Source: Pseudomonas poae (lineage in GTDB: Bacteria; Pseudomonadota; Gammaproteobacteria; Pseudomonadales; Pseudomonadaceae). From it: a DNA stretch of 64,000 nucleotides. Each line of letters begins with the position of its first letter. Within the stretch, counting starts at the first letter, position 1. Shown here piece after piece: positions 1-64,000 of the stretch. The notes under the pieces are model-generated. The model made no database searches. It was not told the origin of the DNA and saw nothing but the letters and a program-made list of their open reading frames with translations. The stretch lies in NCBI GenBank assembly GCA_028869255.1, contig CP110972.1, positions 1,803,001 to 1,867,000 on the forward strand, written 5' to 3'. A program made the position numbers and the translations under genes.

Positions 1-1
1 C

Positions 2-616
2 AAACCCGACGAGTTCTTCCAGACCAGCGTCGATCGCATGGCGACCCTGGGCATGCGCGACAACCTGCAAAGCCTTTATCTGCTGATGAACAAGCTCTAC
101 CTGCGCAACCCCAACCAATGGCGTCAGTCGGGTTACCCGGATGCGGTGACGGCTGCGCGGGAGATTCGCCAGGCCATTGAACAACAGCGATCCCTGCCGG
201 CCCTTGGCGAGCGTCGTGACCTGGCAGCCCTGAGCTACTCCCTGAGCCCGGAATTCCAAGGGGACCGGGTCGGGGCCTTTATCTACGCGATCGGCAGCAT
301 GCTTGTGACCGCGCATGGTGGGCGTACCGAGTTCTACATAACCGACTCGATCAACCCGCAATTCGTCAGCAATGCTGCGCGCAATATCGAAAAGGCCACT
401 TGGTTGCTCAGTAAACGCCAGGATGCAAACGGCGTGCTGCTATTGTTTTCCAATGAGATATCGGAGGAGGGCAGCAACCTCAGCTTTGCCGTGGAGTTCG
501 GCAAGATCGTGGCGCGCCTCGACCTGTTGACCCAGATGCTCGATGAGCGCTACCGGCGGATCGGGCTCAATTACGCGCAAAGCTTGCTGCTGATGAATTT
601 CCTGCCGGTGCAGTGA
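2..616 (+). CDS. Conserved hypothetical protein, 3' part (5' end outside window)
   Basis: The reading frame is open from the first complete codon at the left edge, so the visible 204 residues are the C-terminal part of a longer protein. An internal ATG at position 38 has no Shine-Dalgarno sequence and is probably not the start. The visible part is soluble-looking and mixed helical, with a central segment (TDSINPQFVSNAARNIEKAT) and a closing helix ending in LLLMNFLPVQ. I see no catalytic motif or membrane span and do not recognise the family. Codon use matches the neighbouring genes. That it is a real gene is well supported; its function is unknown. Confidence 0.7.
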   Translation, partial: KPDEFFQTSVDRMATLGMRDNLQSLYLLMNKLYLRNPNQWRQSGYPDAVTAAREIRQAIEQQRSLPALGERRDLAALSYSLSPEFQGDRVGAFIYAIGSMLVTAHGGRTEFYITDSINPQFVSNAARNIEKATWLLSKRQDANGVLLLFSNEISEEGSNLSFAVEFGKIVARLDLLTQMLDERYRRIGLNYAQSLLLMNFLPVQ

Positions 617-719
617 TGCATTTCGTCGGCCGGGATTTAAGCCGCATCACGGATGGCCGATGCAGTGGCGACACCTGTGATCTTGGGAGAGTGTTATCAA
701 ACATCTGACAGTTGAAGAA

Positions 720-1172
720 TTGGATGCCATCACGGAGATCGAAACGACCTCCAACATTCTGCGGCTTACCTCGCGGTTGACCGGGATGCGATTTTCGGCG
801 ATTTCCAAGATGACTGACACGCATTGGGTGGCGTGCGCGGTGCATGACGAGCTGCAATTCGGCCTGGAGGCGGGCGACGAATTGCTGGTTGAGGCCACGT
901 TATGCAATCAGCTGCGCGGCAATCGCACCTCGATCATCATCGAACATGCCAGCCGGGACCCGGTGTTCTGGGAGCATCCGCTGCCCAAGGAGCACGGTTT
1001 CGAGAGTTACATATCGCTGCCCATCGTGTTCTCGGACGGCCGCGTTTTCGGCACCTTGTGCGCACTGGATACATTGCCCAGGAAGCTTGAGAACACGCCA
1101 ATGATCGAAATCCTCACCATCTTCACCCGTCTCATCGGCACGACGCTGGAGTTGCAACGCAACAGCGCTTGA
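720..1172 (+). CDS. GAF-domain protein
   Basis: A small stand-alone GAF sensor domain fills almost the whole 150 residues. Recognisable parts are the opening helix (EIETTSNILRLTSRLTGMRF), the AISKMTDTHWVACAV strand, the LCNQLRG element, and the ESYISLPIVFSDGRVFGTLCALD segment typical of GAF domains placed before kinases or cyclases. No output domain follows, so it may sense a small molecule and act through a partner, or be a remnant. The start is unclear. The frame opens at 681 after a TGA and contains no ATG or GTG before the TTG used here. The coding signal (VIKHLTVEELDA) extends upstream of this TTG, so the true start may lie near 690-696 or be hidden by a sequence error. Confidence 0.7.
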   Translation: MDAITEIETTSNILRLTSRLTGMRFSAISKMTDTHWVACAVHDELQFGLEAGDELLVEATLCNQLRGNRTSIIIEHASRDPVFWEHPLPKEHGFESYISLPIVFSDGRVFGTLCALDTLPRKLENTPMIEILTIFTRLIGTTLELQRNSA

Positions 1173-1321
1173 GTGCAGAGGCTTGGCCGGCACTTTTCAA
1201 TGCCTCTATAGGGGGCGGGAAGGTGCGCTCTTTCCCTTTTGGCTGTAGGAAGTGGCCTATCTTGATGCCCAGCGCTTGAAACACCCCTCGGTGCGCAATA
1301 GCCTCGGATTTTTCCGAAAAA

Positions 1322-1603
1322 ATGAGGCCCACCTTGGGAAAGCGAAAAACGGTTTGGCCGACAGACCGCGAAATACGCCTGCGCTTTATCCTCTTCGCCG
1401 TGATCGATGCCGCGAGTGTTCAGGGCGTTGGCGCCGATGTGTTGCTGCCCGCGCATAAATTGCTGCGTGAGTCGCCTACAGCAGCGCAGTTGCTGGAGAC
1501 GCTGGGTGAGATCCTTTCCGCCGATGAAATGTACGGGTTCAGGTTTACTCCGGGGTCGGAAGCGGAAGAATTGATGCGCAAGCTGGAGGTGCCCAGCCCA
1601 TAA
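1322..1603 (+). CDS. Possible small hypothetical protein
   Basis: A 93-residue frame with acceptable codon use in its second half (LLRESPTAAQLLETLGEILSADEMYG) but an Arg/Lys-rich unconvincing first third. It has no clear ribosome site. I recognise no family. A short hairpin (TCGGA, TTTT loop, TCCGA, 1304-1317) lies just upstream. It could be a real orphan, a gene relic, or chance. The following 270 bases up to the Met-rich gene hold no other frame I can support. Confidence 0.25.
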   Translation: MRPTLGKRKTVWPTDREIRLRFILFAVIDAASVQGVGADVLLPAHKLLRESPTAAQLLETLGEILSADEMYGFRFTPGSEAEELMRKLEVPSP

Positions 1604-1873
1604 GGAGCAGTTGTTAGATCGTTTATTTCCTTCTGGTTGGATGACATTCCTTGATCGAATATCCATGACGTCGTTTAACGCCAGATAGCGGCAACCAGTC
1701 GCGTAGTAGCTTCGTAATCGACGGCATAGCATCCTTTGCAGCTGTTTCAATCGACTAAGCTTCCCTCCGAACATCCGATATTGCTGCTCTGCCGGCGTCT
1801 TGCGCCGTTGCCTGGCGTCTCTAGAATCGGCGCCAGAACTTAGCCATTTCCTGTCGATTACGGAGTTTCGAAC

Positions 1874-2377
1874 ATGATGAATGCAATGCAGATGCCGATG
1901 AACACTTCCATGCCTATGATGCCGATGATGGGCATGCCGATGATGATGGCAACCATGAAATGCGAAATGGCCGGCGACGCCATGATGTGCACCATGAAGC
2001 CGGCAGCCGGCATGGACATGGCTCAGTTCAAGACCAACGCCGAAATGATGGCGATGATGATGAACTGCGGCATGCCGATGATGATGCAGTGCGCCAATAT
2101 GTCGATGATGTGCATGTCCGCCGACGCCATGGCCATGATGTCGGGCATGAACATGCAGATGATGCCGATGATGGGCATGCAGATGCCGATGATGAAGTGC
2201 GTGATGGAGTGCACGATGCAGGCTGATGGCATGCAGTGCAAAATGATGCCGATGCCAGGCATGAGCATGGCGATGATGACCAACTGCTGCATGCTGATGA
2301 ACAAACTGATGAACGACTGCGCCATGCCAATGATGATGAGCTGCAACGGCATGCCGATGATGTGCTGCACCTGCTGA
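1874..2377 (+). CDS. Methionine/cysteine-rich protein of unknown function
   Basis: Of 167 residues, 67 are Met (40%) and 15 are Cys (9%). There is no His, Arg, Tyr, Trp or Ile, and only one Phe and one Val. Met falls in runs such as MPMM, MMGM and MMM. Cys is spaced along the chain and clusters at the C terminus (MMCCTC). A 21-base stretch starting at 1916 recurs exactly at 2159, evidence of internal duplication. The start is supported by a GGAG eight bases upstream, and a terminator follows 17 bases after the stop. There is no signal peptide or lipobox, so it should stay in the cytosol unless exported by an unusual route. Thioether and thiol ligands fit binding of Cu(I) or another soft metal; alternatively it could be an oxidant sink, as proposed for the periplasmic Met-rich protein MrpX of Azospira. 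Function is inferred from composition only. Confidence 0.8.
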   Translation: MMNAMQMPMNTSMPMMPMMGMPMMMATMKCEMAGDAMMCTMKPAAGMDMAQFKTNAEMMAMMMNCGMPMMMQCANMSMMCMSADAMAMMSGMNMQMMPMMGMQMPMMKCVMECTMQADGMQCKMMPMPGMSMAMMTNCCMLMNKLMNDCAMPMMMSCNGMPMMCCTC

Positions 2378-2394
2378 CAGGTCCCGCGCAATAA

Positions 2395-2422
2395 AAAACG
2401 CCCCGATCATTCGGGGCGTTTT
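2395..2422. terminator. Bidirectional rho-independent terminator
   Basis: A perfect stem (AAAACGCCCCGA / TCGGGGCGTTTT) with a TCAT loop. A-tracts on one side and T-tracts on the other let it work in both directions, so it should end both the Met-rich gene and the convergent XRE-cupin gene, whose stop codon is six bases away. Confidence 0.9.
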
Positions 2423-2427
2423 GCATT

Positions 2428-3054
2428 TCAGTCCAGGCGTTCGGGGTAAGTGATCACCAAAAACGCCACCGCTTCGCTGTCCGCCGGGTTGCGATAGCGG
2501 TGCGGCTGGTCGGCGTAGAACAGGATCGAATCGCCGGTGGAGAGCAGGTAGCGCTCATCGTTGACGCTGACCTCCAGCACACCCTGGGCCACCACCAGGT
2601 TTTCCTGGATGCCGGGGCCGTGGCCATCGGAGACTTCCTCGCCCAGCGCCCGCAGGCGGATCTCATAGAATTCGGACTGGCGCGCCGTATCGTAGGGGAA
2701 TAACGCACGGCTGGTAAACGCGCCATCGGCACTCACCAGGCGTTTGCTCTGTTGCGCCGGTAGCACCTCCACCCCTTCAAATGCGCGATCCTCCGGGAAC
2801 GCCGCCACCGAGACTTTCAAACCCTTGGCGATTTTGCACAACACCTTGATCGACGGCACGCTGCGCCCGGACTCGATCTGCGCAAGCATCGCCCGGCTTA
2901 CGCCGCAGGCGCGTGCCAGGCCGTCGAGTGACAGATGACGCTTGCTGCGCAGACGTTGCAGGTTGTGCGCGACGCACAGGCTGATCACATCGTCGTCAGT
3001 ATTCGGTTTGGGCAGGGGATCAGGCGGTTCGGGCAGCACGTGCAGGAAATTCAC
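2428..3054 (-). CDS. XRE-family transcriptional regulator with C-terminal cupin domain
   Basis: A 208-residue cytosolic regulator. The N-terminal helix-turn-helix (LSLDGLARACGVSRAMLAQIESGRSVPSI) is a classic Xre/PuuR type. The C-terminal half is a cupin-2 barrel (GPGIQENLVVAQGVLEVSV, then LSTGDSILFYADQPHRYRNP) that probably binds the effector. I chose the GTG at 3054, three to four bases after a TAAGG, because the longer in-frame ATG at 3141 would read through another convincing small gene in a different frame. That small gene's stop lies only five bases before this GTG, so the two are probably cotranscribed. Targets are not evident. Relatives often control amino-acid or polyamine genes. Confidence 0.88.
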   Translation of the reverse strand: MNFLHVLPEPPDPLPKPNTDDDVISLCVAHNLQRLRSKRHLSLDGLARACGVSRAMLAQIESGRSVPSIKVLCKIAKGLKVSVAAFPEDRAFEGVEVLPAQQSKRLVSADGAFTSRALFPYDTARQSEFYEIRLRALGEEVSDGHGPGIQENLVVAQGVLEVSVNDERYLLSTGDSILFYADQPHRYRNPADSEAVAFLVITYPERLD

Positions 3055-3059
3055 TGGCC

Positions 3060-3218
3060 TTACGCCCGGCGGGTATCGCTGGACGGGGCGGCCTGTGCGG
3101 TAAACACCGCGAGCCCGGCACGCGCCGCGTACATCGCCCACATCAGCTCGGCCGCTGTACGTGCCTGGCGGCGTTTGCGGTGAAGCGTGAAGTCGATGAC
3201 GGTGGCGGTTGCTTGCAT
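3060..3218 (-). CDS. Small conserved-looking protein upstream of XRE-cupin gene
   Basis: A 52-residue frame starting at ATG and ending TAA. It begins MQATATVIDF, continues with a basic stretch (TLHRKRRQARTAAELMWAM), then an Ala-rich part and a short charged tail. The codons are well adapted and the frame abuts the regulator gene, which argues that it is translated. The amphipathic basic helix could bind nucleic acid, membrane or the neighbouring regulator, but I know no family for it. A leader-type role in translational coupling is also possible. Confidence 0.5.
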   Translation of the reverse strand: MQATATVIDFTLHRKRRQARTAAELMWAMYAARAGLAVFTAQAAPSSDTRRA

Positions 3219-3458
3219 GGGGGCAGTCTCATGGGTGGTTCAGTGGGCCCACAGTAATACTTGCCGGTTATTTCTTTAAATACTGAGTTTGCATGTGGTA
3301 ATTCGATTTCGGACTTAGCAACTAAATCGGCTCCTACACTGTTGTGGGAAGGGTCTGGTCCTTTAATTAGGCGTGACCTGGCGGGCGTCCCTGTCTTCCC
3401 ATCACTGTTCGCGTGGCCGGCTGGCCTGCCACGCCCCCGAATTCCAAGGACCCACCCC

Positions 3459-5570
3459 ATGCTGCTGCGTCAACCTCCGCTGTTTTTTGCTGCCCTGACC
3501 TTAAGCTCACTGGTGCAGGCCGAAGCGCTGCAATTGGCCCCGGTCGAAGTCACCAGCAGCGAAGCCAGCGCCGGCGAAGTGGCCCAGGCGCAGCTTGCGA
3601 GCGTGCCCGGCGCCACCAATTACATCGACATGAACAGCGTGCAGCAGGGGCGGGTGAGCACCAATGAAGACGTGTTCAAGTACCAGCCCGGGGTGTACGC
3701 CAAGGCGGCGAATAATGAAGGCGTGAAGTTGTCCATTCGCGGTTCGGGCCTAAACCGCAGCCCTGGCTCCCACGCCTCGGGGCTGTATGAAATGTTCGAC
3801 GGCTTGCCGCTGACCGGCCCTGGTGGCACGCCCTACGAACTCAAGGACCCGTTGTGGCAAAGCCGCGTCGAAGTGCTGCGCGGCGCCAACGGCTTTGACC
3901 AGGGCGCGCTGGCCCTCGGCGGTTCGGTCAACTACGTGACCCGCACCGGCTATGACGCGCCCAAGCTGCAGGTGCGCTACGAAGCCGGCAGTCGTGGTTA
4001 TGCCCAGCGCGAGATCAGCTCGGGCCAGGTGCTGGGGGATGCCGACTACTACATCAGCCTTACCGACTCCGAATCCGACGGCTATCAGCACCAGAGTGCC
4101 GCCACCGGCAAGGGGGTTGCGGCCAACTTTGGTTACCGCTTCAGCCCGGCACTGGAAACCCGTTTCTACTTGCGCTACCGCGAAACCACCAACGACACCC
4201 CGGGCAAACTCACCCGTGCGCAGATCAGCCACGACCCGCGTGCCGCCAACAGCCTCAACGCCGCCCGCGATTCCAAGCGCTTGCAACCCGGCTCCACCTG
4301 GATCGCCAACAAAACCACCTTGCAGCTGGACGACAACTCGCGCCTCGAAGCCGGGCTGGCCTACCACGATTACCCGATGGACCTGCGCGAAGGCACCAAC
4401 CGCCTCAAGGTGGCCTACACCGATATCAGCAGCACCCTGAACTATATCCGCCAGGACACGCTGTTCGGCCACGACAGCAAAACCACCCTCGGCCTGCGCA
4501 CCACCCAGGCGATGCCCAACAATGGCGCCTCGGAATACGTGCGCACGCCGGCCGGCAACACCGCAGGCTACGCCCCCGGCACCAAGACCCGCGACTACAG
4601 CTACCTGGGTTCTGACACCGTGCTGCACATCGGCAACGACCTGGAACTGGCCCAGGATTTGTGGCTGACCACCGGCCTGGCCGCGATCTACACGCGCCGC
4701 GAAACCCAGGTCACCTACCCCGAAGGCCAGGCGCCGCTCAGCCAGCATGATTGGGATTACGCCCCGCGTATCGGCCTGCGTTACGACTTCAACCCGCAAT
4801 TGCAGGTGTACGGCAACCTGAGCCGCTCGGTCGAGCCGCCGCACGCGTGGTCGATGATCTGGGGTTCCAACAAGTACTTCACCAGCGGCGCGGCCAAAGG
4901 CTTGGCGCGTGAAGGCGTGAGCCTGAAGAATCAGACCGCCACCACCCTGGAATTCGGCGGACGGGGAGAAGCATCGTTCGGCCAGTGGGACCTGGCGCTG
5001 TACCGCTCCGAAGTGCGTCACGAATTGCTCAGCGTGGAAACCCAGGGCCAAACTTCCACCAGCAATGCGATCATCGCCGAATCCAACGCCAGCCCCACCG
5101 TGCACCAAGGCGTGGAGCTGGGGCTGCTGAGCCCGTTATGGGACGGCGGCCGCAGCGGCCAGCTCGCCCTGCGCCAAGCCTATACCTTCAGCGACTTCCA
5201 TTACCGCGACGATGACCGATTCGGCGACAACACCTTGCCGGGCATCCCCAAGCACTACTACCAGGCGCAGTTGCGCTACAGCCACCCGACGGGGTTCTAC
5301 ACCAGCCTCAACACCGAGTACTCGTCACGGGTGGCGGTGGACTATGCCAACTCCTACTACGCCGCGTCCTATACGCTGCTCGGCGCCACCTTCGGCTACG
5401 ACGCGCCCAAGCAGGACTGGCAAGCCTGGGTTGACCTGCGCAACCTCACCAACCGGCGCTACGCCAACACCGTCACTCCGGGCTACGACGACAAAGGCTT
5501 GGATGTGGCGCGCTCCACCCCGGCGGACGGTCGCGGCATCTACACCGGCGTGTCCTGGAGCTGGCGCTAA
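3459..5570 (+). CDS. TonB-dependent outer-membrane receptor
   Basis: A 703-residue siderophore/metal-type receptor. An ATG preceded by AAGGA eight bases away begins a signal peptide (about residues 1-22, ending LVQA). A TonB-box-like APVEVTSSE follows directly. The plug domain comes next (NEDVFKYQPGVYAK, IRGSGLNRSPGSHASG, VEVLRGANGFDQGALALGGSVNYVTR), then a 22-strand-type barrel ending in an aromatic strand (GVSWSW). There is no N-terminal secretin-like signalling domain, although an ECF sigma/FecR pair lies just downstream. It may therefore be a target of that pair rather than its sensor. The substrate cannot be told from sequence. Confidence 0.93.
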   Translation: MLLRQPPLFFAALTLSSLVQAEALQLAPVEVTSSEASAGEVAQAQLASVPGATNYIDMNSVQQGRVSTNEDVFKYQPGVYAKAANNEGVKLSIRGSGLNRSPGSHASGLYEMFDGLPLTGPGGTPYELKDPLWQSRVEVLRGANGFDQGALALGGSVNYVTRTGYDAPKLQVRYEAGSRGYAQREISSGQVLGDADYYISLTDSESDGYQHQSAATGKGVAANFGYRFSPALETRFYLRYRETTNDTPGKLTRAQISHDPRAANSLNAARDSKRLQPGSTWIANKTTLQLDDNSRLEAGLAYHDYPMDLREGTNRLKVAYTDISSTLNYIRQDTLFGHDSKTTLGLRTTQAMPNNGASEYVRTPAGNTAGYAPGTKTRDYSYLGSDTVLHIGNDLELAQDLWLTTGLAAIYTRRETQVTYPEGQAPLSQHDWDYAPRIGLRYDFNPQLQVYGNLSRSVEPPHAWSMIWGSNKYFTSGAAKGLAREGVSLKNQTATTLEFGGRGEASFGQWDLALYRSEVRHELLSVETQGQTSTSNAIIAESNASPTVHQGVELGLLSPLWDGGRSGQLALRQAYTFSDFHYRDDDRFGDNTLPGIPKHYYQAQLRYSHPTGFYTSLNTEYSSRVAVDYANSYYAASYTLLGATFGYDAPKQDWQAWVDLRNLTNRRYANTVTPGYDDKGLDVARSTPADGRGIYTGVSWSWR

Positions 5571-5605
5571 GCACACATTCTCTTCCTATGACGAGCGCGC
5601 TTGTT

Positions 5606-5736
5606 GTGGCGAGCGGGCTTGCCCGCGCTGGGCTGCGCAGCAGCCCCAAAACCAGCCGCTGAAGGAAGCCTGACACACCGCATTCAGCCTCACTGGAGCC
5701 GCTTCGCCCCCCAACGCGGGCAAGCCCGCTCGCCAC
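5606..5736. repeat. REP-type inverted repeat pair (GTGGCGAGCGGGC class)
   Basis: Two oppositely oriented copies of the GTGGCGAGCGGGCTTGCCCG unit bracket about 90 bases and an inner GGGCTGCGCAGCAGCCCC hairpin. It lies between the receptor gene and the sigma-factor gene. Structures of this kind (REPINs) are dispersed in P. fluorescens genomes. Confidence 0.85.
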
Positions 5737-5828
5737 AAGGGCAATCGTTGTAGCCCCTTGCCCCCAAATCGTTTTACTGGCATTGTTCGCGCAATTGGTA
5801 ATATTTCCCATTTGAGATACTTTTGCGC

Positions 5829-6371
5829 ATGCATGACATTCCGGCCGCGCTGGGCGACTCCGTCCGGCAGCAGACCCTTACGGCGATGTACAGCGAGCAC
5901 CACGGCTGGTTGCACGGCTGGCTGCGCAAAAAACTGGGCTGCTCCCAGCATGCCGCCGACCTGGCCCACGACGCCTTTATCCGCGTGCTGATGCTGGCCG
6001 AGCCGCAACATATCAAAGAACCGCGGGCCTTCCTCGCTACCACGGCAGGAAGGCTGTTGATCGATGGCGCCCGGCGGCGGCGCATCGAAAAAGCCTACAT
6101 GCACGCGCTGGCAATCCAGTCTGAAGACGCCGGCATGCCTGATCCGGCGGCGATCCATGTGGCCTTGCAAGCCCTGGAGCGCATCGCCGAAATGCTCGCC
6201 GGCCTGCCTGCCAAGGCCCGTGAAGCGTTCTTGTTGAGTCGCCTGGATGGGCTGACCTACAGCGAAATCGCCACCCGCCTGGACGTCTCCTCCAGCACCG
6301 TCAAAAACTACATCTCCAGCGCACTGGTGCATTGCTACCACAGCCTGCACGCGGCAGACCCGCTGGCATGA
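5829..6371 (+). CDS. ECF sigma factor, FecI type
   Basis: A 180-residue group IV sigma factor. Region 2 (MYSEHHGWLHGWLRKKLGC, AADLAHDAFIRVL, then EPRAFLATTAGRLLIDGARRRR) and region 4 (LPAKAREAFLLSRLDGLTYSEIATRLDVSSSTVKNYI, in two runs) are both complete. Upstream, a weak Fur-like sequence (5797-5815, about 10 of 19 consensus positions by eye) may give iron control; this is not firm. The ATG at 5829 is used; a TTG two codons earlier is possible. The stop overlaps the start of the FecR gene (ATGA), so the pair is translationally coupled. It should direct transcription of a TonB receptor, most simply the one upstream. Confidence 0.92.
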   Translation: MHDIPAALGDSVRQQTLTAMYSEHHGWLHGWLRKKLGCSQHAADLAHDAFIRVLMLAEPQHIKEPRAFLATTAGRLLIDGARRRRIEKAYMHALAIQSEDAGMPDPAAIHVALQALERIAEMLAGLPAKAREAFLLSRLDGLTYSEIATRLDVSSSTVKNYISSALVHCYHSLHAADPLA

Positions 6372-7300
6372 ACTCCGAACAAATCATTCAACAAGCGGCG
6401 AATTGGCTGACACGCCTGCACGACGAAGACGTCAGCGACGCCGAGCGCGAGGCTTTTACCACCTGGTGCCAGGCGGACCCGCGCCACGCTGTCGCCATCG
6501 AGCGTATGCGCGCCTTGTGGGGCAGCCTTGATACCGTGCCCGCTAAACCTGCGCGCATGGCTTTGAACCGCGCTTTCGCCCCGCAACGGCCGCGCACCGC
6601 CCACGTGGCGGGATTGCTCGGCGTATTGCTCTGCGGTTGGCTGGGCCTGGAACACTTGCCGGTGTGGATGGCCGACCAGCGTACCGGCGTCGGCGAGCGC
6701 CGTGAGGTCGCCCTCGAAGACGGCAGCCGGCTGCAACTCAACAGCAACTCGGCGGTAGACGTTAAGTTTGACGGCCACCAACGGGTAATCGAACTGCTGC
6801 AAGGCGAACTCTGGGTGGACGTGGCCAAGGATGCGCAACGGCCTTTCGTGGTACGCACCGACCAGGGCACGGCGACCGCCCTGGGCACGCGTTACCTGGT
6901 CAAGCGTGCGTCGGACGGGACCACGGTGGTGACCGTGATCGAGTCCAGTGTGGCGGTCAAAGGCGACACACGCGAAGGCGTCAAGGTCACGGCCGGCCAA
7001 CGCTCGGTCCTCGACCATGGCCGCGCCCAAACGCCCCAGGCCATTGGCGATGCCGACCCGGATGCCTGGACCCGTGGCCTGCTCAAGGTCAACGACCAGC
7101 CTCTCGGCGATGTGCTGCAAACCCTGGCCAGCTACCGCCACGGCCTGGTGCGCTTCGACCCCCAGGCCCTGCAAAACCTGCGGGTGTCCGGTGTGTTCAA
7201 GCTCGACGACACGGCGGCGGCGCTGGCGGCGCTGGCAGATAACCTGCCGATCCAGGTGGAGTACTTCACCGACCTGCTGGTGGTGGTCAAGCCGCGTTAG
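6368..7300 (+). CDS. FecR-family anti-sigma/sigma-regulator protein
   Basis: A 310-residue inner-membrane regulator. Order of parts: an N-terminal cytosolic FecR_N/DUF4880 domain (ANWLTRLHDEDVSDAEREAF, then W-x(3)-DPRHAVAIERM), one membrane span at about residues 79-95 (VAGLLGVLLCGWLGLEHL), a periplasmic FecR domain (REVALEDGSRLQLNSNSAV, ELLQGELWVDVA, ALGTRYLVKR), and a C-terminal secretin-like DUF4974 domain (LKVNDQPLGDVLQTLASY, VSGVFKLDDTAAALAAL). It would hold or activate the coupled sigma factor in response to a receptor with a signalling domain. The neighbouring receptor lacks one. The stop codon overlaps that of the convergent sigma-54 activator gene by four bases. Confidence 0.93.
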   Translation: MNSEQIIQQAANWLTRLHDEDVSDAEREAFTTWCQADPRHAVAIERMRALWGSLDTVPAKPARMALNRAFAPQRPRTAHVAGLLGVLLCGWLGLEHLPVWMADQRTGVGERREVALEDGSRLQLNSNSAVDVKFDGHQRVIELLQGELWVDVAKDAQRPFVVRTDQGTATALGTRYLVKRASDGTTVVTVIESSVAVKGDTREGVKVTAGQRSVLDHGRAQTPQAIGDADPDAWTRGLLKVNDQPLGDVLQTLASYRHGLVRFDPQALQNLRVSGVFKLDDTAAALAALADNLPIQVEYFTDLLVVVKPR

Positions 7301-9114
7301 GCGTCGTGCCGGCGCAGGCGTTTGTACAGGGTGTTGCGGCTCACCCCCAGCTCCCGCGCCAAGTGTGAAATATTCCCGCCGGCTGCTTTCAGCCGCTGGG
7401 TCAAGTCGATGCTGTCATCCAGGTACTCGCTGGCGGGCAGCGGCGGCGCCAGGTTCAAATCCACAAAAAAATCGTCCGGCAGATGCTCCGGGCGGATCGG
7501 TTGCTCTTCAGCCATCGCCAGTGCCACCTGCAACACGCTGCTCACCTGGCGCAAATTGCCGGGCCAGGGGTGCTGCTCGAACAGTGCCAGCACCTCGGCG
7601 CTCAGCCCGGCCCATTGCGTGGGTTCGCGGTGTTGCTGCCACAGTTGCTGGAACAGCGCCTGCTTGTCGGTACGCTCGCGCAATGGCGGCAATTCGAGGG
7701 TCAGGCCGCCGATGCGGTAGTACAGATCCTCACGAAAACGCCCGGCCTGCACCAACTCGCGCAGTGCCCGATTGGTGGCTGAAATAATCCGCAAGTCCAC
7801 CGGGAATAACTCGCTGCTGCCCACCGGCTGTACGCAGCGCTCCTGCAACACCCGCAACAGGCGCGCCTGGGTGGGTAACGGCATATCACCGATTTCATCC
7901 AGAAACAGCGTGCCCTTGTCGGCCTTGCGGATCAGGCCGATGCTGCCTTTCTGGTTGGCGCCGGTGAACGCGCCTTTTTCGTAACCGAACAGTTCCGATT
8001 CCACCAGCTCGGCCGGAATCGCCGCACAGTTCACCGCGATAAACGCCTGTTGGCTGCGGGAACTGGCCTGGTGCAGGGCTTTGACGAACACTTCCTTGCC
8101 CACCCCGGTTTCACCGTGGATCAGCAGCGGGATGTCCTTTTCCAGCAGGCGTTCGGCCTGGCGCACGGCTTTTTCCACGCGTACATCGCCAAAGTGCAGG
8201 GTTTTCAAGTTGATCGCAGCCGGTTTTGCAGGTGTTGGTTCGCTGAACACGCGTGCTTGCACGGGCATCTGCTTCGGCCGTTTCAACAGGCACTGGAACC
8301 GATTGCGTCCCGCCGCCTGCAGGGAGAAGGGCAGCCCCTGCGGCTGATTGAGCAACTCCAGCAGCGAGACTTTGAACAAACTGTCGATCATCACCCGCGA
8401 CAAACTGATGCCCAACAGGTTGTCGGCGCGCCGGTTGGCCGATAGCACCTGGCCGCTGTCATCAAAGATCAGCAGGCCCGCCCATTGGCTGTCGAGGTTG
8501 CTCAGGCCGGTGTTGAAGGTCAGCTGGAAATGCTCGCCGCGAAACAGGTTGAGGATCAGCCGGTTTTCCACGGTCTGGCTCATCATCTTGACCATGCCCA
8601 GGGTGTGGGAGGGCGGCAGGTAGCTGTCGCTGGACACGTCCAGCACCGCGATGATTTCGCGCTGGGCGTCGAAGATCGGCGCCGCCGAGCCGGTCATGAA
8701 GCGGTTGGCCTTGAGAAAGTGTTCGTCATGTTCGATATGCACCGCCTGGGCACACGCCAATGCGGTGCCGATGGCATTGGTGCCGCTGGCGCGCTCCATC
8801 CAGCTGGCGCCGGCGCTGAACCCCCGGGCCAACTTGGGCTCGATAAAGCGCTGGGTGCCCCAACTGGTCAGCACCTGGCCCTGATTGTCAGCCAGCATGA
8901 TCAGGCAGTTGGAGTTACTCAGGATGTTTTCGTAGTAGGGCAGCACTTCCTGATGGGTGGTCTGCACCAGCGAATGCTGGCTCTCGAGCAACTGACTGAT
9001 GCCCTCGGCCGGCAGTTGGTCGAAGCTGGGCGTGCTCTGGTGGTCCAGGCCAAAGGCGCGGCAACGGCGCCAGGATTCCTGGATAAGGGTGTCGTGAGCC
9101 AGGGGTTCGGCCAT
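7297..9114 (-). CDS. Sigma-54-dependent transcriptional activator, AcoR type
   Basis: A 605-residue enhancer-binding protein. An N-terminal GAF sensor region (about 60-200, with WMERASGTNAIGTALA typical of AcoR-type proteins) is followed by a PAS-like segment, a full AAA+ domain with Walker A GETGVGKE, the sigma-54 contact loop GAFTGA, Walker B GTLFLDEIGD and an arginine-finger region (RFREDLYYRI), and a C-terminal Fis-type helix-turn-helix (GNISHLARELGVSRNTLYKRL). It is divergent from the glp ABC operon. The intervening DNA holds a sigma-54 promoter preceded by a cluster of TGTTCA hexamers, so it very probably activates that operon in response to a polyol or related alcohol bound by the GAF domain. 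The effector is inferred. Confidence 0.93.
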   Translation of the reverse strand: MAEPLAHDTLIQESWRRCRAFGLDHQSTPSFDQLPAEGISQLLESQHSLVQTTHQEVLPYYENILSNSNCLIMLADNQGQVLTSWGTQRFIEPKLARGFSAGASWMERASGTNAIGTALACAQAVHIEHDEHFLKANRFMTGSAAPIFDAQREIIAVLDVSSDSYLPPSHTLGMVKMMSQTVENRLILNLFRGEHFQLTFNTGLSNLDSQWAGLLIFDDSGQVLSANRRADNLLGISLSRVMIDSLFKVSLLELLNQPQGLPFSLQAAGRNRFQCLLKRPKQMPVQARVFSEPTPAKPAAINLKTLHFGDVRVEKAVRQAERLLEKDIPLLIHGETGVGKEVFVKALHQASSRSQQAFIAVNCAAIPAELVESELFGYEKGAFTGANQKGSIGLIRKADKGTLFLDEIGDMPLPTQARLLRVLQERCVQPVGSSELFPVDLRIISATNRALRELVQAGRFREDLYYRIGGLTLELPPLRERTDKQALFQQLWQQHREPTQWAGLSAEVLALFEQHPWPGNLRQVSSVLQVALAMAEEQPIRPEHLPDDFFVDLNLAPPLPASEYLDDSIDLTQRLKAAGGNISHLARELGVSRNTLYKRLRRHDA

Positions 9115-9168
9115 GGGGGGCGACCTTCATTTTTATTGTTATTTTTATTGAGCCTTGCACGGACCCAT

Positions 9169-9256
9169 GTGGGAGCTGCCTTGCCTGCGATAGCGGTGGG
9201 TCAGTCACTGCATGAGCACGCTGATACACCGCAATCGCGGGCAAGCCCGCTCCCAC
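9169..9256. repeat. REP-type inverted repeat pair (GTGGGAGC class)
   Basis: GTGGGAGCTGCCTTGCCTGC facing CGGGCAAGCCCGCTCCCAC, with about 50 bases between. It is the second dispersed class seen in this window and lies between the activator gene and its presumed binding sites. Confidence 0.75.
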
Positions 9257-9284
9257 ATTTGTTCTGTGTTGATGGTGAGAGTGT

Positions 9285-9354
9285 TGTTCAGAACTGTTCA
9301 TTGTCAACCCCTGACCTGTTCAGTTGTTCAGTCCGATTGTTCACTCCCGAACAT
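9285..9354. promoter_or_regulatory. Cluster of TGTTCA hexamers, probable enhancer for the sigma-54 activator
   Basis: Five exact TGTTCA hexamers begin at 9285, 9295, 9317, 9325 and 9338. One inverted copy (GAACA, 9349-9353) follows. They sit about 50-110 bases upstream of the -24/-12 promoter, the usual place for bacterial enhancer sites. Fis-type activators normally bind dyads, and GTTCAGAAC at 9286-9294 is such a dyad. Binding by the divergent AcoR-like protein is inferred. Confidence 0.6.
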
Positions 9355-9396
9355 CAGCTTTAGCCCATTTCCTTGCACATCAATTACTTGCCGTTT

Positions 9397-9412
9397 TGGC
9401 ACGAAACTCGCT
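9397..9412 (+). promoter_or_regulatory. Sigma-54 (-24/-12) promoter of the glp ABC operon
   Basis: TGGCACG, four bases, then TCGCT: one mismatch from the consensus TGGCACG-N4-TTGC(A/T). The GG and GC dinucleotides are exactly 12 bases apart as required. The first gene starts 45 bases further on, and an enhancer-dependent activator gene is divergent. Confidence 0.85.
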
Positions 9413-9456
9413 CTGTCGACTGGCCAGATTCATTCCAATAATAAAAAGGTCGTGTC

Positions 9457-10550
9457 ATGTCATTGACCCTGGAACATGTCTCCCGTGTCGTCGAAGGCCA
9501 AACCTGGATCGACGACGCCAACCTGCGTTTCGAAGCCGGTTCCTTTAACGTGTTGCTCGGCCGCACCCTGTCCGGCAAGACCAGCCTGATGCGCCTGATG
9601 GCCGGCCTGGACAAGCCCGACAGCGGGCGAATCCTGATGAACGGCGTGGATGTCACGCAAAAGCCAGTGCGCCTGCGCAACGTGTCGATGGTGTATCAGC
9701 AGTTCATCAACTACCCGACCATGACCGTGTTCGAAAACATCGCCTCGCCGTTGCGCCAGGCCGGTGTGTCCAACGAGCTGATCCAGAGCAAGGTGTTGGA
9801 AACCGCGAAGATGTTGCGCATCGAGAAGTTTCTGCAGCGCCACCCGCTGGAGCTGTCCGGTGGTCAGCAGCAACGCACGGCCATGGCCCGCGCCCTGGTC
9901 AAGGACGCCGAACTGATCCTGTTCGATGAGCCACTGGTGAACCTGGACTACAAACTGCGCGAAGAGCTGCGTCAGGAAATGCGCGAGCTGTTCAAGGCCC
10001 GCCATACCATCGCGATCTACGCCACCACGGAGCCCAACGAGGCGCTGGCGCTGGGCGGCACCACCACCATCCTCCACGAAGGTCGGGTGATCCAGAGCGG
10101 CAAGGCCGCCGAGGTCTATCACCAGCCGCAGACGGTGCTGGCCGCCGAGCTGTTTTCCGAGCCGCCGATCAACCTGATGCCGGGGCGCATCAGCGGCAAT
10201 GAAGTGAGCTTCGCCAATTTTGTGCACTTCCCGCTGAACGTCGACCTGCGCCCGATCGGCGAAGGCGAATTCCGCTTTGGTGTGCGCCCCAGCCATATCA
10301 GCCTGGTGCCGAGCAACGACGATGACCTGGAGCTGGCGGTAACCGTGGAAGTCGCTGAAATCAGCGGCTCGGAAACCTTCCTGCATGTGCGCAGCGAACA
10401 CTTCCTGCTGGTGCTGCACCTGCCGGGCGTGCACGAATACGACGTGGATGCGCCGATCCGCGTGTACATCCCCACCCATAAACTGTTTGTGTTCGATGGT
10501 CAGGGCCGCTTGGTCCAGGCCCCTGGACGCCGTGTCGCGAGGGTTGCCTG

Positions 10551-10551
<1 letters not shown>
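9457..10551 (+). CDS. glpS: Glycerol-type ABC transporter ATP-binding protein GlpS
   Basis: A 364-residue MalK/UgpC-like ATPase, the first gene of a six-gene operon matching the Rhizobium glpSTPQUV glycerol transporter in order. Walker A is G35-RTLS-GKT, the signature LSGGQQQ is at about 133-139, and Walker B is LILFDEP (Asp157, Glu158). The switch position, normally Tyr-Val-Thr-His-Asp, reads YATTE, so the H-loop histidine is replaced by Thr191. A C-terminal TOBE-like regulatory domain follows (FRFGVRPSHISLV). AAGG lies about eight bases before the ATG. Its stop overlaps the start of glpT (TGATG). Confidence 0.88.
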
Positions 10552-11643
<1,092 letters not shown>

Positions 11644-11647
<4 letters not shown>

Positions 11648-12510
11648 ACAAGGTCCAGAACAACAAGGCCTGGTGGCTGGTGCTGCCGGTGTTCCTGCTG
11701 GTGGCGTTCAGTGCGGTGATCCCGATGATGACCGTGGTCAACTACTCGGTGCAGGATATTTTTGACCAGTCCAGCCGCTACTTTGTCGGCGCCGACTGGT
11801 ACAAGCAGGTGCTGCTCGACCCACGCCTGCACGATTCGCTGCTGCGCCAGTTCATCTATTCGGCGTGTGTGCTGCTGATCGAAATCCCGCTGGGTATCGC
11901 CATCGCGCTGACCATGCCGACCAAAGGCCGCTGGTCGTCGTTGGTGCTGATCATCCTGGCGATTCCGCTGCTGATTCCGTGGAACGTGGTGGGCACCATC
12001 TGGCAGATTTTCGGCCGTGCCGATATCGGCCTGCTGGGCTACAGCCTCAACGCGCTGGGCATCAGCTACAACTATGCGGCCAACACCATGGACGCGTGGG
12101 TCACCGTGCTGGTGATGGACGTGTGGCACTGGACCTCGCTGGTCGCGCTGCTGTGCTACTCGGGCCTGCGGGCCATTCCGGATGTGTACTACCAGGCAGC
12201 GCGGATTGATCGTGCATCCGCCTGGGCGGTTTTCCGACATATCCAGTTGCCCAAGATGAAAAGCGTGCTGCTGATCGCGGTGATGTTGCGCTTTATGGAC
12301 AGCTTCATGATCTACACCGAGCCGTTTGTACTGACGGGCGGCGGGCCGGGTAACGCCACCACGTTCCTCAGTCAGACGCTGACCCAGATGGCCGTAGGCC
12401 AATTCGACCTGGGCCCGGCGGCGGCGTTTTCGCTGGTGTACTTCCTGATCATCCTGTTGGTGTCCTGGCTGTTCTACACCGCCATGACCCACTCCGACGC
12501 CAACCGCTGA
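11644..12510 (+). CDS. glpP: Glycerol-type ABC transporter permease GlpP
   Basis: A 288-residue inner-membrane permease of the MalF/UgpA type. An N-terminal span (WWLVLPVFLLVAFSAVIPMM) is followed by a periplasmic loop and five further spans. The EAA cytoplasmic loop is visible as YYQAARIDRASAWAVFRHIQLP, close to EAA-x(3)-G with the usual Gly replaced by Ser. The ATG overlaps the glpT stop (ATGA). It forms the membrane channel with GlpQ. Confidence 0.9.
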
Positions 12511-12520
12511 GGCCGCCAAC

Positions 12521-13321
<801 letters not shown>

Positions 13322-13329
13322 AGGAATCG

Positions 13330-13605
13330 ATGATGGAATGGATGGCCTGGACCACCCCCACCGCCCTGTTCTTTGGCGGCATTGCCCTGATTCTGGCGGG
13401 CATGACCACTTGGGAGCTGCGGTCGCCGAGCATCCCTCGGCGCGGCTTTTTGCCGATCAGCACCACCCGTGGTGATCGTTTGTTTATCGGTCTTCTCGGC
13501 AGCGCCTACCTGCATTTGCTGGTAATCGGCGTTACCGACTGGAGCATCTGGGTAGCGTCCGCGCTCTCCCTGGTATGGCTGTTGAGTGTGATGCGTTGGG
13601 GCTAG
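13330..13605 (+). CDS. glpU: Small membrane protein of the glycerol transporter, GlpU (DUF2160)
   Basis: A 91-residue protein with three hydrophobic segments: ALFFGGIALILAGM, IGLLGSAYLHLLVIGV and WIVSALSLVWLL-like. A short cytosolic loop carries RRGFLPISTTRGDRLF, the conserved DUF2160 signature. GAGGA lies before the ATG. Always found between the permease and binding-protein genes in glp-type systems; probably an accessory subunit, exact role unknown. Confidence 0.85.
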   Translation: MMEWMAWTTPTALFFGGIALILAGMTTWELRSPSIPRRGFLPISTTRGDRLFIGLLGSAYLHLLVIGVTDWSIWVASALSLVWLLSVMRWG

Positions 13606-13637
13606 TGCCCTTGTGAATAAACAACTAGGAGGTCTCT

Positions 13638-15380
13638 ATGTTGAATAAAAACAATAAGCTGCGACATAGCATTTCATTGGCCGCCGTATTGGCCCTCAGC
13701 GGTTTGAGCGCCACGGCCTGGGCCGATGCGTATGAAGATGCGGCGAAAAAATGGATCGGCAGCGAATTCAAACCGTCCACCCTCACGGCCGACCAGCAGC
13801 TCGAGGAACTCAAGTGGTTTATCAAGGCCGCCGAACCGTTCCGTGGGATGAAGATCAACGTGGTGTCGGAAACCCTCACCACCCACGAATACGAGTCCAA
13901 GGTACTGGCCAAGGCGTTCAGTGAAATCACCGGGATCAAGCTGACCCACGACCTGCTGCAAGAAGGCGACGTGGTGGAAAAGCTGCAAACCCAGATGCAG
14001 TCCGACAAGAATATCTATGACGGCTGGGTCAACGATTCCGACTTGATCGGTACGCACTTTCGCTATGGCAAGACCGAATCCATTACCGACCTGATGGCCA
14101 ACGAGGGCAAGAACTTCACCTCGCCGACCCTGGATATCAAAGACTTTATTGGTATCTCCTTCACCACCGCGCCGGACGGCAAGATCTACCAGCTCCCGGA
14201 CCAGCAGTTCGCCAACCTCTACTGGTTCCGCGCCGACTGGTTCGAGCGCCCGGAACTCAAAGCCAAGTTCAAGGAAAAGTACGGCTATGACCTTGGTGTG
14301 CCGGTGAACTGGTCGGCTTACGAAGACATCGCCAAATTCTTCAGCGAAGACGTCAAGGAAATCGACGGCAAGCGCATCTACGGGCACATGGACTACGGCA
14401 AGAAAGACCCGTCCCTGGGCTGGCGCTTTACCGATGCCTGGTTCTCCATGGCCGGTGGCGGCGATAAAGGCTTACCCAACGGCTTGCCGGTGGATGAGTG
14501 GGGCATTCGCGTGGAGGACTGCCACCCGGTGGGTTCCAGCGTGACTCGTGGCGGCGACACCAACGGCCCGGCGGCCGTGTTTGCCACCCAAAAATACGTG
14601 GACTGGATGAAAGCCTACGCACCACCGGAGGCGGCGGGCATGACCTTCTCCGAATCCGGCCCGGTGCCGTCCCAGGGCAACATCGCCCAGCAGATCTTCT
14701 GGTACACCGCGTTTACCGCCGACATGACCAAGCCGGGCCTGCCGGTAGTGAACGCCGATGGCACGCCGAAATGGCGCATGGCGCCGTCGCCAGTCGGGCC
14801 TTATTGGGAAAAGGGCATGAAGAAGGGCTATCAGGACGTGGGTTCCTGGACCTTCCTCAAGTCCACGCCTGAGAAGCAGAAACTCGCGGCCTGGCTCTAT
14901 GCGCAGTTCGTGACCTCGAAAACCGTGTCGCTGAAGAAAACCATCGTCGGCCTGACGCCGATTCGTGAGTCCGACATCAACTCCCAGGCCATGACCGACC
15001 TGGCGCCGAAGCTTGGTGGCCTGGTGGAGTTCTACCGCAGCCCGGCGCGGGTCGAGTGGACTCCGACCGGCACCAACGTGCCGGACTACCCGCGTTTGGC
15101 GCAGCTATGGTGGAGCAACATCGCCGCAGCGGCCAGTGGTGAGAAAACCCCGCAACAGGCCCTCGACAACCTCGCCAAGGAGCAGGACGCAATCATGACG
15201 CGCCTGGAGCGCTCCAAGGTGCAACCGGTGTGCGGCCCGAAAATGAACCCCGAGCGTGACGCGCAATACTGGTTCGACCAGCCGGGCGCGCCGAAGCCGA
15301 AACTCGCCAATGAGAAACCGAAAGGCGAAACCGTGAGCTACAACGACTTGCTCAAGCAGTGGGAGGCAGCGCGTAAGTAA
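13638..15380 (+). CDS. glpV: Glycerol-type ABC transporter substrate-binding protein GlpV
   Basis: A 580-residue periplasmic binding protein, unusually large for the class as in other GlpV proteins. The signal peptide ends SATAWA-DAYEDA at about residue 30. The body is an extracellular solute-binding family 1 fold (ETLTTHEYESKVLAKAFSEITGIKLTH in two runs). Two late cysteines (CHP, CGP) could form a disulfide. A strong AGGAGG precedes the ATG, consistent with high output of the binding protein. A terminator follows 24 bases after the stop. Glycerol is the expected ligand by family; another small polyol is possible. Confidence 0.9.
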   Translation: MLNKNNKLRHSISLAAVLALSGLSATAWADAYEDAAKKWIGSEFKPSTLTADQQLEELKWFIKAAEPFRGMKINVVSETLTTHEYESKVLAKAFSEITGIKLTHDLLQEGDVVEKLQTQMQSDKNIYDGWVNDSDLIGTHFRYGKTESITDLMANEGKNFTSPTLDIKDFIGISFTTAPDGKIYQLPDQQFANLYWFRADWFERPELKAKFKEKYGYDLGVPVNWSAYEDIAKFFSEDVKEIDGKRIYGHMDYGKKDPSLGWRFTDAWFSMAGGGDKGLPNGLPVDEWGIRVEDCHPVGSSVTRGGDTNGPAAVFATQKYVDWMKAYAPPEAAGMTFSESGPVPSQGNIAQQIFWYTAFTADMTKPGLPVVNADGTPKWRMAPSPVGPYWEKGMKKGYQDVGSWTFLKSTPEKQKLAAWLYAQFVTSKTVSLKKTIVGLTPIRESDINSQAMTDLAPKLGGLVEFYRSPARVEWTPTGTNVPDYPRLAQLWWSNIAAAASGEKTPQQALDNLAKEQDAIMTRLERSKVQPVCGPKMNPERDAQYWFDQPGAPKPKLANEKPKGETVSYNDLLKQWEAARK

Positions 15381-15403
15381 CAGCGGGGGTTATAGAAGGA
15401 CAG

Positions 15404-15427
15404 AACGGCACGCTAGCGTGCCGTTTT
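15404..15427 (+). terminator. Rho-independent terminator of the glp operon
   Basis: A perfect ACGGCACGCT/AGCGTGCCGT palindrome followed by TTTT. It directly follows the last gene of the operon. Confidence 0.85.
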
Positions 15428-15484
15428 GCTTTGGTGACCCGCTCGCTTTTGTGGCACCCAGGCTTTTGTGGCAAGCAGGCTTGT

Positions 15485-15614
15485 GTGGCGAGCGGGCTTG
15501 CCCGCGTTGGGCTGCGAAGCAGCCCCAAAACCAAGCGCTGCGGTCTTTCAGGAAAATCTCAGCGCCTCTACTAGGGCTGCTGCGCAGCCCAACGCGGGCA
15601 AGCTCGCTCGCCAC
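15485..15614. repeat. REP-type inverted repeat pair with repeated heads
   Basis: A GTGGCGAGCGGGC unit and its inverted partner (CAAGCTCGCTCGCCAC), with inner GGGCTGCGAAGCAGCCCC and GGGCTGCTGCGCAGCCC hairpins. Two degenerate tandem copies of the head (TTGTGGCACCCAGGC, TTGTGGCAAGCAGGC) precede it from about 15454. Confidence 0.8.
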
Positions 15615-16194
15615 ATGGGTGCTGTGCATTCGTCCAATTCGGGGAGTGTGAAGTGGGCCAATTCTGGTGCTGTGCATTAGGTCATATCAGGTCTGTGTTT
15701 GGGTCACATCAGCGACCCTGTGGGGGCGGGCAAGTCGTTGAGCAGCGTGGCCAGCGCCGTCGGCTCCAGGGGCAGGCTGACCGCCAGGTATGGCTCGCCA
15801 CACCCACGGCGGTGTGCGTGCCATTGTCGTTCGGTGATCGGGTTACCGCATGGCATTGCACCGGTATCGCGAATATAGCCATGTTCGTGCACATCAGTGG
15901 CGCGGCGTTCCCCGAGGGGATCTGGCGCACCTGCCGGATGGCCCACCCCCCCGCGCACCTGTTCGGCGTGGGCTTTGCCGAGACGATTGCCGGCACGCGC
16001 ATCATTGATTTTTAAAACCGTTCGCCGAGCAGGTGTGGGTTACTGACGACCGCCGATCCGTACGTTTACAAGCCTGATTGAATTTTCCCCATGGCCCGAT
16101 GCTCTGCACTCTAGACGCGTGTGGTTTTGAGCGCGCTTGCGCGGCCTCCTTGTTGGGAGGCCTGGTTGTATCGGACTTTGCGGAAACTGCCATC
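15615..16194. other. 580 bases without a confident gene; probable relics
   Basis: After the repeat, GGTGCTGTGCATT occurs twice within 60 bases. Then weak coding signals appear on both strands. Leftward, the last 31 codons before a TGA (15704-15799) resemble an AraC-type regulator N-terminal domain. Rightward, codons from about 15830 to the TAA at 16015 have good usage (HLFGVGFAETIAGTRIIDF) but no start or known family. A CCTCC-TTGTT-GGGAGG hairpin lies at 16147-16160. The mixture suggests decayed genes rather than a functional unit. Confidence 0.4.
15704..15799 (-). pseudogene. Possible fragment of an AraC-type regulator
   Basis: The segment GEPYLAVSLPLEPTALATLL resembles the motif in AraC_N-type regulators where a 'PYL-x-SL-L-P-ALA-LL' stretch follows the effector barrel. 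Only about 31 residues remain. The sequence upstream in this frame is not convincing and no DNA-binding domain is present. Codon use in the fragment is good. Recognition is by eye on a short stretch, so confidence is low. Confidence 0.28.
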
Positions 16195-17575
16195 ATGACC
16201 CTCCTCACAGCGCTGTCGGGCCAACCGGCCTCCTTGACTGACTCGGCCAACGGCCGCCATCAACGGTTATACGGCGAGCTGTACCGCGAAGGCGGCGGCG
16301 CTGAGACGGCGGCCCGCGAGTTTTTGCTGGAGCAATTGGCGCAGGTACAAGCGGCGCCCAACGAGTTGCCCGAGCTGCCCGAGCACCTGCCGGCCTGGGT
16401 CGAACAGCGTTGCGCCGAGGTGGCTCAAGCCTATGCCGAGTACTCTGGAGCAACGCCAGCAAGGCCGCCCGCGCCGCTACTTTCAGAACAAGGCCCAGGC
16501 GTTGTACACGCTGCAACGCGTGGCCCCGACCAAGCAGGTCGACGGCGCCTGGCTATACGGCTTGTTGCGCTACTGGCAAGACCAGCGCTTCGATGGTTTG
16601 CTCACCACCTACCTCGAAGAATTGGGCGACGGCGAAGCGGCGCAAAACCATGTGGTGATCTACCGCAAGTTGCTCAGCGAGCAGGATGCCGACAGCGAGG
16701 CGGGCCTGGGGGATGATCACTACCTGCAAGGCGCGTTGCAGCTGGCGCTGGGGCTGTGCGGTGAAGAGTTCCTGCCGGAAATCATCGGCTACAACCTCGG
16801 TTACGAGCAGTTGCCGCTGCACCTGTTGATCACCGCTTACGAGCTGAGCGAGCTGGGCATCGACCCCTATTACTTCACGCTCCATGTGACCATCGACAAT
16901 GCCAGCAGTGGCCATGCCTGCAAGGCGGCGCAGTCGGTGCTGAACCTGTTGCCGCTGGGGGAGGGCAGGGCGGAGTTCTACCGCCGTGTAACCCAGGGTT
17001 ATCGCCTCAATGACCTCGGCCCAGGCACTGCGGCGGTGATCGAAAGCTTCAACATGCAGGACGCTGTGGTCGACATGCTCGAACGCAAGCGCACCTTCGG
17101 CCAGCACATGCACTCGGACTACTGCCGCTTCGAAGGCAAGACCGTCAACCAATGGCTGGCGCAGCCCGGGCAGGTCAGTGCTTTTCTTCAGGCGCTGGAA
17201 GACAAGGGCTGGATCAAGCGCCACCAGGACCCGGCTGAGAGCCGCTTCTGGCAGTTGATCGAGGGCGCCGGCGCGGCGATGTTCGGCGTGTTCAGCGGCT
17301 ATGAAAAACAGGTGCTGCACGACTGGATCGCCGGTGACTGGATCAGCGAGCAACGTGTGCCCCCCGTGCGGCCCGGGCGGGCCAGCCGCTTCTCCCGTGA
17401 GCAGCATCGTCCAGCCGATCCGGATACCCAGGCGCTGGTGGACTCGTTGTGGAACCTGCCGGATCAGCAGCAGCTCAACGCACTGATCCCATGGCTCTCG
17501 GCGCGCCGCCATTGCACGCCGGCCGGGTTGTACGCCACCCGCCGCTTTATCCAACTGCGTGCGCGCCTGCGCTAA
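16195..17575 (+). CDS. Iron-containing redox enzyme, haem-oxygenase-like diiron family (frame broken by one extra base)
   Basis: The N-terminal part (MTLLTALSGQPASLTDSANG...) and the main part lie in two frames. Removing the T at 16444 makes EYLEQRQQGRPRRYFQNKAQ continuous and gives 459 residues. The main part is a helical bundle of the haem-oxygenase-like oxidase type. Likely metal ligands are Glu in YLEELGDGEAAQNH with its His, Glu in NLGYEQLPLH, and the H-x(3)-D-x(5)-H element in HVTIDNASSGH at 16883-16915. Such enzymes use O2 to cleave, hydroxylate or N-oxygenate small substrates. It is tightly followed by a methyltransferase and a YbdK-type ligase, suggesting one pathway. The ATG at 16195 is preferred over upstream starts but has no strong ribosome site. 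Confidence 0.8.
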
Positions 17576-17586
17576 GGAGCTCGCCC

Positions 17587-18530
17587 ATGTCTGCCCAACA
17601 AATCGCCGACCGCGCCCTGCTGAACCTGGGCCGGGGTTGAAGGAGAACGGCTACCGGTTTATCACGCCGACGCCGTTGACCCATGAGCGGGTTTATCAAC
17701 GCGTTTCGGCTCCGCTGGCGATGAACCTGCGCGATGTGTTCGGCTGGTCGATGCCGTTTGATCATGAGCTGTTGCCCGAGGCGTTCCGTGAGGAGTTGCA
17801 GCAGGCCGATGTGCTCGAGCAACAGGACGCGTTATGGCGCAGTACGGTGCGTTGGTCGAACCTGGGGGACCTGTTGTTTGCCCACTCGGCGTACCCCACC
17901 ACGCAACCGGATGCGGTGTTTTTCGGGCCTGACAGCTATCGCTTCGCGCAACTGATCGAAGCCCATCTGCAACAGCGTTTCGAGCCGCTTCAGCGCGCCG
18001 TGGATATCGGCTGCGGTGCGGGTGTGGGCGCGCTGGTGGTGGCCCGGGCGCGGCATGACGCGCAGGTGCTGGCGGTGGACATCAACCCGCGCGCCTTGCG
18101 CCTTACGGCGGTGAATGCGCAGTTGGCCGGGCTGGCCAACGTCAGCGTGTACCACAGCGATGTGCTGGGCGGCGTCGAAGGCGAGTTCGACCTGATCGTC
18201 GCCAACCCGCCGTATATGAACGACGACCGCCAGCGTGCCTATCGGCATGGCGGCGGCGCCCATGGCGAGCAACTGTCGGTGCGTATCGTCAATGAATCCC
18301 TCGGCCGCCTGGCCCTGGGCGGCAGCCTGGTGCTCTACACCGGTGTGGCGATTGTGGCCGGGGAAGACCCGTTCCTGGCGGCGGTCAAGCCCTTGCTGGG
18401 CAGCGACGCCTACGGCTGGACCTACCGCGAGCTCGACCCCGATGTGTTCGGCGAGGAGCTGGAAAAACCCGGCTATGAACGTGTGGAGCGGATTGCCGTG
18501 GTCGCGCTGACCGTCAGCCGTTTGCGCTGA
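17587..18530 (+). CDS. Class I SAM-dependent methyltransferase with NPPY motif (frame broken by one missing base)
   Basis: AAGGAG followed by ATG begins MSAQQIADRALLNLGRG and meets a TGA. Adding one G to the G4 run at 17633-17636 joins it to LKENGYRFITPTPLTHERVY and gives 314 residues. Motif I is AVDIGCGAGVGALVVAR and motif IV is VANPPYMNDD. The NPPY signature is typical of enzymes methylating a planar nitrogen (PrmC/HemK-like glutamine, adenine or amide N), though some act elsewhere. The ribosome site overlaps the stop of the diiron-enzyme gene and the ligase gene starts five bases after its own stop, so the three are one operon. The substrate is unknown. Confidence 0.82.
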
Positions 18531-18535
18531 CGCTC

Positions 18536-19648
18536 ATGCTGACCTTCGGTATCGAAGAGGAATATTTCATCACCGACTTGCACACCCGGCGAATGCTCAG
18601 CGAGCCATCGCAGGCCGTGCTGGCGGCATGCAGACACGCGATTGGCCAAGGCTTCGCCTACGAGATGTTCCAGGGCCAGATCGAGGCGGCGTCGCCGGTG
18701 TTCAGCGCCCGCTGCGAGGCTGCGGATTACTTGGCGACCGTGCGCCATAACCTGGCTGAAGCCCTTGGCGAATTCGGCCTTGGCGTGGTGTGCGTCGGCA
18801 GCCATCCGTTGGCTGCCTGGCGTGAGCAAACACCCACGGGTCAGGTGCATTTTCAGCAGTTATTCGATGAGATGCAGCAGGTGGCGCGGCGCAGTGTGCT
18901 GTGCGGGCTGCATGTGCATGTCGAGGTGCCGTCGCGTATCGATCGCATCGCCGTGATGAACCAGGTATCACCCTGGTTGCCGTTGCTGTTGCTGCTCAGT
19001 TGTTCCTCACCGTTCTGGGAGGGCCAGCCCAGCGGCTTTATGAGCTACCGCCAGGCAGCGTGCGATGAGTGGCCGCGCATGGGCGTGCCGGAGCATTTCG
19101 AGGATTGGGCCGCCTACCAGCGCTACCTCGCGCTGCTGCAACGCGTGGGGGCAATCAAGGCCGATGGCAATGGCTGGTGGGGCATCCGTCCGGCGGCGCG
19201 TTATCCCACGCTGGAACTGCGCATGACCGACGCCTGCCCCCGATTGGCGGATACCTTGGCCCTCGCCAGCTTGTACCGCGTGATGGTGACCCACGCCTGC
19301 GGCTTGAAAGCGCCCGGCGCCAGCTTCACCGCCGAAAGCCGTTGGCTGCTCCAGGAAAACCGCTGGCAGGCCAAGCGCTACGGTGCGGCCGGCTGCTTTG
19401 CACTGGATGACCAAGGCTCGACGGGTAGCGCTGAACACTGGCTGCTGCAGGCTGAGCGCGTATTCGCCGCCACCGCCGAGTCCATGGGCGAGCCGCAGTT
19501 GTTCGAGAGCCTGCAGGCGCTGCTGGCGCGGGGCAACAGTGCGCTCGATCAGCTGAGTTGCCACGCTACGGCCGAGGCCAGTGGCGCCGATGGCCTGGAC
19601 TGCCTGCAGCGTGTGGTCGACCGGTTGCTGGCGGTGACTGCGCAATGA
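18536..19648 (+). CDS. YbdK-type carboxylate-amine ligase (glutamate-cysteine ligase family 2)
   Basis: A 370-residue member of the GCS2/YbdK family, close to the usual 370-380. The N terminus LTFGIEEEYFITD is the family hallmark (GxEEE binds Mg-ATP). Further conserved parts are CGLHVHVEVP and the Arg-containing ARYPTLELRMTDACP. Members join an amine to a carboxylate through an acyl phosphate; E. coli YbdK has only weak glutamate-cysteine ligase activity. Being the third gene of the operon with a diiron oxidase and a methyltransferase, it may build the amide substrate of those enzymes. This is inference from gene order. Confidence 0.9.
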   Translation: MLTFGIEEEYFITDLHTRRMLSEPSQAVLAACRHAIGQGFAYEMFQGQIEAASPVFSARCEAADYLATVRHNLAEALGEFGLGVVCVGSHPLAAWREQTPTGQVHFQQLFDEMQQVARRSVLCGLHVHVEVPSRIDRIAVMNQVSPWLPLLLLLSCSSPFWEGQPSGFMSYRQAACDEWPRMGVPEHFEDWAAYQRYLALLQRVGAIKADGNGWWGIRPAARYPTLELRMTDACPRLADTLALASLYRVMVTHACGLKAPGASFTAESRWLLQENRWQAKRYGAAGCFALDDQGSTGSAEHWLLQAERVFAATAESMGEPQLFESLQALLARGNSALDQLSCHATAEASGADGLDCLQRVVDRLLAVTAQ

Positions 19649-19668
19649 AGGCGCACTAAGCCGCGCAA

Positions 19669-20100
19669 TCAGGCCGTGGCTTGTGGCTGGATATGCAACT
19701 CGCCGTCTACATCCTTCACCAACCCACTGGCCAGGAACAGTGGCGCCAGGCGTTTGTGCAACTGCGGCTCGACAAATTCCTTGACCGTGTCCAGCGCCAG
19801 CACACCGCTCAGCGCCAGTTCGGCCTTGGTGTATGACAGCCATGCCTTCTTGAGGATTTGCAGCACATCGCTGCCCGCCGTGGAGGCGAAGCGGCGGTGG
19901 CTCGGCTTGGTCTCGAAGGTGAACGTGTGCTGGAACGCATAGCCGCTTTCATCACCGCCGCCGGCCGTGCACCGCACGCAGGTGCAAGCGCCGTCGCCGA
20001 ACGCACTGCGCAGGTAGGCGTTGAAGTCCACCACGGGTTTGAGTGACAGGCGCTTATCCACCTCGAACAGGTCCCCGGTCATTTTATCGTCAGTGTTCAA
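19669..20100 (-). CDS. Hypothetical protein with a CxxC motif
   Basis: A 143-residue protein with no membrane span. It contains GACTCVRCTAGGGDESGYAF, with a CxCxxC cluster that could bind zinc, and a C-terminal helical part (ILKKAWLSYTKAELALSGVL). I chose the TTG at 20100 because GAGGAAA lies eight bases upstream; an in-frame GTG at 20145 has no such site. It is convergent with the ligase gene and divergent from the next binding-protein gene. No family recognised. Confidence 0.6.
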   Translation of the reverse strand: MNTDDKMTGDLFEVDKRLSLKPVVDFNAYLRSAFGDGACTCVRCTAGGGDESGYAFQHTFTFETKPSHRRFASTAGSDVLQILKKAWLSYTKAELALSGVLALDTVKEFVEPQLHKRLAPLFLASGLVKDVDGELHIQPQATA

Positions 20101-20264
20101 CGTCCATTTCCTCGCAGTGTGCTGCAGTTTTACAAAGCGCGGCACAATACCAGCCGCACGCCGATTTGGGGATTATTTGCATAACAATAGATCCCGATAT
20201 TCTTTTGCTGTCTTAAAAACCGCCGCTACGCTCCATCACCTTCCCGAAAACGCGGCAGATCCCC

Positions 20265-21278
20265 ATGACTTTCAAGCGTTCCTCCCTGACCCTGCTGGCC
20301 GCGTCCCTCGCCGCCGCCAGTGCCTTGCTCAGCCCCGGCGCCCAGGCCGAAGGCAAGATCAGCATCGCTCAACAATTTGGCATTGGTTACCTGATTCTGG
20401 ATGTGGTGCGCGACCAGAATCTGATTGAAAAACACGGCAAGGAACAGGGCCTGGACATCAAGGTGGAATGGAACAGCATTTCCGGCGCCACCGCCATGAA
20501 CGAATCGTTGTTGGCCGGCGCCCTGGATGTGGTCTCGGCGGGTGTGCCGCCGATGCTCACCCTGTGGGACCGCACCAAGGGCAAGCAGAACGTCAAGGCC
20601 ATCGCCTCCCTCGGCTCGATGCCCAACTACCTGCTGACCAACAACCCCAACGTGAAGACTCTCAAGGACTTCACCGAGAAAGACCGGATTGCCGTGCCGG
20701 CGGCCGGCGTGGGCTTCCAGTCGCGCACGTTGCAGATCGAAACCGCCAAGCAGTTCGGCGATGCCAACTACAAGAAGTTCGATGACATCTCCATCAGCCT
20801 GGCTCATCCCGACGCCACGGCCGCATTGATTGCCGGTGGTTCGGAGATCAACTCGCACTTCTCCAGCCCGCCGTTCCAGTACCAGGAACTGTTGAATCCC
20901 AACGTGCACAAGGTGCTCAGTTCCTACGACATCCTGGGCGGGCAGGCCACGTTCAACGTGCTCTACACCACGCAGAAATTCCACGACGAAAACCCCAAGA
21001 CCTACAAGGCGTTCTACGACGCGCTGGCCGAAGCCGAGAAAATCATCAAGGCCGACAAGCCTGCCGCGGCCAAGGCGTATATCCGGGTAGAACAGTCGAA
21101 ATTGCCGTTGGAGCTGGTGGAAAAGATCGTCCAGGACCCGGAAATCGATTTCACTATCGTGCCGCAGCGTACCTTCATCTACGCCGAAAAATTGCAGGAA
21201 CTCGGGGTGCTGAAAAACAAGGCCGCGAGCTGGAAGGATTATTTCTTCGAAGAAGCCCACGGCGCCAATGGCAGCTGA
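20265..21278 (+). CDS. ABC transporter substrate-binding protein, sulfonate/nitrate type (orphan)
   Basis: A 337-residue periplasmic protein of the NMT1/SsuA-like superfamily. The signal peptide ends LLSPGAQA-EGK at about residue 29. Conserved ligand-pocket regions include QQFGIGYLILDVV, GALDVVSAGVPPM and the domain-hinge segment IAVPAAGVGFQSRTLQIE. No permease or ATPase gene adjoins, so it must share a transporter encoded elsewhere or act in sensing. The ligand is unknown; sulfonates, nitrate, thiamine precursors and other small organics are all used by this fold. Confidence 0.85.
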   Translation: MTFKRSSLTLLAASLAAASALLSPGAQAEGKISIAQQFGIGYLILDVVRDQNLIEKHGKEQGLDIKVEWNSISGATAMNESLLAGALDVVSAGVPPMLTLWDRTKGKQNVKAIASLGSMPNYLLTNNPNVKTLKDFTEKDRIAVPAAGVGFQSRTLQIETAKQFGDANYKKFDDISISLAHPDATAALIAGGSEINSHFSSPPFQYQELLNPNVHKVLSSYDILGGQATFNVLYTTQKFHDENPKTYKAFYDALAEAEKIIKADKPAAAKAYIRVEQSKLPLELVEKIVQDPEIDFTIVPQRTFIYAEKLQELGVLKNKAASWKDYFFEEAHGANGS

Positions 21279-21316
21279 CGCCCAACAAGGCATTGCTGTC
21301 GAACTCGCTTCAAAAG

Positions 21317-21350
21317 GTGGGAGCTGGCTTGCCTGCGATAGCGGTCTGTC
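21317..21350. repeat. Single REP-type unit
   Basis: One copy of GTGGGAGCTGGCTTGCCTGC followed by GATAGCGGTCTGTCAGCG, the same unit as the left arm of the repeat at 9169, without an inverted partner. It lies in the gap before, and touches, the 3' end of the AraC regulator gene. Confidence 0.6.
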
Positions 21351-22137
21351 AGCGAAAAAACTCACCCGGCGTGGCGTCGAACTGTTGGCGAAACGCATTG
21401 ATAAACGCCGACGTGGATTCATAGCCACAGCCCAACGCCACATCCGTCACCCGCTCGCCTTGTTCCAGGGCGGGCAGGGCGGTCAATAACCTTAGACGCT
21501 GGCGCCAGGCGCGAAAGGTCAGCCCGGTGTCACTCAGGAACAAGCGGCTGAGGGTCTTTTCGCTGACCGCCAATTTGTGGCTCCAATCGCCCAGGGTGGT
21601 CTGCTGTTCCGGGTGCAGGTTCAGGCTGCGGTAAATCTGCCGCAGCCGGGGGTCGTGGGGCAAGGGCAGCATCAGGTCGACCTGGGGCGCGGCGGCGAGT
21701 TGGTCCAATACCACCTGGGCCAGACGCCCATCGGGGCCGTCCTCGAGGTATTCCACCGGCAGCTCGCTGAAGCTGCGGATCAGCTCGCGCAGCAAACTGC
21801 TGACTTCCAGCACCTGGCAGCGCTCGGCCGCCCAGGCGGTGACGCTGCAATCAAGGTACAGGCTGCGCATTTCGGTATGCGGCGAGCTGTATACCCGATG
21901 CGGCATGCCCGCCGGAATCCACACCGCACGCTGCGGCGGCGCGACGAAGCGGCCGACGCTGGTCTGGATCTCCAGCACCCCGGAAATCGCGTAGGACAAT
22001 TGCACCCACGGGTGGCTGTGCCGGCGGGTGAGGGCGCGGTTGGGCAGCGATTCGGTGCGCCCATACACCGGCCGTGGCAGGCTGGAAAGCCCGGGTACGC
22101 TACGGCGCACGGTGTTGGCATGTCCTTTAGGCGGCAT
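21349..22137 (-). CDS. AraC-family transcriptional regulator
   Basis: A 262-residue regulator with an N-terminal cupin-like effector domain (RRHSHPWVQLSYAISGVLEI, then WIPAGMPHRVYSS) and a C-terminal double helix-turn-helix (TLGDWSHKLAVSEKTLSRLF and VTDVALGCGYESTSAFINAF). The C terminus is the usual ATPGEFFR. It is divergent from the symporter-like gene with 85 bases between, so it probably controls that gene and itself. The inducer is unknown. Confidence 0.92.
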   Translation of the reverse strand: MPPKGHANTVRRSVPGLSSLPRPVYGRTESLPNRALTRRHSHPWVQLSYAISGVLEIQTSVGRFVAPPQRAVWIPAGMPHRVYSSPHTEMRSLYLDCSVTAWAAERCQVLEVSSLLRELIRSFSELPVEYLEDGPDGRLAQVVLDQLAAAPQVDLMLPLPHDPRLRQIYRSLNLHPEQQTTLGDWSHKLAVSEKTLSRLFLSDTGLTFRAWRQRLRLLTALPALEQGERVTDVALGCGYESTSAFINAFRQQFDATPGEFFR

Positions 22138-22222
22138 TTACTGGCTCATTGGCGTTAGTCGGTAACAAGCCGTTACGTTAGAGTCGCGATGACGCTCTTG
22201 GCAACCCCCGGAAGATCCGCTT

Positions 22223-23221
22223 ATGACTCGCCCCCGTTTTCTGCCCGACAACTTCACCCTGACGCTGATTGCCACGGTGATCCTTGCCTCCTTGCTGCCC
22301 GCCAGCGGCCAGACCGCCGTGGCCTTCGGCTGGGTCACCAACCTGGCGATTGCGCTGCTGTTTTTCCTGCACGGCGCCAAGCTGTCGCGCCAGGCCATCG
22401 TCGCGGGTGCCGGGCACTGGCGCCTGCACCTGCTGGTGTTCAGCCTGACCTTTGTGCTGTTCCCGTTGCTGGGCCTGGCGCTCAAGCCGCTGTTGTCGCC
22501 GCTGATCGGCAAAGACCTGTACATGGGCATGCTCTACCTCTGCGCCTTGCCGGCCACCGTGCAGTCGGCGATTGCCTTCACCTCCCTGGCACGCGGCAAT
22601 ATCCCGGCGGCGATCTGCAGCGCGGCGGCGTCCAGCTTGTTCGGGATCTTCCTCACGCCGTTGCTGGTGACCCTGCTGCTCAATGTGCACGGTGAGGGCG
22701 GCTCCACCGTCGACGCGATCCTGAAAATCAGCGTGCAATTGCTGCTGCCGTTTATCGCCGGGCAGATTGCCCGCCGCTGGATCGGCGCGTGGGTGGGCCG
22801 CAATAAATCCTGGCTGAAGTTCGTCGACCAGGGCTCGATCCTGCTGGTGGTGTACGGCGCGTTCAGCGAAGCGGTCAACGAGGGCATCTGGCACCAGATT
22901 CCGCTGTGGGAACTGGGCGGTCTGGTTGTGGCTTGCTGCGTGTTGCTGGGCCTGGTGCTGGTGGCTTCGACCTTGCTGGGCAAGGCGTTCGGCTTTAATC
23001 AGGAAGACCGCATCACCATTTTGTTCTGTGGCTCGAAGAAGAGCCTGGCCACCGGCGTGCCGATGGCCCAGGTGCTGTTTGCCGGCGCGACCATGGGCGT
23101 GCTGATCCTGCCGCTGATGCTGTTTCACCAGATCCAGCTGATGGTCTGCGCGGCGTTGGCGCAGCGCTATGCCAAACGGCCGGAAAGCATCCCGGAACTG
23201 ATGGGGCAGGTCGACCCTTGA
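22223..23221 (+). CDS. Bile acid:sodium symporter-like transporter (YfeH type)
   Basis: A 332-residue integral membrane protein with about ten spans of the SBF-like/BASS superfamily. Typical parts are WVTNLAIALLFFLHGAKLS, the ALPATVQSAIAFTSLARGN crossover region, and FCGSKKSLATGVPMAQVLF in the second half. GGAAG lies upstream of the ATG. YfeH-type members are poorly characterised exporters or organic-acid transporters. Regulation by the divergent AraC protein is likely. Confidence 0.88.
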   Translation: MTRPRFLPDNFTLTLIATVILASLLPASGQTAVAFGWVTNLAIALLFFLHGAKLSRQAIVAGAGHWRLHLLVFSLTFVLFPLLGLALKPLLSPLIGKDLYMGMLYLCALPATVQSAIAFTSLARGNIPAAICSAAASSLFGIFLTPLLVTLLLNVHGEGGSTVDAILKISVQLLLPFIAGQIARRWIGAWVGRNKSWLKFVDQGSILLVVYGAFSEAVNEGIWHQIPLWELGGLVVACCVLLGLVLVASTLLGKAFGFNQEDRITILFCGSKKSLATGVPMAQVLFAGATMGVLILPLMLFHQIQLMVCAALAQRYAKRPESIPELMGQVDP

Positions 23222-23260
23222 TCCCATCGCCTCAAGTTAACGCCTGAACAGACGATCTAC

Positions 23261-23278
23261 TTATTGGGAACCCAATAA
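23261..23278. promoter_or_regulatory. 18-base palindrome overlapping the ribosome-binding site
   Basis: TTATTGGGAACCCAATAA has perfect eight-base arms. Its right arm runs into the AAGGAG ribosome site of the fimbrial-like gene. As DNA it could be an operator; as RNA its stem would mask part of the ribosome site. Confidence 0.5.
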
Positions 23279-23289
23279 GGAGTGTCGGC

Positions 23290-23652
23290 ATGGGCGTTAA
23301 AGGTATTTCAATCATTGCAGGCTTCCTGGGTCTTTGGGCTGGCAGCTGCGCAGCGGCGCAGACGGCAGGCCAGGGTGTGATTAGGTTCACGGGCAGCATC
23401 GTCGAGTCAGGGTGTGCGACAAATGCGCGCAGTGGTGCGGTGATGGAAGTGACCGGATGCGCGAGTGCCGGTCGTGGCAGCCACTTTGATGTGCGCAATA
23501 TGACCTCGGCCGCCAGCGTCGACGCCGCCCATGTGAGGCTGGTGGCAGAGACTCGCAACGGGCGTTACTACGACCAGCGGTATGTGTTGGTAGACGGTGC
23601 CGGCAAGCTGATTCAGTCGGGCAACTACGTGGTGACCATCAGCGCGCTTTGA
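23290..23652 (+). CDS. Fimbrial-like (type 1 pilin-related) secreted protein
   Basis: A 120-residue protein with a signal peptide (cleavage near SCAAA-QTAG). The mature N terminus GVIRFTGSIVESGC matches the first strand and Cys of type 1 pilin subunits, a second Cys follows (VTGCASAGRG), and the C terminus ends with alternating strands (GNYVVTISAL). At about 98 mature residues it is shorter than a normal pilin. No chaperone or usher gene adjoins, so it is an orphan. AAGGAG precedes the ATG. Confidence 0.7.
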   Translation: MGVKGISIIAGFLGLWAGSCAAAQTAGQGVIRFTGSIVESGCATNARSGAVMEVTGCASAGRGSHFDVRNMTSAASVDAAHVRLVAETRNGRYYDQRYVLVDGAGKLIQSGNYVVTISAL

Positions 23653-23775
23653 GTGGGCTGAGGGTATTTTGAGCGGGATGGGCGTCAACAGCTGGCCGAG
23701 AAACCTATAGAATGCTTGGCGGCGGCGCTTGTCCTGGGTGGCCGCTTGATTATCGCCAGAGTACCTCGCCCTTCA

Positions 23776-24960
23776 ATGAGCATTTCAGCCGCAACCCCCC
23801 AAGCCAACTGGCAACCGGTCATCGCCCTGGCGTTGGCCGCGTTTGTGTTCAATACCACCGAATTCGTGCCCGTGGGCCTGCTCAGCGCCATCGGTGCGAG
23901 CTTTGACATGCCCATCGCCAGCGTCGGCCTGATGCTCACCATTTATGCGTGGATCGTGTCCCTGACCTCGCTGCCGGTGATGCTGCTGACGCGCAACGTC
24001 GAACGGCGCAAATTGCTGATCGTGCTGTTCGGCCTGTTTATCGCCAGCCATATCCTGTCCAGCGTTGCCACCAGTTTCGGCATCCTGATGCTCAGCCGGG
24101 TCGGCATTGCCTTGTCCCACGCGCTGTTCTGGTCGATTACCGCCTCGCTGGCCGTGCGCCTGGCCCCCGAAGGCAAACAGGTACAAGCACTCGGCCTGCT
24201 GGCCACCGGTACCTCGCTGGCGATGGTATTGGGCATTCCGCTGGGCCGCCTGCTCGGCGAAGCGATGGGCTGGCGCACCACCTTCCTGGTGATCGGCGCC
24301 TTCGCCGCAGCCCTGGTGTTCTGGCTGGCGCGCACCTTGCCGCCACTGCCAAGCCAGAACTCCGGCTCGCTGCGCAGCCTGCCACTGCTGTTCAAACGCC
24401 CGGCGCTGGTGGCGCTGTATGTGCTCACAGCCATGACCGTGACCGCGCAATTCACCGCCTACAGCTACATCGAACCCTTCGTTGAAGGCGTGGCCGGCAT
24501 GAGCGGCAGCGCGGTGACCCTGATCCTGCTGGTGTTCGGCGGCGCAGGCATCGGCGGCTCGCTGCTGTTCAGCCTGGTGCACCGCTTCAACCCGCACCTG
24601 TTCGTGGTGGGCGCGGTGTTCCTGCTGGCGGCATGCCTGACCCTGCTGCTGCCGCTGAGCGGAGCCGAATCCTACCTGGTAATACTGAGTATTTTCTGGG
24701 GCATCGCGATCATGGGCTTCGGCCTGGCCATGCAATCCAAGGTGCTGGTGCTCGCCCCGGACGCCACCGACGTGGCCATGGCGATGTTCTCCGGCATCTA
24801 CAACATCGGCATCGGCGGCGGCGCCCTGATGGGCAGTTGGGTCGGCAGCCACTTCGGCTTCGCCTGGATCGGCGCGGCGGGCGGGTTGCTCGCGGCGGTG
24901 GCGTTGGTGGGGTATTGCCTGGCGATTCGCAAGTTTGGGACGGGTGTGGTGAGTCACTGA
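23776..24960 (+). CDS. sotB: MFS sugar/drug efflux transporter SotB
   Basis: A 394-residue, twelve-span major facilitator protein, close to E. coli SotB/YdeA in length and sequence. Hallmarks are [17 protein letters not shown] at the first span, the antiporter-type loop around [24 protein letters not shown], and [20 protein letters not shown]. It would export arabinose, IPTG-like sugars or drugs. I chose the ATG beginning MSISAATPQ because upstream codons lack transporter character. A GTCTGCG/CGCAGAC hairpin follows at 25010-25029 but lacks a clear T tract. Confidence 0.88.
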
Positions 24961-25124
24961 ATCGCGCAATCGTTGGCCACCTTCGCAAGCAAGCGTGCTC
25001 CAGCACAGGGTCTGCGTTATAGCGCAGACACCTGGACCTTCCTGGCAAGTGCATGATGTAAAAGACTTAACTCTTCTCGCCAAGATCCTGGCGTGTCTAT
25101 TCTGATACAAATCTCTATATTTTA

Positions 25125-25153
25125 TTGACGCCACTAAAACGCCACCATACCAT
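25125..25153 (+). promoter_or_regulatory. Candidate sigma-70 promoter of the cdi operon
   Basis: TTGACG (-35) and TACCAT (-10) are separated by 17 bases, with 5/6 and 4/6 consensus matches. They sit 44 bases upstream of the cdiB start in an AT-rich stretch. Prediction by eye. Confidence 0.4.
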
Positions 25154-25196
25154 CGCCGCCGAATAGTGGCATCGTGCCACATAGAAGGATCTAGAA

Positions 25197-26917
25197 ATGT
25201 GGCGTTCGGTACGTCGGACCAGGCTCAGCCTGCTGTCCGCTTTTTTTGCCTGGGCACAGCCGTTATGGCCCAAGGCGCGCCCGTGCAGAACACGCCAGGC
25301 GTTACCGACCTGATCCGTGACCGCCAGGATCGCCTGCTCGAAGAGCAACAACGTCGCCTCGAAGAACTCAAGGACCTGCCCGGCAAAGCCGCTGCCCCGG
25401 CCAAGCCGGCAGCGCCGGTCGAGACCCGTTGCTTCCCGATCAAAACCATCGAACTCGCCGGCGCCGACGCGTTGTCCGCAGGCGAGCGCGCCGACCTGCT
25501 CAAGCCTTATATCGGTCAGTGCCTCGGCGTGCCGCAGCTCAATGAGGTGCTCAAGGTCATCACCGACCACTACCTGGCCAAGGGGCTGGTCACCAGCCGT
25601 GCCTACCTGCCGCAGCAGGACCTCTCCAGCGGCAACCTGAAGGTGCAGGTGGTCGAAGGCCGCCTGGAAGGGATGAAGGGCGCGCAGGGCAGCGGCATCA
25701 CCGACCGTCAGCTGTTCATGAGCTTCCCCGGCAAACCGGGCGACCTGCTCAACCTGCGCGAAATCGAGCAGATGGTCGACCAGCTCAACCGCTTGCCCTC
25801 CAACCAGGCGCAGATGGAATTGGCCCCCGGCCAAGCAGTCGGCGGCAGCGACGTGCTGGTCAAAAACACCCCACAAAAGCCTTGGCGCGTCGGCCTCTCG
25901 CGCCATAACGGCGGCCAGCGCAGCACCGGCGAGCAGCAGTGGGGCGCGAGCCTGGATTGGGATAACCCCCTCGGCCTGGCCGACCAGCTTTCCCTGCGCG
26001 GAGCCCACGATGCGGTCAGCGACCACCAGAAAACTTCACGCAACTCGATGCTCAATTACAACCTGCCGTTCGGCTGGTGGAACCTCAATTACAGCTACAG
26101 CGAAACCGAATACCGCGCCCTGGCCCAGGCCAGCGGTTTTAACTTCAAGCAGTCCGGCGACAGCCAGAGCCACCAGTTGCGCCTGGAGCGCGTGATCCAC
26201 CGTGACGCCCTGAGCAAAACCTCGCTGAGCACCGGTGTGGCCTACCTGCGCACCAACAACTTCGTCGAAGACAGCAAGCTCGCCCTCAGCAGCAACCGCC
26301 TCAGCGAAGCGCAGTTCGGCATCAACCACGGGCGGCGGATTGGTGGCTCGTTCCTCAACATCGACCTTGGCATGCAAGACGGTATCGGCGCGTTCGACGC
26401 CCAGGCCAACCACAACCCAGGCCCCGGCCAGGCCGATGCACGCTACCGCAAATACAGCGCCACGCTGAGCTACCTGTACCCGTTCAAGCTGTGGGGCGAG
26501 TCGTTCAGTTTCAGCAGTTTGATGACCGGCCAGCGCAGCGAAGACGTGCTGTTCAGCTCGCAGCGCCTGAGCCTGGGCGGGCAGTCCTCGATTCGCGGCT
26601 ACAAGGACCAGAGCCTGGCCGGCGACAGCGGCGGCTACTGGCGCAACGACCTGCGCTGGAGCCGCCCGGTGACCTGGGCCTGGCTGCAACCGGTGTTCAG
26701 CGAATACGGCACCAGCCTCGGCTACGACCAGGGCGTGATCCGCCGCGACCGCTACAACGGCGAGCTGCACGGGCGCATGACCAGCAACGCCGTGGAGCTG
26801 TTTGCGCGTAGCCAGAACGTCGCCGCCACGGTGACCTTCGCACATTCGTTGGAGCGACCGGGGCCGATCACTGAACGTGAAGCGCCGGTGTATTTCCGCC
26901 TGGATTTCTTTCTTTAA
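25197..26917 (+). CDS. cdiB: CdiB/ShlB-type two-partner secretion outer-membrane transporter (frame broken by one missing base)
   Basis: An ATG with AAGGA eight bases upstream opens a signal peptide (MWRSVRRTRLSLLSAFF). One T added to the T7 run at 25241-25247 continues it as CLGTAVMAQGAPVQNTPGVT in the main frame, giving 573 residues. The mature protein has an N-terminal helix (IRDRQDRLLEEQQRRLEELK), POTRA domains (CFPIKTIELAG; YLPQQDLSSGNLKVQVVEGR), and a 16-strand barrel with the conserved SIRGYKDQSLAGDSGGYWRN loop/L6 motif and a final FRLDFFL strand. It exports the CdiA protein encoded next. Without the correction the signal peptide would be lost. Confidence 0.9.
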
Positions 26918-26949
26918 ATTTTTACCGCCCTCGGGCATCGAGACATGAC

Positions 26950-29900
26950 ATGGACGTTAGCCAGTTCGCCTTCCTTGCGCGCCAGCCTTCTGCAACCCTG
27001 AAAAACCGCTCGACCTTTCTGGGGTTGCCCAAGCGCGGGTTGGCGTTGGTATTGGCCAACGCGATGTTCTGGCAGCCATTGCTGGCGCAGGCGGACGGGA
27101 TTGTAGTCAGTGCGCCGAGCACCAGCCTGGGCCAGGCGGCGAACGGCGTGCCCATCGTCAATATCGCTGCGCCCAACGGCAGCGGGCTGTCGCATAACCA
27201 GTTCCAGGATTACAACGTCGGCGCGAATGGGGTCATCCTCAACAACGCCACCAGCCGCACCCAATCCACCCAGCTGGGCGGAATCATCCTCGGCAACCAG
27301 AACCTCAAAGGCACCGCCGCGAGTGTGATCCTCAACGAGGTCAACGGCGGCAGCCCCAGCCAGCTGCGTGGCTACACCGAAGTGGCGGGGCAGTCGGCGC
27401 ATGTGATCGTGGCCAACCCGTACGGCATCACCTGCAACGGCTGTGGGTTTATCAATACCCCGCAGGCCACGCTGACCACCGGTAAAGCGGTGATCGAAAA
27501 CGGCCAGGTCAACCGTTACCAGGTCGACGGAGGCAGCGTCGCCATCGAAGGCGCCGGCCTGAACGCGAGCAACATCGATCAATTCGAAATCATCACCCGC
27601 GCCACCACCATCAACGCGCAGATCCAGGCGAAAAAACTCACCATCGTCGCCGGTCGCAACGATGTGGATGCACGCACCTTGACCGCCACCGCACGGGCGG
27701 CGGACGGCAGCACGGCGCCTGACCTGGCGATTGACTCGTCGGCGCTGGGCGGCATGTACGTGGGCGCGGTCAAGCTGGTGGGCACCGAAGCCGGGGTTGG
27801 CGTACGGCTGTCCGGCGACATGGTGGCAGGCGGTGATATCCAGATTGATGCCGGCGGTAACGTGGTCATGGGCCAGGTGTCCGCCGGCAGTGCAGTGACT
27901 GTCAAGGCGGCCAGTGTGGAGGCCAAAGGTGCGGTCTACGCCGGTACCGATTTGTCGATCAAAACCCGAGGCGCATTGACTAACCAACAAAACCTCGCTG
28001 CCAAGGACAGCATCACCCTGGAGGCCGGTGGCAGGCTGACCAACAACGGGATTATCGAAGCGGGCGTCAACGCCGATAACAGCCGTAATACACAAGGCAA
28101 CATTCGGTTGACAGCGCAGGCTATCGATAACAGCGCCAAGACTGTGATCGCCAGTCGCGACCTCACCGTCAGCGCTGGCGAGCTAGCGAATCAGGGCGGC
28201 ACGCTGAGTGCTCAGCGCGATGCTCAGCTGACCGCTACGCGTGTGGATAACCAGAATCAGGGACGCATCCTGAGCGCGGGTAGCCTCGGTATAAAGGCCG
28301 AGCAACTGCTAAACCGCAACGGCCAACTTTTAGCCACCGACGCAGCCTTGACGCTGGGTTCCCTGGACAACAATGACGGCCAGATTCAGGGGGATCTTTC
28401 CCTGTCGGTAATGAGTGACACACTCACCAACCATCGCGGCAGCCTCGCGGCAGGTACCCGCCTTGACGTAACCAGCGCCATTCTCGACAACACTGAAGGC
28501 AAGCTCACCTCTGACGGTTCGTTAACCGCCGCCATCGCCGGTCACTTACTAAACCAAACCGGCTTGTTTGCCGCCAAAGGTGACGCACGTCTGACCCTGG
28601 GCAGCCTCGATAACCGTCAGGGCACTGTCGTCGCCCACAATCTTGGTTTGCAGTTGACCGGCCCGTTGAACAACCAGCATGGCACCTTGCGTGGTGAAGC
28701 TCGCCTGGATTTGAAAGCCGGCCAGGTGGACAACAGTGAGGGTGGGCGCATCAGCAGTGGCGAGGTACTCAACGCCAATGTCACCCGTCTTGACCAGCAC
28801 AATGACGGCCGACTCTTTGGCCAGGGCGATGTCAGCCTCGATCTGAATGGCGGCCATCTGGATAACCGGGGCGGAGTGATCAATGCCCCAGGCCGTTTAC
28901 TGTTGAGCAACCTCAATAGTGTCGACAACCAGGGGGTGAAATCTCCAGCAGCGAGGCTTTTACTCTGGCTGCCAACTCCTTCAACAACCGCAGTGCCAAG
29001 CTCCTCAGTGGAAAAGGTTTGCTGGTGCGTATCGCCCAGTCGCTGGACAACACCAAGGGCCTGATTGCTTCGACCGGACTGGACCTTAGGGCCAACAGCC
29101 TGATCAATGCCGAAGGCGAGCTGAAGATACGTGATGACGCAACGCTGTTCGTGACCACGACGCTGGATAATCGCCAAGGCAAAATTCTAGGTGCGACGAC
29201 GACCTTGAACAGCCTGACGCTGGATAACAGCCAAGGGCTGCTTCAAGGCGATACGTTACTGACCGTCAACAATTCAGGCGTTGCGATCAACCGTGGCGGC
29301 CGCTTTGTCAGCGGTCAGCGCATGGGCTTGAACATCGACCACTTGGACAACCGGCAAGGTATCGTGCGCGCCGATGGCGACCTGAACGTGCGCGCCGTCA
29401 CGCTGAACAATGACAGCGGTCGTATCAGCACTGGCGCATCGCAACAACTGAGCGCAACCGGTGTCGTCAGCAACCGCAGTGGTGAGTTACTGAGTGCGAC
29501 GGCACTGACCTTGGACAGCGCCAGTCTCGAAAACCAAGGCGGCAAGCTGATCGGCGACGGCGCCGTGCGCGTTACCACCGGGGTTTTGAACAACCAGAAC
29601 AGCGGGCGGCTCACCAGTGCTGATCGCCTGGACGTGACAGCCGGACAAGTGGACAACCGCTTCGACGGCCGCATTGCCAGTAACAAGGCGCTCACCGTGA
29701 GCATAAACGGCCTGGATCAACGTGGCGGCGGCGAGCTTTACAGCCTCACCGACCTGACCCTGGACATGAACCAAGGCCACCTCGATAACACCGACGGCCT
29801 GATCAATGCGCCTGGCCAACTGCTGCTCAAGAACCTGCATACCGTCGTCAACCAGAACGGTGAAATTTCCAGCGAGCATGCTTTTACACTGGCCGCGCAA

Positions 29901-32900
29901 AGCGTGGATAACAATGACGGTCAGCTGCTTAGCGATCAGGTGTTGACCCTCAAGGTCGAGCAAGCGCTGACCAACCTGAAGGGCCTGATCGCCGCTGCAG
30001 CGCTCAACGTCCAGGCAGGCCGTCTGGACAACGGCAATGGCCAGGTCATGGGTGATATCAGCCTCGACCTGACCACGACCGGAGCACTGAACAACCAAGG
30101 CGGAACCCTGGGCAGTGGCCAGCGTTTGAACATCACCTCAGGCAGCCTGGACAATAGCCAGGCCGGTCATATGGTCAGTGATGGTGTTCTCTCCGTGAAG
30201 GTTGATGGCCTGCTGGATAACCAGGCCAAAGGCAATGTGCTGGCCAAGGGTGTGATGGATCTCCAGGCGGGGCACCTGGATAACCGTGGCGGCATGGTGA
30301 GTGCCAACCAGAACCTGAATCTGCACGTCGGCCAGGTCGATAACCGCGAAGGTGTGCTGAACAGCAAGCAGGCACTGGCAATCACCGGCCAATCCCTAAG
30401 CAACCAAGGTGGCCTGGTCAGCGCCATCGGGCCAGTGCGCCTGACGGTGGACACCGTAAATAACACCAAGGGCCGCATTGCCAGCGAAGATGAACTGGAC
30501 GCCACCATTGGCGTATTGAACCAGCAGGGGGGTGAACTGGTTGCCCAAGGCCGCCTGACACTCAACGCCGACACCCTGGATAACCGGAACGGCGGCCTGG
30601 TTGCGACGACAAAAGCGCTGAAACTCAATGTCGGCAGCATCGACAACCGCGACGGCGAAATTTCCAGCCAGCAAAACCTCGAACTCAACGGTGAGCGCCT
30701 CGACAACAGCGGCGGCAAGCTGTTGGCCGCTACCACACTGGAGCTGGCGGTTTCTGAGGTCATCAACCAGGCCAAGGGCCTTGTTTTTGCCAAGGACCTG
30801 CGCGTGACCGGTACGCGCCTGGATAACACCGACGGCACCTTGGGTGGGCAGCGCTCATGGGTCCTGAAATTATCGGCCGCCTTGGACAACACACGCGGCA
30901 AACTTAACAGCGAAGGGTCAATGGACCTGGCTGTGCAGCGCATCGACAACAGCAGCGGGAGCATTTCCAGTGCCGCTTTGTTGAGCATCAACACGGCTGC
31001 TGATGTGCTGAACAACGGTGGCACCGTTGAAAGCGCACAGGGTCTGAAGCTGACCAGCGGGAGCCTCGACAACACTCAGGGGCTGATTAAAAGCCAGCGA
31101 GAAACGAGCCTCGTCACCGGACAGTTCACCAACGGCCTTGGCGGTCGTGTGATCAGTGCCGAGCGTCTTGACCTCACGGCCACTCAAGTCACCAACAGTG
31201 GTCGTATCGCCAGCGTCGGCACCCTGGACGCAAACCTCGGCGGTCTCACTCAGCTTGGCGGCGCCGAACTGGTGAGCAACGCACAGCTTACTCTCGACCT
31301 TCACGACGGCATGTTGATCAATGCCGGTGTGATCAACGCCCCGATTCTGCTGCTCAACAACCTTGCCAGTATCGACAACCAGAACGGTGAAATTTCCAGC
31401 CAGAACGCTTTCACGCTGGCCACGCAGAACCTCGACAACACCAACGGCAAACTCATCAGCAACCAAGCGCTGACCTTGCGCGTTGACCAAGTGCTGGCCA
31501 ACATCAAAGGTCTGATCAGCGGCCGAAGTGACGTAGCAATCAGTGCGTCACTCATGGATAACCAGCACGGTAGGGTAATTGCCGACGGCAACCTGTTGCT
31601 GGGCAGCGCCACGCTGGATAACCGTAACGGAGAAATCGCCGGTAAGGCGCAGGTCGATGTCAACACCGACGTTCTCAATAACCAGAAAGGCCAACTGATC
31701 AGCACCGAAGGCCTGCACATCAGCGGTGCGAAACTCGATAACCGTGAGGGCCTGGTAGGCGCCGCAAAAGCGCTGAAACTCGACGTTGGCCACCTCGATA
31801 ACCGTGCCGGTGAAGTGACCGGCAATGCCGATGTCACCGTCACCGCAATGCAACTGGACAACAGCGACAAGGGTTTAGTGTTTGCGGGTCAGGGGCTGAC
31901 CCTCGCGGTAGATCAGGTGATCAACCGCACCCTGGGCCAATTGAACGGCCAGCGCCTCACGCTGATCGGCACTTCGCTGGATAACGTCGGCGGCAAGCTG
32001 TTCAGCCAGCAGCCGCTGATGGTGGCGCTGGCGGGCGATTTGGATAACAGCGAAGGTCTGCTGAGCAGTGAAGGCACGCTGGAGGTCAAAGCGCGCAGTC
32101 TCAATAACACCCAGGGCAGTCTATCCAGCGCCCAAGGCTTGAACGTTTCTGTCACCAGCCTGCTGAATAACAAAAGCGGCGAGCTGTTGACTGATGGCAA
32201 CCTGATCCTGCGCAGTGCCAACCTGGGTAACGAACAGGGCAACATCAGTGGTAAAGGGCCTGTCTCGGTGACTTCCGGCGAGGTAAACAACCAAGGCGGT
32301 CGTCTCAACAGCGGCGATACGTTTTCTCTGTACGCCGCGCAGTTGAACAACGGTGGCAGCATCGGCAGCACCCACGCCATGACCGTCAGCGTCACCGGGC
32401 TGGACCAGCAAGGCGGCAAACTGTTCAGCAATGCCGGCCTGACCTTGGATATGAACAGTGGTCAACTGAACAACCAAGGCGGTCTGATTAATGCCGTCGG
32501 CCCATTGCTCCTCAATAACCTCACCCACGTCACCAACAACGGTGGCGAAATCTCCAGCGGCCAAGCCTTTAGCCTGACCGCCCAAAACCTCGATAACAGC
32601 AACGGCAAGCTGCTGAGCAATCAGGGCCTGACCTTACGCATTGACCAGGCTCTTACCAACATAAAGGGGCTGATCGGCGGGGCGAGTCTCGATGCGCAAG
32701 CCACTGCCATGGACAACCGTGGCGGCAGCCTGACCAGTCGCGGCGACCTGCAACTGACCAGCGACGGCCTGTTGAACAACAGCGACCAGGGCCTGATCAG
32801 CGCGGCTCAAGCGGTCACTGTGCAGAGCGCTGACCTGAACAATCAGAACGGTACTCTGCTGGGGGCAGCCGTAACCCTCAACGCCATGGCCCTGAACAAT

Positions 32901-35900
32901 ACCGCCAACGGCCTGATCAATAGCCGGAGCACCCTGAACCTTAAGGCCGACAGCCTCAATTCAGGTAACGGCGGTGAAGTCTCTGCCAAAGGTGCGATGG
33001 CTATCGACCTCAACGCCTTGGCGCTAGCGGGTGGGAAGATCGTCGGTGAGCAGGGCGTCACTGTCGACTTCAATAACAGTGACCTGGACAACCGTAACGG
33101 CCTGATACTCGCCAACGGCCCGTTGACCCTGAAAAACCTGCGCGACCTCAGTAACCAAGGCGGTGAAATCTCCAGCCAGCAAAGCTTTACTCTCGTGGCG
33201 CGCGCGCTGGATAACAGTGCCGGCAAGCTGATCAGCAGTCAGGTCCTGACCCTCAACGCGGATAGCCTGAATAACAGCGCGAATGGCTTGATGTCCGGTT
33301 GGCAAGGTCTGAACGTCAGCGGTGGCAGCCTCGATAATCGCAACCACGGCACATTGTCGAGCCGTAACGGCGCGATCGATGTGCGCCTCAGCGGTGCCCT
33401 GCAAAACAACAATGAAGGTGCGTTGGCCAGTCAAGGGCGGCTGGACGTCAGCGCTGCCAGCTTGGATAACCGTGGTAACGCCGTGCTTTCCAGTGGCGCC
33501 GAGCAACGCCTGTCGGTGACTGGCGCATTGGTGAATGGCGACGGCAGCTTGATCGAAAGCGGCACCACGCTGGATGTGCAGGCGGCCACCTTGGCCAACC
33601 AAGCCACCATCAACGCGCAACACGCCTTCACCTTCATTGGCACCGACCTGACCAACAACGGCGGGACCCTGGCGAGCAACGGACAGTTGACCCTCGACTT
33701 GCTCGGTAACCTCAACAACAGCGGTGGCAAGCTGGTGAGCGCTGGGCCGTTGCTTGTGCAACGTGCCAGCCAGGTCTACAACGACGCCGATGGCCAGATT
33801 GCCAGCCAGGGCCTGTTGACCCTGTTTACCGCAGGTTTGAACAACAGTGAGCGCGGCACCATTGTTGGCAAGGAACGGGTAGCAATCACGGCATCGGACG
33901 TCGTACAGAACCACACCAATGGGCTGATCTACAGTCAGGACGCGGATGTGCAACTGAACGCCGCGGGCCTGAACAACGCCAAGGGTGTCGTGCAAGGCCA
34001 AACCGGCCTGGGCCTGAACATCCGCGGTGATGTCGATAACCAAGGCGGTACATTGGCCAGCCTCAAGGGCCTGTTGGATGCCCAGTTGGCCGCAGGCCTG
34101 AATAACCAAGGCGGCATCATCCAGGCACAGCGCCTGAACCTGCTCGCCAACAGCATCAACAACCAGGGTGGACGCATCGCCGCGCAAGCGGGCGATGCTG
34201 TGGTCAACGCCAACTATTTTGCCAATACCAACGGTGGAGTGTACGCCAAGGGCTTGGTGCGGGTGGGCGCTCAGCAAGTGGATAACAGTGCCGGGCAAAT
34301 CGCCGGTGGCACGGTTGAGCTGGCGGCAAATGGACTACTCACCAACCGTGGCGGGGTGATTGAGAGCGATGGCAGCCTGAGTGTGGCGGCCGATAGCGTT
34401 GATAACCAAAGTGGGCAAATTCGGGCGCTGGGTAGCGGTGGAAAAACCAACTTCCAGATTGGCTCCGTGTTTGATAACCGCAATGGACGTTTGGAAACCT
34501 CCAACGCCGATCTGACGCTGAATGTGGGTGGCTTTCAGAACCAGGGTGGCAGCCTGTTGCACGCAGGTTTTGGCACCTTTGATATCTCCACTGCCAACCT
34601 CACCCAGGCCGGTGGTGACGTGGTTACCAGAGGCGGTCTGACCCTCACTGCAGACAATTGGACCAACAGCAGCGTGATCCAGGCCGGGCGCTTGACGATC
34701 AACGTCAACACCTTGAATCAAACCGCCGGTGGGCAGTTGCTGGCGTCCGACAGCCTGATCGGTACGGGTGGCAACTGGAACAATGATGGGCTGATCGCCA
34801 GTGATGGCACGTCCAACCTGACCCTCAGCGGTACTTACGGTGGTAGCGGCCGCTACAGCAGTGTCGGGACATTGGGCTTGAGTGCGGCGCAGTTGAACGT
34901 GAGCAGCGCTGCGAGCATTGCGGGCGGCGGGGATACAACGCTCAACGTTGCAGGTGCATTCAACAACTATGGTCGAGTCACTTCGGCGGCGAAGTTGAGT
35001 GTCAATGCTGGCGCGATAAATAACTATACAACGCTGGGCAGTACGCAGGCACTCTTGTTGCAGACGCCGACCTTGTTGAATGAGGGTGGACTGATTTTTA
35101 GCGGTTCGAACACGGATATTAAAGTCGGAGACCTGCTGAACAATAATAATGCGGCTATTTACAGTCTGGGCAACTTGAGTATTGGTGGGCAACAGGGGGT
35201 AAGGCTAATAGTGTTGTTAACTTCTCATCCTCCCTACAGTCGGACGCAGATTTTACCCTTGCTTCTACTGTTTTTGAAAATAAGAGGCAGGGGGTTGCCG
35301 GCAAAGAACGTCTTCTGTCAGGAGAGATCACTTTCAATTGTGATGGCAATAAATGCTATTACATGAATTATTATGTTGAAGAAAAATATTTTTCTGAGGC
35401 TACTTTTTCTGGTGCAGCAGCGACGGTGTCTGTAGGCGGTAATTTTAATGCCGATACGGGACGCTTTAATAACTTTTCGTCTTCTATCGTAGCGGGTGGA
35501 AATATAGATCTGAAAGCGGATGATTTTGAGAATACGTCTGTTAGCAGCGGTGAATTTACCCGCTCAAGAGTCTATAAGTCGACACCCGGTCGGAAATTTT
35601 CAGCCCCGATTTTCGCGGGTATTAACGGTAATGGCCCTCTCGATATCTACGCCAAGCGCAACTCTAAATATACGATGGAGTATTATGGCGGTTTGTCCTG
35701 TGGAGGGGGCGATGGCGATCCATGCAATGAGATATGGATGTGGGGGAATGGTGCAAAAACCAACTATCTGAATCCCTATTTTGGTCAGGGGCCAGAGGTT
35801 GCCGTACCTGCGAGCATTTTGGCGCTTAACTTAATGAGTGATGTGAAGAGCTATCAGTCTAGCGCTTCTGCGGCCGCTATAATTCAGGCGAGTCAAACGG

Positions 35901-38900
35901 TCACGATCAATGCCACAAAGTCTATTCAGAATAGTGATATTAAAAACCTGGCGCCCTTTTTGAATCAAGGCCAGCAAAACGGCGTGGCAAAACCCACAGT
36001 CATCACTAAAGATATATCCGTCAACGCTCAACTCCCCCGGAGTTGGCCCAGCGGCAAGTCAATCCGGTAACGCTACCCAACTTCTCCTTACCCTCGGGCC
36101 AGAACGGTTTGTTCCGTTTAAGTGGCAATGGTGTAAGCGACATTCAGGTTGCTCAACATACTGACGCCACCCAGGGCTGGACCCTGAGCGGGGCGAGCGT
36201 CAATTTGGCTCAACGCCAGCAAGCGTTGCCTCAAAATCAAGGTCGGACAATCCAGTTGGACGGCGCCACCCAGGTAGCTGCGGACTCTCGCCCTGTATCC
36301 GTCGTGGCGCGTGAGGCGGCTGACATCAACGCCAATGCCCGTACCGTCGATGCGTCCGGCGTGGGGAACGTGGGGACGGGGACCGTGCTGCCCGGCCGAA
36401 CCGATATCACGCGAGTGGAGGGCATCAACTCCGCTAGCGCCGGGGAAGCTTCTGCCGTCATCAGCCTGAACCCCTCAGACCGCGATCCACGTACCCGTGT
36501 GATCGCCCCAGGAAGCTCGCCTTCTCTGAATGTGCCGGGAATTACCCCGCTTGCCACCGCGATAGCTGGAAGCGGTCAACCCCTCAGCCGTGTGCAAGGC
36601 TTGCCTGACCGCTTAGCCGTCTCTCAGCCGCACAAATACCTGATCGAGACCAACCCGGTACTCACTGACCTCAAACAGTTCATGAGCTCGGATTATCTCC
36701 TCGCCGGTCTGGGCTACAACCCGGATGAAAGCGCCAAGCGTTTGGGTGATGGTCTGTATGAACAACGCCTGATCCAGCAAGCGATTGTCGAGCGTACCGG
36801 GCAGCGTTTTATCGATGGGCAGACCTCGGACGAGGCGGTGTTCCGCCACCTGATGGATAACGCCATCCGCAGCAAGCAGGCCCTCGACCTGTCGGTGGGC
36901 GTATCGCTGACCGGTCAGCAAGTGGCCGCACTAACCCACGATATCGTCTGGCTTGAAGAGAATGTGATCAACGGCGAGAAAGTGTTGGTACCGGTGCTGT
37001 ACCTGGCCCAAGCCGATAATCGCCTGGCCCCCAATGGTGCCCTGATCGCTGGTCAGGACATCAGCCTTATGGCGGGTGAGAACCTGGAGAACGCAGGAAC
37101 CCTGCGCGCCACTGATAACCTGTCGGCCAAGGCTGGTAACGACCTGACCAACAGCGGGTTGATCGAGGCCGGCAACCGTCTGGACCTGCTGGCGGGTAAC
37201 AACATTGTCAATAAGACCGGCGGGATTATTGCCGGCCGCGATGTAACGCTCACCGCCGTTGGCGGCGATGTGATCAACGAGCGCAACGTGACCACCACCG
37301 GTTACAGCTCCGGGACTTCCATACGCCGCGATTACCTTGATAGTGCCGCCCGGATTGAAGCCGCCAATGACCTGAGCGTTAACGCCGGCCGTGACGTCTC
37401 CAATACTGGCGGTGTGCTGACCAGCGGACGCGACACCACAATCACCGCCGGGCGTGATGTGCACATTGACGCGGTAGAGCAACGCAATTCAGTCGATATG
37501 GGCAGCCGGTACCGCACGCAAACCGTCACGCAAACCGGCGCCACTGTGGAGGCGGGGCGTGATGTGAAGGTCACGGCAGGCCGCGACTTCAGTGCCATTG
37601 CCAGTCGAATCGACGCCAAGCGTGACCTGGATATTGCCGCCAACGAAGACCTGAGTATCTCGTCGGCAGCCGATGAGCAGCATTCGTCCAGCAAGTCCAA
37701 AAAGGTCACCCGCTCGGAAGACCACATCAGCCAGGTTTCCAGCGTGCTGACAGCGGGCGGTGATGTGTCACTCAGTGCCGGCAAGGACCTTGAACTGACC
37801 GCAAGTCGAGTAGTCAGCGGCGGCAACGTGGCCCTGGAGGCGCAGCGTGACCTGAGCATTCTGTCGGCACTGGACGAGGACGCTTCATTCTATTCGAAGA
37901 AGAGCAAGGGCTCGTTCGGTCGCAGCAAAAGCGCGCAGCGTGAAAGCTACGACAGCACCAACGTGGCGTCCGTCGTAGAGGCGGGTAAAGACCTGACCGT
38001 CAACGCCAGCAAGAAAGCTGACGGTGGCATGAACATCGAAGGCGGGCGTGACGTCACCGTGATCGGCAGCCAGTTGAAGGCGGGTGGCGACATGCTGCTC
38101 GGCGCTACGGGCGACATCGCGGTGTTGTCGGGTGTTGAAGAGCACGGCTCCTACAGCAAGAAGACCAAGTCCGGGTTCCTGGGGCTTTCCAAAAGTGGCA
38201 AGAGCCAGCTGAAAACCACGGCCAGTCAGGTCGGTAGTGAACTGGAAGCTGGAAATGACGTGGTACTGGCTGCCGGTAATGACGTTCGCTTGCGAGCCAG
38301 CGAGATCAGTGCTGATAACGATGCTGAATTACGTGCGGGCCTCGTGAACAGCAACGGTGACATCAACCTGATTTCTGCAAACGATACGGCCTATAGCCGT
38401 AGTGAGGCGTACAAAAAGAAATTTGGTTACACGGAGCGGCCAACTTCGGTGGCGATCTCCTCGGCAAAAAAGGCCGGGCGTGAAGCGCAGAGCAGTACCA
38501 GCGTGGGTAGCCAGGTCAACGCTGACCGTGATGCCGCATTGCAGGCTGAGCGCGACATCAACCTTGTGGGCAGCGGCATCAGTGCCGGGCGTAATGTCAG
38601 CCTGGATGCAGGACGCGACGTCAATGTGGTCGCAGCCCAAAACACCAGCAGTGAGAGCAGTTGGGAGAAGAAGAAGCAGACCGGTTCAAGTATTTCCAGC
38701 AATGGCAACGGCTTCAGTGTGTTCGCGGGCACCGAGGGCACAGCGAAAAAAGACCGACTGGAACGAGAAACCGCTGCGGGCAGCCAGATCAGTGCAGGCC
38801 AGGACGTAGCAATCAACGCCAAGCGCGATATCAACCAACAAGGCTCCGATCTCAACGCCTCCAATGATATTGATCTGACGGCAGGCAGAAACATCAACAT

Positions 38901-41541
38901 TGACGCTGCTCGTGAAAGCCTGCTCAAAGAGCAATTGCGGCAGAAAGAGAGCAATGGCCTGGGCGCTTCGATCAACCACAACTATGCCAATACCAAGGAC
39001 GCGGTAAGTGGAGCTGGCAAGGGCGAAGATAATGTCAGCAAGGGGTCCAGCACACTTAAGGCAGTGGATTCGGTCAGCCAGTTTGTCAGCGGCCCGACCT
39101 TAGACGCGAAATTTGGCAACAGTAAGCAGAGCAACAGCCAGCAAACTATCGAGGAGACAAACAGGTCTTCGACACTCAATGCGGGTAACGATATCAACCT
39201 TAACGCGGGTAACGATGTCGTCGTGAAGGGCAGCCAATTGGATGCCGGTCGTGACATCAACATCAAAGGTCGCGATGTGACCCTTGATGTCGCCAAGGGC
39301 AGTGTCAGTCAAGAAACCCACAACACGCAGAGCTGGGGAGGGATACATGGCGGCACCAGTGGCGGAATCAAACTTGGTGTGGGCGGCAGCTATGGCACCG
39401 CCACCGGCGAGAGTGTTCAAGGTTCTTCTACGGCAACTCAACTCGATGCTGGTCGCGATATCAACGTTAAGGCGAGCAATGACCTGAACCTGGTTGGCAC
39501 ACAGGCCAAGGCGCAGCGAGACATCGATTTGAATGCCGGTAACGATTTGAATATTCGTTCGGCGCATAACGACAGCAACAGCGAAAACAACCGCCACAGC
39601 GGTGGTGGAGAGGCTGGACTCACCTTTGGCTCCGAAGGCATGGGCGTCTACGTCAGTGTGAGTATGGGCAAGGGGAATTTGGAGAGAGACGGTCAACGTC
39701 AACAAGAGGCATACCTCTACGCCGGAGACCGGTTGGGCTTCAACAGTGGAAGGGACACTAACATCGGCGGCGCTAGTCTGCGGGGTGATGAAGTGGTGGG
39801 CCGTGTCGGCGGCGACCTCAACGTTTCGTCGGTCGCCGACACCGGTAAGGTCAAGGGCAAAGAGTTCGACATCAGCGTTACGGCTACCTTCGGCCCGGCA
39901 CCAGGTGTCAGTGGTTCGGTTGGCTACGGCCAAACCACGGGCAAGACTGACTGGGTTGAAGAGCAAACCAGCATCACCGGTAAAAACAAAGTCGATATCC
40001 GAACCGAAAAACACACTCAGATCGACGGTGCTGTCATCGCCGCTGATAACGGCAATCTTAAACTGGACACCCATACTCTGGGGTTTAGCGACATTGCAGG
40101 GCAGGACAAAGAGCACGGGTATTACCTGAACGTGGGCGGCTCCTACAAAGCCGGTGGCAATGAAAGCAAAGGCAGCACGGCGCAAGACCCAAGCCAGGTG
40201 GGTAAAGGCAAGGAAGGCAAGACAGGCTGGAGCGTCGAAGGCTGGAACTACGAGAAAGAGCGTGAGCAGATTGTCCGTGCCACGGTGGGCGCAGGTGAGA
40301 TTGTCGTACGCAAGGATGGTGAAACGGGGGCTGACTCTACGTCTGGTTTGAACCGGGACGTGAGCAAAGCCTACGAGATTACAAAGGATGAAGAAAAGCG
40401 CACCGACCTGTATGCAAGTAGTTCCTCAATTGATGCTGTGATGGACCCTGAGAAAGCTGCCAAGGATTTGGTTAAAGACGCTGTTAACTTCGGTGAAAAT
40501 CAAAAGAAGAAAATCCTTGAAGTCGCTAATGCGCTCGACCAGATTAAAAGCGAAATACAAGCACAGCGTGTCAGTATCAATGATGTCTCGGCGAAAACCC
40601 GAAAAACATTTGGGGATGAACAAGCGCTGACCATTGCAAAAAATTTAGCTAGAAAAGGCCTTGATCCCAACACGTTAGACACCCTTCCTTCTGAGGTTGT
40701 CAACGCGTTAACTGACTTTTCGAAAAACGCTGCGATTTATGATAAGAAACTTGAAAGTTGCGTCAACGATGGAAGTTGTCCATCAGCTTCTTCGGGTGAG
40801 CAAAAAACGGGTCAAGCGCTGGAACTGCCAGCGACGAGAGTTGATGATTCTCCGCGCAACGGAGGTGAGGCAGCACTAAACGGCATTATTGATATTGTTA
40901 AAATGTCTAATAAACTCCCCATGGAGCAGTTCCAAGCTGCGATGCTTAGTGTGCAAGCTATGATGGGGCCGTTGAAATTTGTAGTGAGTGCTGTTGCGAA
41001 TGCTGTAGCTAAGGAAGTTGCAGGTGATAAGTACCAGGAGTATAAAGAGTCGGCAGCTATCGAACTGGCAGCCAGGCTGACTGATCGAAAAGTCGAAACT
41101 ATGAGGGAGTTTCATGAGGAGGCTAAAGCAGATGCTGACAGCATCCTGAATGGCGATGAGTATGTTGTAGCTACCGAATTCCTAATTGATGCAGTACTTG
41201 GCGAGGTCAAGTCCTTAGGAATGAAGGCTGGCAGCAAGGTCTTTGCCAATGACTCGAAAGGTCCGCTGCTACCTGAAAGTTACTGGAAGAATAAAGAAGC
41301 ACCGATTCAGGTCACTCCGGGGACTACAAGGGTTGTAGATATTAAGCCGAGTAGCCGTAAAAAAGATGAATTTTACGAGCGAACCACGCATTATGATGAG
41401 TACGGACGTAGCAAAGGCCAGACTCACATGACCGACCACGGACAACCAGACGTACATCCAAATCCTCACCACCATGTACGAGATGTGGAGAGGAATCAGA
41501 ACGTTAAGGGCGCGATACCTGGCGTGCATCCTGATTATTAA
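26950..41541 (+). CDS. cdiA: CdiA-type contact-dependent inhibition effector / filamentous haemagglutinin (frame broken at three one-base losses)
   Basis: Four consecutive frames join when one base is restored in each of the G5 run 28932-28936, the G5 run 35195-35199 and the C5 run 36034-36038. The result is about 4,864 residues. Order of parts: extended signal region ending LLAQADG (about 1-50); TPS secretion domain with [20 protein letters not shown]; a long FHA-1 array of roughly 20-residue LDN-x-x-G repeats to about 35.1 kb; an AT-rich non-repeat segment; a KYLIETNP...DYLLAGLG segment at 36.6-36.9 kb; FHA-2 repeats of AGRDV/AGNDV type to about 40 kb; then a helical pretoxin region and a variable C terminus. 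It forms a filament displayed by CdiB that delivers its C-terminal toxin into neighbouring cells. The next gene is a probable immunity gene. Confidence 0.9.
28831..33299 (+). repeat. Five higher-order repeats inside cdiA FHA-1 region
   Basis: A module of about 80 residues recurs at 28831-29070, 29754-29990, 31286-31520, 32439-32679 and 33057-33299. Each opens with (L/V)-x-LD-(M/L/F)-N, passes through GLINAPGQLLL and NQ-GGEISS-x-x-(A/S)FTL, and ends in LTN-KGLI. They are spaced 0.6-1.5 kb apart among simpler LDN repeats, showing growth of the stalk by duplication. Confidence 0.75.
35090..36040 (+). other. AT-rich internal segment of cdiA, probable receptor-binding zone
   Basis: Between FHA-1 and FHA-2 the repeats stop and composition changes: 35341-35400 counts 27% G+C against 60% at 30001-30060. 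The restored protein here has few repeats, several aromatic residues (KYTMEYYGGLS, WMWGNGAKTNYLNPYF) and three Cys pairs or singletons. In E. coli CdiA the receptor-binding domain sits at the same place, between the two FHA repeat regions. Assigning that role here is inference from position and foreign composition. Confidence 0.55.
41260..41541 (+). other. C-terminal toxin domain of CdiA, His-rich nuclease-like
   Basis: The last 93 residues are variable-type toxin sequence. The core YDEYGRSKGQTHMTDHGQPD, followed by HPNPHHH, resembles short His-rich nuclease-like ends of Rhs and CDI polymorphic toxins. I cannot name the exact family. No VENN motif precedes it. The DNA is AT-rich, as is the adjoining cdiI. 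Nuclease activity is inferred from the clustered His, Asp and Asn residues. Confidence 0.5.
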
Positions 41542-41551
41542 GGAGGAAAAT

Positions 41552-41935
41552 ATGCGAGCAGTTGAAAAAAGTTTTGAAGGCGTTGAAAAGCTTTTCATTA
41601 TTTCCGATTTTGATTTTTATAATCTAAATCTTGTAGTAGGACTCAGCGTGCAGCGTGAAAATAGCGGGCAACTAATTGATACTTATAAAGTTGACCTTGA
41701 GATGCTTTATGAGTCTGAGCGGTCGGCGTTTGAAGTTGTTTTAGGGTTTACGGGGGTTCGCTGCTTAAAAATTCCTGAAGTGTGTGGGAGCTTTTACTTG
41801 AGTGAGATTGAAATAGATGATGTCTCGGCTGATCAACTTGAGGGCGTTAAATATAGGCTGAAAGACTATGGTGGTACGGGGTTTGAGGTGCTTGCTCAAG
41901 GTCTATCAGTTATAAGATGCACGCCTCTTCAGTGA
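41552..41935 (+). CDS. cdiI: Probable CDI immunity protein
   Basis: A 127-residue cytosolic protein starting ten bases after the cdiA stop, with a strong AAGGAGGA before its ATG. G+C is very low at its start (27% in 41581-41640), unlike the chromosome, consistent with a mobile toxin/immunity cassette. It is acidic (SEIEIDDVSADQLEGVKY), as expected for a partner of a basic, His-rich toxin end. No family recognised; the role rests on position and cassette composition. It overlaps the 3' end of the convergent gene by 26 bases. Confidence 0.75.
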   Translation: MRAVEKSFEGVEKLFIISDFDFYNLNLVVGLSVQRENSGQLIDTYKVDLEMLYESERSAFEVVLGFTGVRCLKIPEVCGSFYLSEIEIDDVSADQLEGVKYRLKDYGGTGFEVLAQGLSVIRCTPLQ

Positions 41936-42227
41936 CGTTGGTCAATGGCGGTTGCACGAAGATTTTATGCCTGGAATATAGGGTTTTGGGTTTTGGGTTA
42001 GTGCTAGTGCAATAAGTAATCCTTAGCAACACGAAATCCTGCAACACAACAGCATGGCTGCTGATGCCATCACGCAGGGCCAGGTTTTCCAGTACTTGAG
42101 TGACTGCCCGGATACGAAAAACCGCTGCATCATGCAATGCATCCAGCGGTGCCTGGGTGTCGATAAGCAGGGTAGCGAGCGTGCAATCGGGGCCCGTGAT
42201 GGGTATGTACCGATCTAGTGCGGTCAT
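41910..42227 (-). CDS. Small hypothetical protein, resembling Pseudomonas DUF3077-type proteins; probably altered at its 3' end
   Basis: AGGAG lies about eight bases before the ATG. The 105 residues begin MTALDRYIPITGPDCTLATL and contain a helical core (APLDALHDAAVFRIRAVTQVLENLAL, HAVVLQDFVLLRITY) that resembles small DUF3077/DUF6124-type proteins common in Pseudomonas. After about residue 73 the sequence turns low-quality (TSTNPKPKTLYSRHKIFVQ) and AT-rich, and runs into cdiI on the other strand. The natural C terminus was probably replaced when the cdi cassette end arrived. Family assignment is tentative. Confidence 0.45.
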   Translation of the reverse strand: MTALDRYIPITGPDCTLATLLIDTQAPLDALHDAAVFRIRAVTQVLENLALRDGISSHAVVLQDFVLLRITYCTSTNPKPKTLYSRHKIFVQPPLTNVTEEACIL

Positions 42228-42380
42228 GGATCTTGCTCCTATATCTGAATGAGCCGTCACATATCTGGTCGGACCGCCAAGTCCAATCGCAGCATGTGCT
42301 GCGAGCCGAGAGATTGGCCTGCGCGATTTTCAGGAGCAACAGCGAAATGAGCAAGATCGAAAATCTGAATTGTTTAATTG

Positions 42381-42476
42381 TAGGAGCGAGCTTGCTCGCG
42401 AAGCACCTGAGAGCGCCGCATTAACCCAGGCAACCCGCGTAATCGTTGACGTTCTTCGCGAGCCAGCGCGCCCCTA
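42381..42476. repeat. REP-type inverted repeat pair, diverged
   Basis: TAGGAGCGAGCTTGCTCGCG faces TTCGCGAGCCAGCGCGCCCCTA. It is a third variant of the dispersed unit and lies between the DUF gene and transaldolase. The bases between 42228 and 42381 show no gene. Confidence 0.65.
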
Positions 42477-42487
42477 CAGGGACTGTG

Positions 42488-43411
42488 TTATAGCGCAGCC
42501 AACACCGCCTCCAACTTCTCCTGATCCCGCGCAAACTGCCGTATCCCTTCCGCCAGCTTCTCGGTGGCCATCGCATCCTCATTCGACGCCCAGCGGAACT
42601 GCGCCTGGGTCAGGCGCTGACGCGCTTCGCCCTCGGCACCTGGCACCAATTTACGCGCCAGGGTGCCCTGGTCTTCATCGAGTTTTTGCAGCAACTCCGG
42701 GCTGATGGTCAAGCGATCACAACCCGCCAACTGCTCGATCTGGCTCAGGGTGCGGAAGCTCGCGCCCATGACCACGGTGTTGATCCCGTTGGCCTTGTAG
42801 TAGTTGTAGATGCGCGTCACCGACTGCACGCCCGGGTCATCGGCACCGGTGTAGTCCAGGCCGGTGCTTTTGCGGTACCAGTCGTAGATGCGGCCCACGA
42901 ACGGTGAGATCAGGAACACCCCGGCGTCGGCGCAGGCCACGGCCTGGGCGAAGGAAAACAGCAGCGTGAGGTTGGTCTGGATACCGGCTTTTTCCAGGCG
43001 TTCGGCAGTGCGGATGCCTTCCCAGGTGGAGGCGAGCTTGATCAGCACGCGGTCGCGGCCGATACCGGCCTGGTCGTACAGGGCGATCAACTGGTTGGCC
43101 TTGGCCCACAGCGCGTCTTCGTCGAAGGACAAGCGCGCATCCACTTCCGTGGAGATGCGCCCCGGAATCACCTTGAGAATGCCCGCACCCACCGCCACCG
43201 CAAAGTGGTCGCAGGCCAGGCCCACGTCGCCCTTGGAGAGGTCCACGGCATTGCGCAGCAGCTCGGCGTATTCCGGGATGGCGGCGGCCTTGAGCAGCAG
43301 CGACGGGTTGGTGGTGGCGTCGACCGGGCGCAGGCGGCTGATGGCTTCCAGGTCGCCGGTGTCGCAGACCACGGTGGTGAATTGCTTGAGTTGTTCGAGC
43401 TTGGACGTCAT
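42488..43411 (-). CDS. tal: Transaldolase
   Basis: A 307-residue class I aldolase-fold enzyme moving a dihydroxyacetone unit between sedoheptulose-7-phosphate and glyceraldehyde-3-phosphate. Family marks are [13 protein letters not shown], the Schiff-base lysine in [12 protein letters not shown] (about Lys125), and [13 protein letters not shown]. Length fits the TalA/TalB group. It is last in a leftward operon after the SorC regulator. With the split transketolase divergently encoded, it gives the locus its own non-oxidative pentose-phosphate steps. GGAG precedes the ATG. Confidence 0.92.
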
Positions 43412-43435
43412 GAGCGGCAGTCTCCAGAAATAGGG

Positions 43436-44389
43436 TTAGCGGTTGAGGGCCTGTGCGGTGTCCAGGTCGGTGATCAGGATGTCCAGGTAGCCGCCCTTGA
43501 GCGCGCCGCGAATCGCCTGGACCTTGTTCAGCCCGCCGGCCAGGCCGAGCACGCGCTGGATGTTGCGCAATTTGGGCAGCGCCACCGACACCACGAATTC
43601 TTCGTCTTCCTCCAGCACCGGCTTGCCCTGGGCGTCGAAGTAGCGCAGGCAGATATCGCCGACCGCACCTCGCTCGGCCAACAGGCGCAGCATGTCTTCG
43701 GTGTAGTAGTTGCCGCTGTTGCGCAGCAGTTGTGAGGGCTCCAGGTCGCCGATGCCGACGATCGCCAGGGTGATGCTGTCAAAGCGTTGCAGCACTTCCT
43801 TGACCTCTTCCATCTGCACGATGCGCTGCTTGCTCTCCACCGATTGCTCGATGCTTTGCGAGGGCAGCAAAAAGGCCGGGCAGTTGAGCAGGGTGGCCAG
43901 GCGCTGGGTCAGCAGGGTGGCTTCAAACGCGCCCTTGTTGCCGACGCCACCCAACAGTTGTACCACTTCCTGAGCGCCTTGTTTGCCCGGTTGTGCATGC
44001 AGATGGCCGACCATGGCGCGAATGGTGCTGCTCCACGACGAAATACCGATATGGTCCTGAGGCGACAGGCTGGTCTCCAGGTAATGCGCGGCGGCCGAGC
44101 CGATGGCCTGCTTGATGCTCTCGTCATTGCCGGGCTCGGTGGCTTCCACCACGATTACCCGGCGCACGCCGTAGCGGCGCTGCAGCTGGGTTTCCAGCTC
44201 CAGGTGCAGCCCTTGCAGGCGCATCACGCTGATCTTCACCACGCCTTCCTGCAGCGCCCGGCGCAGGGCGCGGCTGATAAAGGATTGGGACAGGTCCAGT
44301 TGCGTGGAAATCTCGGACTGCTTGAGCCCTTCTTCGTAATAGAGGCTCGCGATCTTGGTGATCAGGCGCTGTTCTTCGATCTGGCTCAT
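43436..44389 (-). CDS. SorC/DeoR-type sugar-binding transcriptional regulator
   Basis: A 317-residue regulator. An N-terminal helix-turn-helix (GLKQSEISTQLDLSQSFISRAL) is followed by a sugar-phosphate-binding SorC domain (GSAAAHYLETSLSPQDHIGIS, LLGGVGN, VGIGDLE, GDICLRYFD, ALPKLRNIQRVLGLAGG). Such proteins respond to phosphorylated sugars. It lies inside the sugar operon between a dehydrogenase and transaldolase. Matching 14-base motifs before both divergent arms of the locus are good candidate operators for it. Confidence 0.9.
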   Translation of the reverse strand: MSQIEEQRLITKIASLYYEEGLKQSEISTQLDLSQSFISRALRRALQEGVVKISVMRLQGLHLELETQLQRRYGVRRVIVVEATEPGNDESIKQAIGSAAAHYLETSLSPQDHIGISSWSSTIRAMVGHLHAQPGKQGAQEVVQLLGGVGNKGAFEATLLTQRLATLLNCPAFLLPSQSIEQSVESKQRIVQMEEVKEVLQRFDSITLAIVGIGDLEPSQLLRNSGNYYTEDMLRLLAERGAVGDICLRYFDAQGKPVLEEDEEFVVSVALPKLRNIQRVLGLAGGLNKVQAIRGALKGGYLDILITDLDTAQALNR

Positions 44390-44434
44390 GAAAGCCTCAG
44401 TGATGAAATCAATAGCGGTGAGGATACCAAACCC

Positions 44435-45235
44435 TTACGACATGATGAGGCCGCCGTCGATATTGATCGCCTGGCCGGTCAGGTAGGCGGCATCGTCGGA
44501 GGCCAGAAACGCCACCAGGCCCGCTACATCCGAGGGCTTGCCGGCGCGGCGCAGGGGGATGTTCTTGACCCATTCGGCCATCAACTCGCCTTTGCCGTAG
44601 CGTTTTTCATCGGTGCTGAGGATCTCGCCCCACACGCGGTCGTTGTAGTCCCACATTTCGCTTTCGATGATGCCGGGGCAAAACGCGTTGACCGTGATGT
44701 TATGCCGCGCCAGTTCCAGCGCCAGGCTCTGGGTGATGCCGATCACGCCCATTTTGCTCGCGGCGTAGTGCGGGGTGTAGATGAAACCCTGGCGACCCTG
44801 GCCGGACGAGGTGTTGATCAGCCGCCCGCTGCCTTGCTTGACCATGTACTTGGCCGCTTCCCGGCACCCGAGCCACACGCCGGTGGTGTTGACCTGCAGC
44901 ACCTTGTCGAAGTCGGCGCGGGGCATTTTGTCGTAGTGGTCGATGGTGATGATACCGGCGTTCTGCACCGACACGTCGATACTGCCGAAGCGTGCGTGGC
45001 CTTCGCGGTAGAGCTTTTCGATGTCGTCTTCACGGGTTACGTCGATGCCCATGGCCAAGGTATCGACCGAGTATTCCTGGGCCAGTTGGTCGGCGGTGAA
45101 GGTCACGCGTTCCAGGTCATTGGAGGCCAGTACCAGGTTGGCGCCTTCCTGGGCGAAGCGTTCGGCGATGCCGGCGCCGATGCCACGGCAGGCGCCGGTG
45201 ATCACTACGGTTTTACCGCTGAAACGTTGCGACAT
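44435..45235 (-). CDS. Short-chain dehydrogenase/reductase, polyol type
   Basis: A 266-residue SDR. The nucleotide motif is TGACRGIGAGIAE, with the usual NAG (QNAGI), catalytic Ser (INTSSGQGRQG) and YxxxK (YAASK), and a late PGIIESEMWDYND insert like sorbitol/acetoin-type members. I used the ATG preceded by AAGGAG; a longer in-frame start reads through upstream gene sequence. It probably oxidises a polyol to a ketose, or the reverse, with NAD(P). The substrate is not determinable. Confidence 0.88.
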   Translation of the reverse strand: MSQRFSGKTVVITGACRGIGAGIAERFAQEGANLVLASNDLERVTFTADQLAQEYSVDTLAMGIDVTREDDIEKLYREGHARFGSIDVSVQNAGIITIDHYDKMPRADFDKVLQVNTTGVWLGCREAAKYMVKQGSGRLINTSSGQGRQGFIYTPHYAASKMGVIGITQSLALELARHNITVNAFCPGIIESEMWDYNDRVWGEILSTDEKRYGKGELMAEWVKNIPLRRAGKPSDVAGLVAFLASDDAAYLTGQAINIDGGLIMS

Positions 45236-45246
45236 GACGTAACTCC

Positions 45247-46011
45247 TTACCAGCAGACAAAACCGCCATCGACCAACAGGTCGACGCCAGTGCAAAAGGA
45301 CGACGCCTGGCTGACCAGGAAAATCGCCGGGCCGACCATTTCTTCCACGCTGGCCATGCGGCCCATGGGGGTGGTCTGTTCAAAAATCTTCACCTGGTCA
45401 GCCACTTCCGGGCGCGAGTTCATCGGCGTGGCGGTGTAGCCGGGGCTGATGCAGTTGACCCGCAGGCCCTTGTCGGCCCATTCCATCGCCAGGCTTTTGC
45501 TCAGGTGGATCACCCCGGCCTTGGAGGTGTTGTAGTGGGCCTGCAACAGGCCACGGTTGACGATGCTGCCGGACATCGAGGCGATATTGACGATGGCGCC
45601 TTTGCCACGCGGCAACATCACGGCGGCCTGGGCCTGGCAACTGAGGAAGATGCCGGTGAGGTTGATGTCCAGGGTGGTTTGCCAGCGTTGCAGTTCCAGG
45701 TCTTCGGCGGCCTGGGCATTGGCGATACCGGCGCAGTTGACCGCCACGCTGAGTTCGCCCAGTTCGCTTTCGGTGCGGGCCACGGCGGCGTCGAGGGCGG
45801 CGCGTTCGGTGACGGTGCCGCTCAAGGCCAGGGCGCGCCGGCCCAGGGCCTGGATGCGTTCGACGGTGCTGCTGATGCCGGGGCTGCCGGGCAGGTCAAA
45901 GCAGGCGACATCGGCGCCGGCCTCGGCCAAACCCACTGCAATGGCTTGCCCGATGCCGCTGCCGGCACCGGTGACGAAGGCGACCTGGCCCTGAAGACTG
46001 AAAAGTTGCAT
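45247..46011 (-). CDS. Short-chain dehydrogenase/reductase, pentitol/xylulose-reductase-like
   Basis: A 254-residue SDR with TGAGSGIGQAIAVGLAEAG, VNCAG, catalytic Ser in IASMSGSIVN, YNTSK, and PGYTATPMNSRP. The last resembles D-arabinitol 2-dehydrogenase and L-xylulose-reductase members. The acidic ACFDLPGSPG after the second strand suggests NAD rather than NADP. The next gene starts 11 bases after. Together the two dehydrogenases suggest interconversion of two stereoisomeric polyols with a ketose that the FGGY kinase then phosphorylates. Confidence 0.88.
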   Translation of the reverse strand: MQLFSLQGQVAFVTGAGSGIGQAIAVGLAEAGADVACFDLPGSPGISSTVERIQALGRRALALSGTVTERAALDAAVARTESELGELSVAVNCAGIANAQAAEDLELQRWQTTLDINLTGIFLSCQAQAAVMLPRGKGAIVNIASMSGSIVNRGLLQAHYNTSKAGVIHLSKSLAMEWADKGLRVNCISPGYTATPMNSRPEVADQVKIFEQTTPMGRMASVEEMVGPAIFLVSQASSFCTGVDLLVDGGFVCW

Positions 46012-46050
46012 GGAATACTCCCAATATTGAATACACCGAAAATCTAAACT

Positions 46051-46138
46051 GTGGGAGCGGGCTTGCTCGCGAATGCGCGGGTTCAGTAGATACATCAGGT
46101 GACTGATACACCGCATTCGCGAGCAAGCCCGCTCCCAC
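46051..46138. repeat. REP-type inverted repeat pair (GTGGGAGCGGGC class)
   Basis: A near-perfect pair: GTGGGAGCGGGCTTGCTCGC and its exact inverse, with about 48 bases between. It separates the ABC-transporter genes from the dehydrogenase genes and may limit read-through or mRNA decay inside the operon. Confidence 0.85.
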
Positions 46139-46171
46139 ATTTGATCTTGATTGTTTGTGAGGGCAATGCAG

Positions 46172-47680
46172 TCAGGCCGTAGCCATTTCCATCACCGACA
46201 CCGGGGTGGCCTCGCCACGCTCCAGAATCCCCATCTGCCGCCCCCGGCTCATCACCATCACCCGGTGTGACAGCCCGAGCACTTCATCCAGGTCCGAACT
46301 CACCACAATCACCGCCATGCCCTTGGCCGCTAGGTCCGCGATCACTTCATAGATCGCCGCCCGTGCGCCCACGTCGATACCCCGCGTCGGCTCATCCAGA
46401 ATGAACACCTTGGGGTTGCGTGCCAGCCATTTGGCGATGATCACCTTCTGCTGGTTACCGCCGGACAAACTCGAAATCCGCGACTGCGGCGCGCCTTTCA
46501 CGCCGAGGCGTGCCACCGCAGTGCGGGCGAACTCGCGCAGCGGGGCAGGGAACACCCAGCCGCGTTTGTCCAGCAGGTCGGTGTTGCCGTAAATCAGGTT
46601 GTCCTCGATCCGATGTTCCACCACCACGCCTTGCTGCTTGCGGTCTTCGGGCACCAGCACCACACCTGCGTGGATCGCCTCGGACGGCGAGCGCAATTGC
46701 CGGACTTCGCCATCCAAGACCATATGCCCGCGGATATCCTGGGCCGCGCCGGCAATGGTGCGCACCAGTTCGGTACGCCCGGCGCCGACCACTCCGGCAA
46801 TGCCAAATACCTCACCGGCGCGCACGCTGAAGTCGATGCCGTGCAAGGCAAACTCACGGCAGCTCAAGTCTTTGACCTGCAGCATCACCTGGTCTTTGGG
46901 CGCCTGCAGCGTGGGGAAAATCCGCTCCAGACTGCGCCCGACCATCTGCTCCACCAACTCACGCACCGGCACCTGTGCCGTGGCATGCAGGGCGATCTGG
47001 CGACCGTCGCGCAGTACCAGCACCCGGTCGGCGATGCGGGCGATTTCTTCCAGGCGATGGCTGATATAGATAAACGACACGCCCTCGGCTTTCAGCCGCT
47101 CCACCTGCTTGAACAGCAGCTCGGTTTCGTCGCCGCCCAAGGCGGCGGTGGGCTCATCGAGAATCAACAGGCTGGCCTTGAGCGTCAGCGCCTTGGCGAT
47201 TTCCACCAGTTGCTGGGCCGCCACGCTCAAGCCTTCGACCTTGCGCGACGCCGGCACGTTGAGCCCCAGGCGCTCCAGCTGGATCTGCGCCTGGGCCTCC
47301 ATGTACTCGCGGTCCACCCGCCCGTGACGCATGGGCAGGCGGCCGACGAAGATATTCTCGGCGATCGACAGTTGCGGCAGCAGGCGGATTTCCTGGTGGA
47401 TCAGGCCGATCCCGGCACCCAGCGCCGCCCCCGGTGAAGCGGGGGCGTAAGGCGCGCCGAGCCAGGTCATGCTGCCGCCGGCTTCGGGTTGCACCAGGCC
47501 TGCGATGATCGACGACAAGGTCGACTTGCCCGCGCCATTCTCACCGAGCAAGGCCAATACTTCGCCGGGGCGAATGTCCACGTTGACCTGCGACAACACC
47601 TGCACCGGCCCATAGGCCTTGCTGATATTGCGCAGGCACAGCACCGCATTGGCTGCTGTGTCCAGAGCTGCTGCTTGCAT
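46172..47680 (-). CDS. Ribose-type sugar ABC transporter ATP-binding protein
   Basis: A 502-residue RbsA/XylG-type double ATPase. The first half has Walker A GENGAGKST, a signature-like LSVAAQQLVE and Walker B LLILDEPTAAL. The second half has the typical degenerate GVVGAGRTE, a good LSGGNQQKV signature and FILDEPTRGIDVG. It energises import of a monosaccharide or polyol with the permease and binding protein encoded upstream. The ATG at 47680, just after GGAGG, is preferred to a TTG four codons earlier. Confidence 0.92.
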   Translation of the reverse strand: MQAAALDTAANAVLCLRNISKAYGPVQVLSQVNVDIRPGEVLALLGENGAGKSTLSSIIAGLVQPEAGGSMTWLGAPYAPASPGAALGAGIGLIHQEIRLLPQLSIAENIFVGRLPMRHGRVDREYMEAQAQIQLERLGLNVPASRKVEGLSVAAQQLVEIAKALTLKASLLILDEPTAALGGDETELLFKQVERLKAEGVSFIYISHRLEEIARIADRVLVLRDGRQIALHATAQVPVRELVEQMVGRSLERIFPTLQAPKDQVMLQVKDLSCREFALHGIDFSVRAGEVFGIAGVVGAGRTELVRTIAGAAQDIRGHMVLDGEVRQLRSPSEAIHAGVVLVPEDRKQQGVVVEHRIEDNLIYGNTDLLDKRGWVFPAPLREFARTAVARLGVKGAPQSRISSLSGGNQQKVIIAKWLARNPKVFILDEPTRGIDVGARAAIYEVIADLAAKGMAVIVVSSDLDEVLGLSHRVMVMSRGRQMGILERGEATPVSVMEMATA

Positions 47681-47695
47681 GGCGACCTCCAAGGC

Positions 47696-48628
47696 TTACG
47701 GGTGCTGTTGCAGGAACGGCGCGACGTTTTCTTTGGTGGTCAGCACGGTGGGCAGCAGTTGCTCCTTAGGCACGGCCTTGCCGGCTTTCAGGTCAATGGC
47801 CGAGGCCACGGCCAGGCGCCCCATTTTTTGCGTTTGCTGGGTCATGGTTGCATTGAGCACGCCGCTTTCCACGGCCTTGAGCCCGGCCACGTCGCCGTCA
47901 AAGCCGACCACGACCACCTTGTGATCGAGGTTGCCGACCTTCACCGCCTGGGCGGCGCCCAACGCCATGGCATCCGCACGGCCGAAGAACACGGTGATGT
48001 TCGGGTCACGCTGGAGCAGGTCCTGGGCCACGGCGAAGCCTTTGTCCTGAGCCCATTCGGCAGGTTGCTGGGCGACGATGCTCAGGCCGGGGAAGGCTTT
48101 CAAACCTTCTTCAAAACCTTTGGCGCGATCGTTCTCCGGTGTGGTCCCGAGCTGGCCTTGCAGGACCGCGACTCGGCCTTTGCCGTCGGTGATCTTGCCC
48201 ACGTATTCGGCCAGGGTTTTGGCGCCGGCCACGCTGTCGCTGGCGATAAAGGTGTCACCTGGTGCGTCGGGAGCGTTGCGGTCTACGGCGATCACCGGGA
48301 TGCCGGCAGCCTTGGCGGCTTTGACCGGTACACCGGCGGCGGTGGCACCGGCCGGGATGTAGATCAGCACGTCGATCTGGCGGGTGATCAGGTCTTCAAT
48401 CTGGCTGACCTGGGTGGAGGAGTTGCCCTGGGCGTCCACGGTGATCACCTTGATCCCCTTGGCCTTGCCCTCGGCTTCCACCGATTGCTTGATCTGGTTG
48501 AAAAAGTCGGCCTGCAGGTTGGCCACGGCCAGGCCGATGGTCAGGTCCTTGGCCCAGGTGGTGCCGGCGGCGGTGAGGGTTGCGGCCGCCAGAGCAGTGG
48601 CGATAAGCAGTTTCTTGGGGCTGAACAT
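47696..48628 (-). CDS. Ribose-type sugar ABC transporter periplasmic binding protein
   Basis: A 310-residue type 1 periplasmic binding protein (RbsB-like). The signal peptide is cleaved near TTWA-KDLTIG. Ligand-contact regions are LQADFFNQIKQSVEAEG, DVLIYIPAGATAAGVPVKAA, AVDRNAPDAPGDTFIASDSVAGA (in two runs) and GFDGDVAGLKAVESG, the usual sugar-cluster signature. AGGAG precedes the ATG. The ligand may be a pentitol, pentose or branched sugar. Confidence 0.92.
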   Translation of the reverse strand: MFSPKKLLIATALAAATLTAAGTTWAKDLTIGLAVANLQADFFNQIKQSVEAEGKAKGIKVITVDAQGNSSTQVSQIEDLITRQIDVLIYIPAGATAAGVPVKAAKAAGIPVIAVDRNAPDAPGDTFIASDSVAGAKTLAEYVGKITDGKGRVAVLQGQLGTTPENDRAKGFEEGLKAFPGLSIVAQQPAEWAQDKGFAVAQDLLQRDPNITVFFGRADAMALGAAQAVKVGNLDHKVVVVGFDGDVAGLKAVESGVLNATMTQQTQKMGRLAVASAIDLKAGKAVPKEQLLPTVLTTKENVAPFLQQHP

Positions 48629-48678
48629 GTCGGTGACTCCTGGTTTTATTGTTGGAGGGTGTCAACTGTCGAACAGGT

Positions 48679-49686
48679 TTAACGGGCAGTGCTGGAGCGG
48701 CGTCGCAGGGTGTCGATGGTGACGGCGAGGGCGATGACCACGCCGATCACCACTTGTTGAATAAAGGGCGAAACACCGAGCAGGTTGAGGCCATTGCGCA
48801 ACACGCCAATGATCAATACACCCACCAGGGTGCCGCCGATGCTGCCGACGCCGCCGCTGAGGCTGGCGCCGCCGATTACCACGGCGGCGATGGCGTCCAG
48901 TTCCAGGCTCAGCCCGGCGCTCGGTTGCGATGAGTCCAGGCGTGCGGCCAGGGTCACGGCGGCGATCCCGGCCAGGGCGCCGCTGATGGCGTACACCCAC
49001 AGGGTAATCGCGCGCACCTTGATGCCCGACAGGCGCGCCACTTCCGGGCTGCCGCCCATGGCATATAGATTACGGCCGCCGGCACGAAAGCGCAGGAACA
49101 CCCAGGCCACCACCAGCATCACCAGGAACAGCCCGACGGTCGCGGACAAGAAACCGAAATGCCGCACCGTGGCCAGGCTGGTGAACCAGTCCGGATAGCC
49201 AACGATCTGCCGGCCTTCGGTGAGGATATTCGCCAGGCCACGGGCTACCGACATCATGGTCAGCGTGGCAATGAACGGCGGCAGCTTGGCGTAGGTGATC
49301 AAGCCACCGGAGACCAGCCCTGCCAGCATGCCGCTGGCAATCGAGATGGGAATCGCGAAGCCCAGCGGCACCGCCTGGTCCTGGTAGAGCCAGCCGAGCA
49401 TCATCATCGAGAACGCCAGTACCGAGCCGACCGACAGGTCGATGCCGCCGATCACGATCACCGCCGTCATGCCGATGGCCAGGATGCCCAGCACTGTGAC
49501 CTGATCCAGAATGTTCAGGCCATTGCGCAACGAAAAGAAGAATTCGGAACTGAAGGAGAAGACCAGCACCAGCAGCACAAGGCCGATCAGCGGGCCGCCG
49601 ATATTGCTGGGCAGCAGTTTCACAATACGTGGGCGAGGTGGCGGCTTGAGTTCGGCCGGGTGCTGGACAATAGCTTTGGCGTCCAC
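48679..49686 (-). CDS. Ribose-type sugar ABC transporter permease
   Basis: A 335-residue BPD_transp_2 permease with eight to ten spans. Marks include GGIDLSVGSVLAFSMM and the second-half GGASLSGGVGSIGGTLVGVL. The start is GTG (VDAKAIVQHPAEL), supported by AGGAG at normal spacing. It is the first gene of the leftward operon, 45 bases from a candidate operator. Confidence 0.92.
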   Translation of the reverse strand: MDAKAIVQHPAELKPPPRPRIVKLLPSNIGGPLIGLVLLVLVFSFSSEFFFSLRNGLNILDQVTVLGILAIGMTAVIVIGGIDLSVGSVLAFSMMMLGWLYQDQAVPLGFAIPISIASGMLAGLVSGGLITYAKLPPFIATLTMMSVARGLANILTEGRQIVGYPDWFTSLATVRHFGFLSATVGLFLVMLVVAWVFLRFRAGGRNLYAMGGSPEVARLSGIKVRAITLWVYAISGALAGIAAVTLAARLDSSQPSAGLSLELDAIAAVVIGGASLSGGVGSIGGTLVGVLIIGVLRNGLNLLGVSPFIQQVVIGVVIALAVTIDTLRRRSSTAR

Positions 49687-49730
49687 AGTGTTCTCCTGAT
49701 TTATTTTTTTTGGAGTGCTTTCAGGCGTCT

Positions 49731-49744
49731 TGAATATTTATGCG
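49731..49744. promoter_or_regulatory. Candidate operator for the sugar regulator, left arm
   Basis: TGAATATTTATGCG matches the inverse of the motif at 49981 in 11 of 14 bases. It lies 45 bases upstream of the permease start. The 361-base intergenic region holds these two sites and no gene I can support. Confidence 0.45.
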
Positions 49745-49980
49745 TGCCTGACTGTTAATTCAGATTCCAGTGACACCGTGTCAAAGTCAAGCGCTTAATT
49801 TTTCATGCATGCCTCTAAACCGCTGCTTGCGTCGGCCGCAAAGCCACGGGATAGAGTAGCGCGTGTGGGATTTTGGCCGTTTGTCCGAGGGCTATTTCCA
49901 GGTTTTATTTCATTTTTCAGTGGATCACTCACTTGACCTGCTGGTGGATCGGCGTCTAAATAGAAATATATTGTCACTGC

Positions 49981-49994
49981 TGAATAAATATTCA
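49981..49994. promoter_or_regulatory. Candidate operator for the sugar regulator, right arm
   Basis: TGAATAAATATTCA, six-base inverted arms around AA, lies 53 bases before the transketolase start codon. SorC/DeoR-type operators are commonly AT-rich dyads with TGAA/TTCA ends. Binding by the locus regulator is inferred. Confidence 0.5.
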
Positions 49995-50047
49995 AAGACA
50001 GCTTTGGACACTTTTACCTCACGTGGTCAGCCCACAGGAGCCGCTGC

Positions 50048-50884
50048 ATGAATGCCTTCCAGTACGACGCCCACCAGATCAAAGAACAGGCCCGCCTGAT
50101 CCGGCGCCATGTGATCCGCCTGAATGCCGACTCACCGGCCGGTGGCCACACCGGTGCGGATCTGTCGGAAACCGACATCCTCGCCACCCTGTACTTTCGC
50201 ATCCTCAATACCGGTCCGGAACGCACCGAAGACCCCGAGCGCGATATCTATATCCAGAGCAAGGGCCATGGGGTTGGCGGTTTGTATTGCTGCCTGGCGC
50301 AGGCGGGCTACATCCCCACCGACTGGCTGCCCACCTATCAGCACTTCAACTCTCACTTGCCCGGCCACCCGGTGCGCCAGAAGACCCCCGGTATCGAACT
50401 CAACACCGGCGCCCTCGGCCACGGCTTGCCGGTGGCGGTGGGGTTGGCGTTGGCGGCGAAGATGTCCGGCAGCAAAAAACGCATCTATGTGCTGACCGGC
50501 GACGGCGAATTGGCCGAAGGCTCCAACTGGGAAGCGGCGATGGCGGCGGCCAAGTACGGCCTGGATAACCTGTTTGTGATTGTCGACAAGAACAAGCTGC
50601 AGCTGGCCGGGTTGACGGCCGAGATCATGCCGCTCGACCCGCTGGACGTGAAATGGGCCGCCTTCGGCTTCAGCGTCAGCGAGTGCGACGGCAACGACGT
50701 GGGCCAGTTGATCCAGACCCTGGAACGCATGCACACCCAAACCGGCGCGCCGCAGGTGCTGATCGCGCACACCATCAAAGGCAAGGGCGTGTCGTTTATC
50801 GAAGCCCGCCCCGAATGGCACCACCGCGTGCCCAAGGGTGATGAAATCAACGCGGCACTGGAGGAGTTGAGTCATGGCGAGTGA
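50048..50884 (+). CDS. Transketolase, N-terminal (TPP-binding) subunit
   Basis: A 278-residue protein covering only the thiamine-diphosphate domain of transketolase. The TPP motif is TGDGELAEGSNWEAAMAAA, ending in VDKNKLQ; conserved His residues lie in GGHTGADLSE and SKGHGVGG. AGGAG precedes the ATG. Its 3' end overlaps the next gene by 11 bases, so the two halves are coupled. Split transketolases occur in archaea and in some catabolic loci, including apulose-4-phosphate transketolase of apiose breakdown. Confidence 0.93.
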   Translation: MNAFQYDAHQIKEQARLIRRHVIRLNADSPAGGHTGADLSETDILATLYFRILNTGPERTEDPERDIYIQSKGHGVGGLYCCLAQAGYIPTDWLPTYQHFNSHLPGHPVRQKTPGIELNTGALGHGLPVAVGLALAAKMSGSKKRIYVLTGDGELAEGSNWEAAMAAAKYGLDNLFVIVDKNKLQLAGLTAEIMPLDPLDVKWAAFGFSVSECDGNDVGQLIQTLERMHTQTGAPQVLIAHTIKGKGVSFIEARPEWHHRVPKGDEINAALEELSHGE

Positions 50885-51806
50885 ACATCTGGCGAGCGTC
50901 ATGGTGGAAGCCTTTATTGCCGCAGTCGATGCCGGCCTCGACGTGGTGCCGGTGGTCAGCGACTCCACCTCCACGGCCAAGATCGGCCCGTTTGCCCAGC
51001 GTTTTCCCGAGCGCCTGATCAATGTCGGCATTGCCGAACAGTCTCTGGTCAGCGTCGCAGCTGGCCTGGCGCTGGGCGGCAAGATTGCGGCCACCTGCAA
51101 CGCGGCGCCGTTTCTGATCTCGCGGGCCAATGAGCAGATCAAAGTCGACGTCTGCTACAACCAGGCCAATGTGAAGATGTTCGGCCTGAACGCCGGTGCC
51201 AGCTACGGCCCGCTGGCCAGCACTCACCACAGCATTGACGATATTTCGGTGATGCGCGGCTTCGGCAATGTGCAGATCTTCGCCCCCGCCGATGCGCTTG
51301 AATGCCGGCAGATCGTGGACTACGCGCTGCGCTACACAGGCCCGGTGTATATCCGTCTCGACGGTAAAGCCTTGCCCGACGTGCATGGCGCCGACTATCA
51401 GTTCGTGCCCGGCCAGGTGGATATCCTGCGCCAAGGCGCGCACGTGAGCATCGTGGCCCTGGGCTCGGTGGTGCATGAAGCCGTGGAGGCCGCCGCGTTG
51501 CTGGCGGAGCAGGGCATCCAGGCGCAGGTGATCAACCTGTCGTCGATCCGGCCGTTGCAGCGTGAGGTATTGCTCAGTGCCCTGAGTGGCACCCGCGCCG
51601 TGATCAGCGTCGAAGAGCACAACATCAATGGCGGCGTCGGCAGCCTGGTCGCTGAAGTGCTGGCCGAAGCCGGGTTGGGTATCCCGCTGATCCGCCTGGG
51701 CATCGGCGATGGGGAATACGCCGCCGCCGGGGCCCGCGAGCCGACCCGCGCCTTGCATAACATCGACGCGGCTGGGATTGTGGCGGCTGCCACTCGATTG
51801 CGGTGA
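50874..51806 (+). CDS. Transketolase, C-terminal subunit
   Basis: A 310-residue protein with the pyrimidine-binding domain (FPERLINVGIAEQSLVSVAAG, the catalytic Glu in GIAEQ) and C-terminal domain (VSIVALGSVVHEAVEAA, ISVEEHNINGGVGS). It works with the preceding subunit to transfer two-carbon units between ketose and aldose phosphates. Having its own copy at this locus suggests a substrate different from, or a larger flux than, the housekeeping enzyme. Confidence 0.93.
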   Translation: MASEHLASVMVEAFIAAVDAGLDVVPVVSDSTSTAKIGPFAQRFPERLINVGIAEQSLVSVAAGLALGGKIAATCNAAPFLISRANEQIKVDVCYNQANVKMFGLNAGASYGPLASTHHSIDDISVMRGFGNVQIFAPADALECRQIVDYALRYTGPVYIRLDGKALPDVHGADYQFVPGQVDILRQGAHVSIVALGSVVHEAVEAAALLAEQGIQAQVINLSSIRPLQREVLLSALSGTRAVISVEEHNINGGVGSLVAEVLAEAGLGIPLIRLGIGDGEYAAAGAREPTRALHNIDAAGIVAAATRLR

Positions 51807-51811
51807 ATGCG

Positions 51812-53287
51812 ATGACGAACAACACTCCGCTGATCCTGGCGATAGATGAAGGCACCAGCAACGCCAAGGCGGTGCTGGTCAACGAGCGGGGGCAGGTGAT
51901 TGCCCGGGGGTCGCGGCCCTTGAGCATCAGCCATCCGATGCCTGGGTTTTCCGAGCAGGACCCGCGGCTGATCTGGCAAAACACCCTCGCCGCGATTGAA
52001 GAGTGCCTGGCCCAGGTGGATCGCCCGATCACCGCGTTGGCCATCAGCAACCAGCGCGAGTCGGTGGTGGCCTGGGACCGGCGCACGGGTGAGCCGTTGT
52101 CGCCATGCATCAGTTGGCAGTGCCGACGCTCCACCGCGTTGTGCACTCAATTGCATGAGCAGGGCCATGAAGCGCTGATCCTGGAAAAAACCGGGCTGGC
52201 GCTGGACCCGATGTTTTCGGCGGGCAAATTGCGCTGGATTCTCGATAACCTGCCCGACGGCCATGCCCGCGCCGCTGCCGGCGAGATTTGCCTGGGCACG
52301 GTCGACAGTTGGCTGTTGTGGCAACTCAGCGGCGGCCAGGTATTTGCCACCGACTATTCCAACGCCGCCCGCACCCAACTGTTCAACCTGCACACCTGTG
52401 CCTGGGACCCGCAGTTATTGGATATTTTCGCGATACCGGCGGCGGCACTCGCGCCCATCCAGCCGAGCGCCGGCTTCTTCGCTGCAACCGTCGCGCTGGG
52501 CAGCTTGCCCGCCGGCATCCCGGTGATGTCGATGATCGGCGACTCCCACGCCGCGCTGTACGGGCAGGGCGGCTTCGCACCGGGGCTGGTCAAGGCCACC
52601 CTCGGCACGGGCTCCTCCCTGATGACCCCGATGAGCGGCCCGATCGCTTCCACCCATGGGCTTTCGACCACGCTGGCCTGGCACGACGGCGGCCAGCCGA
52701 CCTTCGGCATGGAAGGCAATATCGTCCACACCGGCGCCGCCGTGCAGTGGGCATCGCGCCTGGTGGCCGGGGAATCCCTGGATGCCCTGACCGAACAGGC
52801 CGCGCAACTGCCGGATAACGGCGGCGTGTACTTCGTGCCGGCGTTGTCCGGGCTGGGCGCACCGCACTGGCAGGCCGATGCACGCGGTTTGATCTGCGGC
52901 CTGACCGAAGCCACGTCCGGCGCGCATATCCTGCGCGCATCGCTGGAGTCCATCGGCTATCAGATTCGCGATGTGTTCGAGGCCATGCAGCAGGATATCG
53001 GCAGCCCGCTCAAGGAACTTTGGGTGGACGGCGGCGCCACGCGCAACCGTTGGCTGATGCAGTTTCTGGCCAACCTGCTGCAACGCCCGGTGGTGCGCAG
53101 CCTGTCGCCGGAAGTCTCGGCGCTGGGCGCGGCGCACCTGGCGGGTAGGGCGTTGGGGGTGTGGCCGAGTGATCAGGCGTTGAGCCAGTTGGAGCGCCAG
53201 CGCGAGCGGTTTGAGCCGCAGGACGACCCCGCGATGGCGGGGCGTTATGCCGAGTGGAAAAAGGCGTTGGCCCGCACCCTGCTCTAA
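51812..53287 (+). CDS. FGGY-family carbohydrate kinase, glycerol-kinase-like
   Basis: A 491-residue kinase with two FGGY domains. ILAIDEGTSNAKAVLV starts the first ATP site. NQRESVVAWDRRTGEPLSP and WQCRRS follow the glycerol-kinase pattern closely, as do GTVDSWLLWQLSGGQV and DYSNAARTQLFN. LGTGSSLM and WVDGGATRNRWLMQFLAN complete the second domain. I prefer the ATG at 51812 (GGTGA five bases upstream) to the GTG that overlaps the preceding stop. In this setting it probably phosphorylates a ketose (xylulose, ribulose, apulose or similar) before the transketolase step, rather than glycerol. Confidence 0.88.
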   Translation: MTNNTPLILAIDEGTSNAKAVLVNERGQVIARGSRPLSISHPMPGFSEQDPRLIWQNTLAAIEECLAQVDRPITALAISNQRESVVAWDRRTGEPLSPCISWQCRRSTALCTQLHEQGHEALILEKTGLALDPMFSAGKLRWILDNLPDGHARAAAGEICLGTVDSWLLWQLSGGQVFATDYSNAARTQLFNLHTCAWDPQLLDIFAIPAAALAPIQPSAGFFAATVALGSLPAGIPVMSMIGDSHAALYGQGGFAPGLVKATLGTGSSLMTPMSGPIASTHGLSTTLAWHDGGQPTFGMEGNIVHTGAAVQWASRLVAGESLDALTEQAAQLPDNGGVYFVPALSGLGAPHWQADARGLICGLTEATSGAHILRASLESIGYQIRDVFEAMQQDIGSPLKELWVDGGATRNRWLMQFLANLLQRPVVRSLSPEVSALGAAHLAGRALGVWPSDQALSQLERQRERFEPQDDPAMAGRYAEWKKALARTLL

Positions 53288-53302
53288 AAACATGTGCAGA
53301 TC

Positions 53303-53336
53303 AAATGTGGGAGGGAGCAAGCCCCCTCCCACATTT
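53303..53336. terminator. Bidirectional hairpin terminator between convergent genes
   Basis: AAATGTGGGAGGG and CCCTCCCACATTT form a 13-base stem with a short loop containing AGCAAGCC. It resembles a compact REP unit and lies between the convergent kinase and binding-protein genes. Confidence 0.7.
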
Positions 53337-53351
53337 AAAGCACAGCAGTTC

Positions 53352-54296
53352 TCAGGGCTTCCAGGTCTGCACATCCTTGGCATCCACCGCTCTTGGCAAT
53401 AACCCCGCCTTGAAAAACGCATCCGCAATCTTCTGCTGCTCACCCAACTGGTCCGGCGTCACCGGCTGCACCTGATAACTGCGGTGCGCATTGGCCGCTT
53501 CCACGGTGGCTACATCCAGGTTGCCCCACAACGGGCCGAGCACTTTGGCCGCCTCCTGCGGGTGGGTTTTCACCCACTGGCCGGCCTTGTCCAACTGCGC
53601 GTACACCACCTTCAACACCTCTGGATGGGCTTTGGCGTACGGCGTGCCGGTCAGGTAATAGCGCTTGTAACTGGCCAGCCCGGCGCCGTCTGCCAGGGTG
53701 CGTGTCGGCAGTTGACGCTGCACGCTGGTGAGGAAGGGTTCCCAGGTGACCCACGCGTCGACTTTGTTGTTCTCGAACGCCGCACGACCATCGGCAGGCG
53801 ACAGATAAGCAGGCTCGATATCGGAGAAGGCCAGGCCCGCTTTCGCCAGGGCAGCGATCAGCAAATAGTGGGTGCCGGCGGCTTTGGTCACCGCGATTTT
53901 CTTGCCTTTAAGATCGGCCAGTTGCTGGATCGGCGAGTCCTTGCGCACCACGATCGCCTGGGCCGAAGGCGAGGGCGCTTCCTGGGCGAAGTAGGTGAGC
54001 TTGGCCTGGGCCGCCTGGGCGAAGATCGGCACCGTGTCGGCGACGTCGGCGCTGATATCCACGTTGCCCACGTTCAGCGCTTCCAGCAGCGGCAGGCCGC
54101 TGGGGAACTCGTGCCACGACACGTCGATGTTGTCGGCCTTGAGGGCTTTTTCCAGGGTGCCCTGGGTTTTCAGCAGGGTGATCAGTGTCGAGGATTTCTG
54201 GTAGCCGATGCGGACGGTTTCCTGGGCGTGTGCGCTCACGGCGACAGAAAAGGCCAGCAACCCGAGTACAGCGGCGAGGGGACTACGTATGGACAT
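53352..54296 (-). CDS. Sulfonate-type ABC transporter substrate-binding protein (SsuA-like)
   Basis: A 314-residue periplasmic protein. The signal peptide is cleaved near SAHA-QETV. The mature start RIGYQKSSTLITLLKTQGTLE, then HEFPSGLPLLEALNVGNVDI, and GKKIAVTKAAGTHYLL and AWVTWEPFL are typical of SsuA-like alkanesulfonate-binding proteins. The ATG beginning MSIRSPLAAV is preferred to one twelve codons upstream. It has no permease of its own and is divergent from a clear paralogue. Confidence 0.88.
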   Translation of the reverse strand: MSIRSPLAAVLGLLAFSVAVSAHAQETVRIGYQKSSTLITLLKTQGTLEKALKADNIDVSWHEFPSGLPLLEALNVGNVDISADVADTVPIFAQAAQAKLTYFAQEAPSPSAQAIVVRKDSPIQQLADLKGKKIAVTKAAGTHYLLIAALAKAGLAFSDIEPAYLSPADGRAAFENNKVDAWVTWEPFLTSVQRQLPTRTLADGAGLASYKRYYLTGTPYAKAHPEVLKVVYAQLDKAGQWVKTHPQEAAKVLGPLWGNLDVATVEAANAHRSYQVQPVTPDQLGEQQKIADAFFKAGLLPRAVDAKDVQTWKP

Positions 54297-54531
54297 GGCG
54301 CGCTCGATCTTCAACGAAATAGCGCTGAGCATAAAGTTCTAAAAACCATTCGATAAATACTTTTTTGATCTGAGCTTAGGAGGCTTTTTGCGTGCTCCGA
54401 CGAATCGGGCATAACCATAGAATCATAAGGTCCTTTCATAATCAGACTTCATTAATATAATAAAAAGCGCTTTTATGCCAGGCGCTTATGCCTTGCTCGT
54501 GTTTCTTTCATCTTCCACGCCAAGGCCTTTC

Positions 54532-55470
54532 ATGACGCTTAAAAAACTCATCGTCGCCGCCAGCCTGCTGTTTGCCGCCGCAGCTGCGCATGCCGAGCAA
54601 ACCCTGGATATCAGCTACCAGCGCTCGTCCACCCTGTGGATTCTGCTCAAGCAAAATGGCCAGCTGGAGCAGCGTCTCAAGCCCTTGGGGTTTACGGTCA
54701 ATTGGCATGAATTCAGCACCGGCCTGCTCAGCTCGCTGAATGCCGGCAGTGTGGATTTGCACGCGGATGTGGCCGACGCCTTCGCGCTGTTCACTCAGGC
54801 CGCCGATGCGCCGCTGACCTACTACGCCCAGGAAAACGCCTCGCCGGGCGCCCAGGCGATCATCGTGCAGGACACGTCGCCGATCCACAGCATTGCCGAC
54901 CTCAAGGGCAAGACCGTCGCCGTGTCCAAGGGCTCGGGCAGCAATTTCCTGTTGATCTCGGCGCTGAAAAAAGCCGGGCTGACCCTGGCCGATATCATCC
55001 CGCGTTACCTGGAAGCCCCGGACGGCGGCGCAGCATTCGCCAATGGCAGCGTGGACGCCTGGGTGATCTGGGACCCGTTCTACGCCACCCAGCAACTCGA
55101 TCACCACGTACGCGTGATCGCCGACGGCAGCGACGGCCTGGCCGACTACAACCGCTTCTACCTGGTCACCACCAAGTTCGCCCAGGCCCACCCGGACGTG
55201 CTGCAAGTGACCTTCGACACCCTGCGCGAGACCGGCCAATGGGTCAAAGCCCACCCCAAGGAAGCGGCTGAAATCCTCGGCCCGCTGTGGGGCAATATCG
55301 CCCCCGCCACGGTGGAGCGCGCCAATAGCCGACGCAGCTACGACATCATCCCGGTCAAGGTCGAGCACCTCGCCGAACAGCAACGCATCGCCGACTTCTA
55401 CTACGCCGCCAAGTTGATCCCCAAGCCGTTGAAAGTGTCTGAAATCACCGTGTGGACGCCAGCACCATGA
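54532..55470 (+). CDS. Sulfonate-type ABC transporter substrate-binding protein (SsuA-like), paralogue
   Basis: A 312-residue periplasmic protein, visibly homologous along its length to the divergent gene on the left (shared RSSTL-LLK-G, WHEF-G-L-LN-G-VD, YAQE--SP-AQAI). The signal peptide ends AAAHA-EQTL. AAGG precedes the ATG. Its stop overlaps the start of the monooxygenase gene (ATGA), so ligand capture and oxidation are coupled in one transcript. The divergent region contains an AAAAGCGCTTTT palindrome at 54463-54474. Confidence 0.88.
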   Translation: MTLKKLIVAASLLFAAAAAHAEQTLDISYQRSSTLWILLKQNGQLEQRLKPLGFTVNWHEFSTGLLSSLNAGSVDLHADVADAFALFTQAADAPLTYYAQENASPGAQAIIVQDTSPIHSIADLKGKTVAVSKGSGSNFLLISALKKAGLTLADIIPRYLEAPDGGAAFANGSVDAWVIWDPFYATQQLDHHVRVIADGSDGLADYNRFYLVTTKFAQAHPDVLQVTFDTLRETGQWVKAHPKEAAEILGPLWGNIAPATVERANSRRSYDIIPVKVEHLAEQQRIADFYYAAKLIPKPLKVSEITVWTPAP

Positions 55471-56789
55471 GCCGTCAAATTCATCTCTCGGCCTTCCTGT
55501 TGAGCGGGCCCGTGGTGCATAGCCATGCGGTGTGGCGCCACCCCGAAACCGTCGGCAATTACCTGGACCCGCACTACTATTCACGGGTGGCCAAGGTGGT
55601 GGAGGAGGGGCTGTTCGACTTCCTGTTCTTCGCCGACCGCCTGGCCGTCGGCGACCAGATGGGCGGCTCCCGCGAGTTCGCCTTGCGCTACGGCGCCCAG
55701 GATGCGACGCGCCTGGACCCGCTGCCGATCCTCTCCTACCTGGTGGGCCAGACCAGCAAGCTGGGCCTGGGCGCCACCCGGTCCACCACCTATTACGAAC
55801 CGGCGCATATCGCCCGCGAGTTCGCCACCCTTGACCATCTGTCCAAGGGCCGTGCGGCGTGGAATATCGTGACCTCAATGAACGACAGCGAAGGGCGCCT
55901 GTTCGGCAAGGACAAGCACCTGGAGCACGACCTGCGCTACGACCGCGCCGATGAGTTCGTCGAAGTCGCACTCAAGCTCTGGAACAGCTGGGGCGAGGGC
56001 GCGCTCAAGCTGGATCGCGCAAACGGCGTGCTCGCCGACCCGCAGCTGATCCGTTCGGTGCAGCACCAGGGCGAGTGGTTCAAGGTCGAAGGGCCGCTGA
56101 ATATCCCGCGCACACCGCAGGGCCGACCAGTGTTGATCCAGGCCGGTTCGTCCGGGCGTGGGCGGCGCTTTGGTGCGCGCTGGGCCGAGGCGATTTTCAC
56201 CATTCACCCGCACCTGGCAGCCATGCGCGCCTTCCGCGATGACGTGCGCGCCCAGGTGGTGCAGCAAGGTCGCGAGGCCGACAGCTGCAAGGTGCTGACA
56301 GCGGTGATGCCGTTTATTGGCGGCAGTGAAGCCCAAGCCCGCGCCAAACGCGACCAGCATAACGCGCTGGCACGGCCCGAGCTGGGGCTGGTGACGCTGG
56401 CCTCACAGCTGAATGTGGACCTGTCGCCCTTCGCGCTGAGCGCGACCCTGGCTGAGGTCGTGCAGTCGCCGCTGATCCACCCGGCGGCCGCCGAAAAGCT
56501 GCTGATGCAAGGCCCCGAAACCACCCTGGAAGAGCTGGGCCGCATCTTCGCCAGCAGCGTGCGCGTGCCGCAACTGGTGGGCACCGGGGCACAGATCGCC
56601 GACCAACTGGCCGAGCTGTTCGAGCAGGGCGGGTGCGACGGGTTTGTGATTTCTCCGGGGTACTTGCCGGGGTCGTTCACCGAATTTGTCGAGAGCGTGA
56701 TCCCGCACCTGCAGCGCAAAGGCTTGTTCCGCAAGGCGTACGAAGGCACGACCCTGCGCGAGCATTTGGGCCTGGCCGACCTCAACTAA
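55467..56789 (+). CDS. LLM-class flavin-dependent monooxygenase (NtaA/SnaA/DszA type)
   Basis: A 440-residue bacterial-luciferase-like monooxygenase using reduced FMN from a separate reductase. Family marks are IHLSAFLLSGPVVHSHAVWR, FDFLFFADRLAV, GLGATRSTTYYEPAHIAREFATLD (two runs), RAAWNIVTSMNDSEGRLFG, and QAGSSGRGRRFGARWAEAIF. Relatives oxidise nitrilotriacetate, dibenzothiophene sulfone, dimethyl sulfide and similar compounds. Coupling to a sulfonate-type binding protein suggests C-S bond cleavage of an imported organosulfur compound. No FMN reductase is nearby. Confidence 0.9.
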   Translation: MSRQIHLSAFLLSGPVVHSHAVWRHPETVGNYLDPHYYSRVAKVVEEGLFDFLFFADRLAVGDQMGGSREFALRYGAQDATRLDPLPILSYLVGQTSKLGLGATRSTTYYEPAHIAREFATLDHLSKGRAAWNIVTSMNDSEGRLFGKDKHLEHDLRYDRADEFVEVALKLWNSWGEGALKLDRANGVLADPQLIRSVQHQGEWFKVEGPLNIPRTPQGRPVLIQAGSSGRGRRFGARWAEAIFTIHPHLAAMRAFRDDVRAQVVQQGREADSCKVLTAVMPFIGGSEAQARAKRDQHNALARPELGLVTLASQLNVDLSPFALSATLAEVVQSPLIHPAAAEKLLMQGPETTLEELGRIFASSVRVPQLVGTGAQIADQLAELFEQGGCDGFVISPGYLPGSFTEFVESVIPHLQRKGLFRKAYEGTTLREHLGLADLN

Positions 56790-56796
56790 GGCTTTT

Positions 56797-56926
56797 GTGG
56801 CGAGCGGGCTTGCTGTGGCGAGCGGGCTTCCTGTGGCGAGCGGGCTTGCCCGCGTTGGGCTGCGAAGCAGCCCCACCAGGTTTTAGGGCCGCTTCGCGCC
56901 CCAACGCGGGCAAGCCCGCTCGCCAC
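56797..56926. repeat. REP-type inverted repeat pair with tandem triplicated head
   Basis: TGTGGCGAGCGGGCTT occurs three times in tandem at the left end (from about 56796, 56814 and 56832), followed by one inverted unit at the right end and inner GGGCTGCGAAGCAGCCC hairpin. It lies between the monooxygenase gene and the second transporter. Confidence 0.85.
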
Positions 56927-56979
56927 AAAAGAGCGGCTCGACACACGCCACAATACTTCAATTAAAAAGGATATTTTGC

Positions 56980-58039
56980 ATGGCCACATTTGATCATTTA
57001 ACCCGCCGCCGCCTGCTTGGCCTGGCCGGTATCTCCCTGGCCAGCCTGTCGCTGCCACGCTTTGCCTTCGCCGCCGACGAGCACGCCGGCCACAACATGC
57101 CGCAGGAGCCCGCCGGCACCGGCGAGTTCATCCGCCCTCGACGCGCCGCGCAAACTGAAACTGGCGGTCAACCTTAACGCCGTGTGCCTGGCCCCGGTCG
57201 TGATCGCCCACGGGCAGGGCTTCTTCACCCAGCACAATCTGGACGTGGAACTGGTCAACTTCGGCAACTCCACCGAGGTGCTGCTGGAAGCCATCGCTAC
57301 CGGCAAGGCCGATGCCGGCGTGGGCATGGCGCTGCGCTGGCTCAAGGCGCTGGAGCAGGGTTTTGACGTAAAACTCACCGCCGGCACCCATGGCGGCTGC
57401 CTGCGTTTGCTCAGTGCAGTGAAGGGTGGCGTGACCAAACTCGAAGACCTCAAAGGCAAGGCCATCGGCGTGACCGACATGGCCAGCCCCGACCGCAATT
57501 TCTTCTCGATCCTGCTGAAAAAGCATGGCGTGGACCCGGTGCGCGACGTGGAGTGGCGCCTGTACCCGGCCGACCTGCTGGGCACTGCGCTGGAGCGTGG
57601 CGAAGTACAGGCGGTGAGCGGCAGCGACCCGTTCATGTACCGCCTGATCAAGTCCGGTGTGGCGCGGGAATTGTCCACCAACCTGGTGGAGGAATACGCC
57701 AACCTCAGCTGCTGCGTGGTCGGCGTCACTGGCAAATTGGTGCGTGAAGACAAACGCGTAGTTGCTGCGTTGACCCAGGCGATTCTGGAAGCCCACGACT
57801 ATTCCGTGCAGCACCCGGAGGCCGTTGCCAAGGGCTTCCAGGCGTATTCGCTGAACACCTCTACTGAAGAAGTGCAGGCGATTCTCCACGACCACACCCA
57901 CGGCCACCATGCCGTCGGCGCGGCGCTGACCCAGGAAATCACCACCTACGTCACCGACCTGAAAACCGTGGAAGTGATCAGCAAGGGCACCGACCCGCTG
58001 GAGTTTGCCAAGGAGATCACCGCCGATGTCTTCAGCTGA
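56980..58039 (+). CDS. ABC transporter substrate-binding protein with Tat-type signal (frame broken by one extra base)
   Basis: The N terminus, MATFDHLTRRRLLGLAGIS, carries a twin-arginine motif and is followed by ADEHAGHNMPQEPAG, a short His/Met stretch. Removing one C at 57132-57133 joins GTGEFI to ALDAPRKLKLAVNLNAVCLA and gives 352 residues. The body is an NMT1/SsuA-like fold (VVIAHGQGFFTQHNLDVELV, GKADAGVGMALRWLKAL). Tat export implies folding, perhaps with a cofactor or metal, before export. It overlaps the permease gene by 14 bases. Ligand unknown; with the molybdoenzyme downstream a sulfoxide, N-oxide or sulfonate is plausible. Confidence 0.83.
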
Positions 58040-59015
58040 CGCAACAACCCTCAACCCGCCCGTGGCGCTCAAGGTTGGCTGGCAGGGCGCAGCGGTGGTC
58101 GCGGCCTGGGTGGCCGTGGCGCTGTTGATCAGCTATTGGCCCAACGCGGTGCGCAATTGGCCGATGACCCAGGGTCTGGCCAACCTGTGCGTGGGTGTGG
58201 CGGCGTTGTTCATGGTGCTGAGCCTGGTGGGCCGCCAGGTGTCGACGCTGGGACGGCGCCTGCACAATGCCGCGCCCTGGCTGATCGCCTTGCCGGGGTT
58301 GCTGGCGATCTGGGAGTTGCTCACTGCCAAACTGGCGTTGTTGCCGGTGCCGTTTTTTGCACCGCCCCAGGCGCTGCTGGCGGTGTATGTCGAAGACTAT
58401 GCACGCCTGGCCGACAGCCTGTTGCATTCGGCCTTGCTGCTGGGGTCGGGCGTGGCGTTGGGGGCGGCCACCGGGTTTGTCGCGGGCGTGGCCATCGGTT
58501 GGTCCACGCGCATCGGCTATTGGCTGCACCCGGTGCTGCGCATCCTCGGCCCGGTGCCGTCGACGGCATTGTTGCCGCTGTGCTTTTTCCTGTTTCCCAG
58601 CAGTTGGAGTGCCAGCGTATTTTTGATCGCCCTGGCCACCTGGTTTCCGGTCACGGTGCTGACCTGGTCCGGTGTGGCCAGCGTCGATAAAGCTTATTAC
58701 GACGTGGCGCGCACCCTGGGTGCCAAGCAAGGTTTTCTGATTTTCAACGTGGCGATTCCCGCCGCGTTGCCCCATGTGTTCGTCGGCCTGTTCATGGGCC
58801 TTGGCGCGTCGTTTTCCACGCTGGTGGTGGCGGAGATGATGGGCGTTAAATCCGGCATTGGCTGGTACCTGCAATGGGCCCAGGGTTGGGCGGCCTACGC
58901 GAATATGTACGCCGCTTTGCTGATTATGGCGCTGGCGTGTTCGGGGTTGATCACCGGGTTGTTTCTGGTGCGTGACCGGTTGTTGGCCTGGCAGAAAGGA
59001 ACGATGAAATGGTAG
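58026..59015 (+). CDS. ABC transporter permease, sulfonate/nitrate type
   Basis: A 329-residue SsuC/TauC-like permease. The first 90 residues form two extra spans (VVAAWVAVALLISYW, LCVGVAALFMVLSLV) before the usual six. The EAA loop reads VDKAYYDVARTLGAKQGFLIF. The ATG lies inside the end of the binding-protein gene and its 3' end overlaps the ATPase gene by seven bases. It probably also serves the two lone binding proteins encoded upstream, though this is inference. Confidence 0.88.
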   Translation: MSSADATTLNPPVALKVGWQGAAVVAAWVAVALLISYWPNAVRNWPMTQGLANLCVGVAALFMVLSLVGRQVSTLGRRLHNAAPWLIALPGLLAIWELLTAKLALLPVPFFAPPQALLAVYVEDYARLADSLLHSALLLGSGVALGAATGFVAGVAIGWSTRIGYWLHPVLRILGPVPSTALLPLCFFLFPSSWSASVFLIALATWFPVTVLTWSGVASVDKAYYDVARTLGAKQGFLIFNVAIPAALPHVFVGLFMGLGASFSTLVVAEMMGVKSGIGWYLQWAQGWAAYANMYAALLIMALACSGLITGLFLVRDRLLAWQKGTMKW

Positions 59016-59797
59016 CCCTGGCACAGGCAGTAGAGGCTTCAACGGGATTGGCACTGCGCATTGAAAACCTCAGCCATGGTTTTGCCCTGGACGGCCAGCA
59101 CCTGCCGGTGCTGGAACAGGTATCGCTGGAGGTTGCGCCCGGCGAGTTTGTGGCGTTGCTCGGGCCTTCGGGGTGCGGCAAGTCCACCTTGCTGCGCTTG
59201 GTGGCCGGTTTGGAGCCGGCTGACTCCGGCCGGTTGCTGGCCGACGGCGAGCCCATTCTCGGTCCGGACCCGAGCCGCGTGGTGGTGTTCCAGGACCCGA
59301 CCCTGTATCCGTGGCGACGTGTGTGGGACAACGTCGCCATTGGCCTCCAAGCCCAGGGCCTGCTCAAGACCCATGCGGCCAAGGTCGATGAGGCCCTGGA
59401 AAAAGTCGGCCTCAGCCACTTCGCCCGCGCTTACCCTCGGCAACTCTCCGGCGGTATGGCGCAACGGGTTGCGCTGGCCCGGGCGTTGGTCAACCAGCCG
59501 CGCTTGCTGATCCTCGATGAACCCCTGGGCAAACTCGACTCGCTGACGCGCATCACCATGCAAAAAGAGCTGATCGATTTGTGGCAACGCCAGGGCTACA
59601 CGGCGTTGCTGGTGACCCACGATGTGGAAGAAGCCTTGTTGCTGGCCAACCGGGTGATTGTGTTCAGCGACCGACCGGCAAAAATCCAGGCGCAATTGAG
59701 CATCGATAGGCCGTATCCTCGACACCGCGACGATCCTTATCTGGTGGACCTGCGGCGGCAGATACTCGGGCTGCTGGGGCTGGGAGAAAGCTGGTAG
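59009..59797 (+). CDS. ABC transporter ATP-binding protein, sulfonate/nitrate type
   Basis: A 262-residue SsuB/TauB-like ATPase. Walker A is GPSGCGKST, Q-loop VVFQDPTLYPW, signature LSGGMAQRVALARAL, Walker B LLILDEPLGKLD, and H-loop LLVTHDVEEAL, all canonical. It couples ATP hydrolysis to the adjoining permease and is followed after two bases by the molybdoenzyme gene. Confidence 0.92.
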   Translation: MVALAQAVEASTGLALRIENLSHGFALDGQHLPVLEQVSLEVAPGEFVALLGPSGCGKSTLLRLVAGLEPADSGRLLADGEPILGPDPSRVVVFQDPTLYPWRRVWDNVAIGLQAQGLLKTHAAKVDEALEKVGLSHFARAYPRQLSGGMAQRVALARALVNQPRLLILDEPLGKLDSLTRITMQKELIDLWQRQGYTALLVTHDVEEALLLANRVIVFSDRPAKIQAQLSIDRPYPRHRDDPYLVDLRRQILGLLGLGESW

Positions 59798-59799
59798 TC

Positions 59800-62085
59800 A
59801 TGACGTTCACATCATTGCATTGGGGCGCGTACCGCCCGCAGGTGGTCGACGGCAAGCTGGTGTCGATGGCCCCGGCCGAGTGGGATAAAGACCCGTCGCC
59901 CATCGGCGCGTCGATCCCCGAGGCGATTACCTCGCCGACGCGTATCCTGCGCCCCGCCGTACGACGCAGCTACCTGGCCGAGCCGGGCGCGCACCCGGAG
60001 TTGCGCGGCCAGGAGCCATTTGTCGAAGTGTCCTGGGAGGTCGCCCTGGATCTGGTGGCGGCTGAGCTGAAACGGGTCAAGGCCGAGCACGGCAACCAGG
60101 CGATCTATGGCGGCAGCTACGGCTGGGGCAGCGCGGGGCGCTTTCACCATGCGCAAAGCCAGTTGCATCGCTTCCTCAACCTCTATGGCGGCTATGTCGC
60201 CAGCACCGACAGCTACAGCCTCGGCGCCGGGCGGGTATTGATGCCGCATATTGTCGGCAATATGGATTGGCTGCTGGCGGCGCACACCTCGTGGAAGAAC
60301 CTGGCCGAGCATTGCGAACTGTTCGTGGCCTTTGGCGGCCTGCCGGCCAAAAACGCCCAGACCAGCCCCGGTGGCGCCAGCGACCACCTGTTGAGCGAGG
60401 CGTTGGCGGCGATGTCGGCTGCCGGTGTGCAGTTCGTCAATATCAGCCCGTTGCGCGACGACCTCAGCGGCCCGGCGCTTAACCAATGGCTGCCGATTCG
60501 CCCTGGCAGCGACACCGCGTTGATGCTGGCGCTGGCCTATGTGCTGGTGAACGAGGGGCTGCACAACGAGGCGTTTATCCAGCGCTACACCGTCGGCTTT
60601 GAACGCTTTCGCGAGTACGTGCTGGGCACGCTCGATGGCCAGCCGAAAGACCCGATATGGGCTGAGGCACTCACTGACATTCCTGCGCAGCAGATCGCTG
60701 ACCTGGCCCGGCAGATGGGCCGCCAGCGCACGATGATCAACATCGCCTATTCGCTGCAACGCGCCGTGCACGGCGAACAGCCGTTCTGGATGACCGTGAC
60801 CCTGGCCGCGCTGCTCGGGCAGATCGGCTTGCCCGGCGGCGGTTTTGGCCTGGGCTACGGTTGCATGAACAACACCGGCAGCGGTCGCAAGGGGTTTTCC
60901 GGGCCGCGTTTTGCCCAGGGGCTCAACCCGGTGAAGAGCTTTATCCCGGTGGCACGCGTCACCGATATGCTGCTCAACCCCGGCGCGGCGTTCGACTACA
61001 ACGGCAAGCGCCAGGCGTACCCGGACATCCACCTGGTGTACTGGGCGGGCGGCAATATTTTTCACCATCACCAAGACTTGAATCGCCTGCTCGAAGCCTG
61101 GAAAAAGCCGCGAACCCTGATCGTGCACGAACAGTACTGGACCGCCCAAGCCAAGTACTCGGACATTGTGCTGCCGGCCACCACCGCCCTGGAACGCAAC
61201 GACATCGGCAGCTCCGCCTCGGACCGTTTCATGCTGGCGATGCAGCAAGCCATCGACCCGGTGGGGCAGGCACGGGACGACTACTCGATCTTTGCCGATA
61301 TCGCCGAGCGGCTGGGCTTCGCCGACACCTTCACCGAAGGCCGCGATGCCGAGCAATGGCTGCGGTTTATCTACGATGAGTCGCGTGGGCGCGCCGAGGA
61401 ACACGGCATTGAGCTGCCGGGCTTTGAGGATTTTTGGCGTGACGGGGTGTTCGAAGTGGCCTATCCCGACACCGATACGGTGCTGCTCAAGGCCTTTCGC
61501 GATGACCCGCTGGCCCACCCCTTGCCGACGCCTTCGGGGCGCATCGAGATCTTCTCCGAGCGCATCGCCGGCTTCGGTTATGCCGACTGCCCCGGCCACC
61601 CGGTGTGGCTGGACAAACCCGTGCCCGACTACCCGCTGCACCTGCTGTCGAACCAACCCAAGACGCGCCTGCACAGCCAGTACGACCATGGCAGCTATAG
61701 CCGCGCCTCGAAAATCCAGCAGCGCGAACCCATGACCATCAGCGAGCACGACGCCCGCGCACGCGGCATTGTCGATGGGGATGTGGTCAAGGTGTTCAAC
61801 GACCGCGGCGCGTTCCTGGCGGGGGTGAGGGTGTCTGCCGACATTCGCCCGGGCGTGGTGCAAATCGCCACCGGTGCCTGGTTTGACCCGCAGACGCCGG
61901 GGCAACGCAACAGCCTCGACAAGCACGGCAACCCGAATATGATCACCGCCGATATCGGCGCCTCCAGCCTGTCCCAAGGCTGCTCGGCGCAGACCGCGAC
62001 GGTGGAGGTGGTGAAGTGGGATCAGCCGCTGCCGGACGTGACGGCGTTCGTGCCGCCGGTGTTCAAGGCCGGCTTGCCTCTTTAA
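59800..62085 (+). CDS. Molybdopterin-dependent oxidoreductase, biotin-sulfoxide/DMSO reductase type
   Basis: A 761-residue bis-MGD enzyme of the DMSO-reductase family. The molybdenum Ser ligand is in YGGSYGWGSAGRFHHAQSQL; other family marks are DTDSYSLGAG-like STDSYSLGAGRVLMPH, YWAGGNIFHHHQDLNRL, DIVLPATTALERNDIG and LLSNQPKTRLHSQYDHGSYS. There is no Tat signal and no N-terminal iron-sulfur Cys motif, so it is a cytosolic, single-subunit enzyme like BisC, with length close to that protein. It probably reduces an imported sulfoxide or N-oxide. It is the last gene of the transporter operon. Confidence 0.9.
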   Translation: MTFTSLHWGAYRPQVVDGKLVSMAPAEWDKDPSPIGASIPEAITSPTRILRPAVRRSYLAEPGAHPELRGQEPFVEVSWEVALDLVAAELKRVKAEHGNQAIYGGSYGWGSAGRFHHAQSQLHRFLNLYGGYVASTDSYSLGAGRVLMPHIVGNMDWLLAAHTSWKNLAEHCELFVAFGGLPAKNAQTSPGGASDHLLSEALAAMSAAGVQFVNISPLRDDLSGPALNQWLPIRPGSDTALMLALAYVLVNEGLHNEAFIQRYTVGFERFREYVLGTLDGQPKDPIWAEALTDIPAQQIADLARQMGRQRTMINIAYSLQRAVHGEQPFWMTVTLAALLGQIGLPGGGFGLGYGCMNNTGSGRKGFSGPRFAQGLNPVKSFIPVARVTDMLLNPGAAFDYNGKRQAYPDIHLVYWAGGNIFHHHQDLNRLLEAWKKPRTLIVHEQYWTAQAKYSDIVLPATTALERNDIGSSASDRFMLAMQQAIDPVGQARDDYSIFADIAERLGFADTFTEGRDAEQWLRFIYDESRGRAEEHGIELPGFEDFWRDGVFEVAYPDTDTVLLKAFRDDPLAHPLPTPSGRIEIFSERIAGFGYADCPGHPVWLDKPVPDYPLHLLSNQPKTRLHSQYDHGSYSRASKIQQREPMTISEHDARARGIVDGDVVKVFNDRGAFLAGVRVSADIRPGVVQIATGAWFDPQTPGQRNSLDKHGNPNMITADIGASSLSQGCSAQTATVEVVKWDQPLPDVTAFVPPVFKAGLPL

Positions 62086-62117
62086 GCTCAATGGTGCCCG
62101 GCGGCGGATGAGCCGTT

Positions 62118-62247
62118 GTGGCGAGCGGGCTTGCCCGCGTTGGGGCGCGAAGCGGCCCCAGTAAAGGCACTCAAGTTTTCCTGAAAGAACTCAGTGTTGG
62201 GTTTTGGGGCCGCTGCGCAGCCCAACGCGGGCAAGCCCGCTCGCCAC
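62118..62247. repeat. REP-type inverted repeat pair
   Basis: GTGGCGAGCGGGCTTGCCCG and its exact inverse, with inner GGGGCGCGAAGCGGCCCC and GGGGCCGCTGCGCAGCCC hairpins. It follows the molybdoenzyme gene, and with the next 70 bases fills the gap to the convergent lipoprotein gene. Confidence 0.85.
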
Positions 62248-62320
62248 AGGGGGTAGGTGTCTGCTTTTAACGTTGTGTCGATACCTATGGCAATCGGAGC
62301 AATGCTTCTCTCACATGTAT

Positions 62321-62656
62321 TCAGTCCACACAAATCGCCCGGCCCAACTGGCCTTTCTCCACCCGCGCCGAGCAGCCGAAGTGCGCGTTATCCACCTGGC
62401 ACGCGCCGGTCACGGGGCCGTTGCCGGACTGGGTGGTGACACTGGTCTGGCACTCGCCTTCACACTGGCTCGAATCGGTGCACGCCTTGCCCGCATCCTT
62501 GTAGGGCGTGATGCATTTCCAGCGCTGTAACTTGCCCACTTGTTTCATGGTGCCGCCGCCCGCCAGGCAAGTGGATGCGGTGGAGTCCTGGGCAGGCGGG
62601 GTGGTGGTGCAAGCCGATACCAACAGCAAAGCGGCCAGGCCGATTATCAATTTCAT
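62321..62656 (-). CDS. Cys-rich lipoprotein of unknown function
   Basis: A 111-residue protein with a lipoprotein signal (MKLIIGLAALLLVSAC; lipobox LVSAC). The mature part has eight further Cys spread along the chain (TCLAGGG, WKCIT, KACTDSSQCEGECQ, GACQVDNAHFGC, AICVD), an even-looking pattern suited to several disulfides or metal binding. KDAGKACTDSSQCEGECQ resembles small Cys-knot-like modules. Codon use is native. Function unknown. Confidence 0.8.
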   Translation of the reverse strand: MKLIIGLAALLLVSACTTTPPAQDSTASTCLAGGGTMKQVGKLQRWKCITPYKDAGKACTDSSQCEGECQTSVTTQSGNGPVTGACQVDNAHFGCSARVEKGQLGRAICVD

Positions 62657-62748
62657 GCAGAAATCCCTTATGGAGTAAGCGCAGCGGTGCAGTGTACGGG
62701 CTATTGGACTACTTTGATTGACGAGCGATCCCTACCCGGTACTGACCC

Positions 62749-63093
62749 ATGCACACGTTATGGAAACGCTATATGGCCTTGCTGGAAAACGACCTGAGCA
62801 CGCAGATCTTCGACAACGTGAAGAACCTGCTGGTGTGCGCGCTGCTGTTTGCGGCGGGGACTAATACGGTGCTGGGGCAACGTGAGCTGTTCGTCGGCGT
62901 GTTCGCCTCGAACGTCGCGGGCTGGGGCCTGATTATCCTGTCGGCGGTGTTGATGCTGTTGAATATCAGCGATGGCATTCGCCGGCTGGCCAAGTTGCGC
63001 TATCACCTGGCATTGCAGCTGTTGTTGATCCTGGTTTATCTGGTGATTGCCGAGCGCGTGGTGGAGATAGTGTGGGGGTTTCGGGCGCATTGA
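62749..63093 (+). CDS. Small inner-membrane protein of unknown function
   Basis: A 114-residue protein with three hydrophobic spans ([58 protein letters not shown]). The N terminus is cytosol-like ([17 protein letters not shown]). It has no recognised domain. It stands alone 40 bases upstream of the glutaminase region. Confidence 0.75.
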
Positions 63094-63148
63094 AGTATCC
63101 TCCGCGGCCCGCTTCCTACCGATTCAAACACAGATGACAGGACAAGAC

Positions 63149-64000
63149 ATGCAGGCGCTTCTCGAGTCGATCCTCGACGAAGTTCGCCCACTGATCGGCC
63201 AAGGCAAAGTCGCCGACTATATTCCCGCACTGGCCGATGTACCCGCCAACCAACTCGGCATCGCGGTGTACGGCAACGACGGCTCGGCCTATTGCGCCGG
63301 GGACGCCGAGACCCTGTTCTCGGTGCAGAGCATCTCCAAGGTCTTCAGCCTGGTGCAGGCCATCGACCACGGCGGCGAAACCATCTGGGAACGCCTGGGC
63401 CACGAGCCTTCCGGGCAGCCGTTCAATTCCATGGTGCAGCTGGAGTTCGAACGCGGCCGCCCGCGCAACCCGTTTATCAACGCCGGCGCGCTGGTGATCT
63501 GCGACATCAACCAGTCGCGCTTTGCCGTGCCGATCCTGTCGATGCGCGACTTTGTGCGGCGCCTTTCGGGCAACTCGCAGATCCTGGTCAACAGCGTGGT
63601 CGCCGACTCCGAGGCGCAACACGGTGCGCGAAATGCGGCCATGGCCTACCTGATGAAATCCTTCGGCAACTTCCACAACGACGTGGACGCGGTGCTGCAC
63701 AGCTACTTCAACTACTGCGCGCTGCAAATGAGCTGCCTGGACCTGGCCCGCGCCTTCAGCTTCCTGGCCAACGAGGGCGTGAGTGCCCACAGCGGCGAAC
63801 AGGTGTTGAGCGCGCGCCAGACCAAGCAAGTCAACTCGATCATGGCCACCAGCGGGCTGTATGACGAGGCGGGCAATTTTGCCTATCGCGTGGGGTTGCC
63901 GGGTAAAAGTGGGGTAGGCGGTGGGATTGTTGCGGTGGTGCCGGGGCAGTTCACGGTGTGCGTGTGGTCGCCGGAGTTGAACGCGGCGGGGAATTCGCTG
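63149..64000 (+). CDS. glsB: Glutaminase (3' end outside window)
   Basis: The visible 284 residues are most of a glutaminase of about 302. The enzyme converts glutamine to glutamate and ammonia with a serine beta-lactamase-like fold. The S-x-x-K pair is SISK (Ser61, Lys64), and [10 protein letters not shown] and [17 protein letters not shown] are family marks. I chose the ATG beginning [15 protein letters not shown] because AGGA lies seven bases upstream; an ATG five codons earlier lacks a ribosome site. The frame is still open at the right edge. Confidence 0.93.

Follow-up and report, generated by a model that had tools for sequence, protein, structure and literature searches.

The window analysed here, a stretch of 64,000 nucleotides from Pseudomonas poae, holds a group of three genes that are referred to as M, X and S. 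M (1874–2377, forward strand) encodes a Met- and Cys-rich protein of 167 AA, which is predicted to consist of two duplicated beta-beta-alpha-beta-beta domains (residues ~24–81 and ~107–166). It converges with X (2428–3054, reverse strand, GTG start), which encodes an XRE-cupin transcription regulator of 208 AA. S (3060–3218, reverse strand) is located 5 nt before X and encodes a small conserved protein of 52 AA with a VIDFxxxRKRR motif. A TonB-dependent-receptor-like gene lies beyond S-X (3458–5570, forward strand) and follows the module in close relatives only.

Gene structure and composition of M

A recount of the translated ORF bore out the composition given in an earlier note on this DNA: M contains 67 Met and 15 Cys, i.e. 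82 of its 167 residues bear sulfur, and it lacks His, Ile, Arg, Trp and Tyr. The ribosome-binding site claimed there is present as GGAG at 1862–1865 (forward strand), ends 8 nt 5' of the ATG and is kept in close relatives. The view of M as a genuine Met-rich protein is supported, and it appears to lack a signal peptide, none being visible by eye. The exact internal repeat, previously put at 21 bases, measures 22 nt (1916–1937 and 2159–2180). M had also been credited with its own terminator. A stem-loop with a 10-bp stem and a 4-nt loop is visible 3' of M (2397–2420), with an A-run before it and TTTT after it, but it lies between the stop codons of M and X and appears to be a bidirectional terminator common to the two convergent genes. 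The consensus terminator scan, whose rule requires at least five T, did not pick up this stem-loop. An open frame of 467 codons runs antisense to M (1007–2410, reverse strand), and its product would be His-rich. This frame is regarded as a by-product of the ATG-rich frame since M shows a codon-position signal.

Conservation and distribution of M

The homologue search proposed in the earlier note returned relatives in other phyla and frame-conserved homologues within the genus. Full-length matches without internal stops were found in 40 of 199 same-genus genomes, with 39 matches among the 194 genomes of good quality. The dN/dS values of 39 extracted Pseudomonas copies against the window's own copy range from 0.08 to 0.36. 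At non-Met codons, the third position is the most variable across these copies, with 0.266 differences per site compared to 0.100 and 0.129 at the first and second positions. These patterns indicate that M evolves under purifying selection. The share of Met ranges from 36.9 to 43.2 % in the 39 copies, the number of Cys from 14 to 17, and His is absent or single. The two halves of M align with a score of 153, whereas none of 1000 shuffles scored above 97; judged by this alignment, M arose by internal duplication. Taken together, the sequence comparisons indicate that M is a real gene with a conserved protein family, beyond chance.

One search returned 44 related proteins. With a profile, 190 were obtained, and the best 120 of these were examined. 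Named Pseudomonas species with relatives of M include P. gingeri, P. chlororaphis, P. protegens and P. lini. Beyond this genus, the matches listed come from Rhizobiales, Luteimonas, a Massilia bin and Myxococcota. Two-domain forms among the matches listed occur in Pseudomonas, Luteimonas and an 'MTMQ' subfamily, which is also found in the Massilia bin. One-domain forms, commonly of 60–145 residues, occur in Rhizobiales, Sorangium, Polyangium, Pyxidicoccus, Hyalangium and others. A phylum-wide sample contained matches in 8 of 398 genomes, the window's own genome counted. No match of M exceeded the cut-offs of Pfam-A and NCBIfam, with a few matches far below, and none was found in PHROGs and PADLOC at the limits used; S had no match over the cut-off or limit used in any of these four resources. 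Full-text searches of open-access papers turned up no account of M, of S or of their association with X. Within the open literature searched, the M protein family and the three-gene module of M, X and S appear to be undescribed.

Predicted fold of M

The AlphaFold2 model of M, computed from 58 aligned sequences, has a mean pLDDT of 78 and a pTM of 0.69. Ten-residue blocks inside the two domains mostly have mean pLDDT values of 85–93, and residues 1–20 and 92–104 have values below 50. Each half is predicted as strand-strand-helix-strand-strand, and a model of a one-domain relative has the same order of elements, with a pLDDT of ~80–90 within the domain. The N-terminus, predicted to be disordered, is Met-rich as well. 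Among 60 aligned one-domain sequences, P92 is invariant, and P46, M48, M52, M56, G60, M61, C63, P67, C80, M83, M86, M87, G90, M94, C97 and M100 are conserved in at least 90 %. Met residues of M are often swapped for Leu, Val or Ile in relatives. In the alignments, every other strand residue tends to be Met or Cys, with polar residues in between, an arrangement that would give a sulfur-lined inner face. No solved structure matched M convincingly, by fold or by sequence.

The partner genes X and S

X matches HTH_3 (2.9e-12) and Cupin_2 (8.3e-12) above the respective Pfam cut-offs, and its N-terminal XRE-type HTH and C-terminal cupin place it among the XRE-cupin regulators. Its position was followed in the named loci, which are the best 80 of 138 M relatives. 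X is convergent with and downstream of M in 78 of these 80 loci, from pseudomonads to myxobacteria (53/55 non-Pseudomonas and 25/25 Pseudomonas), and the gap between the two genes is within 400 bp in 76, with a median of 80 bp. In Luteimonas (L140), X is divergent from M, and at the M locus of the Massilia bin (L147) X was not found. An HMM of X matched 86 of 88 further loci; at locus L076, which is not one of the 80 named loci, the contig stops at the expected position of X. Within Pseudomonas, the same X lies downstream of M in convergent orientation in 38 of 39 regions, directly adjoining it in 35, and in the sole exception (L056) M lies at the contig end. The fortieth Pseudomonas locus (L162) also holds M and X. 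The remaining neighbours of M vary widely across these regions. The neighbouring genes had been said to give no hint; this does not hold, as a conserved regulator adjoins M and a conserved small gene precedes that regulator.

The same coupling is seen in gene presence. Some XRE-cupin match occurs in every one of the 199 same-genus genomes. Matches of X with at least 300 bits are found in 41 of them, namely the 40 with M and genome G183, in which M is absent and X is cut by an in-frame stop (L159, 4390–4863). Genome G178 holds a fragment of X and no M (L161, 3831–4016). Loss of M seems to go along with decay of X since these two genomes contain broken copies without M, and intact close copies of X occur only in the M-carrying genomes of this sample. 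M and X are linked both by their arrangement and by their joint occurrence. Transposase-like ORFs are located near the decayed copy in G183.

The next-best relative of X, with 53 % identity, is found in G198, in which M is absent (L160, 4273–4923, forward strand). It adjoins a monooxygenase gene of the NtaA/DmoA family (570 bits, with a cut-off of 279.7), and the locus, which also spans 4945–8786 (reverse strand) of L160, contains two SsuC-like permeases, with SsuC as the best permease model, below its cut-off. This locus with a sister regulator of X is a possible organosulfur locus. Among solved structures, X is closest to 1y9q from Vibrio cholerae (E 4.3e-25), whose cupin pocket holds D-methionine according to Trouillon et al. 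2021 (PMC7901475). The same paper describes the XRE-cupins of P. aeruginosa with resolved regulons as repressors, six of seven of which act on the adjacent gene (PMC7901475).

S usually sits just before X and has a length of 43–67 residues across loci. Its motif was found in 37 of 38 Pseudomonas loci and in 71 of 79 named loci, or 69 when L097 and L145, which look false, are discounted; control windows contained it in 5 of 298 cases. Many non-Pseudomonas S proteins end in a Trp/Pro-rich segment such as MWVPVW. A profile search returned 169 proteins, and among the best 120 examined, the matches listed include Pseudomonas, Rhizobium, Kaistia, Shinella and a Myxococcales bin. The named matches among those listed are annotated as 'hypothetical', except one labelled 'Zn-dependent protease'.

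Putative control elements

A palindrome with the consensus AAATAC-N7-GTATTT is located upstream of S-X (3278–3296, reverse strand; ACATGCAAACTCAGTATTT here, with 2 mismatches) and is a candidate autoregulatory operator. Allowing up to 2 mismatches, it occurs near the start of S-X in 35 of 38 Pseudomonas loci, in none of 38 random regions and in 2 of 38 upstream regions of M. In a wider set of S-X upstream regions, which includes the named Pseudomonas loci, it was found in 13 of 58 at the same limit. Direct control of M by X lacks motif support because the palindrome of S-X does not recur in the M promoter.

A candidate promoter of M (1800–1827, forward strand) consists of TTGCGC (1800–1805), a spacer of 16 nt and TAGAAT (1822–1827); the consensus promoter scan did not pick it up. 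An alignment of 39 M upstream regions from Pseudomonas shows a conserved order of a TTGCTGCT box (1781–1788, forward strand), located upstream of the promoter, followed by CTTG and TAGAATC. Outside Pseudomonas, a TTGGAGGAAA box (up to 1 mismatch) precedes M in 36 of 55 loci and is found in none of 55 random regions. It lies at a nearly fixed distance of 96–118 nt before the assumed start of M. This box is kept across phyla (e.g. L082, L091 and L126), three myxobacterial loci included. An HDV-ribozyme-like covariance match covers the M promoter region (1779–1834, reverse strand) with 24.2 bits, below the cut-off of 44.

Gene neighbourhood

The wider neighbourhood was surveyed with 119 proteins of at least 180 residues from 25 of the 80 named loci, using heuristic gene calls of which at least one (the Cys/Met enzyme of L126) was miscalled. 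By our own reading, neighbour clusters in the 80 named loci resemble MetN- and SsuB-type ABC ATPases, SsuC, SsuA and MetI, and further clusters resemble MetQ, SsuD, CysK and MetY types. With NCBIfam, one MetI and one CysE were over the cut-off, and best matches below it included MetQ, MetN and SsuD. Background counts were derived from 24 mostly alphaproteobacterial genomes (141 Mb), leaving out that of L097, and matches were placed in the corresponding 24 loci (0.24 Mb) by coordinates. The sulfur families were chosen after the neighbours had been seen, and with this post hoc choice 2 MetQ (0.08 expected), 2 SATase_N (0.07 expected), 4 Cys/Met PLP enzymes (0.51 expected) and at least 3 luciferase-type monooxygenases (0.71 expected) were found. 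In Pseudomonas, MetQ lies within 12 kb of M in at least 5 of 40 genomes compared to 0.6 expected, with a distance set afterwards and cases that probably represent few independent events.

A sulfur-specific enzyme family was found neither at the window's own locus nor in the Pfam top 25 of 113 Pseudomonas neighbours, and in six related Rhizobium loci the module sits among housekeeping genes. No MsrA signature, no P-type ATPase signature and no match to a tentative MsrP-like motif was detected in the 80 named loci (0.78 Mb) and the 40 Pseudomonas loci (0.75 Mb). The absence of the MsrA and P-type ATPase signatures says little because few would be expected by chance. Overall, the gene context points to sulfur amino acids rather than to a metal store or an oxidant sink.

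Discussion

That the frame of M is a chance ATG repeat without a product is hardly credible. The open opposite strand and the 22-nt internal repeat would fit such an origin, but 40 full-length stop-free homologues in one genus, dN/dS values of 0.36 at most, relatives across phyla that keep the same partner gene and a confident predicted fold argue against it. It is unlikely that M acts in a specific structural or binding capacity, for instance by pairing with S or by holding a ligand, with its Met richness as a side effect of core construction. Such a role would be in line with the conserved fold and positions of M, with residues that are often Leu, Val or Ile in relatives, and with the conservation of S across phyla. 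However, a Met share of 36.9–43.2 % in 39 copies exceeds the need of a core, and the enrichment extends to the disordered N-terminus.

A somewhat more probable reading, though still less likely than not, is that M is a cytosolic buffer or store of soft metals (Cu(I), Ag(I), Hg), in which a helix packed on a Met/Cys-lined sheet would offer thiolate and thioether sites; the conserved sulfur-rich core keeps it a serious rival. The near-invariant C63, C80 and C97, the many near-invariant Met of the 60 one-domain sequences and the alternation of Met and Cys with polar residues along the strands are compatible with this, and the cytosolic Cys-lined Csp3 proteins provide an analogue (PMC5171941). However, none of the 39 Pseudomonas copies has more than one His, several Cys are replaced in the 'MTMQ' subfamily, and only the Cys of the second strand is invariant in a mixed alignment. 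XRE-cupin proteins are not a known type of metalloregulator, which also counts against metal binding, as does the lack of a P-type ATPase signature in the loci, although few were expected. A sacrificial oxidant sink, whose Met would be converted to sulfoxide under HOCl or peroxide and reduced back by Msr enzymes, is improbable. Its extreme Met content would suit M to this role, for which the periplasmic MrpX and BcrX are a precedent (PMC8315932). Nevertheless, no signal peptide is visible by eye, the regulator is not an ECF sigma factor, M has no M.KD repeat, and MsrA and MsrP-like signatures are missing from the 80 named and 40 Pseudomonas loci, a weak argument given the few expected. Of the sulfur-store, soft-metal and oxidant readings, oxidant scavenging has the least contextual support.

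The reading that we tentatively prefer is that M stores or buffers sulfur amino acids and is governed by X in response to Met. It is favoured because of the coupling of M and X, the D-methionine in 1y9q, the precedent of local repressors and the sulfur genes nearby. It is weakened because the confident fold and the near-invariant positions of M go beyond the slight sequence constraint expected of a pure store, and because the palindrome of S-X is not shared by the M promoter, the sulfur families were chosen post hoc, the window's own locus has no sulfur-specific enzymes and the Rhizobium context is one of housekeeping genes. With more reserve, M may be a dedicated bank of Met and Cys, a folded cytosolic protein without enzymatic function. 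X would then be its Met sensor and S a small accessory factor, and the three genes would have spread as one module through pseudomonads, rhizobia and myxobacteria.

If M stores sulfur amino acids, the three genes would make up a mobile and self-contained unit that serves sulfur amino-acid homeostasis. The cupin pocket of X would sense methionine or a close derivative, and X would repress its own S-X operon at the palindrome. The expression of M would be set by X, directly or indirectly. When sulfur amino acids are plentiful, M would be made and kept as a folded cytosolic protein, and when they are short, it would be consumed, releasing Met and Cys. S probably helps X or M, although this is a guess.

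Several known systems can be compared with the module. The HOCl scavengers MrpX of Azospira suillum and BcrX of Brucella melitensis are, like M, small, very Met-rich and encoded beside a dedicated regulator. They belong with an ECF sigma factor and with genes for methionine sulfoxide reductase (PMC8315932), whereas the partner of M is an XRE-cupin and the adjacent Msr genes typical of them were not found by signature at M loci. Furthermore, MrpX is periplasmic, whereas no signal peptide is visible in M, and BcrX carries MXKDX repeats (PMC8315932), whereas M has no M.KD match. The Csp3 copper storage proteins share with the proposed M a cytosolic location and a sulfur-lined core. They are Cys-lined four-helix bundles (PMC5171941, PMC9484137), in contrast to M, which is modelled as two beta-beta-alpha-beta-beta domains and has far more Met than Cys. 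With the local XRE-cupin repressors of Pseudomonas (PsdR, PauR, ErfA and others), X shares HTH_3, Cupin_2 and a conserved neighbour; their neighbours are mostly enzymes or transporters (PMC7901475). Unlike these repressors, X is partnered by a non-enzymatic, Met-rich and convergent M, plus the small S.

Conclusion

Dedicated bacterial stores are known for carbon, phosphate, nitrogen and iron. To our knowledge, no protein store of methionine has been established in bacteria. In the literature searched, Met storage proteins are plant cases. The Met-rich seed storage proteins of plants, such as delta-zein and 2S albumin, share with M the proposed role as a sulfur amino-acid store. What appears new here is the family and the module, not a demonstrated function. 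A compact module with its own regulator makes the question of a bacterial methionine store testable. Should M turn out to be a metal or oxidant buffer, it would still represent an unnamed family with a core made largely of Met. In addition, the Met-built core of M offers a natural test of how a protein folds when Met takes the place of Leu, Ile and Val.
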